Assembly: GCF_020034665.1 (NCBI RefSeq)
Contig: NZ_JAIQDI010000002.1
Span: 2,232,001-2,296,000, forward strand
Origin: Niabella beijingensis
Lineage (GTDB): Bacteria > Bacteroidota > Bacteroidia > Chitinophagales > Chitinophagaceae
Length of the DNA stretch: 64,000 nt
Reading direction: 5' to 3'
Position numbers and translations under genes: made by a program. This document shows positions 1 through 64,000 of this stretch, piece after piece. Below the pieces are notes generated by a model, which saw only the letters and a program-made list of their open reading frames with translations, searched no databases and was not told where the DNA came from. The first letter of the stretch is position 1, and each line of letters opens with the position of its first letter.

Positions 1-1
1 G

Positions 2-1117
2 TCGGTCATTCCTGCTGTATACCCGATGCTGAAGGACAACTACGCTTTGTCGTTCACCCAGATCGGGATCATTACTCTTGTATTTCAGTTAACCGCCTCT
101 ATCCTGCAGCCGTTCGTGGGCCATTATACCGACAGGAAACCCAATCCCAGGTCATTGGCCCTGGGCATGGTATTCTCCCTGCTGGGTCTGTTGTGTATTG
201 CCTTTGCCGCCGACTTTTACTACATCCTTGCTTCCGTGAGCCTGATCGGAATGGGGTCTTCTGTTTTTCATCCTGAAGCATCCCGCGTGGCCCACCTGGC
301 CTCAGGTGGCCGGAAGGGTCTGGCGCAATCCATTTTCCAGGTAGGTGGTAACGCAGGTGGAGCCATTGGGCCGTTACTGGCCGCCCTTATCGTTGTGCCG
401 CACGGCCAGCGTTACATCAGCTGGTTTGCCATATTAGCTGTGGCTGCTATTTTTATCCTAACCATTGTCGGTAAATGGTACGGGCAGCATATGATCATCA
501 AAAAGCCGGTAACAATTACCAGCCCGGCAGCACTACCGGAACACAAACCCCTGCCCCGGGCCACCGTTGTATCCTCCATTATCATCCTGCTGGTGCTCAT
601 CTTTTCCAAATACTTTTATATGGCATCGATGACAAGCTATTTCACCTTTTACCTGATCGATAAGTTCGGTGTAAGTGTACAGCAATCCCAGATCTACCTC
701 TTTATCTTCCTGGCTTCGGTGGCAGCGGGCACTATATTGGGCGGACCGCTGGGAGACCGATACGGCAGAAAGCTGATCATCTGGATCTCTATTCTTGGTG
801 CGGCACCGTTTACCCTTCTGTTGCCACACACAGGTTTATGGGCAACGATCACGCTGGCGGTAATCATCGGCCTGATCATCTCATCCGCTTTTTCCGCCAT
901 ACTGGTTTATGCTACGGAGCTGATCCCCGGGAAGGTCGGAATGATCGCGGGCCTGTTTTTTGGATTTGCATTTGGCATGGGTGGTATCGGCTCAGCAGTA
1001 TTGGGCTACCTCGCAGATCACACCAGTATTGAATATGTTTTTAAGATCTGTGCCTTCCTGCCCCTGATCGGCATCATAACCGCATTCCTTCCCAATATCG
1101 AAGGGAAAAAAATATAA
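2..1117 (+). CDS. fsr: MFS exporter, fosmidomycin-resistance (Fsr) type, 5' truncated by window edge
   Basis: A major facilitator superfamily proton-driven drug exporter of the inner membrane. The reading frame is already open at base 2, so the true start lies outside the window; the first in-frame ATG at 26 is internal. Visible segments closely follow E. coli Fsr: LSFTQIGIITLVFQ, LQPFVGHYTD, GMGSSVFHPEASRVAHLASG and GLAQSIFQVGGNAG. About eleven of the usual twelve helices are present, with the central loop near residue 165 and a second MFS motif (GGPLGDRYGRK) in the C-terminal half. Family knowledge says export of fosmidomycin and similar compounds; the substrate here is inferred only. No partner gene is visible. 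It ends 109 bases before the next gene. Confidence 0.88.
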   Translation, partial: SVIPAVYPMLKDNYALSFTQIGIITLVFQLTASILQPFVGHYTDRKPNPRSLALGMVFSLLGLLCIAFAADFYYILASVSLIGMGSSVFHPEASRVAHLASGGRKGLAQSIFQVGGNAGGAIGPLLAALIVVPHGQRYISWFAILAVAAIFILTIVGKWYGQHMIIKKPVTITSPAALPEHKPLPRATVVSSIIILLVLIFSKYFYMASMTSYFTFYLIDKFGVSVQQSQIYLFIFLASVAAGTILGGPLGDRYGRKLIIWISILGAAPFTLLLPHTGLWATITLAVIIGLIISSAFSAILVYATELIPGKVGMIAGLFFGFAFGMGGIGSAVLGYLADHTSIEYVFKICAFLPLIGIITAFLPNIEGKKI

Positions 1118-1202
1118 CGGATCCCCGCGGAACAAACCGGGAAATATCCGTTTGATAAATCACTGGGGCAACATTCCGTTACGGGAAAGGCCCGGCGGAT
1201 AC

Positions 1203-1210
1203 TATATTTG
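1203..1210 (+). promoter_or_regulatory. Candidate Bacteroidota -7 promoter box
   Basis: TATATTTG matches the Bacteroidota sigma-ABfr consensus TAnnTTTG exactly and lies 17 bases before the ATG of the secreted protein at 1227. No clear TTG box is seen at the expected upstream distance, so this rests on the -7 match and position. Confidence 0.4.
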
Positions 1211-1226
1211 CAGCAAACAATAACAA

Positions 1227-1814
1227 ATGATTGGCATAAAAGAAATCGCGGTGCTGTTGCTGATACTGTGCAACATCAACAGTGTGGCGGCTCAGCAGGT
1301 CACCGGTAAAAACATTATCGATGTTCCGGAGCAAATGCAGGAACAGCAATCGGCAGCGTTTAAGAAAAAACTGCCGGTCGATGGCTGGATACTCCTGCGG
1401 TATAAGGAAGGCAAACAACTGCTGAACCTGTCCAATAAAGATTATATTTTAAATTTGAGGCTGACATGCGAAAACAATCGTGAACAACCCGGATTCCTCG
1501 TGGAATACAGCGATGCCTACCGCGACGGAGATTGGGGCGGGCTCGACTTCATCAGCTCCGCTGGAGACAATGACAGAGAAGTTCATTTCCTGCTGGATGG
1601 GAAAGATTATAAAAATCCTTTTGCGCAGGCGGCGAAGCCTGGGTTCGGGGCCTTTGTAGATGCCTTAAAAAAAGCAGCAAAGCTTACCATTGCGGTCTAT
1701 GACAGCACGCTTAATCCCGAAACAGGAAAAAATGAGTCCTTGCTGAACCGGGCCATTGATTTTAAGCTGGGACACGCGGAATTGCTGGACATACCTGTCA
1801 ACTGCGGCTACTAA
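1227..1814 (+). CDS. Secreted protein of unknown function (195 aa)
   Basis: I do not recognise this family. The product starts with a Sec signal peptide (hydrophobic run at residues 7-20, then AAQQ, cleavage near residue 22). The mature part is a mixed alpha/beta soluble domain without membrane segments, with a central Gly/Asp-rich stretch (RDGDWGGLDF) and a segment on nucleophilic side chains without an obvious catalytic motif. It is probably periplasmic or extracellular. A good -7 promoter box lies just upstream and no co-directional gene follows closely, so it is likely monocistronic. Function unassigned. Confidence 0.7.
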   Translation: MIGIKEIAVLLLILCNINSVAAQQVTGKNIIDVPEQMQEQQSAAFKKKLPVDGWILLRYKEGKQLLNLSNKDYILNLRLTCENNREQPGFLVEYSDAYRDGDWGGLDFISSAGDNDREVHFLLDGKDYKNPFAQAAKPGFGAFVDALKKAAKLTIAVYDSTLNPETGKNESLLNRAIDFKLGHAELLDIPVNCGY

Positions 1815-1869
1815 GCCAGCCCTTCTTCAAAGGTCTTCTTACCCGGTTTAAAATTGTGTCAAACACTTA

Positions 1870-2035
1870 CTAGTATTGTTTCACTGCATATTCAGGAGGT
1901 ATGTATGCAGTACTCATTTCATTCACCCGCATATAAAAGTTCAGGAGTTCCTGCGTGATCATCCGTACGTAATTCCTGCATCAGGTATTGCAAACCGGCT
2001 TTAACAGGGCCTGTCCGGTTATTTCTGTTTTTCAT
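1870..2035 (-). pseudogene. Small frameshifted gene remnant downstream of the MscS-type channel
   Basis: On the minus strand, ATG at 2035 opens MKNRNNRTGPVKAGLQYLMQ, then after about residue 24 the sensible frame changes by one base to ITQELLNFYMRVNEMSTAY, ending at TAG 1870-1872. The span of 166 bases is not a multiple of three. Both halves have coding-like composition and would join into one protein of about 55 residues. The family is not recognised. It could instead be a 30-residue gene starting at the internal ATG of the second half. Confidence 0.25.
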
Positions 2036-2043
2036 CGCTGGGT

Positions 2044-3360
2044 TTATACATACTTACTGAGGCGCAGCTGGCGAAGATCATCGGAAGCCGGAGACTCAAA
2101 CACCTCAAGATTGAAGAATTTGATCGCCGCAAGCAGGTGATCGAAGAGATCGGCCATTGTATCCTCAAAGAACCCCCAATCAGTACCCCTGGTGAACATG
2201 TACAGTTCTAGGGGGAGCCCCGATTCTGTTGGTGCCAGTTGGCGGACCATTAAGGTCATATGTTTGTGTATATCAGCATTGTGCTTTGCGTAGGAAAGGA
2301 TATAAGATCGAAAAAGACCTACATTGGTCATTCGCCTTCCGTTAACAGGAATGCTTTGATCTACCTGATATTTTTGATTGTAGGCTTCAATTTCGGCTTC
2401 CCTTTTATTGATATACGCTTTTAATAACTGGATCTTTTTAAGTTCTTCGATCTCCGTTGTATCCAGGTAGCGGATTGAAGAAATTTTTATACTGATGCTC
2501 CTTTTGATCCTTCTCCCGCCACTTTCCTGCATGCCTCTATAATTCTTGAAGGCATCACTCAGCAATGTATATGTGGGTATGGTAACAATGGTTTTATCAA
2601 AATTCCGTACCCTTACATTGTTCAGGTTTATTTGCAATACGTCTCCATCCACTCCATACTTTGGCATCTCAATCCAGTCACCTACCCGGATCGAGTCGTT
2701 TGCAGAGACCTGAATGCTGGCTACAAAACCGAGAATTGTATCTTTGAAAACAAGCATCAGGATTGCTGAAGCAGCACCCAGAGAAACCAAAAAAGACCAG
2801 GGAGAGCTGCCGGTGAGTGCCGATACGATCAGTGTTCCCGTCATAAAGAGAAGGAAGATCTGAATGACCTGAAGATAACTGTCAAGCGGCTTGTCTGCAA
2901 AAGCCCTTGCACCGGCCATCATATCCCGAACTGTTTTTAGAATGTTATTCACCAGTACATACGCACAAATAACGATCAGAATAAGCAGAAATTTTTCCAA
3001 TCCGGCTGCAAACCTGGGAAATCCGATAAAAACAAAGGGAAGCAATTGCCGTACAAAGATCACGAGGATCAACCTGCTGGCAGCATCAAGCACTTTGTTT
3101 TTTATCAGCTTATCGTCCCAGGTCCAACGGGTTCTGGAGATAAATCGCTGCAAAAGCGCTTTCGCTATCTTACGAACAATATAATCAGCAATCAGCAGTA
3201 CCAGCAGGGCAGCCAGCAGTAAGCTTGCACTGGTAAGAATATGCAAAACCTTATCCGAAACATTTAACCCTTGCCAGATACTGTAAGCCCAATGATAAAC
3301 TTCACTGGCCTGTGAAACAGAAATACTTTTCTCGATGTTAATAATGCTATCAAAAGTCAT
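2044..3360 (-). CDS. Mechanosensitive ion channel, YbdG-like MscS family
   Basis: An inner-membrane small-conductance mechanosensitive channel that releases solutes under hypo-osmotic shock. The N-terminal half has about five hydrophobic segments. The MscS beta-domain begins near residue 225 with GDWIEMPKYGVDGDV, followed by VRVRNFDKTIVTIPTY and YRGMQESGGRRIKRSI, which is close to E. coli YbdG. At about 438 residues the length fits that subfamily. I chose the ATG at 3360 over a TTG four codons upstream. It is probably transcribed alone: the next minus-strand gene upstream ends 240 bases away at 3602. Its physiological trigger is not shown by the sequence. Confidence 0.9.
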   Translation of the reverse strand: MTFDSIINIEKSISVSQASEVYHWAYSIWQGLNVSDKVLHILTSASLLLAALLVLLIADYIVRKIAKALLQRFISRTRWTWDDKLIKNKVLDAASRLILVIFVRQLLPFVFIGFPRFAAGLEKFLLILIVICAYVLVNNILKTVRDMMAGARAFADKPLDSYLQVIQIFLLFMTGTLIVSALTGSSPWSFLVSLGAASAILMLVFKDTILGFVASIQVSANDSIRVGDWIEMPKYGVDGDVLQINLNNVRVRNFDKTIVTIPTYTLLSDAFKNYRGMQESGGRRIKRSISIKISSIRYLDTTEIEELKKIQLLKAYINKREAEIEAYNQKYQVDQSIPVNGRRMTNVGLFRSYILSYAKHNADIHKHMTLMVRQLAPTESGLPLELYMFTRGTDWGFFEDTMADLFDHLLAAIKFFNLEVFESPASDDLRQLRLSKYV

Positions 3361-3601
3361 ATTAACAAGCAAACGTACCCATTTTAGCCGCGAAAAACAA
3401 ACTTCACGTTATCAAATTACAGGATCTCCTTAAAAAAGCTGCCTATTAACATTCTTAAACTTAAACTGCGTCCTCCTTTCTCCATTTTAACGAACCCAGG
3501 AATCTATTGAGAGTGTTCCAGTACATGCAGCATGTTGGAGGCATCATCACATGCTGCCGGCAATCATTAAATCCGGTAATGTAAAGTGTTACCGGTGACA
3601 G

Positions 3602-4675
3602 TTACTTTGTCCTGATGATTACGGTACGTCCTTCAATGCTGTAATGCAATTCATGCAATTTGCAAATGAGATTACATATAAATTCCAGGCTGTCATTTTC
3701 CAGAAAAATACCGGTAAATAATTTCTCTTCAATACCGGGTGCATTTTTATAGTCGATTATTACATCAAATTTTTTTTCTATTTTCCTGAACACTTCCCCT
3801 AATGGCTGGTTCTTAAAAACCAGCCTTGCTTCCTTTTTCGCAAGGGTATCCTGAGGCGCGGGCGACACGGTGTGTGTTTCACGCTTCCTTACTGCCGGGG
3901 TGGAGGTCTCCTGGTGTGTCAACGAATAATTGCTAAACTGCCCGCTGTCTACAATCAGCTGATCGCCGGGATGCAGCACCGCATTCATATGCGCATTTCT
4001 GCCGTGTTGTGGCGATACCTTTACGACGCCCTCCTTTAGTATTACCGATACCCGCTGATTCTCCAAAACCGATACAAGAAACTTTGTGCCTAAGGCTGTT
4101 GTACCAATACCGGAAGCATATACAGTAAAAGGCCGCGTCTTATCTTTACTTACTTCAAATCCTGCTTTACCTTCTAAATACAAGGTTCTGCGGTTCGTTT
4201 CAAATGCCGGCAGGTATTGAAGCTGCCCCCCGGGATACAGGGTAACCACCGAGCCGTCCGGCAGTATCAGCTGCATCAGGTTACCCGTTTTATTTTCTAT
4301 CGTTTTCAGTACACCGGGAGCATCCCTATCTGCCGCTGCCATGGTATCGTGTTCCGGCGTTTGTGTGTCCGTAAAGAACTTCAGCCCCATCCATACTACC
4401 AGTCCGGCTATGCAGGCAGCAGCAATATATCGTAATAATTTTGCGGTTGCCGCTGTCCGTTTTCTCTTCTCATATTTCTTCCGGATCTGCTGCAATATCC
4501 TGGTACTTACCGCTTCATTCAATCGCATTTCAGGGCCGGTCAGCCATGCGCTTACGGGAAGATACCATTCCAGCTCGCCGGGGTTTTCTTTAAAAAACCG
4601 GTCAACAATTTCGGCCTCCGCATCGGTGCATTGATTTTTCAGGAACCGTTCTATTACGTCTTTATCGGGCTTCAT
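3602..4675 (-). CDS. FecR family anti-sigma factor (distal gene of first SusC/SusD locus)
   Basis: A membrane-spanning regulator that holds an ECF sigma factor and passes a signal from an outer-membrane receptor. The N-terminal cytosolic helix region (FLKNQCTDAEAEIVDRFF) occupies residues 1-60, a single membrane helix residues 81-101, the FecR periplasmic domain about 125-225 (includes LYLEGKAGFEVSKDK and TALGTKFLV), and a DUF4974/STN-like domain residues 285-355. The usual order is sigma, FecR, SusC. Here FecR lies last, 6.6 kb from the sigma gene at 11267-11800 and 114 bases after the EEP-fold enzyme gene. It is the only FecR in this locus, so it probably controls that sigma factor, although pairing is inferred. 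Confidence 0.9.
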   Translation of the reverse strand: MKPDKDVIERFLKNQCTDAEAEIVDRFFKENPGELEWYLPVSAWLTGPEMRLNEAVSTRILQQIRKKYEKRKRTAATAKLLRYIAAACIAGLVVWMGLKFFTDTQTPEHDTMAAADRDAPGVLKTIENKTGNLMQLILPDGSVVTLYPGGQLQYLPAFETNRRTLYLEGKAGFEVSKDKTRPFTVYASGIGTTALGTKFLVSVLENQRVSVILKEGVVKVSPQHGRNAHMNAVLHPGDQLIVDSGQFSNYSLTHQETSTPAVRKRETHTVSPAPQDTLAKKEARLVFKNQPLGEVFRKIEKKFDVIIDYKNAPGIEEKLFTGIFLENDSLEFICNLICKLHELHYSIEGRTVIIRTK

Positions 4676-4789
4676 GGGGAGATTTGTAGAGATCCATATA
4701 CTTGGTTTCGACTGATTTAAAACAGATGATTAGCGGTTTGACGCGCCGCTATTCAGCCATTCAATGCGGCTTCAGCGCATTATCATAGA

Positions 4790-5632
4790 CTATTCGGTTA
4801 TAATTACATCCGCCATAATCGGCAGATGATCCATATCATTCAATTTTGTATACGGAGCGGAAACATTCATAATCTTAATGTTCTTGCTGGTAATAATATT
4901 ATCAATATGCCGGTTAGGGCCATCTTTCATACGATCCAGTTTAGCACCTCCGGAAGCCGTTACAAACCAGCCCTGTCCTCCCCCGTTCGCAATATTGAAT
5001 CCCGCCGCGGGAAAACGCAGGATCTCTGCATCAGAGGAGTTGGTATCCCCAAAGCAAATAAAGTATTTATACTTTTTCAATTCTGCAATAACAGCATCCA
5101 GTGCCGCGGCGTGTCCTTTTACCTGCCACGGAATATGTGTTGAAATAACCTGAATGATTTTGTTCCCGATCTTGAGATCGCCAATAAGTGCATAATAATC
5201 TTCGAACCAATACTTTTGACGCAGATTGGAGAGGTGATAGTTTGTCGCAATGCCATTGTAGATCCAGGTATGCTCATCTCCGAAATAAATATTGTTATAA
5301 TAAGGCTTTAAAAGCTCATCAGCCGCTATGAATGTACTGTCCTGATCAAAATACCTGTTCCATTCCTGAACAGCCAGCACATCAAGGCTTTGTGCACCGA
5401 TCCAGCTCTTCCAGCTCAGCAGTTCCTGTGTTATATACTTCCCTGTTACTTGTCTATCCGCCGGATACTGAGCTTTGCCTCTCACTTCCAATCCGCCTTT
5501 CATACCCTGGTTAAAATGTCCCACATTATAGGACCCCACCCTTAGTTTAACAGGAGCATTGCTTTCGGACTGCGCCATGGTGTTCACTACACAGAACAGT
5601 GCCACCAACATAAAAACCAGTTTTTTTCTCAT
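4790..5632 (-). CDS. Exported endonuclease/exonuclease/phosphatase-family hydrolase
   Basis: A metal-dependent phosphoesterase of the EEP fold (DNase I, inositol phosphatase and sphingomyelinase relatives), exported by a Sec signal peptide (residues 1-20, ending TMAQ). Family motifs are in order: SYNVGH at 34-39 (Asn36), VQEW with Glu90, STHIPW with His166, FGDTNSS with Asp196 and Asn198, HIDNI with Asp244, and the terminal DMDHLPI with Asp268-His269. All expected catalytic positions are present, so it should be active. Substrate is not predictable: nucleic acid, phosphoglycan or phospholipid head groups are all possible. Its place behind susC, susD and a BACON lipoprotein suggests it acts on whatever that SusCD pair handles. 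Confidence 0.85.
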   Translation of the reverse strand: MRKKLVFMLVALFCVVNTMAQSESNAPVKLRVGSYNVGHFNQGMKGGLEVRGKAQYPADRQVTGKYITQELLSWKSWIGAQSLDVLAVQEWNRYFDQDSTFIAADELLKPYYNNIYFGDEHTWIYNGIATNYHLSNLRQKYWFEDYYALIGDLKIGNKIIQVISTHIPWQVKGHAAALDAVIAELKKYKYFICFGDTNSSDAEILRFPAAGFNIANGGGQGWFVTASGGAKLDRMKDGPNRHIDNIITSKNIKIMNVSAPYTKLNDMDHLPIMADVIITE

Positions 5633-5825
5633 ATCTTTTCAAATAATTTTTGTAATAAAATTGCCGTTATTATTTACAGCCTGCGCTGAATGCCTGTGCA
5701 AAAGTCTGCATAAGCGCTCCTTACGAGGTCTAAAATCATTGAAATCTGTATATTTAATTCATACATACACGAGCCATTCAATTCTATAGCATCTCAATGC
5801 ATTATACCAACAATATACAAAAAAC

Positions 5826-6461
5826 TTACGGGCGGGCCTGGTTCACCGTCAGCGAATCACTGAGATTGGTTCCCAGTATGTCCGTATAGCTGAGATAAAT
5901 CTTCCCCGATCTCGCCTCGGCGGTTTCATTTGCTGCTACGTTAAAGGACATCTTGCCGTCTGCTATCTGAAGACCGGATATCCAGCTGTCACCCGCACTA
6001 TATCCATAAGTTACGCCGATCGCGCTTAAAGGGAACTTTGTGTTAATGGCCGTCTCCACAGCTCCGCCCATACCCGGCGCTGCCACCGAAGTCGCCGTAA
6101 TGGCCAGTGCCGGCACAATAACACCTCTTTGTCCCAGTTTAAGGGTATCTGTTTTACTACCCGACATAAAAAGCAATGTCGCTGCCCGCGGATAATCAGA
6201 AGCGTTGTCCGGAACCGAAATAATTGCGTAGCCCGTTCCCTTACCGGCTCCGTTCTGTACTGTGATCCAGGAGGCGTTGTCACGGTTCTCCATGGTCCAA
6301 TTGCCATCAGCATATACAACAATCTTCGTTGTATCAGCCGGAGCATTCAGGATAATGAATCTGGAATCAAGCGCAAGGTCTGTATTAAATACCGTGTCCT
6401 CCTTTTTGCAACCGGCAATCAGCAAGGTCACAAAAGCAAACAATGATATAGATCGGTTCAT
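5826..6461 (-). CDS. Lipoprotein with two BACON-like domains
   Basis: A cell-surface or periplasmic lipoprotein with lipobox LLIAGC at residues 13-18, followed by two immunoglobulin-like BACON repeats. The first (about residues 40-115) has ADGNWTMENRDNASWITV and ends KLGQRG. The second (about 120-210) has GDSWISG and ends SLTVNQARP. The paired ...W(I)x... core and the terminal L.xxQxg strand are the BACON signature. Such domains usually bind carbohydrate or act as spacers in glycan-processing lipoproteins. The gene starts 12 bases after the susD stop and probably supplies an accessory surface binding protein of this locus (SGBP-like). Confidence 0.8.
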   Translation of the reverse strand: MNRSISLFAFVTLLIAGCKKEDTVFNTDLALDSRFIILNAPADTTKIVVYADGNWTMENRDNASWITVQNGAGKGTGYAIISVPDNASDYPRAATLLFMSGSKTDTLKLGQRGVIVPALAITATSVAAPGMGGAVETAINTKFPLSAIGVTYGYSAGDSWISGLQIADGKMSFNVAANETAEARSGKIYLSYTDILGTNLSDSLTVNQARP

Positions 6462-6472
6462 AGTCGTAATTT

Positions 6473-7978
6473 TTATTTATTATAGGAATTATTGGTCAAT
6501 ATCCCTCCCGAGCGGTCGACCTCCGTCTGGGGTATCGGGTAATATTCATGGTAAGGCCTCAGGTTGGTTTGGATGTCATCTACTTCAGTGGCGGAAGTGG
6601 CGCTTACACGGCTGTAAAAATCGCCCCAGCGAACCAGGTCCCATTTACGGCCATATTCTCCATACAATTCCCGGGCACGTTCTTTTTTCACTTCCTCGAG
6701 AAACGCCGCTTTGCCAGGATAACCGGCGAGCACAAAACCGGCATTGGCCCTTGCTTTCACCTGGTTAATAGCATCCATGGCTGTAGCAGGGTCACCCAGT
6801 TCGTTGGCAGCCTCCGCCAGCATCAGCAAGGCATCAGCAAACCGGAAAACCTTCTGGTTATTATTATCCTGCTGAAGACTCATGTTGGGGCACCAGAATT
6901 TAGGGCCGGGCCAGGGTTTTCCTGTAAAATTGTTTGACTTCGGACGGTTGAACCACACACCATCATAGCTGTATGCGAGTGTGGTGTTCTTTCTCGGATC
7001 AGTGTCCTCATACAACGACATAAAATAGGCCGTAGGTGTCGCCGCGGTAAATGTAGTGGTGGTGGTGCCGAGCTGCGGGATGGTAACCCCGTCATAAACA
7101 GCGCCTGAGGCCCGCGCCGGCGTCATCTGGGTAGCCACATTGCTGATCTTTATCGTTCCTGAATATTGGACTTCAAAAATAGATTCCGCCTTATTTTTAT
7201 TGCGGAACCAGGTATCGGTCAATGCATATTGGGAGAGTGCTCCATAAATTGTTTCCAGTTTTTGCATCGCTGCAATACACAGCTCCCATTTTTTATTCCA
7301 AAGGGCCATTTTACCGATCAGCATATAGGCCAATGGCGCGCCAATCCTGTTATCGGCAATAGATGAACTTTTTGTCTGCGGCAGCGCCGGTGCCCATTTC
7401 TGAAGGTCTGCCATTACGCTATCCCTGATAACTGTAGCCGACATGCGGCCCATTTGTGCCACTTCCATTAATGCATCAAAACTGGAGCTGGCGTCACTCG
7501 TATAGTAAGGCACGTCGCCAAACATACTGGTAAGAATATAATAGTACAGCGCACGGATAACAGCTGCTTCGCCAATCAACGCAGGTTTTTTTTCTTCAGC
7601 AATGGACACCGAATTCTGAATGCCGGCAATAGTAGCATTACATACCATAATACCATTATACGCCGAGGTCCAGATACCATCGGCAACTCCGGGGTTGGAG
7701 GGCGACATGCCAAACGATTGATCTACACCGCCATTTGTCAAATAGGACAAATCGCTGGTATACTCGGTTGCCATCATCAGGTCACCCCTGTATATATTGT
7801 ACAGTTTCAGGTAACAGGCGTTTACGGCAGACAAGGCCTGTGCTTCCGTTTGGTAAAAGTTATCAGCGCTGAGAAAACTTTTCGGTTTTTCCTCCAAAAA
7901 TTTCCTGCAGCTGCTCATGCCCAGACCAAAGATGATAAGTACAACGAGTGAATATATTTTTATTTGTTTCATACCCAT
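6473..7978 (-). CDS. SusD/RagB family nutrient-binding outer-membrane lipoprotein
   Basis: The surface lipoprotein lid of a SusCD transporter; it captures the substrate and closes over the SusC barrel. Lipobox GLGMSSC is near residues 19-24, followed by FLEEKPKSFLSADNFY, a typical SusD N-terminus. The TPR-like helices include AVIRALYYYILTSMFGDVP, and the C-terminal block has RFADALLMLAEAANELG and ERARELYGEYGRKWDLVRW. Full length at 501 residues. The ATG overlaps the susC stop by one base (TAATG), so the two are translationally coupled. A second in-frame ATG lies two codons downstream. Confidence 0.95.
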   Translation of the reverse strand: MGMKQIKIYSLVVLIIFGLGMSSCRKFLEEKPKSFLSADNFYQTEAQALSAVNACYLKLYNIYRGDLMMATEYTSDLSYLTNGGVDQSFGMSPSNPGVADGIWTSAYNGIMVCNATIAGIQNSVSIAEEKKPALIGEAAVIRALYYYILTSMFGDVPYYTSDASSSFDALMEVAQMGRMSATVIRDSVMADLQKWAPALPQTKSSSIADNRIGAPLAYMLIGKMALWNKKWELCIAAMQKLETIYGALSQYALTDTWFRNKNKAESIFEVQYSGTIKISNVATQMTPARASGAVYDGVTIPQLGTTTTTFTAATPTAYFMSLYEDTDPRKNTTLAYSYDGVWFNRPKSNNFTGKPWPGPKFWCPNMSLQQDNNNQKVFRFADALLMLAEAANELGDPATAMDAINQVKARANAGFVLAGYPGKAAFLEEVKKERARELYGEYGRKWDLVRWGDFYSRVSATSATEVDDIQTNLRPYHEYYPIPQTEVDRSGGILTNNSYNK

Positions 7979-10900
7979 TAGAATTTTAATTCAGCAGTGA
8001 AGGTGATTGTCCTGTTCGGAGGGAATGAGCCGTTGTCGATACGACGCAAGGTAGAGGAAGTGCCACTTGTATTTACTTCCGGGTCGTAGCCGATATAATT
8101 TTTCAACAGCAACAGGTTGCTTCCGTTTAACGAAAGTGCCAGTGATTTGAGTTTTGAAGCGGTCATTTTTGCAAGATCAAACGTATATCCGATGGATACT
8201 GCCTTTAAACGCAGGAAGCTTGCATCGTATACAAAACGGTCATTGGGAATGTCATCTTTCGAATCGGTCCTGGGAATATCTGAATCAGGATTACGAATCT
8301 CGTGATACCTGTTTACCATGAGTTCCTGTTGATTATTGAGGTACACTCCTGTCATGTTGAACATGCCACCGGGATAATACATATCGCCGCCAATAGAATA
8401 GTTGAAGAAAACGGACAGAAACGCTTTTTTATAGCGGAATGTGTTTTGCAAACCACCATACAGATCCGGATCGGCATCTCCCAGCATTACCATATCATCG
8501 CTATTCATTAAGCCATCCTTATTTTGGTCAATATAACGCTGACGTCCCGGAACCAGATAAGCTGCCGAAGCCGATACGTACTGCTTGTCTGTTTGATTTT
8601 TGATGATCTCGTCCTGACTTTTCCATACACCACCATATTCAAAACCATAGATAGCATTCAGCGGATAGCCGGTCTGATAACCATTGATCATATATTGCGC
8701 CCCGTAGCTATAGGTGTTGGTAACCACCCTTCCTACCAGGCCGATATCATCCACCATCTGCTGGTTATGTGCTGCGGTAAGGCTGGTAGCCCATCCGAAT
8801 TCGGGCTTCCGTATCACATCATAATTGATGGTCAGCTCAACCCCTTTGTTGGACGTCTTGCCAAAATTCATCAATCTTGAAGAAAATCCCGTTTGCGTAG
8901 GCATCTGTACACTCAGCAGCAAATCCGAGGTCTTGCTCTTATAGGCATCGAGTGTCACTTCGAGCCGTTTTCCAAAGAAAGAAAGATCAATGCCCGCATT
9001 ATAGGTAGTTGTTTTTTCCCATTTCAAACCGGAGTTCGCGATACCCGATGGATAGAATGCAACAGGCTGCGCATCTCCGAATAAATACCCGGATGTGGTT
9101 GAGCTCAGGCGACTGAGCGACTGATAACGGGAAATGGCATCGTTGCCCGATGTACCGGCACTGAGACGGACAGCAAAATCACTCAGGCCGGAGTTTTTCA
9201 TAAAGTTTTCGTTCAGGATATTCCAGCGAAAAGCTGCCGAGGGGAAATACGCCCATTTATTGTTGGCAGCAAAGTTGGAAGCACCGTCCCTGCGCAATGT
9301 GGCGGTCAGGTAATATTTTTGCGCATAGTTATAATTCAGACGGGCAAGGTGCGACAGGCGCGTTTGCAATTCTTTTGCGCCGCTTACATTCAGGTTTTGC
9401 TTATCAGGGATGGCCCCGATATCCCAAAGCGCCGTCTCGTCGCTGTAATACCCGCTGCCACTTATGGAAACCCGGTAGAAATTCAGCATCTGAACAGTAA
9501 AGCCGTACATCGCATCAAAATGATGTCCGCTGCCGAAAGTGTTTTTGTAGGTAATGGTATTTTCGTTCAGAAGATTATCATTCTGGTTGATGCTTTTAGA
9601 AGTGGCGTTGCCCGCCGTGGCCCGGCTGGGCATGGTAGAGGGAACCAAGGCATTGTTGTTGATATCATATTTGGAGTAAGCAACGGAGGAACGCGCCACG
9701 ATATTTTTAACCGGTGTAATGTCTACATATGCCATTGAAGTAAGTGTACCTGTTTGAGTGGTATTCTTTCTCAGGGTAGCGTCAAATAAAGGCAGGTCGG
9801 ATACTCCTCCTGAATAGTTTTGCGAGTTCCAGCTGTTCAAACTGCCATCAGGATTATAAATCGGGACCACAGGAGCTACTGACACAAACGATACGCTCCA
9901 GTTATTATAGGCGCCCAGGTACCGCATGGGCTGCTCCTGTGTACTATTGGAATACGCAATGCGTGCACCAGCCTTCGCATACCTGCCCAGGGTCTGGTCG
10001 AGGTTCAGCCGGAACTGGTATCGCTTGAACTCGCTTCCGAGAATAACGCCGTCAATATTGTCGTACCCCCCGGAAATAAAGAATTTGGTGTTGTTATTCC
10101 CTCCTGAGACGGCCAGTGAATAATTGGCAAATGGCGCGGTGCGGGTAAGGGCATGTTGCCAGTCGGAGCCTTTGCCAAGTGAAAGCGGATCCGGATAGGG
10201 ATAATCTTCGAGCGGCTTGGTTTTATTGGCCGCACTGGCATAATAAAAACGATCGTTGATCAGCTGTGCAAACTCAGTGGCATCCATTAAATCCAGGTAC
10301 CCGGCCATCCTGGCAAAGCCCTGGGATGTCCTTACGGTAAAATCCGTTTTACCATTTTTGTTGATCCCGCTTTTAGTGGTGATGATGATGACTCCGTTGG
10401 CGCCACGGGAACCGTAGATGGCAGTAGAAGATGCATCCTTCAAGACACTGATACTGGCAATATCTGAAGGATTCAGATCATTCAGATTATTGATACCATC
10501 CATTACTCCGTCTACAATATATAAAGGTTCATTGTCGGCCGAAATGGATCTTGTGCCACGTATACGAACGGTTGTGCCGGAACCTGGCGCACCATCCGTG
10601 GACATGAATTCAGCTCCCGCAATTCTTCCCGCAAGCATCTGGTCTACCCGCGGAACGGGAATGTTCTCCAGGTCCTGCATTTTAACAGTGGAAACCGCTC
10701 CGGTAAGGTCGCGTTTTTTTACGCTGCCATAGCCTACAGCCACTACTTCTACCTGCTCAAGATCACCCGTTTTGTTTACCAGTCGCACCAGTAAAGCGCT
10801 TTGATCTTTTTTAAGCGCTACATCTTTCTCTATATAGGTTTCGTAACCTACATAGCTGAAATAAAGGTCATAAGTTCCCTGCTCATTCAGATTGCCCAGG

Positions 10901-11103
10901 CTGAAAGAGCCTTCCTTATTGGTAAGCGTTGAAGCGATAACCGTTCCCGCCTGCCGGGCAACAACGGAAACCATTTCAAGCGGCTTTCCCTGTTCATCCA
11001 GGACAGTGCCCTTTATTTGAGCGGACTGAGCTGCCGCACTTAACGCAACGACCAGGGAAAAAAAAGTAAACAGTGCTCTGAACAACATCTTTTGTTTTTT
11101 CAT
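7978..11103 (-). CDS. SusC/RagA family TonB-linked outer-membrane transporter
   Basis: The TonB-dependent barrel of the first SusCD pair. Signal peptide residues 1-27 (ending SAAAQSA), a carboxypeptidase-D regulatory-like domain (about 30-105), the TonB box region before VEVVAVGYGSVKKRDLTG, a plug domain with RIAGAEFMSTDGAPGSG and VLKDASSTAIYGSRGANG, then a 22-strand barrel ending TITFTAELKF with a terminal Phe. No STN domain is seen, so signalling to FecR would need another route or a divergent domain. I chose ATG at 11103 rather than the TTG three codons earlier. Substrate unknown; neighbours suggest a phosphorylated or otherwise decorated compound. Confidence 0.95.
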   Translation of the reverse strand: MKKQKMLFRALFTFFSLVVALSAAAQSAQIKGTVLDEQGKPLEMVSVVARQAGTVIASTLTNKEGSFSLGNLNEQGTYDLYFSYVGYETYIEKDVALKKDQSALLVRLVNKTGDLEQVEVVAVGYGSVKKRDLTGAVSTVKMQDLENIPVPRVDQMLAGRIAGAEFMSTDGAPGSGTTVRIRGTRSISADNEPLYIVDGVMDGINNLNDLNPSDIASISVLKDASSTAIYGSRGANGVIIITTKSGINKNGKTDFTVRTSQGFARMAGYLDLMDATEFAQLINDRFYYASAANKTKPLEDYPYPDPLSLGKGSDWQHALTRTAPFANYSLAVSGGNNNTKFFISGGYDNIDGVILGSEFKRYQFRLNLDQTLGRYAKAGARIAYSNSTQEQPMRYLGAYNNWSVSFVSVAPVVPIYNPDGSLNSWNSQNYSGGVSDLPLFDATLRKNTTQTGTLTSMAYVDITPVKNIVARSSVAYSKYDINNNALVPSTMPSRATAGNATSKSINQNDNLLNENTITYKNTFGSGHHFDAMYGFTVQMLNFYRVSISGSGYYSDETALWDIGAIPDKQNLNVSGAKELQTRLSHLARLNYNYAQKYYLTATLRRDGASNFAANNKWAYFPSAAFRWNILNENFMKNSGLSDFAVRLSAGTSGNDAISRYQSLSRLSSTTSGYLFGDAQPVAFYPSGIANSGLKWEKTTTYNAGIDLSFFGKRLEVTLDAYKSKTSDLLLSVQMPTQTGFSSRLMNFGKTSNKGVELTINYDVIRKPEFGWATSLTAAHNQQMVDDIGLVGRVVTNTYSYGAQYMINGYQTGYPLNAIYGFEYGGVWKSQDEIIKNQTDKQYVSASAAYLVPGRQRYIDQNKDGLMNSDDMVMLGDADPDLYGGLQNTFRYKKAFLSVFFNYSIGGDMYYPGGMFNMTGVYLNNQQELMVNRYHEIRNPDSDIPRTDSKDDIPNDRFVYDASFLRLKAVSIGYTFDLAKMTASKLKSLALSLNGSNLLLLKNYIGYDPEVNTSGTSSTLRRIDNGSFPPNRTITFTAELKF

Positions 11104-11125
11104 CTTCTGCAAAAATTTAATACAC

Positions 11126-11186
11126 CCGGCGCCGGTTCATAATCGTTATTATGTCCAACATGCCGTCCCATCTTAAGTGGCGGCAT
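11126..11186 (-). promoter_or_regulatory. Structured leader before the first susC gene
   Basis: Three perfect inverted repeats sit in the 163 bases between the sigma gene and susC: ATGCCG/CGGCAT (11160-11165 with 11181-11186, inner CCA/TGG pairing), CATAAT/ATTATG (11138-11143 with 11148-11153), and the palindrome CCGGCGCCGG (11126-11135). No T-tract follows on the minus strand, so these are unlikely to be simple terminators. They may shape a 5' untranslated region or an operator. Confidence 0.4.
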
Positions 11187-11266
11187 TTTATCCGGGAATG
11201 ACACAGAAGATTCGAACAAAATGGTGTTTACCCCTACCCGTTAACAATTTGATAACATACGCCGGC

Positions 11267-11800
11267 TTACATGCCCATAATAAAACATAAGGCTGCGGCT
11301 TTTCGCACCACTTTTAACGCTTTTGAAATGTGATTCTCCACCGTTTTGGGCGAAACGGACAAATGGTTAGCTATCTGCAAATGGGTAAGTCCTTCTTCAC
11401 GGCTGAGTATGAAAATCTTTTTGCATTGGGGCGGCAGGCTTTCAATGGCCTCCTGTACTTTTTCAACCAGTTGTTTATCGGCAGCCGGGTCGCCGGCTAT
11501 AGCAGCATCTGCATTTTGTTTTATTGCATCCAATGCGCTTCGTTCCATCGCTTTTTTGCGCAATATATCAATCATAATAGACCGGGCGATCCTTGCAATC
11601 TGTACTTCGATGGGAAAGGAACTGGAGAGTTCTGATCTTTTCTCCCAAACCTTAATAAAGCTCATCTGTACCACTTCTTCCGCCAGATCCTCTGAAGCTG
11701 TATTCTTTAGCACAAAAAAGTAAAATCTATTATGATATTTATGATATATTTCTTCAAAAACAAGTTTGTTTCCACTTTTTATCTCTGAAACATAATCCAT
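11267..11800 (-). CDS. ECF RNA polymerase sigma factor (FecI-like)
   Basis: A sigma-70 family extracytoplasmic-function sigma factor of 177 residues. Region 2 covers about residues 10-80 (EEIYHKYHNRFYFFVL, EDLAEEVVQMSFIKVWEKR) and region 4 about 115-170 (LPPQCKKIFILSREEGLTH, then the helix-turn-helix IANHLSVSPKTVENHISKAL). It lies immediately upstream of susC on the same strand and is expected to drive the locus down to the FecR gene at 3602, which is likely its anti-sigma partner though not adjacent. Confidence 0.93.
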   Translation of the reverse strand: MDYVSEIKSGNKLVFEEIYHKYHNRFYFFVLKNTASEDLAEEVVQMSFIKVWEKRSELSSSFPIEVQIARIARSIMIDILRKKAMERSALDAIKQNADAAIAGDPAADKQLVEKVQEAIESLPPQCKKIFILSREEGLTHLQIANHLSVSPKTVENHISKALKVVRKAAALCFIMGM

Positions 11801-11981
11801 AATAAGGGCCGCAAGTTACTAAACCATGAAAAAACGAAGATTAAATTATAGTTAAGCGATACGTCAAAAGTGCAGGGCCGGAATGAGCTGATAAACGCGG
11901 CATATATGGCTGCCGCAACCGGTCTGCTTCAGAACTATGCACCTTCTCCGGCTCCTGCAGGAAAGGTTGCCAAAAGTATTC

Positions 11982-12740
11982 TCAGTTATGATCAATCATC
12001 CACATGGTAATCCCAAACCCGGTGTAATGAGCTTCCGGAAAATCAACATTGCTCCCATCTTCATACTGGTATAACTGAAAGTCTTTAAATACCAATCCTA
12101 TTCCCTTTGCATATTTTTCGGTAGAAAATTCTTTATATCCCAAAATAGTCGTACTGGTTGGCGGAAGTCCTAATGTTTCGTCTTGCTGAAGCACGGTCCA
12201 TACATCCTTGTATGTTTGTCCCTGATAGCTCATATCCCCAAATGCAGTATAACTGAAGTTCCATGCATTCATGGCCTGACCTGCTATGTTAAACTGATAA
12301 AGATCATCATAAGGATTGAGAGGAAGCTTGCTATTCCCTTTCCAGGAAAAGCCCGTTCTCAAAGGACCCTGCAGCACTGTTACCCGCATATTGTTATCAA
12401 TAACATCGACGCTTCTTTCCCCCGGAGTAATAAAATAAGTGCCGTTACCCACCCATGTACCGGTACCTGCTTCATTGTTAATTAACCGTTCTACCACATA
12501 GGTTTTGCGGCCGGCATTATCCGCTATTTCCTGCGTAATTGTATGTTTCACCCGGTACTTGTGCACTTCAGTTACAGTGCCACTTCTGGGGAATACGGTA
12601 GAATCAATTCTATAAACCATGTATTTACCCACATTAACCGGTAAATATCCTGAGATATCTTCTACCTGCAGCACTTCTTTCTTATTGCTGCAGGCATTAA
12701 TGACGAAAGACAATAAAACAAATACAAAAAACCGTTTCAC
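11982..12740 (-). CDS. Lipoprotein of unknown function
   Basis: Starts with KRFFVFVLLSFVINACSNKK, a clean lipoprotein signal with Cys at the +1 position. I chose the GTG at 12740, which places the signal peptide at the N-terminus; upstream in-frame starts are only TTG and would add a 16-residue polar tail. The mature part is about 230 residues, beta-rich, with SGYLPVNVGKYMVYRIDST, a motif shared by many uncharacterised Bacteroidota lipoproteins. It faces away from its plus-strand neighbours and sits 180 bases upstream of the sigma gene. No function can be assigned. Confidence 0.75.
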   Translation of the reverse strand: MKRFFVFVLLSFVINACSNKKEVLQVEDISGYLPVNVGKYMVYRIDSTVFPRSGTVTEVHKYRVKHTITQEIADNAGRKTYVVERLINNEAGTGTWVGNGTYFITPGERSVDVIDNNMRVTVLQGPLRTGFSWKGNSKLPLNPYDDLYQFNIAGQAMNAWNFSYTAFGDMSYQGQTYKDVWTVLQQDETLGLPPTSTTILGYKEFSTEKYAKGIGLVFKDFQLYQYEDGSNVDFPEAHYTGFGITMWMIDHN

Positions 12741-13051
12741 AATATTGTTATCTGACAAGTATACTGATGATTTAGATATAATTAACAATACGGCAACTCA
12801 GGGTAAGCATTAACTGAGAGAACGCCTTTTGAATATTCTCATAATAATAATTTCCTGACGAAGATAAACCCTTGTTCCAAATTCGGCAGGCCGTACTAAT
12901 TGAATTAACGAATTACATAAGTTTTGTCAGCATTTCAGTAAATATATCACCGCTACCAACCACGACCTTTGACGCGGCCCGGGATATTTTTCGCTGTTTT
13001 ACGCCCCTGAACTGCAATATATAAGTTACACAATAAAACCGCTCCAATATT

Positions 13052-13264
13052 ATGATCAACAGCAAAACAATAACTACAGCAATAATCTTGTGTATCGTGA
13101 TCGTTTTTATCTTTTCAGGAATACTTTATACCCTGGCGATCATTCTGCGGGATATTATAAAACGGGATGTGAAAAGCACGGGGCATTACATGCTCGTTTT
13201 CTTTGTATCGGCCGCAGTTATCACCCTGGCTGTAAATATCATAGCCTGCAGTTTTATGTTATAA
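13052..13264 (+). CDS. Small two-helix membrane protein
   Basis: A 70-residue protein with two hydrophobic helices (about residues 8-31 and 45-68) separated by a basic loop (RDIIKRDVKSTGHY). Not recognised. It precedes the RidA-like gene by 96 bases on the same strand. Composition and the ATG start look genuine but the size makes it uncertain. Confidence 0.5.
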   Translation: MINSKTITTAIILCIVIVFIFSGILYTLAIILRDIIKRDVKSTGHYMLVFFVSAAVITLAVNIIACSFML

Positions 13265-13360
13265 CAGACCCGGCTCAATCCCCGGGCAGCACCATTCGTG
13301 CGCAGCAAACAATTACGGGTAGCATTACTTTTTTGTAACTTGTAGCAAATTATATCATCC

Positions 13361-13771
13361 ATGACCCCTCAAATCCAACATATCAACCCGGAAGGGCTCT
13401 CCAAAAACCCCGCCTTTTCCCAGGCAGTGATCACCCTGGGCAAAGGAAAAACGGTGTACATCGGCGGCCAGGACGCCATTAATGCACAAGGCCGGATCAT
13501 TGGCATTGGCGATATCGGAGTACAAACAGATCAGGTAATGCAGAACCTGCAAACTGCATTAACCGCCTGCGGTGCCACCTTTGAGCATATTGTAAAGCTC
13601 ACAATTTTTATCGTGCATGGCCAGGACCTGCGTCTTGGATTCCAGGCATCGCAAAAATATTTAGGCGGGCTGAAGAACCCACCGGCAATATCGGGGATGT
13701 TCGTGGCAGCGTTGGCAAGACCGGAATACCTGGTGGAAGTAGAAGCAATCGCATTTATTCCCGGGGAATAG
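13361..13771 (+). CDS. RidA/YjgF family protein lacking the catalytic arginine
   Basis: A 136-residue Rid-family trimer-forming protein. The fold is clear from FSQAVITLGKGKTVYIGGQ, GDIGVQTDQVMQNLQTAL and the C-terminal YLVEVEAIAF. Active RidA enzymes hydrolyse reactive enamines and imines with an arginine in a PAR-S/T motif. Here that position reads PPAISGMFVAAL, with Ile in place of Arg. It therefore probably belongs to a Rid subgroup without imine deaminase activity. No pathway genes lie beside it. Confidence 0.88.
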   Translation: MTPQIQHINPEGLSKNPAFSQAVITLGKGKTVYIGGQDAINAQGRIIGIGDIGVQTDQVMQNLQTALTACGATFEHIVKLTIFIVHGQDLRLGFQASQKYLGGLKNPPAISGMFVAALARPEYLVEVEAIAFIPGE

Positions 13772-14162
13772 CAATACAAAAAGACGGGCACCTTTATTAC
13801 ACGGGTCTTTCCGCAACAGTTAGTTTTTCTGGAAGATTGCAGCAGGCTGCTTCAGCAGACCGGCCGGCAATACCAGTGCACCGGATGTAGCTAATATTTA
13901 CGGAAAGTCGTTTCCAAACTATTCCAGATACCCGAAAAATGATCCGCCAATGCAAAAGTATTTGAGAGGACTATAGAATGTGCGGAACCTGCAATCCTTT
14001 TAAATAATGGCCTGAGTGATATATCCCGGCATTTAACTAACTTTAGCTAAGAAATTAAGTACCGGCATATAATGATCTTTCTTAATTGTTTTTTTGAAAT
14101 ACCAGCATGTGGAATGAGCTCATTGCACCCTATACCGGAAGATTTATGCTTAAACCGTTATT
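13772..14162 (+). other. Intergenic region, no feature identified
   Basis: About 390 bases between the RidA-like and pirin genes. I see no convincing reading frame, hairpin terminator or repeat. It probably holds the pirin promoter, but no good TAnnTTTG box was found close to the ATG. Confidence 0.4.
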
Positions 14163-15077
14163 ATGATCGACATAGTAATTGAAGCCAGGAATGCGGCTAT
14201 TAGTGAATCAATGAAAGTTAAACGGATCCTCCCCTTCCGTTTACGCAGAATGGTCGGACCATTCATTTTTATGGACCACGCCGGTCCTGTGGCAGATATA
14301 CCAGCCAATCCATCTACACTGGACGTGTTACCGCATCCGCATATCGGGCTCTCTACCGTCAGTTATCTTTTTGGTGGTCAGGTTACCCATCGCGATAGTT
14401 TGGGAGTTGAGCAGGTCATTCGTCCGGGAGAAGTAAACTGGATGACCGCTGGCAGCGGTATTGCCCATTCCGAAAGATTTGAAGATCCATCTGCATTAAC
14501 CGGGGGGCTTGAAATGATACAGACATGGGTGGCGCTCCCGGAAAAAGATGAAGAGGCAACTCCGTCTTTTGATAATTACAAACCGGAAGAACTTCCTGTA
14601 TACACCGACAAAGGTATTTGGATGCGGCTGATCGCAGGCGATGCATACGGGTTACGAAATGATGTAAGAATAAAATCGCCGCTTTTTTACCTGCATGTTG
14701 TGTTAGAGGAAGGTTCCACCTTCGGGCCTCCCAAGGGCCATCCGGAACGTGGCATGTATATTGTCAAAGGCAGTATTGAAATATCCGGAAATCTATATCA
14801 GGCAGGACAAATGGTTGTATTTACACCGGGCGCAGAGCCCCTTATGATTGCAAAGGAAAATACCACACTGATGCTGTTGGGGGGTGAGCCTCTGGGGGAA
14901 CGTTTTATCTGGTGGAATTTTGTTTCCAGCCGCAAAGAGCGTATCGAACAGGCCAAAGAAGACTGGAAACAGGGACGGATCATATTGCCGCCAAATGACA
15001 ATAAAGAGTTCATACCCTTGCCCGACGACAAATCGAAGCCTGCAGGGGGCCCGCCTAAGCCCGAACCACTTTCATAA
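14163..15077 (+). CDS. Pirin family bicupin protein
   Basis: A 304-residue member of the pirin family, cytosolic bicupins with a single metal site in the N-terminal cupin. The metal ligands are visible: His58 and His60 in LPHPHIG, His102 and Glu104 in GSGIAHSERF, matching human pirin His56, His58, His101 and Glu103. The C-terminal cupin follows (about 170-290, HPERGMYIVKGSIEISG). Bacterial relatives include quercetin dioxygenases (YhaI) and redox-sensitive regulators. The extra Pro/Gly/Lys-rich tail is not conserved. Which role applies is not shown by context. Confidence 0.92.
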   Translation: MIDIVIEARNAAISESMKVKRILPFRLRRMVGPFIFMDHAGPVADIPANPSTLDVLPHPHIGLSTVSYLFGGQVTHRDSLGVEQVIRPGEVNWMTAGSGIAHSERFEDPSALTGGLEMIQTWVALPEKDEEATPSFDNYKPEELPVYTDKGIWMRLIAGDAYGLRNDVRIKSPLFYLHVVLEEGSTFGPPKGHPERGMYIVKGSIEISGNLYQAGQMVVFTPGAEPLMIAKENTTLMLLGGEPLGERFIWWNFVSSRKERIEQAKEDWKQGRIILPPNDNKEFIPLPDDKSKPAGGPPKPEPLS

Positions 15078-15228
15078 CAGGCAGCTGGCTTTCTTAAATC
15101 AGCTGGGGCTTTAAGACATTCTCCCGATCCGGATATAGCCTGCTCAGGCCCGATACCGGGTGAAGAAAGTACGGGACATTATCGATAATAAAATGATCCT
15201 CTGTCATAATAAAAGCATTGTTGTCTGC

Positions 15229-15837
15229 TTACACCGCTGTCCGGTAGGTCAGCATTACGCGGCCCGATTTGCCTGGTTGTGCCTGAACGAACTCCAGCGG
15301 GTGCGGTCGTATTCCCTCAAAAAGCGGCTTGCCACTGCCCAGGACAATCGGGTGAACGATCAGTCGTAACTCGTCGATCAGGTTCGCATCCATAAGGCTC
15401 GCAACAAGACCTGCTCCACCAACGACATATATATTCTTTCCCGGCGTATCCTTCAGGGTCTGCAGTGCCGCCAGGTCCCGAACAATCTGGGTTTCGGGCC
15501 ACGAGACGCTTTCGAGTGTGGTCGACAATACAATGTGAGGTGTGCGTGCCGCCAGCTGTGCATACGCAATCTCACTGCTGGATGGAGGCCGTCCCTGCTG
15601 TGACGGCACTTCGGGATTCGGCGGAATAGCCTGAGGATCCGCATAGATCGATCCCCAATACTCCCCGTATCCCGGGTACATATGTCCACCTAAAAGAAAT
15701 GTGTCAACATCGTCGATCAGTTGGATCGCATCCGCCCATGAATCCACCCAATCCGTTTTGCCATCCGGATCCTCGATAAAGCCATCCAGCGATATCTGCA
15801 TTGCAGAGATCATTTTCCGGGAATTATTGGTTGTCAT
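15229..15837 (-). CDS. Dihydrofolate reductase family protein (RibD C-terminal domain type)
   Basis: A 202-residue NADPH-binding reductase of the RibD C-terminal/DHFR-like family. It begins RKMISAMQISLDGFIEDPDG, the usual first strand and substrate loop, and has the nucleotide-binding GKNIYVVGGAGLVASLM and IVLGSGKPLF. It lacks the RibD deaminase half, so it is probably not a riboflavin enzyme; family members are mostly uncharacterised reductases. Convergent with the pirin gene, 151 bases apart. Confidence 0.88.
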   Translation of the reverse strand: MTTNNSRKMISAMQISLDGFIEDPDGKTDWVDSWADAIQLIDDVDTFLLGGHMYPGYGEYWGSIYADPQAIPPNPEVPSQQGRPPSSSEIAYAQLAARTPHIVLSTTLESVSWPETQIVRDLAALQTLKDTPGKNIYVVGGAGLVASLMDANLIDELRLIVHPIVLGSGKPLFEGIRPHPLEFVQAQPGKSGRVMLTYRTAV

Positions 15838-16577
15838 GTTGTGCTGCTTTTATTGTTAAAACACAGGTTTATTACCAGGATATAGTTCTTGTTCAACAAA
15901 TATAATACCGTGTTGGTAGCATTAAAAGGGGGATTTTGGACTTTCAGACAGGATAATTCAGACATCGTACTCATTGATCAAACTCCCGCCGGATACGCCT
16001 TGTATCTCCTGATCTATCGGTTACAGGAACTTATATTTGTAAAGACCCTGTTGAAAAAACACAGAGCCTACAGCGACCGCAATAAATACCGCTCCTCATA
16101 AAAAATAACAATACCTGTCTTTGCCTTCTTTTACTCCTGCCTATCTGTAATCGCTTTTAGCTTCCTGTACTTCCGGGACACATAGTCCTTTATATGAACC
16201 GGTATGTGTCCCGGAAGTTCCCCGTCTTCGCGAATACCTAAGGCACCATAAAAGTCCTCCAGTGCTGCCTGCTCCGCAACACTGCAAAGCCCTTTTCATA
16301 CCTGTCAAGTAAATATGCCAGTCGTTCCTTGTCCATAAAATAATGACCTCCCTAGATATAATTGATAAAAAAAAACGATCCCTATGTAAGGACCAACGTT
16401 TTTTTATTTTTTTCAGAATTACTATTTATTTAATTTGCGCATAATAGATGCAACGTTATTACTGCTATACAGGCACATATGACGAGAGTGCGTACCATCC
16501 TAAAAGAGAAACCGGATTACGCTCCATTTTTACCCGTCGTGCTCTCTACCCCTTAAAAATCAAGAAAAGACACTATT
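15838..16577 (+). other. Gene-poor region with one decayed gene and an A/T-flanked hairpin
   Basis: About 740 bases. It contains the FecR-like remnant (16131-16336, minus) and a hairpin at 16369-16405 whose outer arms are AAAAAAACG and CGTTTTTTT with an inner TCC/GGA pair. That hairpin could terminate transcription from either side. A plus-strand frame at 15889-16101 has no recognisable features. Confidence 0.4.
16131..16336 (-). pseudogene. FecR-like N-terminal remnant with a frameshift
   Basis: On the minus strand an ATG at 16336, preceded by a GGGAGG ribosome-binding-like sequence 14 bases upstream, opens MDKERLAYLLDRYEKGF. Loss of one base near 16284 then moves the sensible frame to SVAEQAALEDFYGALG and on to HIKDYVSRKYRKLKAITDRQ before TAA at 16131-16133. 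The joined sequence resembles the cytosolic N-terminus of FecR anti-sigma factors (YLLDRY, AEQAALEDFY). No membrane helix or FecR domain follows, so it is a truncated remnant or a short orphan. Confidence 0.4.
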
Positions 16578-17060
16578 ATGAAAGTACTTCTTAGCTGGAA
16601 GAAAAACTTGTTTTCAGACCTTTATACTATTTACGAAAATAATTTGCAGATCGGGACTCTAAGGGGTAATAGTTTTTCCCAGTCGGCTTACAGTGAATTA
16701 TACGGAAAGTCCTATACGTTTAAGACAAAAGGGTTTTTAAGGCAGCATACTGAGATCATCGAAGAACCAACACAAACAGTTATTGGCATCATCACACTTG
16801 ACAATTTGTGGACAAAAGCCAATATAAAGCTTCATGGAAAGGAGGTCCACTGGAAGTATGAAAACTTATCGAATACAAAATGGCGTGTCAGCGACGAAAC
16901 AGGATTAAGTATAAAATACGCTACTTCTCTCACTACCGGACGAATTGAATCCAATTCAATGGATCTGCCCCTGCTTCTGGCGGGCCTTTTTGTGACAAAC
17001 TATTATTGGAAAATGTCGCTCGTCATTTTTATTGTGCTGATTATAGGAATTATTAGGTAA
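16578..17060 (+). CDS. Hypothetical protein with C-terminal membrane helix (160 aa)
   Basis: Not recognised. The first 130 residues are beta-rich and polar, with repeated short strands (NNLQIGTLRG, GKSYTFKTKGF, HGKEVHWKYEN). The C-terminus has two hydrophobic runs (about 131-142 and 146-159). The strand pattern recalls tubby/LURP-like scaffolds that end in a membrane anchor, but that is only a resemblance. No signal peptide, so the soluble part is probably cytosolic. 99 bases separate it from the next plus-strand gene. Confidence 0.65.
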   Translation: MKVLLSWKKNLFSDLYTIYENNLQIGTLRGNSFSQSAYSELYGKSYTFKTKGFLRQHTEIIEEPTQTVIGIITLDNLWTKANIKLHGKEVHWKYENLSNTKWRVSDETGLSIKYATSLTTGRIESNSMDLPLLLAGLFVTNYYWKMSLVIFIVLIIGIIR

Positions 17061-17159
17061 TTTCAATAATCAGGTTACTATTATAATCTTTAATGCAAAA
17101 GTTGGTATTGCGAAACAGTTCAGCCACCAATCATTTTCAACAACCGATTAAACATACGA

Positions 17160-17885
17160 ATGATAAGATTTTCTATTACAGCTGCATTATTGTTTACTAC
17201 TGCTATTTTATTTGCACAGGACGACAATCCGGTTATCAAAAAAAAAGCTGCAACAGTTGAAGGTTTCGTCCCACAGGGATGGAAGATCGCCTATACAGCA
17301 AAAGGCGATCTTAATAAAGATACCAATAGCGATGTGGCGATCATCATACAGAATACCAACCCGAAAAATTTGGTCAGCAACGAGCGCTTGGGTCCCGACA
17401 CGCTGGATCTGAACCCGAGGATGCTGCTTATCCTGTTCAAAGGCCCTGACAATTCTTACACATTGGCAGCCAGAAACAAAAGTTTTATCCCAAGCCCGAA
17501 TGATGCCGAGTCTTCATGCCTGGCTGATCCGCTGAGCGAGACCGGCGCTATTGGTATCGAAAAAGGTGTATTAAAATTAAGCTATCAATACTGGCTAAGC
17601 TGCGGCTCCTACGGGGTTACCAATACAGATTATACATTCCGGTTTCAAAACGGGATATTTGAATTGATCGGCTATGATTGCCATAGTTTTAGCAGGTCTT
17701 CAGGCGAAGAAAGCAGTACAAGTGTCAATTTTTCCACCCGTAAAATAAGCAAAACCACGGGCGGGGACATGTTTGATGAAAAAGAAAACAAGCCCAAAAC
17801 AATAACCAGGAAGCTTACCTATGGGAAATTATTAAATCTTGAATCAATGACAACAAAGGACGCCGAGGCACTAATGGACTTATAG
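17160..17885 (+). CDS. Secreted protein of unknown function (241 aa)
   Basis: Signal peptide at residues 1-19 (ALLFTTAILFAQ). The mature region starts with a beta-propeller-like repeat (AYTAKGDLNKDTNSDVAII), the DxNxDxxxD pattern of FG-GAP/EF-hand-like calcium loops, and contains two cysteines in QYWLSCGSYG and GYDCHSF. Similar proteins are common in Bacteroidota and mostly uncharacterised. Probably periplasmic. No operon partner is clear. Confidence 0.7.
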   Translation: MIRFSITAALLFTTAILFAQDDNPVIKKKAATVEGFVPQGWKIAYTAKGDLNKDTNSDVAIIIQNTNPKNLVSNERLGPDTLDLNPRMLLILFKGPDNSYTLAARNKSFIPSPNDAESSCLADPLSETGAIGIEKGVLKLSYQYWLSCGSYGVTNTDYTFRFQNGIFELIGYDCHSFSRSSGEESSTSVNFSTRKISKTTGGDMFDEKENKPKTITRKLTYGKLLNLESMTTKDAEALMDL

Positions 17886-17935
17886 CAGCAATCTTCGCTT
17901 TTATCAGCTTTTCTTTGGTTCCTGCTGCTGAATGA

Positions 17936-18058
17936 TCAGATGCGCAGGCTGGGGTTGGTTTCAATACGTTCCATTGCACTTGCGGTGAGCGCTCCAAAGG
18001 GCGGTATCAGATAAGTAAGGTGGCTGATCCTTTTCCCGCACCCGCCATTATTGTTCAT
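17936..18058 (-). CDS. Possible 40-residue orphan ORF downstream of cstA
   Basis: ATG at 18058, 41 bases after the cstA stop on the same strand, encodes a peptide with coding-like composition (RISHLTYLIPPFGALTASA, then MERIETNPSLRI). It does not resemble YbdD/YjiX, the small protein that follows cstA in enterobacteria. It may be a real small gene or a fragment. Confidence 0.2.
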   Translation of the reverse strand: MNNNGGCGKRISHLTYLIPPFGALTASAMERIETNPSLRI

Positions 18059-18099
18059 CGCTGCAACTCCGGCACCTGAAATGCAGAACCAGTGAAATA

Positions 18100-19941
18100 T
18101 TATCGTTCCACCAGTTCTTTAACCGGTTCGCCGTACCAGTCTATTTCATTATGATCCGTTTTTAAAAGTATACGCCATCTTTTAAATGTGTTGACAAACA
18201 CAATCAACATGAGCAACATGGCAAAAAATGCCAGTACGGCTAACAGATATTGTTCTTTTGGTATGTACACATTTACGATTTGCTCATACCCCGCCCAAAA
18301 AGTGACCACTGCCATAAATACTCCCGGAATAGCGGAACACAAGGCATACTTGCCCCTGTTCATGCGGATCAGCATGGTGGTACAAACAATCAGCCCGCAC
18401 GCTGCCAGCAACTGGTTGCTGATGCCAAACAGCGGCCAGATACTGTTTACATTACCGGTATAAACCAGGTATCCCCACGAAAAGGTAAATATCAGGCTGC
18501 ATATTATAATACCGGGCTTCCAGTTTTTATCTTTAAACTTCGGGATTGCACTACCCAGCATTTCCTGTAAAAAGAACCTTCCTACCCTGGTACCGGCATC
18601 AATAGCCGTTAAAATAAACACCGCCTCAAACATGATGGCAAAATTGTACCAATAGGCCATCAGGTCGTCCATGAAAGGTATTTTATTAAAGATATGAGCC
18701 ATTCCCACCGCCAGGGAAACTGCCCCACCGGTACGCCCATGTAAATCCACACCGATCATTTTGCTGAAATGATCGAGATCCACAGTATGGAGTTGCGGAT
18801 TTGCAGCGATAAAGGAGCCATACAATTCTTTAGGTGTGTTGATGGCAAAATAATCACCCGGTACTAATGTACAGGCGGCTATTAAAGCCATCAATGCCAC
18901 AAATCCTTCTACAAGCATAGCTCCATAACCAACAAAAAGGATTTCCTTTTCATTAGAAAGCATTTTTGGAGTGGTGCCTGTGGCTATTACTGCATGAAAG
19001 CCCGAAATGGCACCACATGCGATTACTATAAAAATAAAGGGCAATACCGGGCCGCCAATAACCGGACCTCCCCCGTTTATAAATTTGGTAAGAGCAGGCA
19101 TCTGAATAGTTGGCGCAACAAAAACAACACCTACTGTCAGCATAATGATAGTGCCGATTTTCAGATAGGTGGACAGATAATCCCGTGGCACTAATAATAA
19201 CCAGACGGGTAAAATGGAGGCGAGGAAACCATAAACAGTAATAGCAATGGAAATAGTACCTGTTTTCCAATGAAAGATGTTCCGGACTTCCCCGATTTTC
19301 ATCAACTCATGCCCCCCGATAATGGATGCGATCAGCAAAACACCCCCGATAATACTCGCCAGCCTTACGCTCTCACCTTTGTAACGCATAATAAGTCCCA
19401 TTATTACCGCTATAGGCATGGTAGCTATTACCGTAAAGAGCGACCAGGGAGCTTCGTGCATTGCACTGATACACGCCAGGGAAAGACCTGCCAGTGTAAG
19501 GATCAGAATAAAGAGGATGGCAATGCCTGCAATCATACCTGTACCTTTATCCACCTCCTTACCGGCAATAGTTGCCAGGCTTTCGCCTTTATGTCTTACC
19601 GAGGCAAATAATACAATCATGTCATGAACACCACCGCCCAATACACATCCAATTAATATCCATAAAGTACCCGGCAGGTAGCCAAACTGGGCAGCCAGCA
19701 CGGGGCCTACCAATGGTCCTGCCGCCGCAATAGCAGCAAAATGATGTCCGAAGAGTACATTTTTGTTGGTCACTACATAATCTTTGCCGTCGGCAAATTC
19801 AATGGCCGGCGTTTTATTTTTTGCGTTAAGCCTCAGCACCTTATTCGCCATAAAAACGCCATAAAACCGGTAGGCAATTGCAAATATTAATAACGCTGCA
19901 AAAACCAGTGTCAGTGCATTTACTCCATTTAACCACTCCAT
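18100..19941 (-). CDS. cstA: Carbon starvation protein CstA, inner-membrane transporter
   Basis: A 613-residue polytopic inner-membrane protein of the CstA family, which imports pyruvate or peptides in characterised members. Family blocks are clear: GVFMANKVL, FGHHFAAIAAAGPLVGPVLA, GYLPGTLWILIGCVLGGGVHD, and near the C-terminus IWPLFGISNQLLAACGL. About sixteen helices are predicted by eye. The gene lies 82 bases after the ROK kinase gene on the same strand and may be the last gene of the large glycan locus, or a neighbour with its own promoter. Confidence 0.95.
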   Translation of the reverse strand: MEWLNGVNALTLVFAALLIFAIAYRFYGVFMANKVLRLNAKNKTPAIEFADGKDYVVTNKNVLFGHHFAAIAAAGPLVGPVLAAQFGYLPGTLWILIGCVLGGGVHDMIVLFASVRHKGESLATIAGKEVDKGTGMIAGIAILFILILTLAGLSLACISAMHEAPWSLFTVIATMPIAVIMGLIMRYKGESVRLASIIGGVLLIASIIGGHELMKIGEVRNIFHWKTGTISIAITVYGFLASILPVWLLLVPRDYLSTYLKIGTIIMLTVGVVFVAPTIQMPALTKFINGGGPVIGGPVLPFIFIVIACGAISGFHAVIATGTTPKMLSNEKEILFVGYGAMLVEGFVALMALIAACTLVPGDYFAINTPKELYGSFIAANPQLHTVDLDHFSKMIGVDLHGRTGGAVSLAVGMAHIFNKIPFMDDLMAYWYNFAIMFEAVFILTAIDAGTRVGRFFLQEMLGSAIPKFKDKNWKPGIIICSLIFTFSWGYLVYTGNVNSIWPLFGISNQLLAACGLIVCTTMLIRMNRGKYALCSAIPGVFMAVVTFWAGYEQIVNVYIPKEQYLLAVLAFFAMLLMLIVFVNTFKRWRILLKTDHNEIDWYGEPVKELVER

Positions 19942-20023
19942 GATATGCTATTTTTAAATATTATCAGCCGGAAAACTCCCGCTTTTCAGATCAACTATTT
20001 TCGATACAATCCGGCAACAAAAA

Positions 20024-20884
20024 TCAGAACAGGGCGGCCCCAATCAGGGCGCTGTATTCTCCCAGTTCAGAATTTACAATGGGTATTCTTCGTCCTATTT
20101 TTTTCCAGAGAAGCGTTTGTACCTGAGATTGAAACCTGGCGAATGCTTTATTGATATTACCTCCTATCACTACAGCTTCAGAAGGAAACTTTTTTAGAAA
20201 TTCACTAATAAACAGAGCCAGGTTACGGGCAAACTCATCGAATAAGAAATCGATATTCTTATTGTTATTATATTGTTTTAGTAATTCTTTGACACCACTG
20301 ACAGATTTGCCTGACAGCGTATAAAACCGGGATACAAACCATTTGGTAGATAAAAAATCTTCTGCTATCCCGTTTTTAAATGGCATGTTCCATAAACCGG
20401 CATCGATCTCCAGGGAGTAATTTCCTGCTGCCGTTCCCAGGCCGGTACCCAGGGTAATCCCAATAGCACTCTCATAGCCTTTCAGGCTTCCGGCCAGCAT
20501 TTCCCCTCTTAAAAAACAAACTGCATCATTTTTAAATACAATTCTTTCCCGGTTTATACCCAATCTTCCGGACAATATATCACCAACATTAAGACCATAT
20601 AAATTCCTGAATTTATCCTGTTCCTTAATTAGACTAATCCCGGATTTATAATCAAAAGGCCCGGGCATTGCTATGCCTATCTGCTCAACCCGGTTCCCGG
20701 CGTAATCCATTACCCGTGTTAAGAGATCTACCCAGCTATCAAAAATCATATCAGATGGCCCGGTTGAGGCGACTTCCTCTCTCTTAAGACTATCATCAAT
20801 TATTATCCTTTTCTCCAAATCGACCAGAGATGCGGTAATATGTGTACCTCCGATGTCTACACCTAATGCTATACAACTATTCAT
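20024..20884 (-). CDS. ROK family sugar kinase-like protein
   Basis: A 286-residue ROK (repressor/ORF/kinase) family protein, presumably a cytosolic sugar kinase. The phosphate-binding motif DIGGTHI is at residues 10-16, the catalytic-region motif FKNDAVCFLRGEM near 118-130 (Asn-Asp), and GTGLGTA follows. No DNA-binding domain. The usual ROK zinc motif CxCGxxGC is missing; that stretch reads SLEIDAGLWNMPFKNG. Placed after the GxGYxYP and GH92 genes, it probably phosphorylates the sugar released by the locus (mannose or glucose are guesses). Confidence 0.85.
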   Translation of the reverse strand: MNSCIALGVDIGGTHITASLVDLEKRIIIDDSLKREEVASTGPSDMIFDSWVDLLTRVMDYAGNRVEQIGIAMPGPFDYKSGISLIKEQDKFRNLYGLNVGDILSGRLGINRERIVFKNDAVCFLRGEMLAGSLKGYESAIGITLGTGLGTAAGNYSLEIDAGLWNMPFKNGIAEDFLSTKWFVSRFYTLSGKSVSGVKELLKQYNNNKNIDFLFDEFARNLALFISEFLKKFPSEAVVIGGNINKAFARFQSQVQTLLWKKIGRRIPIVNSELGEYSALIGAALF

Positions 20885-20994
20885 ATTTTATTTTTACACT
20901 CAATACTTTTTACCTGAACCACTTTTATGAAACCGGAGAAGCCGAAACAAACCCAACAAAGTAATCTTACTGATAAAATCCTTTTCAATCAGGG

Positions 20995-23169
20995 TCATTC
21001 CAGTACCCTGACGGCTTTCGAGCAGCTTAATTTGCCATCAAAGGAACGCTCGGTAATACGGATAAATACACCATTTCCGTTATCTGTACTGTTATCGATC
21101 TTATGGCTCTTGCTACAAGCCGCCAGCAAAGCAATAGCAGCAACTCCAATACCTAAGCGTGTCAGGCGCGACCCAAAAGCAGGAATCAGAAACAAGAGCA
21201 TTATACTTAATCCGGCTATTTCAACCGTTCCGGGAACAACAAAATCGTATTTCACTTTTTGTGAGGATGCACCAATAGTTTTTGCCGCCTGACGGCCTAT
21301 TTCCTTCCATTGCTTTCCATCTCCGGACGCTTCAATGATATATTCTTTTGTATTTGATTCGTTGTCTACAGTCCAACTTATATTCCATGAGCCGTTTATC
21401 TTATTTGCGGTAATGGTTCTGAAGTTCGTCGATAACGGCTGCGGAAAGCCATCGATAACGGCCTGCGTTTCTGCCGGATAATATTTCATCCGTAACCGCC
21501 AGAGTAATTCTTCAATTGATACCACATTAATATTGGTATCTAATAATGCCTTTGCCCAGGTAACCGGTGTTACCCCCCTTAAAGCTCCGGCATCGGTTGA
21601 AACCGCATCGCTGATATTTCCTCCTGCATCCTTTTTGAAGTAGGACCACGCATGTACTATTGTCCAGTCTATAGTGGGAGTCGGAGACTGATTTGCGGCG
21701 GAATTAATCAAACTGGCAATAACGGCTGGATTACCAGAGTTCGGATACTGATTTAGATCTGCCCACATCTGATACTTTGCGGTAAATACGGGTATATGTT
21801 TACCCTGTTTATTCGTTACCCAATAAATATTACCGCCGCCGGCATTGTAAGGAATATATTGAATCGCTACAATGCCCACAAGGTCATCAATCGTTTCGGC
21901 ATATATCTGGTAGGCTCCCAAAGCTTCAGCACTGCTCAGGCTGTTTCTTGTAATAAAACTGAACACTTTAGTGCCGGTTGCTTTCATTCTTTTATTGACG
22001 ATTTCGGCAAACTCACGTTGTATGGTCACTGCATCCCCATCCCGGGACTGTGCAAAATAATCAGGATACTGGTATCCGCCGCCAAATTCAATCAAATTAC
22101 CCGGAACAGTAGTAGTATTCACAAAGTAATTCCAGGCATCCGGTATCATTTCTGATAAGTTGACCGGACAGTTAGTCCAGTTCATCGGCACGTTATTAAT
22201 ATCGGGATTACCCCAGTATTCGGGTATAAGCGGAAGACTGGTCGCCTGGATCATCATATTATCACCGTCGCTCAGCACAAAAGAATGATAATGCCTACCG
22301 GTTGAAAAATCCAGTGTTCTCGGGTTAATGTTGGTTACCTTAGGCGGTGTCAACTGCTTGGCGCCGGCCGATAACACGGAAAGGTTCACTACCGTAGCAC
22401 CTGTAGTAAACATGCCATATTTGGAACAGGCAACCACTGCCGGTCCTTCATTTTCGTTCCACCCTACAACCGGACTATTGGGCTTCATCCATGACAAAAT
22501 TGTGTTATAAAAATCATCAACGCCCCAATAAACCATACAATTATTGGAGATGGCCATTTCACGCTGACGATAATCATTAGGTGCAATAGTAACCACCATT
22601 TTATTATTTAACGCGCCTTTAATACCATCAAACCAGGCTTGAGTATAGGAGGTTTTTGAATTCAACGGCCTCGCGTCGTACTTTAATGTCAACCCGTGAG
22701 CAATTGCCGTAGATTCCAGTCCGGCTTCTACCAAAATGGCATCGTACATTGAGGCGTATAATGTTGCAAAGTTTACCGAATAATCTCCCTCGGTATACAA
22801 AACATAGCCTTTTACCACGCCTTTGTTTTTAAACCGGTCTACTAAATTCCATACTGTAATATTTCCGTTATCGGCAACCGATGTACGTGCCAGCCACCCG
22901 GAAAGGTAATAATTATAAGCGGCACCCGAAACATTGGTCCACACCAATTCGTTGTTGGTACCTGCATTTACAGCCCTTGCGGCCAAACCCGAAACAGATT
23001 GAACGAGATTTCGCTGTGCAAGATTGGAGGGGGATACTCTTATTATCTGTGTCGGCAGCTTTTGTTCGGGCCACCAGGATTCCTGGCCCTGAGAAAAAGC
23101 TGTTAAAGACAATAGCAATAGACAGATCAATACCTGGCATTTACATAAGCGACCGTTAATCATATACAT
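20995..23169 (-). CDS. GxGYxYP-family putative glycoside hydrolase with unusual C-terminal membrane insertion
   Basis: A 724-residue exported protein (signal peptide 1-28, ending AFSQ). The family signature GGGYQYPD is at about residues 361-368, preceded by RHYHSFVLSDGDNMMIQ. The GxGYxYP family is common in Bacteroidota glycan loci and is predicted to be a glycoside hydrolase, without a well-known substrate. The C-terminus starts like the fibronectin-type domain seen in secreted proteins (TKEYIIEASGDGKQWKEIG), but residues 647-700 insert two hydrophobic helices (AGLSIMLLFLIPAFG and IGVAAIALLAACS) before the domain finishes with VFIRITERSFDGKLSCSKAV. This may anchor the enzyme in a membrane. 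It ends 110 bases before the ROK gene. A second ATG at 23163 is equally possible as start. Confidence 0.85.
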   Translation of the reverse strand: MYMINGRLCKCQVLICLLLLSLTAFSQGQESWWPEQKLPTQIIRVSPSNLAQRNLVQSVSGLAARAVNAGTNNELVWTNVSGAAYNYYLSGWLARTSVADNGNITVWNLVDRFKNKGVVKGYVLYTEGDYSVNFATLYASMYDAILVEAGLESTAIAHGLTLKYDARPLNSKTSYTQAWFDGIKGALNNKMVVTIAPNDYRQREMAISNNCMVYWGVDDFYNTILSWMKPNSPVVGWNENEGPAVVACSKYGMFTTGATVVNLSVLSAGAKQLTPPKVTNINPRTLDFSTGRHYHSFVLSDGDNMMIQATSLPLIPEYWGNPDINNVPMNWTNCPVNLSEMIPDAWNYFVNTTTVPGNLIEFGGGYQYPDYFAQSRDGDAVTIQREFAEIVNKRMKATGTKVFSFITRNSLSSAEALGAYQIYAETIDDLVGIVAIQYIPYNAGGGNIYWVTNKQGKHIPVFTAKYQMWADLNQYPNSGNPAVIASLINSAANQSPTPTIDWTIVHAWSYFKKDAGGNISDAVSTDAGALRGVTPVTWAKALLDTNINVVSIEELLWRLRMKYYPAETQAVIDGFPQPLSTNFRTITANKINGSWNISWTVDNESNTKEYIIEASGDGKQWKEIGRQAAKTIGASSQKVKYDFVVPGTVEIAGLSIMLLFLIPAFGSRLTRLGIGVAAIALLAACSKSHKIDNSTDNGNGVFIRITERSFDGKLSCSKAVRVLE

Positions 23170-23189
23170 TGTATTTTATTGGATAAAAA

Positions 23190-25484
23190 TTAGCTGCTTT
23201 TATCGGTTGAAAAAGAGTAAGGATAATCGTCGGCTGCAGTGCCCTTTTGCCTGTTCGGCACATTACTCATCTGCAACCGGAACGTGCCGCCTTTCATAAT
23301 GTCGAAATGATCGATCCAGTTTTTATCATAGGATTTGCCATTGAAAGCAGCCGTATTAATATATAGATTTTCACTGCTGTTATTGGGCGCACTGATGGTA
23401 AAGGTCTTTCCGTTCTCTAAAAACAACGTCGCTTTCTTAAATAAAGGCGTTCCCAAAACATACTGCGTTGTAGCCGGGCATACCGGGTAAAAACCCAATG
23501 CAGAAAAAACATACCAGGCAGATGTTTGTCCATTATCTTCATCTCCGCAATAGCCATCAGGTGTAGGTTTATAAAGCCGCTTCATCACCTCTCTTATACG
23601 GAATTGTGATTTCCAGGGGGCCCCGGCGTAATTGTACAGATAGGTCATGTGCTGGATCGGCTGGTTTCCATGCGCATACTGTCCCATATTCATGATCTGC
23701 ATTTCTCTGATCTCATGTATTACTTTTCCATAGTAGCTTTCATCAAAAACAGGCGGAAGTGTAAAAACAGAATCCAGCATCTGCATAAACATTTTCTCAC
23801 CTCCCATAAGCCGGATCAATCCGCTGATATCATGAAAAACGCTCCAGGAGTAATGCCAGCTGTTTCCTTCGGTAAATGCATCACCCCATTTAAACGGGTT
23901 AAAAGGGTATTGAAAACTGCCGTCAGCATTACGCCCGCGCATTAGTTTGGTGGTATCGTCAAAAAGGTTTTTATAATTGAGTGCTCTTTGACGGTAGAGC
24001 TCAATTTCTTTTTTAGGCCGCTCCAATGTTTTTGCAAGCTGGGCTATAGTGAAATCACTATACGCATATTCCAGGGTGCGGGCTGCACTTTCCCTGATAT
24101 CCACGTCGTAGGGAACATAACCCAGTTTATTATAGTAGGCAGCGCCTTTTCTGCCAACGGCTGTTAAAGGTCCTTCATTATTGGCGCCCTTCAGCATTGC
24201 TTCATATAAGGTCTGAATATCATATCCCCTCAGTCCTTTCAGATAGGCATCTGCGACAACAGCAGCAGAATTATTTCCGATCATAGTATTACGATACCCG
24301 GGGCTGGACCATTCGGGTAACCAGCCACCTTCTTTATAAGCGTTTATCAGCCCTTCCTGCATTTCTTTATTGATAGAGGGGAACATTAAATTGAGGAAAG
24401 GATACAATGCCCGGAAAGTGTCCCAAAAGCCTGTTCCGGCAAATAAATACCCGGGAACCACCTGACCGTTATAAGGACTATAATGAACCGGTTGCCCCTT
24501 TGCGTCTATTTCATAATGTTTTTGCGGAAATTGCAGCATCCGGTATAAACAGGAGTAAAAAGTTCTTATATCATCTACCTGGCCACCCTGCACCGATATC
24601 CTGCTTAGCTTGTCATTCCATACTTTTTTAGCATGGGCTGCAACCTGCTCCAGGTTATAGCTGGATAATTCCCGCTTTAGGGTTATTTCAGCCTGTTCAA
24701 AACTGATAAAGGAAGAAGCTACTTTTAAATGAACCTGCTGGTCCTTTTTTGTTTTAAATCCTATTACGGCGCCGGCCTGTTCTGATGTAATGGTTTTATT
24801 TGTCTTATCCAATTGTTTGCCATTCCAGGTATAAGAAACATCAAAATCGTGGTCAACATATATAACAAAATAATTTTTGAAATTGTCCTGAATGCCCAGT
24901 TTACTTTTCCGGCTGTACCCGATAATCTTTCTTTCTTCCGGTATGATCTGAACAAAAGCTCCGCCGTCCATAGCGTCGATAGCGATATAAGCACTGTCAG
25001 ATTGGGGAAAGGTTAGTCTGAATATGGCAGCACGTTCGGTAGGCGCAATCTCTGTGGTTACATTATAGTCTGCCAGGTACACCTTATAATAATAAGGTGT
25101 TGCGGTCTCGGCCTTGTGTGAAAACCAACTCCCCCTGTCTTCTTTAAATCTCAAAGAACCCACAAACGGCATGATCGCAAACTGTCCGTAATCGTTCATC
25201 CAGGGTGAGGGCTGATGTGTCTGCTTAAATCCGACGATTTTTTCAGCATCGTAAGTATAGGCCCAGCCATCACCCATTTTCCCTGTCTGAGGCGTCCATA
25301 AATGCATCCCCCATGGCATGCCAATTGCCGGATACGTATTACCATTTGACAAAGCATGTTTGGATGCCGTACCCATCAGTGTATTCACATAACCGACAGG
25401 CTCTGTTATTTTTTCATTTATATTCTGACTTTTACCCCCCAGGGCAAAAAGAGATATAAACAGGATTGATAAACTGAATCTCAT
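23190..25484 (-). CDS. GH92 family alpha-mannosidase
   Basis: A 764-residue exported exo-acting alpha-mannosidase of glycoside hydrolase family 92, calcium-dependent enzymes that remove mannose from N-glycans, yeast mannan or similar glycans. Signal peptide at 1-19. The N-terminal beta-sandwich has VNTLMGTASKHALSNGNTYPA and the catalytic (alpha/alpha)6 domain ends with GDEDNGQTSAWYVFSALGFYP (about 647-667), which holds the conserved catalytic acidic residues. Linkage specificity cannot be told from sequence alone. It is 25 bases after the FAD oxidoreductase gene, in the same operon. Confidence 0.95.
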   Translation of the reverse strand: MRFSLSILFISLFALGGKSQNINEKITEPVGYVNTLMGTASKHALSNGNTYPAIGMPWGMHLWTPQTGKMGDGWAYTYDAEKIVGFKQTHQPSPWMNDYGQFAIMPFVGSLRFKEDRGSWFSHKAETATPYYYKVYLADYNVTTEIAPTERAAIFRLTFPQSDSAYIAIDAMDGGAFVQIIPEERKIIGYSRKSKLGIQDNFKNYFVIYVDHDFDVSYTWNGKQLDKTNKTITSEQAGAVIGFKTKKDQQVHLKVASSFISFEQAEITLKRELSSYNLEQVAAHAKKVWNDKLSRISVQGGQVDDIRTFYSCLYRMLQFPQKHYEIDAKGQPVHYSPYNGQVVPGYLFAGTGFWDTFRALYPFLNLMFPSINKEMQEGLINAYKEGGWLPEWSSPGYRNTMIGNNSAAVVADAYLKGLRGYDIQTLYEAMLKGANNEGPLTAVGRKGAAYYNKLGYVPYDVDIRESAARTLEYAYSDFTIAQLAKTLERPKKEIELYRQRALNYKNLFDDTTKLMRGRNADGSFQYPFNPFKWGDAFTEGNSWHYSWSVFHDISGLIRLMGGEKMFMQMLDSVFTLPPVFDESYYGKVIHEIREMQIMNMGQYAHGNQPIQHMTYLYNYAGAPWKSQFRIREVMKRLYKPTPDGYCGDEDNGQTSAWYVFSALGFYPVCPATTQYVLGTPLFKKATLFLENGKTFTISAPNNSSENLYINTAAFNGKSYDKNWIDHFDIMKGGTFRLQMSNVPNRQKGTAADDYPYSFSTDKSS

Positions 25485-25509
25485 TTCAGGATTATTATTT
25501 TAAGTTGTT

Positions 25510-27507
25510 TTATTTTTTTGGCACAAATAATACGGCATCAGCCATAACGGTACCGTCAGCATTTTTATTGGTAATAGCTACATAAGCATTATTGCCTTTC
25601 TTTAAATCAAAATCGCCCAGATGTACCCATTCTCCTGTTGTTTGGCCTTTTACTGAAACATCAGCCATATTGATCAATACTTCCGTTCTTTTAGTTCCAT
25701 TGTTGATTATATGGGTAATTGTAGAAGTGGGATTGGCAATACGATTCACCACATACGTATAAATGGCATATTTTCCACTGTGTGAAATGGAAGGCTTGAA
25801 TCGAACCTCATTCAACTGGCTGTTATTGGTACAATAAAGGCCAGAAAGACCGTAGGTACCACCCTTTTTAACCTGCCACTGACCGATTTTTTCGATATGT
25901 AAAGAGTCCGAATCGTCAACCAACACTTCCACTACGCTGTTATCCACCAATGGATTTGTCTTTAACATCTTCTGAACTTCTTTTATATCCACTTGCTGTA
26001 CCGGTTTGTGCCCGTCTATAGCTATTGACGCGGCCACAGCCGAAGATTGTCCCAACACCATGAAAACAGGTTCCATCCTGATGGAGCCGTAGGCAATATG
26101 CGTAGCCGAGAGACAAACCGGAACCAATAAGTTTTTGCATTCAGTTATTTTGGGAGTAATAGAACGATATGAAATGGGGTAAGGGGGAAATCCGCCCACC
26201 TGTACGTCTCCTTCATTTTTTACCATCCCATTTGCGATAACTCTCTGACAATTGTGTGAATCCATGTTATAAGCTGCCATTCCGATAGCATCCTCTGCAA
26301 CGGCATCACCTACACAATTATGCTGTGTCATTACATACGCCCCTATCATCCTCCTGGCCTCTCTTACATATAACTGTGGCGAGAAATGACCATTCTCAAC
26401 ATACTCGTCTTTAGGATAACCCCATTTCAACATTTCCTTTCTCATATCTTCGGGAACGCGCGGATCATGACCATAGAAATAAAGCAATCCTTTGGTATAT
26501 AGTTCATGATCTTTAATGATTTGTTTTCGTTCTTCATAAGATCCGTCAGGATAATTATAGTTCGCTCCGATCATGTCTGTAGATAAGCCGCCGGTACTGT
26601 TGATATCGGTCTTGTTATTGGGCATGGGTTTAAAATGTTTCCACCAGATTGTTTCAGGGAGCTGTACGGGAAAAAAGCGGGTTAATAATTCATAGCGCGA
26701 AGGATCATAGCCCTCTGGCTTCGTTACGGGGACCATATTCTGCGGATCGTTGGTGAGACATAAACGGAAACAATAAGCCTGCACTTTTTTATCGCCGGTA
26801 CCCCTGGGTTGCAGCGGCTCACCGCTAACGCCCCATAAAAGGCCACTTTTGGGATCTCCAGGAATTTTATAGGGATCTACTCCATCAGGAAACTGATGAT
26901 AGATACTTTTTGCCTCCGCTAACTGAACGCCATTCAGTGTTTCATTATACTGTGCATTACCTTCACGGCCAATTGTGTAACTCACTCCGGCTTTGGCCAT
27001 CAGGTCTCCTTCATAAGAACAGTCCAAATACATCTTAGCGGAGATCGTTATATTGGTAGCAGGGTCAGGAGCCAATGCGTTTTCGAGAATAATCGAACGG
27101 ATTGAACCGTCTTTTTTATCAACTGAATGCAGCCGGGTATCATAAGCCACTTTTATAGCTCCTTCCCTGATATAATCTAAAAAGACGGCTTCGGCTATCT
27201 TCGGTTCAAAAATCCATTGCTCGAATTTTCCGTAATACCGCCCCACACGCCTGTAAAAATTATGAGCCAGGCCCGTGATGGCATATTTATTTCCTATATC
27301 TGTCAAACCTAAACCACCTGAAGTCATACCCCCCAAACGCCGGGTAGGTTCAATCAAAATCACCGACTTCCCCATTTTTTTTGCCGTATAGGCAGCAATA
27401 ACACCGGCAGAAGTTCCACCATAAACACAAATATCATAAGTTGACTGAGCGGATACCAGCAAACGTGATCCTGTAAGTAAAAGGAAAAGAATTATTTTAT
27501 TAAACAT
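25510..27507 (-). CDS. Exported FAD-dependent oxidoreductase with golvesin-like C-terminal domain (third of three)
   Basis: A 665-residue flavoenzyme of the FAD_oxidored type (PF12831-like). Signal peptide 1-20 (LLVSAQ), then the Rossmann FAD motif VYGGTSAGVIAA, RRLGGMTSGGLGLTD, LDCSYEGDLMAKAGVSYTIG, SYEERKQIIKD and YVREARRMIGAYVM. Residues about 530-664 form a separate beta-sandwich (GLSGLYCTNNSQLNEVRF, then GEWVHLGDFDLKKGNNAYV) like the golvesin/xanthan-lyase C-terminal domain, probably carbohydrate binding. Substrate is unknown; other members are often misnamed xanthan lyase. It lies between the SGNH hydrolase and GH92 genes, 25-37 bases from each. Confidence 0.9.
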   Translation of the reverse strand: MFNKIILFLLLTGSRLLVSAQSTYDICVYGGTSAGVIAAYTAKKMGKSVILIEPTRRLGGMTSGGLGLTDIGNKYAITGLAHNFYRRVGRYYGKFEQWIFEPKIAEAVFLDYIREGAIKVAYDTRLHSVDKKDGSIRSIILENALAPDPATNITISAKMYLDCSYEGDLMAKAGVSYTIGREGNAQYNETLNGVQLAEAKSIYHQFPDGVDPYKIPGDPKSGLLWGVSGEPLQPRGTGDKKVQAYCFRLCLTNDPQNMVPVTKPEGYDPSRYELLTRFFPVQLPETIWWKHFKPMPNNKTDINSTGGLSTDMIGANYNYPDGSYEERKQIIKDHELYTKGLLYFYGHDPRVPEDMRKEMLKWGYPKDEYVENGHFSPQLYVREARRMIGAYVMTQHNCVGDAVAEDAIGMAAYNMDSHNCQRVIANGMVKNEGDVQVGGFPPYPISYRSITPKITECKNLLVPVCLSATHIAYGSIRMEPVFMVLGQSSAVAASIAIDGHKPVQQVDIKEVQKMLKTNPLVDNSVVEVLVDDSDSLHIEKIGQWQVKKGGTYGLSGLYCTNNSQLNEVRFKPSISHSGKYAIYTYVVNRIANPTSTITHIINNGTKRTEVLINMADVSVKGQTTGEWVHLGDFDLKKGNNAYVAITNKNADGTVMADAVLFVPKK

Positions 27508-27544
27508 GATCTGAGTTTAATTCATTACTATTTTTAAAAAGGAA

Positions 27545-28270
27545 TCAGGAAAGGACTTTATTAATATAAGCGGGGTAACTCTCTTTGTCTATGCTGCCGT
27601 CGCCTTTGGTAATGCTATCGCCAAAACAAACAACTCTTTGCACCGGGAGGTGATTATATAAACAATACTGAGCTATTGTTACACCCATAAGGCAATATCC
27701 GTCTCTTGTTGGATGAACACCGTCCGTTTTGCCTGTATTAGCCTCATTTCTTAAAAGGGAATCAGCGCCCAAACCTATTTTGCCTACTTTTTCAAATAAG
27801 GCCCCCATATCTAAAAATGAGGTTTGTTTTTTCCGGGCTATTTCTTTTATAGCATCGTTAACTGCTTTTCGGCGCCCCTCTGCGCCTTCTGGTTCAAAAA
27901 AAGAAGCCGGATGACGGGTAAGCAGGTAAGGCTCATAAAAAGGTAAAATGGTCATGAGCAATAACTGGCTGCCGCTCTTCAAAATCCCATCTGACAGTAA
28001 CTCGAGATTTTCTTTATACTTCGGCAATGGCACATACTTGCCATGGTTCATATCATTGGTTCCTATCATCATCACTACCAGGCTGGGGCGATGCCTGAGA
28101 CAATCGGGCTCAATACGTTGTAACAGGTTTTTAGTATTATTTCCAGCTATTCCTGCATTGACAATTAACTCCGGCTTTTCTACAGGATTATCACCTGCCT
28201 TCACCTTCCCGGCTCCCAATAGCCCCAGTGAAAGCATAGATGCATTACGGATAAAATCTTTTCTTTCCAT
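27545..28270 (-). CDS. SGNH/GDSL hydrolase with circularly permuted motif order
   Basis: A 241-residue esterase-type hydrolase with a Tat-like N-terminus (ERKDFIRNASM, Arg-Lys instead of Arg-Arg). All four SGNH blocks are present but rotated. Block II (VNAGIAGNN, Gly40) and block III (GTNDM, Asn72) come first, block V (DGVHPT, Asp183 and His186) next, and block I with the nucleophile (VVCFGDSITKG, Ser219) is at the C-terminus, which ends SYPAYINKVLS. In normal enzymes that last helix connects straight to the strand that here begins the mature protein (PELIVNAGI). All catalytic residues are present, so activity is plausible. Likely removes acyl groups (for example acetyl) from the glycan. The gene is flanked by two FAD oxidoreductase genes in one operon. 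Confidence 0.88.
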   Translation of the reverse strand: MERKDFIRNASMLSLGLLGAGKVKAGDNPVEKPELIVNAGIAGNNTKNLLQRIEPDCLRHRPSLVVMMIGTNDMNHGKYVPLPKYKENLELLSDGILKSGSQLLLMTILPFYEPYLLTRHPASFFEPEGAEGRRKAVNDAIKEIARKKQTSFLDMGALFEKVGKIGLGADSLLRNEANTGKTDGVHPTRDGYCLMGVTIAQYCLYNHLPVQRVVCFGDSITKGDGSIDKESYPAYINKVLS

Positions 28271-28301
28271 CTTAATTATTATAATGTTGATTACAGGAAG
28301 G

Positions 28302-30209
28302 TCAATTCTTCCTTAGCTTTTGATAAATATGTGTTAATACCTCACCGCGGGTTTTCCCGTTTGCCCAATCTGCCAATTCCAATCCCGATTTTTCTTCCCA
28401 GTTTTTTATAGCAGCAGTTGTTGCTACATCTTTTAAGCGGGCATTCCAATCTGTCACAAATCCTCTAAGACCTAAATACTGTAATGCTTTAAAATCAGGA
28501 TTGGAAGGACCGGCATCTTTAAAGCAAATCAATACGGCCCGCTGATCGATTAACCTGTCCTGTAACACTTGCCGGTCAATATCCTGAACCGTTTTTTTAT
28601 GATCGATGGCAACAGCAGCAGCCACGCCCGCAGCCTGGCCCAATGCCATCCAGCAAGGCTCCATTCGCAATGTAGCCAGTCCTAAATGGGTAGCGGATAC
28701 CGGAACCGGCGCTAACAGGTTATCGACATTAGGAGGAACGATCACTTCGTAAGGAACCGTGTATGGCGCCGCAGAGTAACTCAGGAATCCCTCAAGGGTA
28801 TTCTGCCCCTTTTCTCTTTTACGTGTGGCATGTGAGTCGATACCATAATGACCTCCGGTAATACTTGTTTTATGCAGTGGTGGCCGGCTGCCTTTTTGTA
28901 CGGGGAGCGCATCTCCTGCTTTATACACATAAACACCTTTCATTCTTCTGCCCTCGCGTACATACACCTGCCTTGGAAAATTTCCATTATCTGTATACTC
29001 ATCGGCAGCAAGTCCCCATAAAGCACATGAATCTCTAAACCAGGCCGGTAAAGCCGGGTCATTCTGACCAAAATACAAAAGCCCCAACGTATAATCCTTC
29101 AATCTTTCAGCAAACTTGTCGCGCCATTGCCAGTCAGATGTCGGCCATGCCCAGTTCTCCTCGGGCAGATCTGTTGAAACCAATGAGCGATGCTGATTAT
29201 TGGCATCCGTTTTATTATTGGGCAATACAACCTTATTCACCAGGCGTTGCATTCCCTGTGGTATATTCTTACCTTCAGGCGGCAGGCCTTTTAGCAAACG
29301 TTGTTGATTCCGCTCTTTTTCAGTTACTGACTGTAATTCCCATTCTACGCCTGAATGCAGCCCGGACCGTACATCATCAACAATCGATGCATACTCTTCC
29401 CTGTTGTAATTGGCGGGCCTGGGTATCGGTACTTTTTTTTGGTTGTCAGTTGTCAGACACAACCTGTAGTTATAAGCCTGTATGGCATTGTCGCCCAGGT
29501 TGGAACTACCCGCCTCCTGCCCGTCTTTCTCCCACAACTTATAAACGATTCCCGCATAGGGTTCGTTGTATTCTGTTTTACCTTCACGGCCTAATGAAAA
29601 AGGCACACCGGCAGCCGCAATCAGGTCTCCTTCATAAGTGGCATCAATAAACACTTTTCCGTTATATGTTTCTGAAGTATTGTTTTCCCTGTTCAATACC
29701 GTAATGGCCTTTATTTGATTTCTTTCCATTTGAGCATACTCAGGATAAGCATCAAACTGCCGGTTTATTTTCACCGTTACCAGAGGTTGTTCCTCCAGCA
29801 TCTGGTGCATTATTTTTTCGGCGACGGAGGGCTCAAAATGATATCCGCCCTTTGCATCCCTTACCTGTGGTGAATTGCTACCATAAACGCTCTCGTAATG
29901 CTTATTGATACGGGTCACAAACTCCAAGAATAATCCTCCCGTAGCTGACCGCGTAATTATATCGGTTGCACCCAGGCCATTTGCGGGAAGACCGCCGATA
30001 TGTTTTGTACGTTCAAGGATAACAGATCTTTTCCCTTCGCGGGCGGCTGCAATGGCGCACATAATACCGCTGGGTGTGCCACTCACTATAACCAGGTCGT
30101 ACATAGAAACAGCCTTGGTATCCTGGGTAATAGCCATGTTAACCAATAGCTGCATAGCAAGCAGGCAAAACAACCGTTTTATTTTTGCACCTTTAAAACC
30201 TATACACAT
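28302..30209 (-). CDS. Exported FAD-dependent oxidoreductase with SLH-like C-terminus (second of three)
   Basis: A 635-residue flavoenzyme related to the two neighbours. An N-terminal hydrophobic signal (residues 12-28) is followed by the FAD motif [61 protein letters not shown] and [13 protein letters not shown]. The C-terminal 75 residues (PDFKALQYLGLRGFVTDW ... LADWANGKTRGEVLTHIYQ) resemble an S-layer-homology repeat, which usually tethers proteins to surface glycans, but only one repeat is seen. Start ATG at 30209 gives an eleven-residue basic n-region. Reaction and substrate unknown; probably oxidises a sugar hydroxyl in the periplasm. The LacI gene lies 28 bases upstream. Confidence 0.9.
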   Translation of the reverse strand: MCIGFKGAKIKRLFCLLAMQLLVNMAITQDTKAVSMYDLVIVSGTPSGIMCAIAAAREGKRSVILERTKHIGGLPANGLGATDIITRSATGGLFLEFVTRINKHYESVYGSNSPQVRDAKGGYHFEPSVAEKIMHQMLEEQPLVTVKINRQFDAYPEYAQMERNQIKAITVLNRENNTSETYNGKVFIDATYEGDLIAAAGVPFSLGREGKTEYNEPYAGIVYKLWEKDGQEAGSSNLGDNAIQAYNYRLCLTTDNQKKVPIPRPANYNREEYASIVDDVRSGLHSGVEWELQSVTEKERNQQRLLKGLPPEGKNIPQGMQRLVNKVVLPNNKTDANNQHRSLVSTDLPEENWAWPTSDWQWRDKFAERLKDYTLGLLYFGQNDPALPAWFRDSCALWGLAADEYTDNGNFPRQVYVREGRRMKGVYVYKAGDALPVQKGSRPPLHKTSITGGHYGIDSHATRKREKGQNTLEGFLSYSAAPYTVPYEVIVPPNVDNLLAPVPVSATHLGLATLRMEPCWMALGQAAGVAAAVAIDHKKTVQDIDRQVLQDRLIDQRAVLICFKDAGPSNPDFKALQYLGLRGFVTDWNARLKDVATTAAIKNWEEKSGLELADWANGKTRGEVLTHIYQKLRKN

Positions 30210-30237
30210 AAATTCATATTTAGATAAACAATCCTGT

Positions 30238-31236
30238 TTAAACAGATTCGCGAAATATTATCTGTGGCTCCATTAATACCATTCTTTTTTCAACTTTATC
30301 GATAACGCCCAGCTCTCCCATTAAAATGCGAACAGCAGTTTGCGCAATCGAGGCAACAGGCTGCCTGATCGCTGTTACAGATGGAGATAACAGATCAAAC
30401 ATAATATTGTCATCAAAGCATAAAACCGAAAGCTGTTCCGGAACTCTTAGTTGCAAATTCCTGATAGCCTTCAGGCCACTTATACCTAAATAGTTGGTTG
30501 TAAAAAGAATGGCATCCGGAACATGTAACGCTAAAAAGTCCTGTATCAAACGAATCGTGTCAATATCAGCACTGTTATAGGGCACACGCAAAACAAGATC
30601 AGCCGCCAGCTTACTTCTTGTTAATGTATCAACAAAGGCTGTTTCCCTGTCTTTCATTTGCACCAGGTCGATCCCTACCGTTATCAGACCAATTTTCTTT
30701 TTTCCTTTTTTAACGAGATAGTCTGCGCCCGACACAATACCTTTATAATTATCAACCAAAACATAGGGATAATGCAGCTCCGGCAGGTAACGGTCTATTT
30801 GCACAACCGGTGTTTTATTAATATCAATATCACGCAAAGACAATTCCATCTCCGCAGTAGGCGTTACTAAAAAACCGTCAACCCTTTGGTGTTTCATTAG
30901 CTGCACCAGGTCTGCTTCTTTTTTATGATGATTCTTCAAACTGCAATACACGACTTTATAATCAAATGTGTTGAGTTCTTCTTCAATTGTTCGGGCAAGA
31001 CTTGAAAAAAACTGGTTGGCAATATCCTCTACTATCAGGCCTATCACCTTTGTCTGACCTGTTCTAAGCGCCACAGCAATAGTATTAGGCCTATAAGAAA
31101 GTTCCCGCGCCTTTTGCAGTATCCGGTTGCTCACTGCTTTACTGATCCGCATCTCCTCCGCCCGACCATTCAATACAAAAGAGACCGTAGACGGCGAAGT
31201 GCCCACTAATTTTGCAAAGGTTTTCAGTGAGATCAT
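30238..31236 (-). CDS. LacI family transcriptional regulator (inside glycan locus)
   Basis: A 332-residue LacI/GalR-type regulator. The N-terminal helix-turn-helix (SLKTFAKLVGTSPSTVSFVL, with hinge YRPNTIAVALRTG at about 50-62) precedes a periplasmic-binding-like effector domain (VIGLIVEDIANQFF, DGFLVTP, VPEQLSVLCFDD). It lies within the operon between two FAD oxidoreductase genes with 28 and 161 bases of spacing. The larger upstream gap may carry its own promoter. It probably senses a sugar produced by the locus, adding a second control layer to the sigma/FecR pair. Confidence 0.95.
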   Translation of the reverse strand: MISLKTFAKLVGTSPSTVSFVLNGRAEEMRISKAVSNRILQKARELSYRPNTIAVALRTGQTKVIGLIVEDIANQFFSSLARTIEEELNTFDYKVVYCSLKNHHKKEADLVQLMKHQRVDGFLVTPTAEMELSLRDIDINKTPVVQIDRYLPELHYPYVLVDNYKGIVSGADYLVKKGKKKIGLITVGIDLVQMKDRETAFVDTLTRSKLAADLVLRVPYNSADIDTIRLIQDFLALHVPDAILFTTNYLGISGLKAIRNLQLRVPEQLSVLCFDDNIMFDLLSPSVTAIRQPVASIAQTAVRILMGELGVIDKVEKRMVLMEPQIIFRESV

Positions 31237-31397
31237 ACGATTGCTTTAATGTTTATACCGTAGCATCGATTGCAGAGTTTCATCTTTCCGGTGTTGCATT
31301 CTGATTCGCCATAAGGGTTCTTCTATTGAAACTACGGATACATTATTATGGTCTGGCAGATCATCAACGGTATTTGTTTAATCGAATAGGGAATTAG

Positions 31398-33062
31398 CTA
31401 TTTTTCCTTTATATCGTCCAGGCGTTTAATTTTTGATTCTGTATGCACGTTTCCTTTTTGGAGCAACTGCTTTAACTTACTGTAGGGAACATCCTGGACA
31501 GAAGTATTTTCAGCTATCGCCAGTTTGGCTGCAGCTCCCGCTGCCTGTCCGATAATCATATACTGAGGTTCCATTCTTAAAGAAGCGCAGACCACGTGAC
31601 TCATAGAAATACATACAGTAACCAAAAGATTAGATACCTCTTCCTTCCGGGGAACCAGCGAACGATAGGGTATCTGGTAAGGGATATGTTTCATTCTTTC
31701 CGGCTCGGTGCGCTGCAAACCACCCTCGTACTTCAATATGCCTTTTTCTGTAGCATAGCCCTGAACATTATGCACATCCAGCCCGTACGATCCCAATCCG
31801 ATGGGATCAGGCTTCTGAAGTTCTGATACCACATCTTTCTGAATCATCACATAAGCCCCCAGCATTCTGCGGCCTTCTCTTACATAAAGTTCATAAGGCC
31901 AGTTATCATTATCCTTAAACTCATCTTTTGACAGGCCCCATTTACTAAACTCATTACGGTATGCTTGCGGTAATCTTTTATCATTGGCAAGGAAGTATAC
32001 ATAGCCCTTTACGTAGTTGATATGATCTTTCCATATTTCTGCCCGTTTTTTGTAGGAACCATCAGGATAATCCCAGTTACCGCCAACATAATCGGCCGTA
32101 TTCAGATCGACTTTATGATTCGGTATTTTCCCAATACCCGGGAACATTTTCCTGGCGGCAGAGTCGGGCCCATAATTATCGATTGTCCTTAAAACATGAT
32201 CCAGTAATTCTTCGTACCGTGCGGGCTGATAACGCTCCGGTCTGGGAAAAGGCACTCTATTTTCCGGAGTATTGGTCAATACCAACCTGAAGTTATAGGC
32301 CTGTGTTTTTTTATCTCCTGATCCCACCGGGCCGGGTGGGTCAGGCTGTATTCCCGGCAACAGTTTCCCGTTACTGCCGTAGGCTTTGCGTGAGCCGGAT
32401 CCTTCACGGATACCGGCTGAATATTCGTTGTACGCACTTTGGGCCTCGCGTCCAAATGTATAAGAAACCCCGGAAAAAGCCATTAAATCGCCTTCGTAAG
32501 TGGCATCAATAAAAACCTTTCCATGATAGATCGAACCATCTTCCATAACGATAGTTTCGATCTTGTTCTGCTTTTTAACAACACCGCCTTTTTCTTTAAG
32601 CCTTTTCCTGTATAATACAGTAACATTGGCCTCTTTAATCATCTCGTTCAATACTTTTTCGGCAACATGTGGCTCCGGAAACCAGCCAATGGAATCCCTG
32701 GTGTACACCTGGTAGTTATAGTATTTTCCGAGGCGTTTATATAACTCAAGCGGGTATCCTCCTATCACTGTTCTGCGACCGATATCAGTAGCCGACAGTC
32801 CACCTGTTACCATACCGCCAATGTGGCTCTTGGGTTCCAGCAGTACTACCTTCAGGCCTTCCCGGGCAGCCGATATAGCAGCCATTACCCCAGATGCGGT
32901 GCCTCCGTACACCACTACATCATAGTTAGCAGCTTTGGCGGGATCTATAGGCCCCGGAGATCTAAAGGATAAAATAAAAATGCAAAACAGGAAAACAGCG
33001 GCGATCGATGTTTTCGAGGCCCTTAGTTTTATTGTCTGTAATATCAACGCTGATTGTGTCAT
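31398..33062 (-). CDS. Exported FAD-dependent oxidoreductase, single-domain (first of three)
   Basis: A 554-residue member of the same FAD_oxidored family, without an added C-terminal module. A signal sequence (hydrophobic 21-34) precedes the FAD motif [20 protein letters not shown], then [57 protein letters not shown] and [15 protein letters not shown]. It starts 10 bases after the susD stop, so it is the first enzyme gene of the operon. The three paralogues differ mainly in C-terminal modules. Substrate unknown; no Gfo/Idh/MocA oxidoreductase or DUF1080-type keto-glycoside hydrolase is visible nearby. Confidence 0.9.
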
Positions 33063-33072
33063 TTGAATGATC

Positions 33073-34773
33073 TTAATAATTAGGATTCTGTTTAAAATTG
33101 TCTTTATTAGTAGATAGATCTATCTCCGATTGAGGAATCGGGAAAAGGTAATTTTTTGAAGGATCAAACCGGGTGCTTGTATTAACGATATCGGTATTAG
33201 ATGGCGGCCTTGTAAGCTCTAAAAAATATTCAAACTTACCGGTTCTCGCCAGGTCAAACCACCTTTGAAACTCAAAACATAGTTCCCTTGCCCGTTCCAT
33301 CAGAATTTCGTTGATCGTAATATCACCCGCGGTGTAATTGTTAAAACCGGGTGTTTTATCGGGGGTAACCGGTGTACCGTTCGCATCTAATCCACGGGCC
33401 CTCTGGCGTACCCCGTTAATAGCTTCGAGTCCTTCCTCGGAAATAGTACCGTTCTTTTTGTAATCAGCTTCTGCGAACATCAGCAATACGTCGGCAAAGC
33501 GAAGAACGATCACATTATTCGGGCAGTTGGAATACAAATACGCGGAGGTTTCTCTCCAGCTATTGCCCCACCTGTATTTGGTAACCCCGCAACGTCCTAA
33601 AACCGTTTGATTGTATCTGTCCGGGTTATAAGTTGACCAGATATAGGTGAGTGAGGATGGCGCATTGTTGGCAATATTTACTAGCGAGTCGGTAAGGTTC
33701 CAAACCCTCCTTTTATCATAGTCGGGAGCTGTAAGCGAGGGCTTGTAGTACTTATAAAACTTGGGAACATATACCAGGTTACACTGACCTATCAATGAAT
33801 TGGTATGATAGGCAGGATTTCCGTTAATAGTCCCCCCGCTTGAGATCATCCCATATTCTTTCGTCCATTGAGTACCGTAAGGCACAATGGCACTGAATTG
33901 CAACTCGAACAAGGACTCTGTATTTACATTTTTATTTTCGATTTTAAAGACATCGCCATATACCGGCAGCAATGCAGCCCCGCTGTTATCTTTTACATCC
34001 TTTAGCAATTCCCAGGCCCTGGTATAGAGTTCCGTTGTACTTTCAGAAATGGCTTGGTAACCCGGTACTTTATTGGCTTCTTTTGCTGATGCCATAGTAA
34101 GATAAACCTTACCCAGCAATGCTTTTGCAGCCCAGGCGTTGGCATGGCCATTGTTGGTTTTGGCAGTAGGTAATACATTGGGAGCCGAGGCAAAATCGAG
34201 GTCCGAACGAATGAGTTTATAAACTTCGCTTACCGGGCTGCGCGGCAACCCATAATCGAAATCTCCTGTTATCGGGAGCTCAATCAAAGGGATCTCACCA
34301 AATGCCTGAACCAGCCTGAAGTAAACAAATGCCCGGATAAATTTTGCCTCACCTATAATAATATTTCGCTCCGCTTCTGTAAGTACACTAAGTTTTGAAG
34401 CCGCATCAATCAAAATATTTGCCCTCGCAACAATCTGGTAATGCCTGATCCAATATTCATAAATAGCACCTTCACTTACCGAAAAGCTATGCCTGTCGAA
34501 GTTGAAGCGTACCCCTGAAGTGCCTTTGAACATCGCTTCGTCTGTTCCCAGCTCCGTCATAAACAAGGGCGTGTTTGTATAAACGCCGAACAGATCTTTG
34601 GCGGATGAATACATTCCTACGATACCTGCATCAAGCGTTACTTTATCTACAAAAAAATTGTTGGCCGTATATTGTGTTTGCGGTTCCTCTTCCAGGAACT
34701 TACTACAAGACGATACAAGCAGTATAAGCGCCGTCATCACCGGCATCCAAACTTTAATATTATCTGATTTCAT
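33073..34773 (-). CDS. SusD/RagB family nutrient-binding lipoprotein (second SusCD pair)
   Basis: Surface lipoprotein partner of the SusC at 34793-38026. From ATG 34773 the lipobox is LILLVSSC at about residues 16-23, then [19 protein letters not shown]. SusD helices are visible: [40 protein letters not shown] and [21 protein letters not shown]. An in-frame ATG at 34848 would start inside susC and push the signal peptide inward, so it is rejected. A start at 34782 is possible. Gap to susC is 19 bases. Confidence 0.95.
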
Positions 34774-34792
34774 ATGTAACATGTTAAAATCG

Positions 34793-37700
34793 TTAAAACT
34801 GTATTTTAAGACCGGCTGAATAGAATTTAGATCTGGGATAAGAGGCATAATCCAGCGAAGGCATCAGGTCCCCAAATCCTCCCTGTCTTGTATTTACTTC
34901 AGGATCGTAACCACTGTATTTGGTTTGAATCCACAGGTTTTTGCCACTGACGAATAGGGTCACACCCCTGATACCAGAGCGTTTCAGCCAGGAACTACCC
35001 AGGTCATAGGACAGTGTGATATCGCTCAATCTGATAAAAGACCCGTCTTCTATCCAATCCGAAAGCATTAATAACTCTTCACTGCTTCCCGGCATGCGGT
35101 AGGTATTGCCGGGATTACCCGCTTCGAACAATGCCCCTGAAGACATATCGTACAGCGACGGCCGCCAGGCACCGGCAATGCCTTTGGTCATATTACCGGT
35201 ATTTCTGCCGGATTCCAGCGAAACACGATTAGCATTATAGATCTTATTACCATAGCTGTACTGGAACACCATATTTAAGCTGAATCCGCGATACGACCAG
35301 TAGTTGGTGATACCCCCCATAAAGGTAGGCTGGCCCAATCCGAGTATTACCCTGTCTTCGGTATTAATAATGCCATCGCCATTCTGATCAATAAAGCGCC
35401 GCGTGCCGGGTCTGATACTATTAATATCCTGCCCGTTAATAACCGTTAATCCCGATGCGAGAATTTCGTCCCTCGATTGCCAGATACCGTTGGTCTGGTA
35501 CCCAAACCACTGGCCGATGGGTTGTCCGTTGCGTATAATAGCGGTTGTACCAATACCAGGTACTACACCTGGGTCAAGTCCAAGGTCTGCGCCTATTTCT
35601 ATTGCTTTCGACCGGTTAAATCCAATATTGGCGTCGATGTTCCAGGTAAATTTTGTTTTCTTGAATATAGCTGCATTGATGCTGGCTTCTACCCCGCTGT
35701 TTCGAATAGAGCCGAGGTTCGTCCAGGTAGATCGATAACCACTATAACCCGGTGTTATTTTTTGTATCAGCAGATCCCTGGTTGTTTTGCTGTACCATTC
35801 AACTGTCAGATTCAGATTATTATCAAAAAGCCCCAGATCGAGCCCTGTGTTTACCTGTGTGGTAGTTTCCCATTTCAGGGAAGTGTTCTCAGGTCTTTCT
35901 ACAATCACACCATAGTCGGGTGTTTTACCATCCATTGGCGAAAAATAAGTTCCGATAGTAGAAAGCGTAAGATAAGACGGGATGGAAGTATTACCACTCT
36001 GACCGATACTTGCTCTTAGCTTAAGATTGCTTACGGAGCGAAGATCTTTCATAAAATTTTCATCAGATATACGCCAGGCCAGTGCTGCAGAAGGAAAATA
36101 GGCCCATTTATTATCGCGGCTGAATCGCGAGGAGCCATCTGCCCTGAAAGTTGCCGTAGCCAGATATTTACCTTTATAAGCATACTCTAACCGGCCCAAG
36201 AAAGACGCCATGCTCCATTGGGTAATATTGTAAGTTGGTATAATGGGTACTTTACCATTTTGCAGGCCATAAACACCCAGCAGCTCCACATCGTAGTCCT
36301 GATTCTCAGCTGTAACCAGGTTTAGTTTGCTTTGTTCAAATGTAGCGCCGGCTACGCCATTAAAGCTGTGGTCTTTTCCTATACGGCCTTTATAATACAA
36401 CAGGTTTTCATTCATGAACCGGTTGGTACTACCTCTTGACAAGTAAGCCCTGCCGTTAAACCGGGAACCGGCAGATGTAAATTTGGGATAATACGCATCA
36501 GTATTAACGCTATTGCTGGTAAAATTTCCCGTAGTTCTGAAGCTGAAGTTTTTGGAGATCGTCCAATCCAACGCCAGCCGCGTCAACCAATCTGCTACCG
36601 ATTTTTTATTGGTTATATTTTTCGCCAAAGAATAAGGATTGGTGGTAATAAAGCCTTCTGCATCCGCATTATCTTCCTCATCTGTAAATGTTAAGGGTTG
36701 TACCGGAGGTTTAGCTAGCATACTCGATATGATAGCATTGGAAGTCATACCTCCGTTTAACGAATTAGCGAGGAAGCCGTTCGTTTCGCTTTTTGTATAG
36801 GCAATATTGGTGCTGATATTGATACCCTGTGCCAGTTTTTGCTGGAAATTAAACCTTCCGTTATATCTTCTGTAACCACTATATACTACCAGCCCTCCCT
36901 GGTCGAGGTACCCTCCCAAAAATGAGAACTTGGTATCTTTTGTGCCACCGGTCATATTGATCCTGTAGTCTTGTGTAGTACTGTTCTGAAACATTGCTCT
37001 TTGCCAGTCTGTATTAATACTATCAGGGCTCGCATAACTTTGCCAGTTCGCATAGGTTTGATCTAATGCGACTCCCCAGAAATTACCCGGAGTACCTAAG
37101 GGACTGTCGCGGAAATAAGTATATCCCGGCTGCACAGAGGCAGGTTTGTCGGGATCGTTCGCATCTGCCGGCGTAAAAAGATAACCGGTAGCCAGAAACC
37201 TGGCATGTGCATATTCCGGGGCATTGAGTACTCCAAACATATGACCAGGTTTTTGAAATGCCATATTAGCATATAACTCCAGCCTTGTTTTACCGGCTTT
37301 CCCGCTTTTGGTGGTAATCAAAATAACACCATTAGCTCCGCGGGCACCGTACATAGCAGTTCCGGATGCATCTTTCAAAATATCAACGGATTCAATATCG
37401 CCCGGGTTAAGATTATTCATATCATCCTGAAACACGCCGTCAACAACAAATAAAGGAGTGGTGCCACCGCTGATAGAGCTGGCGCCCCTGATGCGGATCG
37501 TATTCTCAGATCCGGGGGTTCCGTCGTTTTGAGTAATCTGAACGCCTGCAGCTTTTCCTTTGAGCGCGTCAGCCAGAGATAACAATGTTCTGTCAGACAG
37601 GGCTTCGGTAGCTACAGAAGACACTGAGCCTGTGAGGTCTCTTTTACGGGCCTTACTATACCCGATCACTACAATATCGTCGAGCGCATTCTTTACCGGT

Positions 37701-38026
37701 TTCATGCGGATAAGCAGGCTGTTTTTTTCATTTGCTAAAACGAAATAGCTGGTCAAAGAATCAGGTTGAAAGCCCACATGATCGAAATAAATATTATACC
37801 GCTGCTTTACGTTCAGGTTCTGAAGCAGGAAGCTTCCCTGCATATCGGCCACAATACCTTTTTTCTCTTTTGTTGATATATTTTCGATAGTGATCGTTGT
37901 ACTGGAGAGTACTTCTCCCGACTCGGAAAGCACTTTTCCTGATACATTAACAGATTGGGCAAGTAGTAAATGGCCGGAACAACTTAAAAATACAGGCAAT
38001 AACAATCGTGAGGCAAATCGTCTCAT
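34793..38026 (-). CDS. SusC/RagA family TonB-linked outer-membrane transporter (second SusCD pair)
   Basis: 1077-residue TonB-dependent barrel. Signal peptide 1-23 (HLLLAQS), carboxypeptidase-D-like domain (about 25-115), IVVIGYSKARKRDLTGSVSS, plug motifs KAAGVQITQNDGTPGSENT and ILKDASGTAMYGARGANGV, and a barrel ending SAGLKIQF. It is the import channel of the large locus; the enzyme set suggests a mannose-containing, esterified glycan. Regulation is likely by the sigma/FecR pair just upstream, and the leader contains a hairpin and an AT-rich palindrome. Confidence 0.95.
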   Translation of the reverse strand: MRRFASRLLLPVFLSCSGHLLLAQSVNVSGKVLSESGEVLSSTTITIENISTKEKKGIVADMQGSFLLQNLNVKQRYNIYFDHVGFQPDSLTSYFVLANEKNSLLIRMKPVKNALDDIVVIGYSKARKRDLTGSVSSVATEALSDRTLLSLADALKGKAAGVQITQNDGTPGSENTIRIRGASSISGGTTPLFVVDGVFQDDMNNLNPGDIESVDILKDASGTAMYGARGANGVILITTKSGKAGKTRLELYANMAFQKPGHMFGVLNAPEYAHARFLATGYLFTPADANDPDKPASVQPGYTYFRDSPLGTPGNFWGVALDQTYANWQSYASPDSINTDWQRAMFQNSTTQDYRINMTGGTKDTKFSFLGGYLDQGGLVVYSGYRRYNGRFNFQQKLAQGINISTNIAYTKSETNGFLANSLNGGMTSNAIISSMLAKPPVQPLTFTDEEDNADAEGFITTNPYSLAKNITNKKSVADWLTRLALDWTISKNFSFRTTGNFTSNSVNTDAYYPKFTSAGSRFNGRAYLSRGSTNRFMNENLLYYKGRIGKDHSFNGVAGATFEQSKLNLVTAENQDYDVELLGVYGLQNGKVPIIPTYNITQWSMASFLGRLEYAYKGKYLATATFRADGSSRFSRDNKWAYFPSAALAWRISDENFMKDLRSVSNLKLRASIGQSGNTSIPSYLTLSTIGTYFSPMDGKTPDYGVIVERPENTSLKWETTTQVNTGLDLGLFDNNLNLTVEWYSKTTRDLLIQKITPGYSGYRSTWTNLGSIRNSGVEASINAAIFKKTKFTWNIDANIGFNRSKAIEIGADLGLDPGVVPGIGTTAIIRNGQPIGQWFGYQTNGIWQSRDEILASGLTVINGQDINSIRPGTRRFIDQNGDGIINTEDRVILGLGQPTFMGGITNYWSYRGFSLNMVFQYSYGNKIYNANRVSLESGRNTGNMTKGIAGAWRPSLYDMSSGALFEAGNPGNTYRMPGSSEELLMLSDWIEDGSFIRLSDITLSYDLGSSWLKRSGIRGVTLFVSGKNLWIQTKYSGYDPEVNTRQGGFGDLMPSLDYASYPRSKFYSAGLKIQF

Positions 38027-38048
38027 ACAATTTCTTTTTCAAATTAGA

Positions 38049-38084
38049 ATTTTAATTAAAATGATCCTGCGGTAAAAAGACCGC
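38049..38084 (-). promoter_or_regulatory. Leader hairpin and AT palindrome before second susC
   Basis: In the 94 bases between fecR and susC there is a 14-base perfect palindrome ATTTTAATTAAAAT (38049-38062) and a hairpin GCGGT-CTTTTT-ACCGC (38069-38084 as read on the minus strand). The upstream CCGCT (near 38110) could alternatively pair with AGCGG overlapping the hairpin's first arm. This may be an RNA leader element or an operator. Confidence 0.35.
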
Positions 38085-38120
38085 TAAATCGTTTTTGTAG
38101 CGACGGGCGCTAAAAGCGGC

Positions 38121-39176
38121 TTATCTTTTCTTTAGATAAAGCGAATCGTTTCTTTTTTCATACATCAAATTATTTAGCTCGCAAATCGATTTCATAATAA
38201 CATCCAGTGAGTCGCGGTAGAAGATCGTTCCGGTTATATTATAACGCATGATGTGCGGATCATCAGCCACTATCTTTACATTATACCGGTCTTCCAGCTT
38301 GGCAAAAACATTCTTCAATGTTGTATTGGTAAATTCGATGCTGTGTGTGGAAGATTTGATCCGGTTTAAGCGATCGGCATAGCTGTCGCTTGCTTTAACA
38401 GCAGGTTTCAAGCTGGTGGCAGGCCTCTTCTCTTCCGTACTATTCGATACTGCCACTTTGCCTGTTTTCTTATTAATAGAACAGGTTTGTCCCGGACGTA
38501 AATAAACCGGCTCCATTGCAAACCGGCTATCGCCCGAATAAATCATGACCTTTCCTTCTGTGAGCGAAATACCCAGGGCATCCATTGCATCAAAATTTCT
38601 TACCCAGAACCGGGTTCCCAAAGCCCTGGTAGCAATACCGTTTGATAGCACCTCAAAAGGTCTTTTTTTATCATGAAACACTTTAAAATAAGCATCACCG
38701 GTTACCAGGTTGATCGTTCTGATCTCATTAAAATTCTTTTTATAGAAAATAGCAGCCTCTGGCCTCAAAACCACTTCAGATCCGTCAGGCAATGCATACA
38801 TCTGATTTTGTTGCGTTGTATTTTCTATACGTACTTCAGCAATCGCTGTTACCTGGCGGGGTTCGCTCTTTTTATTCTGACTCAAATAATACCATGCTCC
38901 CAAAATTGACATAAGTATTGCGGCAGCAACGGCTATTTTTCTGACAAACAATCTTACCACCGGGGCTTTTTTGCCCATTATAGTATTATACGTCCTCTCT
39001 TTCTGGCTTTCCGTACATCGCAGGATCTCATTCTCGTCTAAATCCTCACTAAACATAATCTTATCCAAAGCGTCAATATTTCCTTCCAGGTACCCAAAAG
39101 CCGCTTCAGCTTCCAGGTAATCACATTTATTGGACAAGAACTTTTCAACCAGCTTCTTATGTTCAGTATCGGCCAT
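38121..39176 (-). CDS. FecR family anti-sigma factor (second locus)
   Basis: 351-residue membrane anti-sigma factor. The cytosolic N-terminus (VEKFLSNKCDYLEAEAAFGYL) is followed by a membrane helix at about 77-94 (IAVAAAILMSILGAWYYL), the FecR domain (about 115-215, DGSEVVLRPEA, NLVTGDAYFKV, ALGTRFWV) and a DUF4974/STN-like domain at 280-350. It is 55 bases after the ECF sigma gene and before susC, the standard order. It should transmit substrate sensing by SusC to the sigma factor. Confidence 0.95.
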   Translation of the reverse strand: MADTEHKKLVEKFLSNKCDYLEAEAAFGYLEGNIDALDKIMFSEDLDENEILRCTESQKERTYNTIMGKKAPVVRLFVRKIAVAAAILMSILGAWYYLSQNKKSEPRQVTAIAEVRIENTTQQNQMYALPDGSEVVLRPEAAIFYKKNFNEIRTINLVTGDAYFKVFHDKKRPFEVLSNGIATRALGTRFWVRNFDAMDALGISLTEGKVMIYSGDSRFAMEPVYLRPGQTCSINKKTGKVAVSNSTEEKRPATSLKPAVKASDSYADRLNRIKSSTHSIEFTNTTLKNVFAKLEDRYNVKIVADDPHIMRYNITGTIFYRDSLDVIMKSICELNNLMYEKRNDSLYLKKR

Positions 39177-39231
39177 TTAATAGTAATTGTACGTATGAAA
39201 AATGAAAACTACCTACTGTCCTAAAAAAAAA

Positions 39232-39744
39232 TCAAGAAATGATTGCAAGTATTGCATAGAGGGCCAGGATTTTCCGAAGCTGCTGCAATGCCTTAAGCAC
39301 ATGATTATCAACCGTTTTTACGGATATATTCAATTGCGCTGCTATTTCCCTGTGAGAAAAACCTTCTACATAAGCCAGGGTAAATACTTTTTTTCTTGCA
39401 GGAGGTATTTGGTTAATAGCAGATCTAAGCGTGTCGGTAAGTTCCAGTTTATTGAGGTTAGACGCATCTAAAGAGAACTCTTTCATTTCCCTGATCAAAC
39501 GTCTTTGGTAAGCTTCTTTTCGCAGCCAGTCAATTAAAACCTGTTTGGCCTTCCGGTTTAACTGCAGTGCCAGCGGTAAGTCAAAGGTATAAGACTGACG
39601 GTACTCCCAAAACTTGATAAATGTTATCTGCGTTAAGTCCTGTGAGATTGCAGCACTACTGGTCTTTCTAAAAAAACCGGTGTATATTTTATCATAATAC
39701 TGTTCGAAAACAGTTTTAAAATATTCCTCATCGAAGACTTGCAT
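39232..39744 (-). CDS. ECF RNA polymerase sigma factor (second locus)
   Basis: 170-residue FecI-like sigma factor. Region 2 contains YYDKIYTGFFRKTSSAAIS and QDLTQITFIKFWEYR; region 4 contains IPPARKKVFTLAYVEGFSH and the helix-turn-helix IAAQLNISVKTVDNHVLKAL. I chose ATG 39744; a TTG lies two codons upstream. It heads the large glycan locus. FecR (39176) is its likely partner. Confidence 0.93.
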   Translation of the reverse strand: MQVFDEEYFKTVFEQYYDKIYTGFFRKTSSAAISQDLTQITFIKFWEYRQSYTFDLPLALQLNRKAKQVLIDWLRKEAYQRRLIREMKEFSLDASNLNKLELTDTLRSAINQIPPARKKVFTLAYVEGFSHREIAAQLNISVKTVDNHVLKALQQLRKILALYAILAIIS

Positions 39745-40873
39745 TACCAATATGAATGTTTATAAGCTTAACGCAATCAGTTGTGTATTGGTGTGATAGA
39801 ACTTAATAAGCCGATTTCAAAGAAATCACTTTTTAAGCATTCGTCAAAAAGAATTTGCGAATCTGCACCAACAACCTATGACAGCTTTTAATGATTCCTT
39901 TAAGAATTTCGAGATATATTATGCCTGTTCATTCTTATGGTTAAAAATACGTCCAATCAATTTTAATGGTACGCAGGTTACAGGATGATCTGTAATCTAC
40001 TTTGATATACCCTATCAGAATATATTTCCCATGCAATGTAACAAAAAAAAACTTTACGGGTCTTGCAATCTGTAGCTGGGGCTTAAATTCTTCATCTTAA
40101 TACTTTGCACCTGAAAAATGATGTTTACGGCTCAGAAATAAGACTGCGGGCTTTTCCCGGCCTGGATTTGTTCAGTTTTGGATAGTTGCTTTTCCACTAA
40201 ACAAAAGCTTTTCGTAATGTGGTGCAATACACCCCTTCTTACACCTATCCGAGAAGGCATTCGTCAGCCAGATTTAGTACAGACTCGTGGCTTTTATTAG
40301 TATTATCAGACATAGTAGCTTCACGGGTTTTGGATGGCCGTAAGCGGCAATATCGCCCTAAATTTGCCTCCGGCAACTAACTTCTTTTACGTGACCTTTT
40401 GGCCTGCCCGGAACCTGGGTTGCGAAAATATATCAACCGGGAGCTCTTGCCGGGGAAATAAAAACAGATAATACTCCTGCTGCCATTGCCCGCGTACTTG
40501 CGAAAACCCGATACCCCGCCGGTTAAGGACGGACCTCATCAACAATTTGTCCTTAGCCGAAATCAGGTGGTGCGTCCCCAACTGACGGACTAGAAATCCT
40601 GAAAGGTTTTTATCTATAAACAAATGATACAGCAATCCTTTTTAATTCACCTAAACGCTCTTTAAACTCAGGTCTTTTTTTGTAGTCTTCAATGTATTCT
40701 ATATATTGTTCGCTGTCATTAATTAATGAAAGATCCCGTCCGGGGCTACCATTATCTTAATAATATCACCTGTAATGTCTTTTGTAAAGAACCGCAAAGT
40801 TTGGAAGGCCGGCATCAATTTCTCTTAACATTATTTTAATAAAGATTGTCTTTCTTTGTAATGTTAACAGTGT
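39745..40873 (-). other. 1.1-kb non-coding region with possible decayed coding fragments
   Basis: Lies between two divergent sigma-factor genes and probably carries both promoters. On the minus strand, about 40640-40830, two overlapping frames look like one broken gene: LRFFTKDITGDIIKIMVAPDG, then after a shift DLSLINDSEQYIEYIEDYKK and FKERLGELKRIAVSFVYR to a stop. The family is not recognised. An 82-codon frame at 40387-40635 follows but cannot be supported. The 39.75-40.38 kb part shows nothing clear. Confidence 0.3.
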
Positions 40874-41449
40874 ATGGCAATAAACATCCAGAACGATACT
40901 GAATTATGGAGACAAGTAAAGCAGGGCGACACTTCGTCCTTTTCGGATTTGTTTGAACGTTACTGGGATGAAATGTTTTCGATGGCTTACCGCAGGCTTG
41001 CCGATGAAGCTACAGCAAAAGATGTTGTACAGAATATCTTTATTCACGCTTGGGAAAACCGGCAGCAGATCACCCTTGAGGATACCTTAAGACCTTATCT
41101 ATTTACTGCTTTAAAATATAGTGTTATTCGCCATATTTACCGGGCGGCCAAAAAAGGCGTCACGGATTTACCATTATCTGTTTACAACCTGCCTGACGAA
41201 GCTGAACAAAAGCAGGATCATTACGAATTTGACACGTTAAAAGATAGAGTGCAATCGGAGATAGCTATCATGCCCGTCAGGATGCGGGAAGTTTTTACCC
41301 TCAGTTACGAACAGCAACTTTCCATCAGGGAGATAGCGTTGCGCCTGTCCATTTCCGAACAAACGGTTAAAAACCAATTGCACAATGCCCTTAAACGGCT
41401 TCGCTACCGCCTGCAAAACCAGGCGCTTTTCCTGCCCTTTATCCTGTAA
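40874..41449 (+). CDS. ECF RNA polymerase sigma factor (third locus)
   Basis: 191-residue FecI-like sigma factor. Region 2: SDLFERYWDEMFSMAYRRL and AKDVVQNIFIHAWENRQQI. Region 4: MPVRMREVFTLSYEQQLSI, then the helix-turn-helix IALRLSISEQTVKNQLHNAL. It heads a plus-strand unit with fecR, a TonB receptor and a lipoprotein, pointing away from the large glycan locus. Confidence 0.93.
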   Translation: MAINIQNDTELWRQVKQGDTSSFSDLFERYWDEMFSMAYRRLADEATAKDVVQNIFIHAWENRQQITLEDTLRPYLFTALKYSVIRHIYRAAKKGVTDLPLSVYNLPDEAEQKQDHYEFDTLKDRVQSEIAIMPVRMREVFTLSYEQQLSIREIALRLSISEQTVKNQLHNALKRLRYRLQNQALFLPFIL

Positions 41450-41545
41450 TCAACCCCTCCTTTTCAGAATTCACAATTCGGTAACATTGAAAGTATAGTA
41501 CTCCATGCCCCCACCGGTATGTATATAGCAGGAGGACTGTTATAT

Positions 41546-42502
41546 ATGAAACTTCACAGCCGGTTAAAACTACTTCGGTATTATTTACTTGGGAAGACAA
41601 ATGAAGACGAAAGCAGGTTTATTGATGATTGGTATCATTCGGTGGATGATACTAAGCCGATCGGACTTTGGCAGCAAGACGGTAAAAGAAACGCCATCAG
41701 GGGAAGCATCCAGGTCCGGATTTGGGAGCATATACATAACCCGGCTGGCTTGAAGATACTGCCCCTCCGTGAAAGGCTGATGGCTGCAGCCTGTATAGCG
41801 GCGCTGCTGATCGGCATTTACTGGCTTTTCCTGGCCGGCGGACGCATAGAGCCTGTACAGTATTTTACCGTAACGGCCCCTTTGGGTGAAATTAAGCAAA
41901 TACAGTTACCGGATAGTTCGCAGGTATGGCTGAAATCCGGTACCACACTGCAATACAGTTCCCAATACGGAAAACAAACCAGGAGCCTGGAATTGGTGGA
42001 AGGGGAAGCATTCTTTGCCGTACAAAAAGATAGCTCTAAACCATTTATTGTCAGGGCAGGCCAATTGGAAACGAAAGTACTGGGTACAGCCTTCAACATA
42101 CAGGCATACAGCGGCCGCCCGGCCGTACAGGTATGGGTCGAGCACGGGCGTGTGCAGATCAGCGATAGTACAAAAGTTCTAACAGAGCTATCAAAAGGGA
42201 GAAGATTGCAATGGCTCCGGGCAGACGGCAATTTCACTGTTGACAGCCTAGACTGGAAGCAAGCGTTGGCCTGGCAGAAAGGCATTTTGCTGCTGGAAGC
42301 GGCTTCCTTTTCTGAGCTAGCTTTTGAGTTAAAGGAAATTTATGGCGTAGTGGTAATTACGAACACCGCCAGTATTCGCAGTCAGCATTATGATGCTAAA
42401 TTCTTTATAAATAAGACTTCTATAAACGATATTATTGCCACCGTTGCGGAAGTGCATAGTATCCGGTACAAAATACAGGGAAATACAATCACATTATATT
42501 AA
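41546..42502 (+). CDS. FecR family anti-sigma factor (third locus)
   Basis: 318-residue anti-sigma factor. I chose ATG 41546 because an AGGAGG ribosome-binding sequence lies about ten bases upstream (41530-41535) and the alternative ATG at 41519 adds a non-homologous leader. N-terminal helices (LKLLRYYLLGKTNEDESRF), a membrane helix (LMAAACIAALLIGIYWLFLAG), the FecR domain (LPDSSQVWLKSGTTLQY, ELVEGEAFFAVQKDSSK, VLGTAFNIQ) and a C-terminal DUF4974/STN-like domain (ELAFELKEIYGVVVI) are visible. Gap from sigma 96 bases; 82 bases of structured sequence separate it from the receptor gene. Confidence 0.93.
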   Translation: MKLHSRLKLLRYYLLGKTNEDESRFIDDWYHSVDDTKPIGLWQQDGKRNAIRGSIQVRIWEHIHNPAGLKILPLRERLMAAACIAALLIGIYWLFLAGGRIEPVQYFTVTAPLGEIKQIQLPDSSQVWLKSGTTLQYSSQYGKQTRSLELVEGEAFFAVQKDSSKPFIVRAGQLETKVLGTAFNIQAYSGRPAVQVWVEHGRVQISDSTKVLTELSKGRRLQWLRADGNFTVDSLDWKQALAWQKGILLLEAASFSELAFELKEIYGVVVITNTASIRSQHYDAKFFINKTSINDIIATVAEVHSIRYKIQGNTITLY

Positions 42503-42504
42503 AA

Positions 42505-42576
42505 GCAAATCCCGTTACCAGCGGGATTTGCCAAACGTTTTGGTAATGCCATTTTTTGACGAAGCGACATTACCAG
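42505..42576 (+). promoter_or_regulatory. Two competing hairpins between fecR and TonB-receptor genes
   Basis: Hairpin 1 has a perfect 10-base stem, GCAAATCCCG (42505-42514) with CGGGATTTGC (42522-42531), loop TTACCAG. Hairpin 2 pairs TGGTAATG (42541-42548) with CATTACCA (42568-42575). The loop of hairpin 1 carries the same TTACCA as the second arm of hairpin 2, so the middle TGGTAA can pair with either. This geometry resembles an attenuator or switch. No strong U-tract follows hairpin 1, so a plain terminator is less likely. Confidence 0.55.
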
Positions 42577-42584
42577 TTTAAAAA

Positions 42585-45500
42585 ATGAATAATAAAGGTA
42601 TGAACAAAAAAACAAAAGGAAGACAACTCCCGACCAAACTAAGACCATTGTTGGCACTATGCTGCATAATATTGGCGGCACCCGGGCTAAAAGCCCAATC
42701 TCCCGAAAAAGTAAAATTATCCATCCGCTTTGCGGAGGTTACACTGGATGCCGCTATACGGCAATTGAAAGAGGCCAGTCCCGTAAATATCGCTTACGAT
42801 GCTAGTAAACTAAGGCTCTCACAATGGCGTATCTCCCCGAAAGAATTTAAACAGATTGCTTTATCGGAAATCTTACATTATTTATTACAGAGAGCGGATG
42901 TAGCTTATAAAGAGGTTGCCGGAGGAATTGTATTATTTGAGAAAAATAAACCTGCTGTTGCTCCCACGCCTCAAAAAGGACCGGGCAAGGTTAGCGGGAA
43001 GATCGTCGACGAAGAGAATGGGCAGCCTGTTAGCGGGGTAAGTATCTATATCGGAAATAAAGGAACGATATCGGATATCGACGGCGCTTTCAGCATCTCC
43101 CTGCCCGAGGGCGATTATACCGCCACTGTTAGTTTTGTGGGATACGGCAGCAAAGTGGTGAATGAGATCGAAGTAAAGAACAATACAGTCTCTACTTTGA
43201 ACCTGACCTTGAAAAGGGAAAAAGGACAATTGGCAGGCATAGTGGTGAGGGCTTCTGCAAAAAAAGAAAGTGTTGCCTCCTTATATGCCAGGCAAAAGAA
43301 AGCGCCGGGCATCAGCGATGGCATTAGTGCTGAGCAGATCGCCCGCACACCCGATAAGAATGTAGGAGAAGTATTGAAAAGGATCAGCGGCCTTGCTGCC
43401 ATGGATAACAAATACATCGTGGTAAGAGGACTGAGCGAACGTTATAATTCATCCTCCATCAACGGACAGATCATGCCAAGCACGGAGCTCAACAGGAAGA
43501 ATTTCAGTTTTGATATCATTCCCTCCAATCTCGTGGACCAGGTGATCGTTTATAAGACCATAACCCCCGATCAGAATGCAGAATTCGGGGGAGGTAACGT
43601 GAATGTAGAAACGAAGGCCATTCCCATCGCCGACTTCTTCAGCTTTTCGGCGGGCATCAGTGTGAATGATCAAACCACCGGAAAGAAATTCCTTTCCCAG
43701 GAACTGAGCAGCCGGGAATATTTCGGACTTCCTTCCAAAAGCAGGAATCTTTTAGGAAAACTGAATTGGAACAATACTACGGAGATCAGGAACCAGACAG
43801 AATGGAACGGGCTATCCGATGGCGGTTCTGCCTATGAGCTAAAAGATCCTTCACGTGTCAGCAATAACTGGTTGCCCTATGAACGCAAAGCACATCCATC
43901 ACAAAATTATCAATTAGCGCTGGGCCGCGTGATCCCTTTGAAGCAGGATCAGCGACTGGGAATTGTTGCATCTCTGAGTTACCGGAATACGCTGCAGACG
44001 CAGCGGGTGGCGCTAAACCGTGCTGGCTTCAATGATCCGAAGACGGGGCTCGTTATCGATAACGACAAAAGTTATGGCTTCACCACCAACACCGGCGCAT
44101 TGCTGGGCGTAGGCTATACTTCGCAACAGCATAAACTAAGCTTTCAATCCATGTATCTGGGATTGCTCAACCAGCAACTGATCATTGGAACAGGAGGCGA
44201 TCCTAATGCAACGGAAGACCTGGACATGATGAGCTATAATGACCTTACTACTTATACACGCTTATGGCAAAATCAATTGAAGGGGGAACATGCCGTCGGC
44301 AAAGCTGGTATCAAACTAGAATGGCTGGGCAGCTATACCCTGCTCGACAGGCACCGTCCGGACAATCACCAGATGCTGGCCTTGACAAACACCTCCGGTT
44401 TTTTCCCTTCCAGCGAATTTACCATCACCAGTCCGATGAGCAGTGGCATCAATGCGGGTGCATTGCGCTGGTGGAGCCGGGCATACGAAAAGAATTATAA
44501 CTGGGACTTCTCAATGGCTGTGCCCTTCCAGTTCATGCTGGGTAAACTGGCTATCAGCAATAGTTTCAAAACGGGTTATGCAGGATGGAGTAAAGACCGT
44601 CTTTTCTATGTACTGAATACAGGATCGGGGACATCAACCGAACTGTATCGCCCCATCGATGAAGTGTTTTCACCACAGGCTCCCTCCTTCGTTTTTAATA
44701 TCAGTCGCTTCTCGGACGATTTTAAAAGAAAGGCCCTTCTTCATGCTGGTTATGCAATGCTGGATACACGCATCGGTAGTAAGCTGAGACTGGTATGGGG
44801 GCTGAGGGGCGAATACTTTAATATGAATAAAGTGAACCAGGCGCTGGATCAATTGGAGAAATCCATCAATATCGACCGGGGTAAAGAAGTGGGTTATTAC
44901 GATCTCAGCATGTTGAAGAACCGTGAACCGAGCCTCAATATCTTCCCTTCCGCCAACCTGACTTATACCCTTACTCCGAAAATGAGTGTGCGACTGGCCT
45001 ATTCCAAATCCATCATCCGCCCCGATCTCAGGGAAATGGCATATATGCGTGAATATGATTTTGAACTAGGAGGTATTTTCGAAAGCAATATCGTAAAATC
45101 ATCCACCCTCGATAATTACGACCTGCGTTATGAATGGTATCCCGGTCCGGGCGAGATCATTTCTGCATCGCTGTTTTATAAAAAGATCCATTACCCCATG
45201 GAGATTGTGGAATTCGATGGTGTGAATAAGAGTTACCAGATTAAAAATAATAAAGAAGCGAGGAACAAAGGATTTGAAATAGAAGTACGAAAATCGTTTA
45301 CATTTACCGGCGCACCTGTTTTGAACGGGCTGACGGTATATGGAAACTTCACTTACCTCGAGGCCGCTCTCACTCCGATGGATATCAGTCTCAATGAATT
45401 GAGCCCGGATGACCCCACAAAGATCATATATATAGAAAAAACAGGACCGGATCAAAAACGTCCGCAACAGGGCGCCAGTAATCATATGTACAATACCGGT

Positions 45501-45878
45501 TTGTTTTACGATGCAAAAGCTGTTTCCATTTCCGTAATCTATAATCATGTTGGTTGCCGCATCTTCCGTCCTGCCAATATCTATTCAGCCAGTTTGTATG
45601 AGCAGCCCCTTAACTCACTGGATGGACAGATCGCTTACCGGTTCGCGAAAAAAAGAATCGAGCTCAGGCTGAATGTATCCAACCTGCTGAACAATTATTC
45701 ATTGATCTATACCAATCATTATAGCGATGGCAACGGTGGAACTTCACTTTACCCGATGAACGATATACACAGGGATCCTATCCACAAAGAGATCAGGTAT
45801 GATCGTGATAAAGATGTGATCTATTATAAGTTATCGCCCGGAAGAACCTTTAGTTTTAATATTACCTACCATTTCTAA
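42585..45878 (+). CDS. TonB-dependent outer-membrane receptor with STN signalling domain
   Basis: 1097 residues: signal peptide (residues 19-37, ending LKAQS), an STN (secretin/TonB N-terminal) domain at about 45-120 (LSIRFAEVTLDAAIRQLKEA), a carboxypeptidase-D regulatory-like domain (130-210), a plug domain with GEVLKRISGLAAMDNKYIVV, RGLSERYNSSSINGQIMPST and PDQNAEFGGGNVNVETKA, then a barrel ending FSFNITYHF. The STN domain indicates a receptor that signals through FecR. It has no SusD partner, and the RGLSERYN plug type differs from SusC, so the ligand may be a siderophore, peptide or other small compound. Followed 10 bases later by a lipoprotein gene. Confidence 0.93.
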   Translation: MNNKGMNKKTKGRQLPTKLRPLLALCCIILAAPGLKAQSPEKVKLSIRFAEVTLDAAIRQLKEASPVNIAYDASKLRLSQWRISPKEFKQIALSEILHYLLQRADVAYKEVAGGIVLFEKNKPAVAPTPQKGPGKVSGKIVDEENGQPVSGVSIYIGNKGTISDIDGAFSISLPEGDYTATVSFVGYGSKVVNEIEVKNNTVSTLNLTLKREKGQLAGIVVRASAKKESVASLYARQKKAPGISDGISAEQIARTPDKNVGEVLKRISGLAAMDNKYIVVRGLSERYNSSSINGQIMPSTELNRKNFSFDIIPSNLVDQVIVYKTITPDQNAEFGGGNVNVETKAIPIADFFSFSAGISVNDQTTGKKFLSQELSSREYFGLPSKSRNLLGKLNWNNTTEIRNQTEWNGLSDGGSAYELKDPSRVSNNWLPYERKAHPSQNYQLALGRVIPLKQDQRLGIVASLSYRNTLQTQRVALNRAGFNDPKTGLVIDNDKSYGFTTNTGALLGVGYTSQQHKLSFQSMYLGLLNQQLIIGTGGDPNATEDLDMMSYNDLTTYTRLWQNQLKGEHAVGKAGIKLEWLGSYTLLDRHRPDNHQMLALTNTSGFFPSSEFTITSPMSSGINAGALRWWSRAYEKNYNWDFSMAVPFQFMLGKLAISNSFKTGYAGWSKDRLFYVLNTGSGTSTELYRPIDEVFSPQAPSFVFNISRFSDDFKRKALLHAGYAMLDTRIGSKLRLVWGLRGEYFNMNKVNQALDQLEKSINIDRGKEVGYYDLSMLKNREPSLNIFPSANLTYTLTPKMSVRLAYSKSIIRPDLREMAYMREYDFELGGIFESNIVKSSTLDNYDLRYEWYPGPGEIISASLFYKKIHYPMEIVEFDGVNKSYQIKNNKEARNKGFEIEVRKSFTFTGAPVLNGLTVYGNFTYLEAALTPMDISLNELSPDDPTKIIYIEKTGPDQKRPQQGASNHMYNTGLFYDAKAVSISVIYNHVGCRIFRPANIYSASLYEQPLNSLDGQIAYRFAKKRIELRLNVSNLLNNYSLIYTNHYSDGNGGTSLYPMNDIHRDPIHKEIRYDRDKDVIYYKLSPGRTFSFNITYHF

Positions 45879-45888
45879 AACAACACAT

Positions 45889-46719
45889 ATGCAACAATAT
45901 CGTCTTTACGTATTTGTATTTATATTCTTTGCTTTCGCAGGTTGTAAAAAAGCCGAGCCCGTAGCAACGCAACATTTCACGGAACTAAATATTCCCATGC
46001 TTTTCAGCGATACCCCGCCAATGGACCTTTACCTCAATGGACGCCTGGCCGATAGCACCTTCAATATTGGCGCGAGCTTCAATAATATCATCATACCGCG
46101 TGGAGCGCGCGTTGAGATCGCATTGAAAAAAGCGCATACGGAAGAAGTATTGCAGGATACTTCCATCATTGCCAGTGAGGCTGTTGCCTCATTGATGTTT
46201 GCCTATAATGAAACGCTAGGCTTTAATAAATTTGTGAGTGGATCTGATTTTATTCGTCCGGCTTCCGATAGTACAGCTTTTATGATTTTCAATAACTACG
46301 AACACTTTGGCAATGGATTGATCGATGTTGTATTTTATGAAGACAAGAATGGCGACTGGATGGGAACTTCGGAAGAAGAGATTGGCGTTTTGAGGAATAT
46401 TCCATTCGGTAAGCTCTCGGAAAAGATTAGCTTTCCCAAAAGCAGGGACTTGGATATTTTTATGCTGGTGCTGGACCCGGCTACAAATTCTAACGCAGAC
46501 TATGAAACAGTGAACCAGGCATATGGGTTGGGAAAAAATTACTTCAGTTATGTGATGAGAGATATATTCCCCCCCGCTACTTATGGTCCTCCGTTTGGGA
46601 TTATCAATGTTATCCGGGTTGACGCATTCCCATTTGATATGCAGGTTGATGATGGTTCGGGCAATCCTGTTAATAAGACTTTCAACTTGTATACTGCAGG
46701 GTATTTTTTTAAGTATTGA
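45889..46719 (+). CDS. Lipoprotein partner of the TonB-dependent receptor
   Basis: 276-residue lipoprotein with lipobox FAFAGC at residues 14-19. The mature part contains two beta-sandwich-like halves; the first (DTPPMDLYLNGRLADST, IIPRGARVEIALKK) resembles DUF4397-like domains, the second (MIFNNYEHFGNGLIDVVFYE) is unclear. Close coupling with the receptor gene (10-base gap) suggests a surface-exposed ligand-binding or capping subunit. Not recognised at family level. Confidence 0.75.
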   Translation: MQQYRLYVFVFIFFAFAGCKKAEPVATQHFTELNIPMLFSDTPPMDLYLNGRLADSTFNIGASFNNIIIPRGARVEIALKKAHTEEVLQDTSIIASEAVASLMFAYNETLGFNKFVSGSDFIRPASDSTAFMIFNNYEHFGNGLIDVVFYEDKNGDWMGTSEEEIGVLRNIPFGKLSEKISFPKSRDLDIFMLVLDPATNSNADYETVNQAYGLGKNYFSYVMRDIFPPATYGPPFGIINVIRVDAFPFDMQVDDGSGNPVNKTFNLYTAGYFFKY

Positions 46720-46775
46720 GCGGTAATTACAGTTTACAGCAAGTTCAAATGACTCAAGTCAATATTCTCTTAAAT

Positions 46776-46796
46776 CTATGGATTTAAGATCCATAG
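46776..46796 (+). terminator. Inverted repeat after the lipoprotein gene, possible terminator
   Basis: CTATGGAT-TTAAG-ATCCATAG forms a perfect 8-base stem 56 bases after the lipoprotein stop. No T-run follows, so if it ends transcription it is a weak or bidirectional site. Confidence 0.3.
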
Positions 46797-46878
46797 TATA
46801 TAGTTAGCATAAGTTCTTTCTCTGCATTGTTGTGTGAGTAATCCGGTGGGTATTGATATTTGAGGCTTTACAGATGCA

Positions 46879-47019
46879 TTTGGGATGGACATCAGTCACA
46901 GCCAGAATGTTCTCAATAAATATAAATACAACGGCAAGAAAAACAGGAAGAATTGTGGCGTCACCACCTCCTCCTTCGTCACATTCGCATTCTGTTTAGA
47001 TTGGATCTCGGCTACCTGA
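46879..47019 (+). pseudogene. RHS-repeat core remnant
   Basis: A plus-strand frame reads FGMDISHSQNVLNKYKYNGK and ends at TGA 47017-47019. The NKYKYNGK motif with a preceding FGM.I segment is the start of the RHS-repeat-associated core domain of Bacteroidota (usually YNGKE...LYDYGARFYD). The remainder of the core and the toxin part are absent, so this is a fragment of an RHS/YD-repeat toxin gene. Confidence 0.45.
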
Positions 47020-47102
47020 CTTTGGGTCAGCAACACGCTGATCGTGATCAAACCTAACCTGGACCTTACTACCGATGCTGATTGGATCGGCGATATTGAG
47101 TT

Positions 47103-47563
47103 CTAAAAGACGAAATCATCCGGGTAATCTTTAAGGAAGGAAAGAGACTGTAAAAACTGTTCAGGAATTACGACTTTTTCGGATTTCCTATTCTTACTGA
47201 TTTCCCCGGAAATTTCTATGAAGGAATATTCAAAATTGATTGCTGATATTTTTAATAATCTTGCTTCTCCCGGTCGGATAAAACAATAAAAAAGCAGTTG
47301 AATACCAAGCCAGAGCTCCTCCGGCGTAGTCTCATTTTTAATCAGTTCAATTTGTTCATTCGTGAAAAAGTTCAGCGACTTGGCCTTAGGCTTTTCATTT
47401 TGACCTTACCTACAGGATTATTGTCAACAAATCCGAATTCCATTGTCTTCATATACAAAGTCGAACGTAAACCCCTGTATTTACAAATGGTACTGGCTGT
47501 AGCCCTATTCTCGGTTAAATAGAGGATAAAATCCGTGATATCTTTTGGTTAAGTCTTGGTCAT
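47103..47563 (-). pseudogene. Frameshifted tyrosine recombinase (integrase) remnant next to tRNA-Pro
   Basis: Three consecutive frames on the minus strand reconstruct the middle of a site-specific integrase. After ATG 47563 and a stop, KDITDFILYLTENRATASTI, STLYMKTMEFGFVDNNPVGK gives the SAM-like core-binding domain. A shift then gives KAKSLNFFTNEQIELIKNET. A further shift gives RPGEARLLKISAINFEYSFI, the catalytic box with the first arginine, and SEKVVIPEQFLQSLSFLKDY to TAG at 47103. The HxxR box and the tyrosine are missing. Its position 107 bases beyond the 3' end of tRNA-Pro is the classic arrangement of an island integrated at a tRNA gene. Confidence 0.7.
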
Positions 47564-47620
47564 AGGTTTTGAGGACAGGGGCAAAAAAAAATTTGGATAT
47601 ACAAGTTTTGATACAAACCT

Positions 47621-47660
47621 AAAAAGATACAACGCAACAGAATAACTTCCATTGCGTTGT
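47621..47660 (-). terminator. Rho-independent terminator of tRNA-Pro
   Basis: On the minus strand ACAACGCAA pairs perfectly with TTGCGTTGT (47652-47660 with 47629-47637, 14-base loop) and is followed by ATCTTTTT. It lies 10 bases after the tRNA 3' end. Confidence 0.75.
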
Positions 47661-47669
47661 AATTAAAGG

Positions 47670-47743
47670 TCGGGAAGACAGGATTCGAACCTGCGACCCC
47701 CTGGTCCCAAACCAGGTGCGCTACCGGCCTGCGCTACTTCCCG
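47670..47743 (-). tRNA. tRNA-Pro (TGG anticodon)
   Basis: A 74-base cloverleaf on the minus strand: acceptor CGGGAAG (47737-47743) pairs with CTTCCCG (47671-47677); the anticodon stem CCTGG/CCAGG encloses loop TTTGGGA with anticodon TGG at 47707-47709; the T-arm has GGTTCGAATCC. The terminal CCA is not encoded. A terminator follows. Confidence 0.95.
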
Positions 47744-47801
47744 GTTCCCGCTAACTAAAGCGGGTGCAAATGTAGGGGAAAATTTGCAAAAATCATAAAA
47801 A

Positions 47802-48860
47802 TCAGTGGGAAGAATGAGAAAAAATACCGTATTCCAGTATTTTCCGCTTCTCCAGCAGCCGGTTCAGCAATGTCAACTGGTTCTGTGCCCTCACAAAATT
47901 ATGCCCTTCATATTTGGCGCCATAATACCTGTCGTCATTCAAATGATCTGTCAGAAAGCGAAGCGCCTGCATATAAATCATAAAAAGACCAGAGTAAAAA
48001 AAATGCGCTTTTTCAGCCGGTGTCAGCTCGTCCTGCATTTCCTCAAGATAACCGTTGACAATCGCTTTATAGTAGTCCTCGCGCACCGTGATCTTTGAAA
48101 AATCTTTTTCTTCCTCACTTACCGGGCACAGGTAGGTGCGCATCATATCCCCCACATCACTTATAAAATAGCCGGGCATCACGGTATCCAGATCAATCAC
48201 ACAAAGGCCTTTATTCGCCTCATCAAAAAGTACATTGCTGATCTTGGTGTCATGGTGGGTCACCCGTCTTTTAAAATCGGGATTCTCAAGTATCTCCCTG
48301 AAGCGGTCTACAATGGCAGAATGCGCTTTTAACTCACCGATCACCGCCCCTGCCGCCGCTACCCGCTGACCATTCCCGTTCTCCAATGCTTCCAGGAACT
48401 GCTCGTACCGTAATACCAGGTCATGAAAGGATGGCAGAGTGATCTTTAATTCGTCCACATTTAACCCCGACAGTTTTTTTGTGAACAACCCGAATTGCCG
48501 GGCTGCTTCATAAGCCTGTTGCGGCTCTTCCACCACATCCACCGAATGACTGCCTTTTACAAAAGGGAACATCCGGTAGTAACCATCTCCTTCTATATGC
48601 AGCATGGTTTCCCCGGAAACGGTTTTTACCGGCGATACAAAAAAATATTCCGCATTCTGCTGCGCCAAATAGTTGTCTATAAATTCGAGATTCCAGGCGA
48701 TCGCTTCCGGTTCCCGGAATACATTCTGGTTTACTTTCTGTAATATAAATTCATTGTCCCCGCTGCAGATCACCCATGTATAATTGATCAACCCGCTGCC
48801 GTAAGGTCTTATAGCACAATGGACTTCCTTCAATCCATAACCGGCAAGTACTTTATCCAT
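47802..48860 (-). CDS. Phosphotransferase-family sugar kinase, N-acetylhexosamine 1-kinase-like
   Basis: 352-residue kinase of the aminoglycoside-phosphotransferase fold. N-lobe: YGSGLINYTWVI and EFILQKVNQNVF (ATP-binding lysine). Catalytic loop VTHHDTKISNVLFD at about 199-212 and metal loop CVIDLDTVMPGYFISDVGDM. That combination resembles N-acetylhexosamine 1-kinase (NahK), which phosphorylates GlcNAc/GalNAc at C1 for salvage, more than antibiotic kinases. It lies 84 bases after a LacI-type gene on the same strand, supporting a sugar role. Exact substrate is inferred. Confidence 0.85.
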   Translation of the reverse strand: MDKVLAGYGLKEVHCAIRPYGSGLINYTWVICSGDNEFILQKVNQNVFREPEAIAWNLEFIDNYLAQQNAEYFFVSPVKTVSGETMLHIEGDGYYRMFPFVKGSHSVDVVEEPQQAYEAARQFGLFTKKLSGLNVDELKITLPSFHDLVLRYEQFLEALENGNGQRVAAAGAVIGELKAHSAIVDRFREILENPDFKRRVTHHDTKISNVLFDEANKGLCVIDLDTVMPGYFISDVGDMMRTYLCPVSEEEKDFSKITVREDYYKAIVNGYLEEMQDELTPAEKAHFFYSGLFMIYMQALRFLTDHLNDDRYYGAKYEGHNFVRAQNQLTLLNRLLEKRKILEYGIFSHSSH

Positions 48861-48944
48861 AATCTGGTTTAAGGGGATAAATGTATAAAATAAAGTTTAA
48901 GAAAATTTTCAAAAACCGGTGCAAACGATTGTCCAGTACAGACT

Positions 48945-49967
48945 TTAGGAATTATAAACCAGTGCAACAGGAATTTCATTCTGCTGAAAAGTTTTTACAG
49001 CACTGTCATCATCCGGCTTATTCTGAAGAATGTCCATCAGCATTTTCATAGCAGCCTCCCCCTGGTTATACGGAAACTGGTCTATCGATACTACCGGGGG
49101 ATAGGCGGTGTGTTTGTTCACGGAGATATTTGCATAGCTGGCAAATAATATATCCTCATTAATTTTCACGTGCTCCTTCAACGCATATTTTACGGCATCC
49201 ATATGCACGTAGTCGTTAAAGCTGATGATGGCATCCGGTGGTTTTTTCAGCGCCAGCAGCCGGGCAACAGCCTTATGTGTTCCTTCTTCAGAAAAGTCCG
49301 TCTGCTCCACCATCTGCATATCCACCTTGAGTTTCCTCCGGGAAACGCCCTCGATATATCCATCCAGCCGTTCCTTGGAGGCAATGATCGCAGCCGGGCC
49401 ATTTATAAAAGCGATCCGCTTCCGGTCCTGTTTAAACAACCATTCGATCATATCCACGGTTCCGGTAAATAAATTACAATAAACCTTATTTACATTGGAA
49501 TGGGACGGTACCCGGTCGAAATACACCACGGGAATGTTATACGCATCCAATGCTTTTAAATGATCGCTCTTATTGGTTTCTTTGGAAAGAGATATGATCA
49601 GCCCGTCCACCCGCTGGTTCTTCATGGCATCCACTACCCGCCGTTCCTTATCAATACGGTCGTGGCTTTGTCCGAATAAAATGGTATACCCGTTCTCCAA
49701 TGCAATATCTTCGATACCACTGATACCTTTTGAAAAGAAATCTTCATAGATATGCGGCACGATCACACCGATGACATAGCTCTTTTTCTGCTTAAAAAAA
49801 ATGGCCTTGGAATTGGGTTCATAGTTCAGCGCCTTTGCCAGTTCCTTAACGGCTTCTTTTGTTTTTGCACTGATCCGCGGATGGTCGCTCAAAGCCCGTG
49901 ATACGGTTGAGACAGAAACATTTAACCGCTTGGCAATTTCTTTTATTGTAGGTATGGACTCGCTCAC
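48945..49967 (-). CDS. LacI family transcriptional regulator
   Basis: 340-residue LacI/GalR regulator. The DNA-binding domain starts at once (TIKEIAKRLNVSVSTVSRAL, then YEPNSKAIFFKQ) and is followed by the effector domain (YVIGVIVPHIYEDFFSKGIS, DGLIISLSKE, PPDAIISFNDYVH, TAYPPVVSIDQFPYNQGEAA). The start is GTG at 49967, which positions the helix-turn-helix normally; no better ATG exists. Together with the downstream sugar kinase gene it forms a small sugar-metabolism operon. Confidence 0.95.
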   Translation of the reverse strand: MSESIPTIKEIAKRLNVSVSTVSRALSDHPRISAKTKEAVKELAKALNYEPNSKAIFFKQKKSYVIGVIVPHIYEDFFSKGISGIEDIALENGYTILFGQSHDRIDKERRVVDAMKNQRVDGLIISLSKETNKSDHLKALDAYNIPVVYFDRVPSHSNVNKVYCNLFTGTVDMIEWLFKQDRKRIAFINGPAAIIASKERLDGYIEGVSRRKLKVDMQMVEQTDFSEEGTHKAVARLLALKKPPDAIISFNDYVHMDAVKYALKEHVKINEDILFASYANISVNKHTAYPPVVSIDQFPYNQGEAAMKMLMDILQNKPDDDSAVKTFQQNEIPVALVYNS

Positions 49968-50271
49968 AGTTCTAATATATGCAAAATCTAAAGATAAGCA
50001 ATTATTTTAATAGTTGCCCCGGCTTCCGATGCCGGCGGATGGATGTATCCCGTTGATGCTGAGATCTTCCATCCGCTCCTTTTCCACACAAAGCGGCATG
50101 GCAGGGTCATCCGTTGGCACATTGGCGGGTTCGAAAACCTTACCCCGTTCCTAACGGACACAAGGCGGTAAAAAATCACAATGCAGCCTCCTAAGGCGCG
50201 CAAACCTATTATTTTTTGCAAGACCGCGGCACAAATTTATTATATTACTTTTGCTGCAAGTTTAGCAAAAA
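49968..50271 (+). promoter_or_regulatory. Divergent promoter region; -7 box before the response regulator gene
   Basis: 304 bases between the LacI gene (leftward) and the sigma-54-type regulator gene (rightward). TACTTTTG at 50246-50253 matches TAnnTTTG 18 bases before the regulator ATG. No well-spaced -33 box was found. I see no other feature. Confidence 0.4.
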
Positions 50272-51615
50272 ATGAAACACAGTGTCCTGATCATCGACGA
50301 CGAAGAAAAACTGCGGCAGCTCCTTTCAAGAATCATTACCCTCGAGGGTTTTGAGGTTTTTCAGGCAAACGACTGCCGCAGCGGCTTAAAGCAACTGGAA
50401 AAGACTGCAGTGGATGTAGTGCTTTGCGATGTGAAGCTCCCCGACGGCAACGGAGTGGAACTGGTAAAAAAGATCAGGGCCCAGGCACCGCAAACGGAAG
50501 TGATCCTGCTGACCGCCTACGGAAACATTCCGGATGGCGTACAGGCCATTAAGAACGGGGCCTTTGATTACATAACAAAAGGAGATGACAACAACCGGAT
50601 CATTCCCTTATTAAACCGTGCCATAGAAAAAGTAGCCCTTTACAAAAGGGTGCAGCAGCTGGAACAGCAACTGGGTGACAAATATTCCTTCGACAGCATC
50701 ATCGGTCACTCTGAAGCCATTCAGCAGTCCATCCTTTTTGGAAAAAAAGTGGCCCCCACGGACGCTACAGTCCTGATCACCGGCGAAACCGGCACCGGCA
50801 AAGAAGTATTTGCAAAAGCGATCCATGAGGCAAGCAACCGCAGGAACAAGAATTTTGTGGCTATCAACTGCGCCGCATTCAGCCGCGAACTACTCGAAGG
50901 TGAACTTTTCGGACACAGGGCCGGCTCATTTACCGGTGCGGTAAAAGATCAGACAGGGCTGCTGGAAGAGGCACACAATGGCACCCTGTTCCTGGATGAG
51001 ATTGGAGAAATGCCGGTCGACCTGCAGGCAAAACTACTGCGGGTACTGGAGTCCGGCGAATTTATTAAGATCGGGGAAACCAAACCGACAAAAATAAATC
51101 TGCGCCTGCTGGCGGCTACCAACCGCAACCTGCTGAAAGAAATTGAAACCGGGCATTTCCGTGAGGACCTCTATTACCGCATCTCTACATTTAAGATCGC
51201 TCTTCCTGCCTTAAGAGAACGGAAAAAAGATATTAAGGAGCTGGCAGGATTTTATCTCCGGTTATTTGCGCATAAAACAAACCGGAAGGAACTCAGCATC
51301 TCGGCGGAGGCACTTCGTGCGCTGGAACACTATCCCTGGCCCGGCAATATCCGGGAGTTAAAAAACAGTATTGAACGCAGCGTGATCCTGATGCAGGAAG
51401 ATGAACTGCACCAGGAAGACCTTCCGCTGGAAATACAGCAACACCAGAACCAGGAACCCGGCGCTGCAGAAAATCCGTCGTCACTGGCGTCAATGGAAAA
51501 GAATCATATCCGGCGCATTTTGCAATTCACCAAAGGCAACAAGGCCGAAGCAGCGCGCATCCTCGAGATCGGTGTGGCTACTTTATACCGGAAAATTGAA
51601 GAATACAAATTATAA
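50272..51615 (+). CDS. Sigma-54-dependent response regulator (NtrC family), probable Kdp regulator
   Basis: 447 residues: receiver domain with phospho-acceptor Asp53 (VVLCDVKLPDGNG) and acidic pocket IIDDEEK; central AAA+ domain with Walker A GETGTGKE, the sigma-54 contact loop as GSFTGA (usual form GAFTGA) and Walker B GTLFLDEIGEM; and a Fis-type helix-turn-helix at the C-terminus (GNKAEAARILEIGVATLYRKI). Such proteins activate sigma-54 RNA polymerase when phosphorylated. It precedes kdpFABC and is the only response regulator gene in the module, while a histidine kinase gene closes it at 59200. It probably replaces KdpE, but that is inference. Confidence 0.93.
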   Translation: MKHSVLIIDDEEKLRQLLSRIITLEGFEVFQANDCRSGLKQLEKTAVDVVLCDVKLPDGNGVELVKKIRAQAPQTEVILLTAYGNIPDGVQAIKNGAFDYITKGDDNNRIIPLLNRAIEKVALYKRVQQLEQQLGDKYSFDSIIGHSEAIQQSILFGKKVAPTDATVLITGETGTGKEVFAKAIHEASNRRNKNFVAINCAAFSRELLEGELFGHRAGSFTGAVKDQTGLLEEAHNGTLFLDEIGEMPVDLQAKLLRVLESGEFIKIGETKPTKINLRLLAATNRNLLKEIETGHFREDLYYRISTFKIALPALRERKKDIKELAGFYLRLFAHKTNRKELSISAEALRALEHYPWPGNIRELKNSIERSVILMQEDELHQEDLPLEIQQHQNQEPGAAENPSSLASMEKNHIRRILQFTKGNKAEAARILEIGVATLYRKIEEYKL

Positions 51616-51697
51616 ATACGGCAACTAACCGGCCCTGATCCTCCCGTTGATCAGCCTGTGCTCCTGCCCCTATCTCCTTTCTCATTTTGAGAACAGG

Positions 51698-51722
51698 GCC
51701 TATCATTTTGATAGGCTTTTTT
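51698..51722 (+). terminator. Rho-independent terminator after the response regulator gene
   Basis: GCCTATC-ATTTT-GATAGGC (51698-51716) followed by six T residues, 83 bases past the stop codon. It separates regulator transcription from the kdp genes. Confidence 0.8.
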
Positions 51723-51846
51723 CATTTGACAGATGCCGGCAACGGGTGTAAACATCTGAAATCTAACAGGTTAAATCTTTTGATAAAATCCGGATCCTTA
51801 TTTGGTACAGGATGGTCGACATTAAACAATTAAATCATTACCACAT

Positions 51847-51930
51847 ATGTTAACAGGTATTCTTATTCTTTCCGGCATTGGATGTTTTATGCTGTTCTTC
51901 AGGTCCATTCCGTTTTTTGAAAAAATATAA
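51847..51930 (+). CDS. 27-residue membrane peptide upstream of kdpF
   Basis: ATG 51847 to TAA 51930 encodes MLTGILILSGIGCFMLFFRS plus IPFFEKI, a single-helix peptide. It begins like KdpF (M-TG-L/I-I-I) but lacks the LxPExF ending. It lies 31 bases before kdpF on the same strand, after the kdp promoter region, so it may be a divergent kdpF duplicate or another small Kdp subunit. Evidence is composition and context only. Confidence 0.5.
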   Translation: MLTGILILSGIGCFMLFFRSIPFFEKI

Positions 51931-51961
51931 AACAACATCACAAACAATTCAATCTTAAAAA

Positions 51962-52039
51962 ATGACAGGATTATTTATCATCGCCATTCTTGTATTTATT
52001 TATATGTGCTATGTACTGCTCAAACCCGAAAAGTTTTAA
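51962..52039 (+). CDS. kdpF: KdpF, small subunit of the K+-transporting ATPase
   Basis: 25 residues: one hydrophobic helix followed by YVLLKPEKF, the typical KdpF ending (Y-x-LL-x-PE-x-F). KdpF stabilises the KdpFABC complex in the inner membrane. It lies 70 bases before the kdpA start. Confidence 0.88.
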   Translation: MTGLFIIAILVFIYMCYVLLKPEKF

Positions 52040-52109
52040 AAGGCAGCCTGCACTTTTTATTTCCACTATCATCATTTTACTTTTCACCATCCACAACTTC
52101 TCAAAAACA

Positions 52110-53798
52110 ATGAACACTGAAATATTAGGCATCATCGTCATGTTTGTGCTTACACTGTTGCTCTCGCTGCCGCTGGGCAGGTATATTGCTAAAGTGTATG
52201 GCAATGAGCGTACTTTTTTAGATCCCATTTTTAATCCGCTGGAACGGTTTCTTTTTAAGATCAGCGGTATCGATCCGCATAAAGAGCAAAACTGGAAACA
52301 GCAACTGGTAGCGCTTCTGGTCATCAATTTTGTATGGTTTTTCCTGGGAATGTTTATTTTGCTGAACCAGGCCTGGCTCCCGCTTAATCCCGATCAAAAC
52401 CCCAACCAGACCCCCGATCAGGCCTTTAATACTACTATTTCCTTCCTGGTGAACTGTAATCTCCAGCATTATTCCGGGGAAACCGGCGTCAGTTACTTCA
52501 GTCAGCTTTACCTCATGTTTCTGCAGTTTGTAACCGCTGCCACCGGTATGGCCGCAGCTGCTGCCGTCTTCTATGCCTTCCGGAAGGGCATGCATCAAAC
52601 GCTGGGTAATTTCTATAATACTTTTGTGAAATCGGTTACCCGCATCCTGTTGCCCATCTCCATCATCATCGGCGTGATTCTTATCCTGAATCATACCCCG
52701 ATGACCTTTGAAGGAAAACAACAAATGATCACCCTGCAGGGAGATACGACCTATGTTTCCACCGGTCCGGTGGCGGCATTTGTTCCCATCAAACATCTGG
52801 GTACCAATGGCGGCGGCTTCTTCGGCGCCAATTCCTCTCATCCGTTGGAAAATGTGAACTACATCACCAATATGACACAGATGATCGCGCAAATGCTGAT
52901 CCCCTTTGCCATGGTGTTTGCATTCGGACAATTCATCAACCGGAGAAAACTGGGGTGGGCCATCTGGTGCGTAATGACCCTGGGCTTCCTGATCCTCTGT
53001 ATTCCCAACATCATTATGGAGATGAACGGCAACCCCAATATCACTGCGATGGGCGTCAGTCCTGCCCTGGGGGCGATGGAAGGAAAAGAGATCCGTTTTG
53101 GAACGCCGGCTTCCGCCTACTGGAGTATTGCAACCACCGTTATCTCCACCGGTTCGATCAACTCCATGCACTCCAGTTATATGCCGCTGAGCGGGATGAA
53201 TATGCTGCTGGCCATGATGACCAACTGTTTTTACGGCGGGTGTGGTGTGGGGATACTCAACTATTTTGTATTCATCATCCTCGCGGTTTTTGTAAGCGGC
53301 TTGATGGTAGGCCGTACCCCTGAATTCCTCGGTAAAAAAATAGAGGCCCGCGAAATGAAGATCGCGATGATCGTAGCATTGCTGCATCCGTTGCTGATAC
53401 TGGCGGGCACCGCATTAGCCGCAGCACTCCCCTCACAAACGGCCTCCACGCTCGCCAATCCGGGCTTCCATGGTTTTAGTGAAATGTTGTACGAATACAC
53501 ATCCAGTGCCGCCAATAATGGAAGCGGGTTTGAGGGGCTTGGCGACAATACGCCCTGGTGGAATATCAGCACCGGCTTTGTACTGATACTTTCCCGCTAC
53601 CTGCCCATCATCGGCCCTGTAGCTATTGCCGGTATACTTGGTGCAAAAAAATACATCCCGGAAAGCGCCGGCACTTTAAAAACAGATACCGCCACCTTTG
53701 GTTTTATGGTATTTGCCGTGATCGTTATTGTAGCGGCGCTCTCCTTCTTCCCGGCTTTAACACTGGGGCCAATTGCGGAATATTTTGGAATGGGCTGA
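52110..53798 (+). CDS. kdpA: KdpA, K+-binding channel-like subunit of KdpFABC
   Basis: 562-residue polytopic inner-membrane protein. ATG 52110 gives the standard start MNTEILGIIVMFVLTLLLSL; upstream in-frame codons overlap kdpF and are rejected. The four pore-loop selectivity motifs are present: NLQHYSGETGVSYFSQ, HLGTNGGGFFGANSSHPLEN, CFYGGCGVGILNY and SSAANNGSGFEGLGDNTPWW. It binds K+ with high affinity and passes it to KdpB. Expression is expected under potassium limitation. 329 bases separate it from kdpB, unusually long. Confidence 0.97.
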   Translation: MNTEILGIIVMFVLTLLLSLPLGRYIAKVYGNERTFLDPIFNPLERFLFKISGIDPHKEQNWKQQLVALLVINFVWFFLGMFILLNQAWLPLNPDQNPNQTPDQAFNTTISFLVNCNLQHYSGETGVSYFSQLYLMFLQFVTAATGMAAAAAVFYAFRKGMHQTLGNFYNTFVKSVTRILLPISIIIGVILILNHTPMTFEGKQQMITLQGDTTYVSTGPVAAFVPIKHLGTNGGGFFGANSSHPLENVNYITNMTQMIAQMLIPFAMVFAFGQFINRRKLGWAIWCVMTLGFLILCIPNIIMEMNGNPNITAMGVSPALGAMEGKEIRFGTPASAYWSIATTVISTGSINSMHSSYMPLSGMNMLLAMMTNCFYGGCGVGILNYFVFIILAVFVSGLMVGRTPEFLGKKIEAREMKIAMIVALLHPLLILAGTALAAALPSQTASTLANPGFHGFSEMLYEYTSSAANNGSGFEGLGDNTPWWNISTGFVLILSRYLPIIGPVAIAGILGAKKYIPESAGTLKTDTATFGFMVFAVIVIVAALSFFPALTLGPIAEYFGMG

Positions 53799-53901
53799 GG
53801 ACCGGAAGTAAAAAGTGAAAGGTAAAAAAATTAAAACAAACCAGGCAGGACGCCTGTACCTTACTTTTCATCTTTTACTCAAAATTTTTCGGATCTCCTA
53901 T

Positions 53902-54015
53902 TTAATCTTTCTTCAAACTCAGGATCCATCCATAAATCATCTTACCAATGGTATCCAGTTTTTCAACAAACCGATCACATTCCTCCCGGGTAATAAATTG
54001 CAGATCCGCATTCAT
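53902..54015 (-). pseudogene. C-terminal fragment of a four-helix-bundle (S23-type) protein inside the kdp operon
   Basis: Antisense to kdp, ATG 54015 to TAA 53902 encodes MNADLQFITREECDRFVEKL followed by DTIGKMIYGWILSLKKD. The pattern (I)S/T-x-EE-x-x-x-(L), then IGKMI-x-G-x-I-x-SLKK, is the last helix pair of the bacterial four-helix-bundle family linked with 23S rRNA intervening sequences. The N-terminal two-thirds are absent. The rest of the 53799-54127 gap shows nothing else. Confidence 0.6.
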
Positions 54016-54127
54016 AAGTAAAACAGATAATCAAAATATAAATAATCGCATTATTTAATTAACAAACACGTTGCTTTTCGCTATTACCATTTCACTAAAA
54101 ACAGTTCATTTCTCACAACATATCAAA

Positions 54128-56206
54128 ATGAAAAATCAACATACATCCTTGTTTCAAAAGGACCAGTTCATAGAAGCGCTGAAGGATTCTTTTGTCAAAC
54201 TAAGTCCGTCAAAAATGTTCTGCAATCCTGTCATGTTCCTGGTATGGATCGGCACGCTGGTCATGCTGGGCGTCTGCATCTGGATCGCAGCGGCCGGGGG
54301 CACAGCGCAGGGATCACTCGCGTACAATATTACCATCACCTCCCTTCTTTTTATCACCCTGCTGTTTGCCAATTTTGCAGAGGCAATCGCAGAGGCACGT
54401 GGAAAAGCCCAGGCCAACAGCCTGCGTAAAACAAGAGAAGAAACTCCTGCAAAAAAAATAGAACCGGTCGGCGAAATGACGCTGAATGAGGTCCGTATTG
54501 TCCCCTCCTCCGGTCTGCAGCTCAATGACATTTTCATCTGTGAGCCGGGTGATATCATTCCTACAGACGGAGAGATCATTGAAGGACTGGCCACCATCGA
54601 TGAAAGCGCCATTACCGGGGAAAGTGCACCGGTTATCCGCGAAGCCGGTGGTGATAAAAGCTCAGTTACCGGTGGCACCAAGGTGTTATCGGATAAAATA
54701 AAGGTAAAAGTGACCACGCGTCCCGGCGAAAGCTTCCTGGATAAAATGATCGCCCTTGTGGAAGGCGCCTCGCGCCAGAAAACGCCAAATGAAATAGCGC
54801 TCACCATCCTGCTGGCAGGATTTTCACTCGTGTTCATCATCGTGTGCACCACATTAAAACCTTTTGGCGATTTTGCCCATACACCCATTACCATCGCTGC
54901 GCTGATCTCTTTATTTGTTTGCCTGATCCCCACTACCATCGGCGGGCTGCTTTCTGCCATTGGTATCGCGGGTATGGATCGTGCATTAAGGGCCAATGTG
55001 ATCACCAAAAGCGGTAAAGCTGTTGAAACGGCCGGGGATATCGATGTGTTGCTACTGGATAAGACAGGAACTATTACCATCGGCAACCGGAAAGCCACAC
55101 ATTTCTGGCCGGCAGCCGGCATCGGCGACCAGGATTTCATTGAGGCGGCAGTGCTCAGTTCTCTGGCAGATGAAACACCTGAAGGAAAATCCATTGTGGA
55201 GCTGGCTTCCGGCCTTCATAAGGACAAAAACTATATTCCGGATACACAGCAACAGTTCTTTGCAGAACACAGCAGTTACAAGCCGATCCCGTTCACCGCC
55301 GAGACCCGCTGCTCCGGCGTGAACTTCAATGGTATTCATATCCGCAAAGGTGCTATGGATGCCATTACAAGACTGGTACAGAAAGCCGGTAATATCATCC
55401 CGGCGGAAACCATGATCAAAACAAAAGAGATCGCCAGCAACGGCGGAACGCCGCTGGTTGTGGCAAAAAGCGACCGGGTACTGGGAGTTATCGAATTGCA
55501 GGATATTATTAAACCCGGTATACAGGAACGGTTTGAACGGCTGCGCCGGATGGGGATCAAAACAGTGATGGTGACCGGTGACAATCCGCTTACCGCAAAG
55601 TTCATTGCCGGGAAGGCCGGGGTAGATGATTTTATCGCAGAGGCCAAACCCGAGGACAAAATGAATTATATCCGCAGTGAGCAGGCAGAAGGCCGCCTGG
55701 TGGCCATGATGGGCGACGGCACCAATGATGCGCCCGCCCTTGCACAAGCCGATGTAGGTGTGGCTATGAACAGCGGCACCCAGGCCGCTAAAGAGGCAGG
55801 TAACATGGTAGACCTCGACAACGATCCTACAAAGCTGATCGAGGTTGTAGAGATCGGGAAACAATTGCTGATGACCCGCGGCACACTGACCACCTTTAGT
55901 ATTGCCAACGATGTGGCCAAATATTTTGCCATCATCCCGGCCCTGTTCATAGCAGCCATTCCTTCGTTGCACGGGCTAAATATCATGCGGCTGCACAGCC
56001 CGGAAAGCGCGATCCTTTCGGCAGTAATTTTCAATGCGGTCATTATCCCCCTGCTGATTCCCCTGGCGCTAAAAGGTGTGGCCTACAAACCCATCGGCGC
56101 CAGCGCCCTGCTGAGAAGGAACCTGTTTATTTACGGTCTCGGCGGCATCATTGCTCCCTTTATCGGTATCAAACTGATCGACCTGCTGGTGGGACTACTC
56201 TTTTAA
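54128..56206 (+). CDS. kdpB: KdpB, P-type ATPase subunit of KdpFABC
   Basis: 692-residue P-type ATPase that powers K+ uptake. ATG 54128 gives [20 protein letters not shown]; an upstream TTG at 54071 is rejected. Visible: TGES actuator motif (AITGESAPV), phosphorylation site DKTGTIT with Asp311, nucleotide-binding KGAMDA and P-domain VTGDNPLTA and [20 protein letters not shown]. Full length for the family. Followed 68 bases later by kdpC. Confidence 0.98.
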
Positions 56207-56274
56207 ACAACAGTCCGCCGGCTATTCGCCGCCAATAGCATCTTACTATTCATTTTTTATTCAAAAAATCAACA

Positions 56275-56820
56275 ATGAAACATATCATTCCCGCCATACG
56301 CCTGACACTTATACTGATGGTACTCTGTGTAGTGGTCTATTCACTCCTGTTATCAGGCTTTGCCCAACTTACACCGGAAAAAGGAAAAGGAGAAAAGATC
56401 TCCGGCCGTAATGGCAAAAGCTACTATGCCAATATCGGACAACGTTTCGACAGCGTCATTTACTTCAGTTCGCGCCCTTCAGCTGTAGCCTATAACGCCG
56501 CAGGAAGCGGCGGCAGCAACAAAGGGCCCAATAATCCCGATTATCTGAAAGAAGTGCAGCAACGGGTTGAGGATTTCAAACAAAAGAATCCCGGGGCTGC
56601 AATCCCCGCCGATATTGTAACAGCAAGCGGCAGCGGACTGGACCCCGATATTTCCGTTGCAGCTGCAAACGCCCAGGTAGTACGGATCGCAACAGCCCGG
56701 AAGCTGTCGCAGCAGACCGTTCAGGAGTTGGTAAACAAACATATCGACCGGCCGGTGCTGGGGCCTCAGAAAATAAACGTACTGAAGTTAAATATCGATC
56801 TGGATCAACTCGGTCATTAA
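56275..56820 (+). CDS. kdpC: KdpC, accessory subunit of KdpFABC
   Basis: 181 residues with one N-terminal membrane helix (LTLILMVLCVVVYSLLLSGFAQL) and a periplasmic domain containing FSSRPSAVAYNAAGSGGSN, SGSGLDPDISVAAANAQ, and the C-terminal LGPQKINVLKLNIDLDQL. All are characteristic of KdpC, which helps nucleotide binding by KdpB. Complete. Confidence 0.96.
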   Translation: MKHIIPAIRLTLILMVLCVVVYSLLLSGFAQLTPEKGKGEKISGRNGKSYYANIGQRFDSVIYFSSRPSAVAYNAAGSGGSNKGPNNPDYLKEVQQRVEDFKQKNPGAAIPADIVTASGSGLDPDISVAAANAQVVRIATARKLSQQTVQELVNKHIDRPVLGPQKINVLKLNIDLDQLGH

Positions 56821-56939
56821 ACCCTTTATAACCCCATAACCGGCACCTTCATGTTTCTGCCTTTCAATAAAACCAGGCCGGAACAACGGTACCTGACCCC
56901 GGAGAAGCGCTCAAATAACAAAGAAGAAAAACAAAATGT

Positions 56940-58040
56940 ATGAACAGCAGAACAATCCGCAACCGCATTATTTACCTCGCAATGGCTGCTCCATTGATCA
57001 CCTTTCAAAAAGCAGCGGCACAAACTGAAAATCCCGAAAGGCTCCTCAAGATCAGTGGTTATGGCGAAGCCTTTTACAGCTATGATTTCGGAAGACCGGC
57101 CAATCATATCAAACAGCCCTTCCTTTACAGTTACAACCGGCACAATACCTTCAATGTAAACCTGGCCCTGGTTAAAGCCAGCTACACAACAGAGCGTATA
57201 AGAGGCAACATCGGCTTAATGACCGGCACCTACAGCAATGATAATATGGCCGCTGAAAAAAACGTACTAAAAAATATCTATGAGGCCAATGCGGGTTTCA
57301 AACTCTCAAAGACCCGCAATCTCTGGATCGATGCGGGTGTTCTTCCCTCGCATATCGGCTGGGAAAGCGCCATCGGAAAGGATTGCCAGACACTGACCCG
57401 CAGTATCGCAGCAGAAAATTCGCCCTATTTTGAAACCGGCGCCCGCCTCTCATACACTTCCGGTAACGGCAAGTGGTACATTAGTGGTCTGCTCTTGAAC
57501 GGATGGCAGCGCATTGAACGGGTGGAAGGAAACAATACCCTGGCATTTGGCCACCAGCTCACTTTTAAGCCCACCGATAAGATAACAGTGAACAGCAGTT
57601 CTTTTATTGGCAATGACAAACCGGATAGCGCCCGGCAGATGCGTTACTTTCATGATCTTTATGGTCAGTTCCTGCTGTCGCCCCATTTTTCACTGACGCT
57701 GGGATTTGATATCGGTGTGGAACAAAAGGCCAAAAAAAGCAGCGGCTACAACAGCTGGTATACGCCCGTGGTGATCGCCACCTGGTTTAACGAGAAATGG
57801 AATATTGGTTTACGGGGTGAATATTTTGACGACCGCAATGGGGTGCTCATTGCCACGGGTACGGCACATGGTTTTAAAACGATCGGGTATTCAGTAAATA
57901 TCGATCGCAAAATAACCGATCAGTTCGTATGGCGGATCGAGGGCCGCGGGTTTAACAGTCGCGACCGGATCTTTTTAAACCGCGATCTTCCGGTAAATAA
58001 TAACTTCGCAATTACAAGTTCCCTGGCATTCTCTTTTTAA
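56940..58040 (+). CDS. Outer-membrane beta-barrel porin (bbp2/OmpL-like) in kdp operon
   Basis: 366 residues with a signal peptide (cleavage near residue 28, KAAAQT) and alternating amphipathic strands ending ITSSLAFSF with terminal Phe, typical for an outer-membrane barrel. ISGYGEAFYSYDFGRP and DAGVLPSHIGWESAIG match the putative beta-barrel porin-2 family found in Bacteroidota. Lying between kdpC (119 bases) and kdpD (12 bases), it may pass K+ or a counter-ion across the outer membrane; that role is inferred from context. Confidence 0.85.
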   Translation: MNSRTIRNRIIYLAMAAPLITFQKAAAQTENPERLLKISGYGEAFYSYDFGRPANHIKQPFLYSYNRHNTFNVNLALVKASYTTERIRGNIGLMTGTYSNDNMAAEKNVLKNIYEANAGFKLSKTRNLWIDAGVLPSHIGWESAIGKDCQTLTRSIAAENSPYFETGARLSYTSGNGKWYISGLLLNGWQRIERVEGNNTLAFGHQLTFKPTDKITVNSSSFIGNDKPDSARQMRYFHDLYGQFLLSPHFSLTLGFDIGVEQKAKKSSGYNSWYTPVVIATWFNEKWNIGLRGEYFDDRNGVLIATGTAHGFKTIGYSVNIDRKITDQFVWRIEGRGFNSRDRIFLNRDLPVNNNFAITSSLAFSF

Positions 58041-58052
58041 ATACCTGTCATC

Positions 58053-59162
58053 ATGGAAGCAGCTGCTGATTTTTTAAAACTCATCCGGAATAACAAACGC
58101 GGCCGGTTTAAAATCTATATCGGCATGAGTGCCGGTGTGGGAAAAACCTACCGCATGTTGCAGGAAGCCCATGTATTGCTCAGGAACGGGATCGATGTAC
58201 GCATCGGTTATATTGAAACCCACCGGCGCGAAGAAACCCACGCGTTACTGGAAGGTCTTCCTGAAATTCCCCGGCGGAAACTCTTTTATAAGGGGAAAGA
58301 ACTGGAGGAAATGGACACAGATGCCATTATCAACCTCCGGCCGGAAGTGGTTCTTGTAGATGAGCTGGCGCACACCAATATAGAAGGAAGCCGGAACAAC
58401 AAACGCTGGCAGGATGTGCGGGATATCCTCGATGCAGGTATCAATGTGATCTCAGCCGTGAACATCCAGCACATTGAAAGCCTGCACGAGGACATCCTGG
58501 CCATCACCGGCGTTAATGTAGCAGAACGGATCCCGGACAGTATTATTAAAGAAGCCGATGAGGTCGTAAACATCGATCTGCCTTCCGATGAGCTGATCAC
58601 CCGGCTGAAGGAAGGCCGGATCTATAAAAACGACAAGATCCAATCTGCGCTCAATAACTTTTTTAAGCACGACAATATCCTGCAACTGCGCGAGCTGGCA
58701 CTAAAAGAAGTGGCTTCTGCCGTGGAACGGAAGGTAGAAACAGAAATCGTAAAACTTCCATTGCAGCAGGAACGGTTTATGGCCTGTATCAGCAGTAATG
58801 AAAAAACGTCCAAGACCGTTATCCGCAAAACCGCACGCCTGGCTAATTATTATCACAGCAAATGGTATGTACTGTACATAGAGACCCCTTCGGAAAGTGC
58901 CGATAAGATCCGGTTGAATAAGCAACGGTACCTGATCAATAATTTTCAGCTGGCCACAGAGCTCGGTGCGGAAATTATAAAGATAAAGGCCGACCGCATT
59001 GCAGCCGCGATCGTGGAGCAGGCCGAAGAGCGGAAGATCACCACCATTTGTATCGGCAAACCGCATTTGAGTCTGATGCAGGTCATTGCGGCTACCAATA
59101 TTTTCAATAATCTTTTAAAAAAACTAAGCGACAGCCAGATCGATCTGGTGATACTGAGTTAA
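58053..59162 (+). CDS. kdpD: Truncated KdpD: sensor and USP domains only, no kinase
   Basis: 369 residues. The N-terminal KdpD domain has Walker A GMSAGVGKT, DVRIGYIETHRREETHAL and Walker B VVLVDELAHTN, followed by NVISAVNIQHIESLHEDI. A universal-stress-protein-like domain covers about 245-369. The four membrane helices, GAF and histidine-kinase domains of full-length KdpD (about 890 residues) are missing, and the stop is clean. Such short KdpDs occur in some bacteria. It is probably a cytosolic K+/nucleotide sensing module that works with the separate kinase at 59200. Confidence 0.93.
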   Translation: MEAAADFLKLIRNNKRGRFKIYIGMSAGVGKTYRMLQEAHVLLRNGIDVRIGYIETHRREETHALLEGLPEIPRRKLFYKGKELEEMDTDAIINLRPEVVLVDELAHTNIEGSRNNKRWQDVRDILDAGINVISAVNIQHIESLHEDILAITGVNVAERIPDSIIKEADEVVNIDLPSDELITRLKEGRIYKNDKIQSALNNFFKHDNILQLRELALKEVASAVERKVETEIVKLPLQQERFMACISSNEKTSKTVIRKTARLANYYHSKWYVLYIETPSESADKIRLNKQRYLINNFQLATELGAEIIKIKADRIAAAIVEQAEERKITTICIGKPHLSLMQVIAATNIFNNLLKKLSDSQIDLVILS

Positions 59163-59170
59163 TGTTGTTT

Positions 59171-59178
59171 TATTTTTG
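59171..59178 (+). promoter_or_regulatory. Candidate -7 promoter box for the histidine kinase gene
   Basis: TATTTTTG fits TAnnTTTG and lies 21 bases before the kinase ATG. If used, the kinase is partly independent of the kdp operon. No clear -33 box. Confidence 0.3.
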
Positions 59179-59199
59179 CTTATGCATAAAAATTAAAAA

Positions 59200-60924
59200 A
59201 TGCGTATTCAAACAAAATTAGTCCTGGGTCTGGGTGCGCTCTTTGCGTTGGTGGCTTTCCTCGCCATCCTTTCGGGTATTTACATCAACCGGCTTTCGGC
59301 AGAAACAAAAAATATCCTGGTGGCTAATTACAATTCCGTTTCGTACTCCCGGGAAATGCTGCTGGCGTTGGACGAAGGCATTCAACAGCCCTATATCCAG
59401 CAAAAATTTGAGGCGCAGCTGAAACGCCAAAAAGAAAACATAACCGAACCCAATGAGCTCGAAGCTACAGAGCGGGTAAATGCCGACTTTGAGCGGATCA
59501 AAAATATGCCGGGTGATACCCTGCTGATCCGCCAGATCCGGAAAGATCTTGCAGATATTATGCTGCTGAATATGCAGGCCATTCAACGGAAAAGTACCAT
59601 TGCCGGGAAGACCGCAGATAAAGCCATTGTCTGGATCGCCGTAAGCGGAACCCTTTGCTTTATCATTGCTTTTACCCTCCTGCTGAACCTGCCCGCTGCC
59701 ATCTCCAATCCCATCAGAACCCTTACCTCAAGCATCCGCGGCATCACTTCAAAAAACTATTCACAACGGATCTATTACAACAAACCTGATGAGTTCGGCG
59801 ATATGGCAAAGGCCTTTAACACCATGGCGCAAAAACTGGAAGAATACAATAACAGCAACCTGGCCCGGCTGATGAGTGAAAAGCAGCGCGTGGAAACACT
59901 GATCAATAATATACATGAACCGGTGATCGGTCTGGACGAAGCCAAAAGGGTCATTTTTATCAATGAAGAGGCCTCCAGGATCACCAATACCCAACCTTCG
60001 GATGTACTGGGAAAACCGGTCCAGGACCTTGCGGTAAGCAATGACCTGATCCGGATGCTGATCCGGGATTTTTTTGAACCGGTAACGGCACACGAGCCCC
60101 TGAAGATCTATGCCGACAACAAAGAAAGTTATTTCGAAAAAACGATCATTCCCATCAGCATCGTTCCCACGGGCGAAAAAGAGGCGCAGCACCTGGGAGA
60201 TGTGATCTTTCTGAAGAACATCACCCCTTTCAAGGAGCTGGACTATGCAAAGACCAACTTTATCGCCACGGTTTCCCATGAACTCAAGACGCCCATCTCC
60301 TCAATAAAAATGAGTGCCCAGCTGCTCGAAAACGACCGGATCGGCAAGTTGAACACCGAACAAAAAGAGCTGGTAGAAAGCATACAGGATGATGCGGCCC
60401 GCCTGCTGAAGATCACCAGCGAACTACTGAACGTAACCCAGCTGGAAAGCGGTAAACTGGAGCTACAGTCCGTACTATGCCGTCCGGAAGAGCTGATCGG
60501 CAAGGCGGTTCACATCAATGAAACAGCCGCAGCTTCCAAGAACATCCGCATTCAGACGGTGCTGCAGGAAGACCTTCCTTTTTTAAATGCTGATGCGGAT
60601 AAAACTTCATGGATCTTCAGTAATCTTATTTCCAATGCCATCCGTTACAGTCATGAGAACGGTTCCCTTACCGTAACAGTTGCTGCCAGCGGGGACGAGG
60701 TCGTTTTTACCGTTAAGGATTATGGCCAGGGCATTGCACCTTTCTATCTTGATAAAATATTTGACCGTTATTTCCGGGTTCCCGGTTCCAAAAAAGAAGG
60801 AACAGGTCTGGGATTGTCGATCAGTAAGGAACTGATCGAAGCGCAGGGAGGACGCATCGATGTTGTCAGTGAATTTGGGGTGGGCACCGAATTCACGGTA
60901 CGCCTGCCTGCCGCCGGAAAATAA
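59200..60924 (+). CDS. HAMP/PAS sensor histidine kinase, probable partner of the sigma-54 regulator
   Basis: 574 residues. One membrane helix at about 7-27, an extracytoplasmic four-helix sensor region, a second helix near 145-166, HAMP (NPIRTLTSSIRGITSKNYSQ), PAS (VIGLDEAKRVIFINEEASRI), dimerisation/phosphoacceptor ATVSHELKTPISSIKMS with His360, and ATPase boxes NLISNAIRYS, VKDYGQGIAP and GTGLGLSISKEL. It follows the short kdpD by 37 bases. It probably phosphorylates the response regulator at 50272, the only one nearby. The periplasmic sensor region differs from KdpD, so the input signal may not be potassium itself. Confidence 0.94.
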   Translation: MRIQTKLVLGLGALFALVAFLAILSGIYINRLSAETKNILVANYNSVSYSREMLLALDEGIQQPYIQQKFEAQLKRQKENITEPNELEATERVNADFERIKNMPGDTLLIRQIRKDLADIMLLNMQAIQRKSTIAGKTADKAIVWIAVSGTLCFIIAFTLLLNLPAAISNPIRTLTSSIRGITSKNYSQRIYYNKPDEFGDMAKAFNTMAQKLEEYNNSNLARLMSEKQRVETLINNIHEPVIGLDEAKRVIFINEEASRITNTQPSDVLGKPVQDLAVSNDLIRMLIRDFFEPVTAHEPLKIYADNKESYFEKTIIPISIVPTGEKEAQHLGDVIFLKNITPFKELDYAKTNFIATVSHELKTPISSIKMSAQLLENDRIGKLNTEQKELVESIQDDAARLLKITSELLNVTQLESGKLELQSVLCRPEELIGKAVHINETAAASKNIRIQTVLQEDLPFLNADADKTSWIFSNLISNAIRYSHENGSLTVTVAASGDEVVFTVKDYGQGIAPFYLDKIFDRYFRVPGSKKEGTGLGLSISKELIEAQGGRIDVVSEFGVGTEFTVRLPAAGK

Positions 60925-60978
60925 GCATCCCGTCTTTTGCCGGTCGCCGGAAAAGGCAGGATGCTGTATCTTTAGGTC

Positions 60979-61659
60979 ATGATCACACCCGAATTTTATG
61001 ACAACCTCACTCCCTCTGAGGCCGTTGCCCTTCAAAAAGAACTCCGCGAAAAGATCGATCTTACGCCACGTCCGGCTCCTGTACAGTTTATCGGCGGAGC
61101 GGATATTTCATTCAACAAATATGAAACAACAGTGTATGCGGGCATTGTGGTGCTGAAGTACCCGGAGCTGGTAGTGCAGGCACATGCTTCTGTTACCTGC
61201 ACCGTACAGTTCCCTTATATTTCGGGGTTACTGGCATTCCGGGAAGTACCGGCATTGTTAAAAGCATGGGAGGCGCTTTCCTTAAAACCCGATGTGCTGG
61301 TGCTGGATGGTCATGGTATCGCACATCCCCGCAGGCTGGGCATTGCCACACATTTTGGCATCATAAAAAATATACCGACCATAGGTTGTGCCAAAACCCG
61401 GCTTACTGGCAACTACCAGGAGCCCGGTAACCGGCGACTGGATCATACGCCCCTGTTTGACAAGCAGGAAAAGATCGGATCCGTTTTGCGTACCAAACCT
61501 AATTGTAAACCCATATTCGTGTCCCCCGGCAATAAGGTCAGCATGGACCAAAGCCTGGAGCTTATCACCCGCTGTTGCGGCAAATACCGTATCCCCGAGC
61601 CCACAAGGCTGGCACATATGCTGGTAAATCAGGGACGGGTGAAAGCGAAAGGTAGCTGA
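60979..61659 (+). CDS. nfi: Endonuclease V, deoxyinosine-specific repair nuclease
   Basis: 226 residues. It cleaves DNA (or RNA) near deaminated adenine (hypoxanthine). Catalytic acids align with Thermotoga EndoV: Asp42 in GGADISF, Glu89 in AFREVP and Asp110 in VLDGHGIAHPR. PYISGLLAFRE is the wedge motif (PYIP in many homologues). Complete. A weak -7 box (TATCTTTA) lies just upstream. Unrelated to the kdp genes. Confidence 0.95.
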   Translation: MITPEFYDNLTPSEAVALQKELREKIDLTPRPAPVQFIGGADISFNKYETTVYAGIVVLKYPELVVQAHASVTCTVQFPYISGLLAFREVPALLKAWEALSLKPDVLVLDGHGIAHPRRLGIATHFGIIKNIPTIGCAKTRLTGNYQEPGNRRLDHTPLFDKQEKIGSVLRTKPNCKPIFVSPGNKVSMDQSLELITRCCGKYRIPEPTRLAHMLVNQGRVKAKGS

Positions 61660-61775
61660 TAGCTATCAGTTGTTAGCCGGAAGCGCTGTTTAGTGCCGGA
61701 CTTTCAGGGCAGCAAATGCTGAAGCCTGGCTGCTGAAAGCCGGCAGCTCAAAGCTGATATCTGGGTGCTGATGCC

Positions 61776-61783
61776 TATATTTG
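61776..61783 (+). promoter_or_regulatory. Candidate -7 promoter box for the multiheme cytochrome gene
   Basis: TATATTTG is an exact TAnnTTTG match only 7 bases before ATG 61790. Transcription would start at or next to the start codon, giving a leaderless or nearly leaderless mRNA. Confidence 0.35.
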
Positions 61784-61789
61784 TTCCCT

Positions 61790-64000
61790 ATGAGGTGGGG
61801 GCATCATAAAAAGACCATTCTTGTACTTTCTTCTATCCTGCTCTTTTTTTTGGGCAGCCTGGTCGTCGTGCGCTGTTCCCAGCCCGACAAAAAAAAAGAC
61901 AGGGAAACGGTCAATGAATATGTAGGAGATGCCGCCTGTATCAGTTGTCATAAGAGCGAACACGATCAATGGAAACTGTCGGATCATTTTAAGGCCATGC
62001 AGCCTGCCAACGATTCTACCGTGTTGGGAGATTTCAATAATGCTTCTTACACCGCCGATGGCGTCACCTCCCGGTTCTTTAAAAAAGACGGCCGGTTTTT
62101 TATCAATACAGAAGGCCCCGACGGGAAGAACCATGATTATGAAATCAAATACACATTTGGATACTACCCCCTTCAGCAATACCTGGTGCAGTTCGACAAG
62201 GGCCGCATGCAGGCCACCCGTCAATCCTGGAACAGCAAGGATAAAAAATGGTTCCAGCAGTATGCAGGACAAAAAATAGCTGCCAACGACTGGCTGCACT
62301 GGACGGGTAACGGACAAAACTGGAACACCATGTGTGCTGAGTGCCACAGCACCGACCTCAAAAAGAACTATAATGCTGAAGCAGATACGTATAATACCAC
62401 CTACAGCGCATTAACAGTAAGCTGCGAAGCCTGTCATGGTCCGGCCAAACAGCATATTGATTATATCAACGGCAGCGCTTACAAGGATGGCGATAAACAA
62501 CCCGGTTCCTATTTAAGGGCGCCCCGGAACAGCAGCCAGCTCTCAGAAATACAGACCTGCTTCCCCTGCCATGCCCGCAAAGGCAATATCAGCGCGGATC
62601 TGAAGAACAGCAATGAGATCCTGGACGATTATCTTCCCGAGATCCCCACAACGGAATTTTTTCATGCAGACGGACAGGCCGATGACGAAGACTACACCTA
62701 TGCCTCTTTTCTTCAAAGCAAAATGTATAAGCACGGTGTAAAATGCAGCAACTGTCATAACCCGCACACGGGTAAGCTGCTGATCGCAGGGAATGGCGTT
62801 TGCCTGCAGTGCCATGATAAGAAATACGACGCTCCCACCCATACCTTCCATGCGGTGAACACGGCAGGCGCTGAATGTAAGAACTGCCACATGCCGGGTA
62901 AATTCTATATGGGCAACGACTGGCGGAACGACCATACTTTCCGTGTTCCGCGACCGGACCTTTCTGTAAAATACGGTACCCCCAATGCCTGCAATAACTG
63001 TCATACGAGCCGGTCCGCAGCCTGGGCAGAAACTGCCGTAAATAAATGGTTCGGTCCCGACCGGGCGTATCATTTTGCAGAGGACCTGATCCCCGGAAGC
63101 AGCATGGATGCCGGCAGTCAGGCCCACCTGTTGAAATTATTACAGGATACTGCCACACCGGCCATCATACAGGCAACTGCGGTGCATTATCTGTCTGGCC
63201 TGCCGGGAGGCGATCATCCTGACAGAAGCGTGTTGCAACAGCTGAACCATAAAGATGCCCAGGTCCGTTACCGCGCGGTTACCGGGTTAAATAATTTCGC
63301 TCCTGCCCTGTGGCGGGATCCCATTCAAGAGCTGCTTACCGATAAGGTACGCGCCGTGCGCATTGCTGCCGCCAACCTGGTATTGAGCGCCAATGATGCC
63401 GACCTGATCGCCGGGCTGGGTACCGCGTATACCAATGCCCTTGCAGAATTAAACAATTATGTGCTGTATCAGACAGACTTTGCCTCAGGTAATATCATGG
63501 CGGCTGATTATTATCTAAAACTTAAAAACTACCAGAAGGCCGAATCCTTTTACCTGAAAGGGCTGCAGAAGGACCCGCAGATGAACTATGCCCGGCTGAA
63601 CCTCTCCACTGTTTATAATATTACGGGCAACAACCAGGCGGCCCTGCAAACACTGGAAGACGCAGCACGCATTGACCCCAAAAACGACCGGGTCTATTTT
63701 AACCTGGCATTGCTGTATAACGAGCTGAATCAGCCGGAAAATGTAGAAAAAAGCCTGAAAAAGGCCATTGATCTCAAAACGCTCAATCCGCGGGTCTATT
63801 ATAATTACGCGATCCTGCTGCAGCAACGGCAGCAATACAAGGAAGCAGAACAACAATATTTACACGGACTACAGCTGGCACCTGCGGACGCAGACATCAA
63901 TTATGCGCTTTGTGTGCTGCACCTGCAGCAGCAAAACCCCGCCGCTGCCATGCCCTATGCTGCTACGCTTAAAAAGTATTATCCCGGTGACCAGCGCTTC
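61790..64000 (+). CDS. Eight-heme cytochrome c with TPR domain, 3' end outside the window
   Basis: The frame runs from ATG 61790 through 737 codons to the window edge. A signal/lipoprotein-like N-terminus (ILVLSSILLFFLGSLVVVRC) is followed by eight CxxCH heme sites: CISCH, CAECH, CEACH, CFPCH, CSNCH, CLQCH, CKNCH and CNNCH (the last at 62990). They resemble the cytochrome c554 type. Then come HEAT-like stretches and TPR repeats (NYARLNLSTVYNITGNNQAA, VYFNLALLYNELNQ, VYYNYAILLQQRQQYKEAEQ). Likely periplasmic or outer-membrane electron transfer. Cys28 may be lipidated. No other respiratory gene is in view. Confidence 0.9.
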   Translation, partial: MRWGHHKKTILVLSSILLFFLGSLVVVRCSQPDKKKDRETVNEYVGDAACISCHKSEHDQWKLSDHFKAMQPANDSTVLGDFNNASYTADGVTSRFFKKDGRFFINTEGPDGKNHDYEIKYTFGYYPLQQYLVQFDKGRMQATRQSWNSKDKKWFQQYAGQKIAANDWLHWTGNGQNWNTMCAECHSTDLKKNYNAEADTYNTTYSALTVSCEACHGPAKQHIDYINGSAYKDGDKQPGSYLRAPRNSSQLSEIQTCFPCHARKGNISADLKNSNEILDDYLPEIPTTEFFHADGQADDEDYTYASFLQSKMYKHGVKCSNCHNPHTGKLLIAGNGVCLQCHDKKYDAPTHTFHAVNTAGAECKNCHMPGKFYMGNDWRNDHTFRVPRPDLSVKYGTPNACNNCHTSRSAAWAETAVNKWFGPDRAYHFAEDLIPGSSMDAGSQAHLLKLLQDTATPAIIQATAVHYLSGLPGGDHPDRSVLQQLNHKDAQVRYRAVTGLNNFAPALWRDPIQELLTDKVRAVRIAAANLVLSANDADLIAGLGTAYTNALAELNNYVLYQTDFASGNIMAADYYLKLKNYQKAESFYLKGLQKDPQMNYARLNLSTVYNITGNNQAALQTLEDAARIDPKNDRVYFNLALLYNELNQPENVEKSLKKAIDLKTLNPRVYYNYAILLQQRQQYKEAEQQYLHGLQLAPADADINYALCVLHLQQQNPAAAMPYAATLKKYYPGDQRF

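Follow-up and report, generated by a model that had tools for sequence, protein, structure and literature searches.

A circularly permuted SGNH hydrolase of Niabella beijingensis and related proteins with the block order G-N-H-S

The gene, its block order and its neighborhood

The window analyzed here is a stretch of 64,000 nt from Niabella beijingensis. On its minus strand, positions 27545 to 28270 hold an ORF of 241 aa plus a stop codon, the product of which has four blocks of the SGNH/GDSL superfamily (PF13472): I with Ser, II with Gly, III with Asn, and V with DxxH. In the superfamily block I stands ahead of block II, whereas in the window protein it comes after block V. The blocks run II (Gly40), III (Asn72), V (Asp183/His186), and I (Ser219), and the order is G-N-H-S instead of the usual S-G-N-H. 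In canonical SGNH proteins, the block I helix runs into the block II strand. The coordinates, strand, length, and named residues given in the original prediction were all correct, including N38 and G40 in NAGIAGNNT, N72 in GTNDM, D183 and H186 in DGVHPT, S219 in GDSIT, and the stretch SYPAYINKVL near the C-terminus. The features are given below; conservation refers to the best 120 of 448 homologues.

20995..23169, minus strand: GxGYxYP putative glycoside hydrolase (Pfam)
23190..25484, minus strand: GH92 glycoside hydrolase (Pfam)
25510..27507, minus strand: FAD-dependent oxidoreductase (PF12831) with a Golvesin C-terminal domain, the type that best matches the FAD gene flanking the permuted gene in most loci (Pfam, locus comparison)
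27545..28270, minus strand: circularly permuted (G-N-H-S) SGNH hydrolase gene (ORF, PF13472, homologues, rotation test)
27551..27577, minus strand: helix YPAYINKVL after block I, aa 232-240, final chain element (DSSP of the model)
27602..27637, minus strand: C-terminal block I, RVVCFGDSITKG, aa 212-223, nucleophile Ser219 (sequence, conservation, model, rotation, covariation)
27707..27724, minus strand: block V, DGVHPT, aa 183-188, Asp183 and His186 (D183, G184, H186, P187, and T188 in 120/120)
27908..27916, minus strand: R119-H120-P121, conserved motif beyond the SGNH blocks (R119 and H120 in 120/120)
28046..28069, minus strand: block III, MIGTNDMN, aa 68-75, oxyanion Asn72 (G70, T71, N72, and D73 in 120/120)
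28133..28165, minus strand: block II, IVNAGIAGNNT, aa 36-46, oxyanion Gly40 (N38 and G40 in 120/120)
28193..28270, minus strand: putative export signal at the N-terminus, about aa 1-26, with a Tat-like motif in its RK form (sequence, patterns in relatives)
28302..30209, minus strand: second FAD-dependent oxidoreductase (PF12831; Pfam)
30238..31236, minus strand: LacI-family regulator (Pfam)
31398..33062, minus strand: third FAD-dependent oxidoreductase (PF12831; Pfam)
33073..38026, minus strand: SusD (33073-34848) and SusC (34793-38026), outer-membrane glycan uptake pair (Pfam)

The PF13472 profile (Lipase_GDSL_2) matched the window protein in two stretches with 77.9 bits (cut-off 32.9), and the best stretch aligned residues 35-192 with profile positions 35-176. 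Nineteen PF13472 matches were found in the window genome, of which 15 start at profile position 1-2, two at position 25 (their ORFs have a readable block I), and the two permuted copies at 32 and 35. Because of its G-N-H-S order, the gene is filed as a permuted SGNH branch, not as a canonical member. No match was found in the defence library.

The gene is uninterrupted in the window, as originally described, and its homologues in 59 loci are likewise uninterrupted. It lies 31 nt after one PF12831 gene and 37 nt ahead of another, gaps that leave no space for a hidden upstream block I, and the pattern G[DN]S[IL]TxG had 0 matches in the 500 nt upstream of the 59 homologous loci. The short gaps and the upstream scan exclude a sequencing error that conceals a normal block I upstream, a possibility that the original prediction had raised against itself. 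The putative export signal starts with MERKDFI, with R-K rather than R-R. Among the best 120 of 448 homologues, the RR pattern was matched by 46 (60 when it was loosened) and the RK pattern by 47, leaving 27 that matched neither. The signal had been called Tat-like, which holds in part; the RK of the window and the relatives fitting neither pattern depart from it.

The window's cluster also contains a ROK gene. Of the 59 loci of the window's subfamily, 52 encode a homologue of the window's FAD proteins on the strand of the permuted gene and no more than 400 nt away (downstream in 44, upstream in 9), and 7 have none adjacent; SusC or SusD matches occur in 51. The second permuted gene of the window genome has GH88-, GH2-, and GH130-type neighbors and no FAD match in 36 kb. 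Among the scanned neighbors of two second-subfamily loci (5/9 and 4/9 ORFs of at least 200 aa), no PF12831 protein was found. The 435-aa and 426-aa genes upstream of second-subfamily members were compared as possible relatives and are not alike. No paper on the function of PF12831 proteins in polysaccharide loci was found in the open-licence literature. The simplest function to unite these gene contexts would be the deacylation of glycans.

Conservation of the order and fit to the canonical fold

In the first homology search, 448 proteins matched among 974 candidates, and the best 120, including the window protein, were used. Block I follows block V in all of these best 120; Ser219 is kept in 119, and Gly40, Asn72, Asp183, and His186 are kept in 120. 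The more distant query L101 had 117 matches (113 permuted, 3 canonical, and 1 truncated protein), and the still more distant query P0230 had 111, of which 85 were new (57 permuted, 27 canonical, and 1 truncated). When the three query sets were pooled, window protein included, 290 of 322 proteins were permuted, 30 canonical, and 2 truncated, a share that is uninformative on abundance among SGNH proteins at large since all three queries were permuted proteins. The original prediction had suggested looking for GDS after DxxH in other proteins, and these 290 are the answer.

By a pattern script, 120 proteins of the first set, 110 of the second, and 55 of the third were labelled as permuted, and five more were added by reading: P0230, which had been flagged BOTH owing to its block II, and the motif variants P0168, P0212, P0248, and P0296. 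P0233 (175 aa), counted as permuted, is a record without blocks II and III. P0227 and P0277 are the proteins truncated before block I. The 30 canonical proteins were assigned by order or close likeness, with P0317 and P0321 being incomplete. The block I nucleophile is Ser in 285 of 286 script-labelled permuted proteins, and in the window's subfamily 21-29 residues separate the catalytic serine from the C-terminus. Block I at both chain ends was found in none of the 322 proteins; in the cases flagged as two-ended, the apparent second motif was a GNST- or GDST-type stretch belonging to block II. In the databases, permuted proteins are named as ordinary GDSL esterases.

Rotation was carried out in all positions for 40 permuted proteins, namely that of the window and 39 random script-labelled ones shorter than 300 aa, against a profile of 26 canonical SGNH domains. 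The best cut was 5-8 residues ahead of block I in 39 of 40, and the median gain over the native order was 40 bits; P0280 was the exception, with a gain of 0.1 bits. For the window protein, the score rose from 103.1 to 144.6 bits and the match was extended from profile positions 41-190 to 2-190. As the control, the 26 canonical domains, each compared with a profile built without it, gained a median of 0 and at most 1.5 bits. Aligning the sequence after rotation, as had been proposed with the original prediction, thus gives a full-length canonical fit.

AlphaFold2 models of members of two subfamilies had pLDDT values of 91 and 96, the best model being that of the Zobellia member P0155. Both contain five strands and align to canonical alpha/beta/alpha chains, and in both the C-terminal block I was modelled with confidence as a strand and a helix. 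These models answer only in part the other objection raised with the original prediction, namely a structure with the C-terminal GDSI outside the active site. The fold alignment to canonical SGNH proteins covers residues 27-207 of the window model, and sequential structure aligners left block I unpartnered. When the window protein was compared out of order with PDB 1yzf, residues 35-112 corresponded to chain positions 41-115 (29.8 bits) and residues 211-234 to positions 2-23 (2.2 bits alone). No solved G-N-H-S member was recognized among 56 PDB profile matches or in the fold lists, although absence from the latter is no exclusion. Five of the 56 alignments were compared, four with block I near the chain start and one without a block I match; in three further rows, the best stretch was block I at the chain start, and no row shows a C-terminal block I. 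One strong covarying pair spans the active site. Pairs between block I and the core make up 8 of the top 60, below their share of ~30% among all pairs, so that the support from covariation comes from single pairs and not from enrichment. Taken together, the order in 290 of 322 proteins, the rotation with its control, the two models, and the covarying pair bear out the original reading of a real circular permutant that has kept its catalytic residues.

Distribution and origin

Scanning named genome records with two peptide patterns from the window's subfamily yielded 70 loci, comprising 59 uninterrupted permuted genes, 9 canonical genes, and 2 broken copies. The 59 permuted loci all belong to Bacteroidota (Chitinophagaceae 21, Sphingobacteriaceae 17, Spirosomataceae 13, other or unranked 8), a restriction that is partly built in because the patterns came from the window's subfamily. 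In the Niabella record L061 (~9722-10147), the permuted gene copy has an internal deletion; in the Niabella record L056 (~9857-10165), it is split into two ORFs, and the FAD neighbor is also fragmented.

The permuted family is sparse. At E 1e-20 and with the own genome included, it was found in 3 of 296 genomes across the phylum, in 12 of 195 genomes of the window's taxonomic family, and in 9 of 59 genomes of relatives; in two carrier genomes, G298 and G465, the matches are partial or interrupted only. According to the source names, mostly of metagenome-assembled genomes, permuted members occur in Bacteroidota, Planctomycetota, Kiritimatiellota, and Victivallales; those outside Bacteroidota are P0228 and P0241 (Planctomycetes), P0215 (Kiritimatiellaeota), and P0263 and P0292 (Victivallales). 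Additional domains are present in some members. Precomputed domains place a C-terminal PF02018 domain in P0256 and P0266, and P0282, P0286-P0289, and P0291 have an N-terminal domain of ~200 residues. This N-terminal domain (up to ~200 residues), in the above proteins as well as in P0293, P0294, and P0296, presumably resembles a carbohydrate-binding module. A Formosa protein of ~676 aa (L058:8615-10642) has a right-handed beta-helix (PF13229) ahead of its permuted SGNH domain.

For the core tree, thinning by identity reduced 285 permuted and 40 canonical cores to 77 rows, of which 8 canonical ones, odd or long, were removed to leave 69. Seven loci of the own genome (2 permuted, 5 canonical) had been left out of the core set by choice, and others for want of a clean motif. 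The 69-row tree needs three changes of block order, and a single clade of all permuted rows was not rejected (AU p 0.33), nor was it after the removal of ten more long-branch rows (p 0.13). The permutation may thus have arisen once or several times. P0295, which has the canonical order and an ordinary block I, shares ERHP and NSGARDGVHPT with the permuted proteins and groups on a long branch with those of the planctomycete type. It may be an unpermuted sister or a reversion.

The original prediction had proposed a tandem duplication followed by trimming as a possible origin, which finds no backing in the 322 proteins, none of which has block I at both ends. A different route would be fusion, in which the original block I of an SGNH protein was lost and replaced, at the 3' end, by that of another SGNH gene. 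The lack of two-ended proteins among the 322, together with the empty upstream regions of the 59 loci, is compatible with such a fusion, and block I by itself is too short for tracing its ancestry. P0295 speaks against it, since core signatures shared with the permuted proteins beside an ordinary block I are as expected if one domain was rearranged. The full-length fit after rotation points the same way, though a fusion would fit too. We regard fusion as unlikely.

Known permuted SGNH proteins and the probable function

Permutation of the SGNH fold as such is known. According to the available portions of the papers, AlgX/AlgJ and WssI, in the O-acetylation of alginate and cellulose, have a circularly permuted SGNH-like fold (PMC4148444, PMC9487903, PMC10302187), and the DHHW family, with the secondary cell wall polysaccharide O-acetyltransferase PatB1 of Bacillus cereus, has a permuted SGNH core (PMC9487903, PMC5697884). 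In all of these permutations, H comes first (PMC9487903, PMC4148444, PMC5697884, PMC10302187). As far as the same portions go, the order is H-S-G-Y in AlgJ/AlgX and H-S-G-D in WssI (H-S-G-N type), in contrast to G-N-H-S in the window protein. Block III of AlgX/AlgJ has a Tyr and block V a DxH motif where the window protein has Asn72 and DGVH, and block I is GTSYS in AlgJ but the canonical GDSIT in the window protein. DHHW/PatB1 also differ, with H-S-G-N and KDS/DXRY/TDHHW against G-N-H-S, GDSIT, and DGVHPT.

An inserted domain is a feature of CE20 esterases, and "permuted" does not appear in the available text of PMC12313940. The G-N-H-S order was not found in the open-licence PubMed Central literature on permuted SGNH/GDSL proteins, which gave only H-first cases; the accessible sections of PMC3779223, PMC5408684, PMC12419801, PMC2848206, PMC12720421, and PMC6385246 make no mention of it. 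The suggestion that no group with this arrangement had been described stands for G-N-H-S within that literature, but not for SGNH permutation in general, of which H-first cases appear in the portions of the papers cited above. By fold and sequence, the nearest solved structures include 1yzf, whose block I is N-terminal, unlike that of the window protein, AlAXEase (7ddy), Axe2 (3w7v), and a Bacteroides sialate O-acetylesterase (6njc, 7pzg). A preference for acetyl groups is our guess, since acetylesterases are among these closest folds.

We put a probability of about 80% on the protein being a genuine SGNH permutant with the usual active site that acts as a periplasmic esterase on O-acyl, likely O-acetyl, groups of glycans. 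The cut would fall within the loop that joins the helix of block I to the strand of block II, and the nucleophile-bearing beta1-alpha1 unit would thus be made last and slot back into the sheet. Ser219, His186, and Asp183 with the oxyanion residues Gly40 and Asn72 would then re-form the usual geometry and support the usual acyl-enzyme mechanism. After export to the periplasm, the enzyme would remove O-acyl, most likely O-acetyl, groups from the glycans of the SusC/SusD polysaccharide utilisation locus, and the PF12831 FAD oxidoreductase may often act alongside it.

One alternative is a domain swap, in which the C-terminal block I would complete the active site of a neighboring subunit and the functional unit would be an oligomer. 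The loop after GDSI (residues 221-230 of the window model) has low confidence, with a mean pLDDT of 66, which makes a swap conceivable, and both covariation and the rotation test are blind to the difference between contacts within and between chains. The single-chain models of two subfamilies nevertheless show the strand and the helix of block I with confidence, and we give a swap only a slim chance.

We consider it slightly more improbable still that the permuted fold has changed its chemistry and that the protein is an acyltransferase like AlgX, AlgJ, WssI, and PatB1, not a hydrolase. The published permuted SGNH proteins, in the available portions of PMC9487903, PMC5697884, PMC4148444, and PMC10302187, are indeed O-acetyltransferases or act in O-acetylation. 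However, no MBOAT was found among the 30 neighboring or nearby proteins compared with Pfam, the window protein, unlike AlgX, has canonical motifs in all four blocks (GDS, Gly, Asn, DxxH), and many neighbors are genes of glycan degradation or uptake. Finally, a frameshift, mis-assembly, or pseudogene mimicking a permutation has practically no chance of being the explanation, for although broken copies exist in the Niabella records L056 and L061, independent genomes refute it, with an uninterrupted permuted gene in 59 loci of named genome records and conserved catalytic residues.

Beyond the single protein, we think it rather probable that G-N-H-S is an undescribed, anciently fixed permutation that marks out a clan of SGNH esterases. 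This clan would span Bacteroidota and Planctomycetota/Kiritimatiellota/Victivallales and would have subfamilies of its own, carbohydrate-binding-like extra domains, a beta-helix fusion, and a serine delivered last. If this is true, the canonical-order P0295 may allow the permutation step to be studied. It is uncommon for a natural circular permutation to set an enzyme's nucleophile apart from the remainder of the fold. Since hundreds of proteins have kept this one, a serine supplied from the C-terminus seems to be tolerated by the SGNH active site. Permuted proteins can seem to have no nucleophile because their profile match begins at block II, and their catalytic competence may thus be misjudged. 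SusC and SusD with a permuted SGNH protein and a PF12831 FAD oxidoreductase form a recognizable, recurrent type of polysaccharide locus, on which no paper came up in the literature searched. While permuted SGNH proteins of the H-first kind were already known, the G-N-H-S order seems to be a so far undescribed route to a common enzyme fold.
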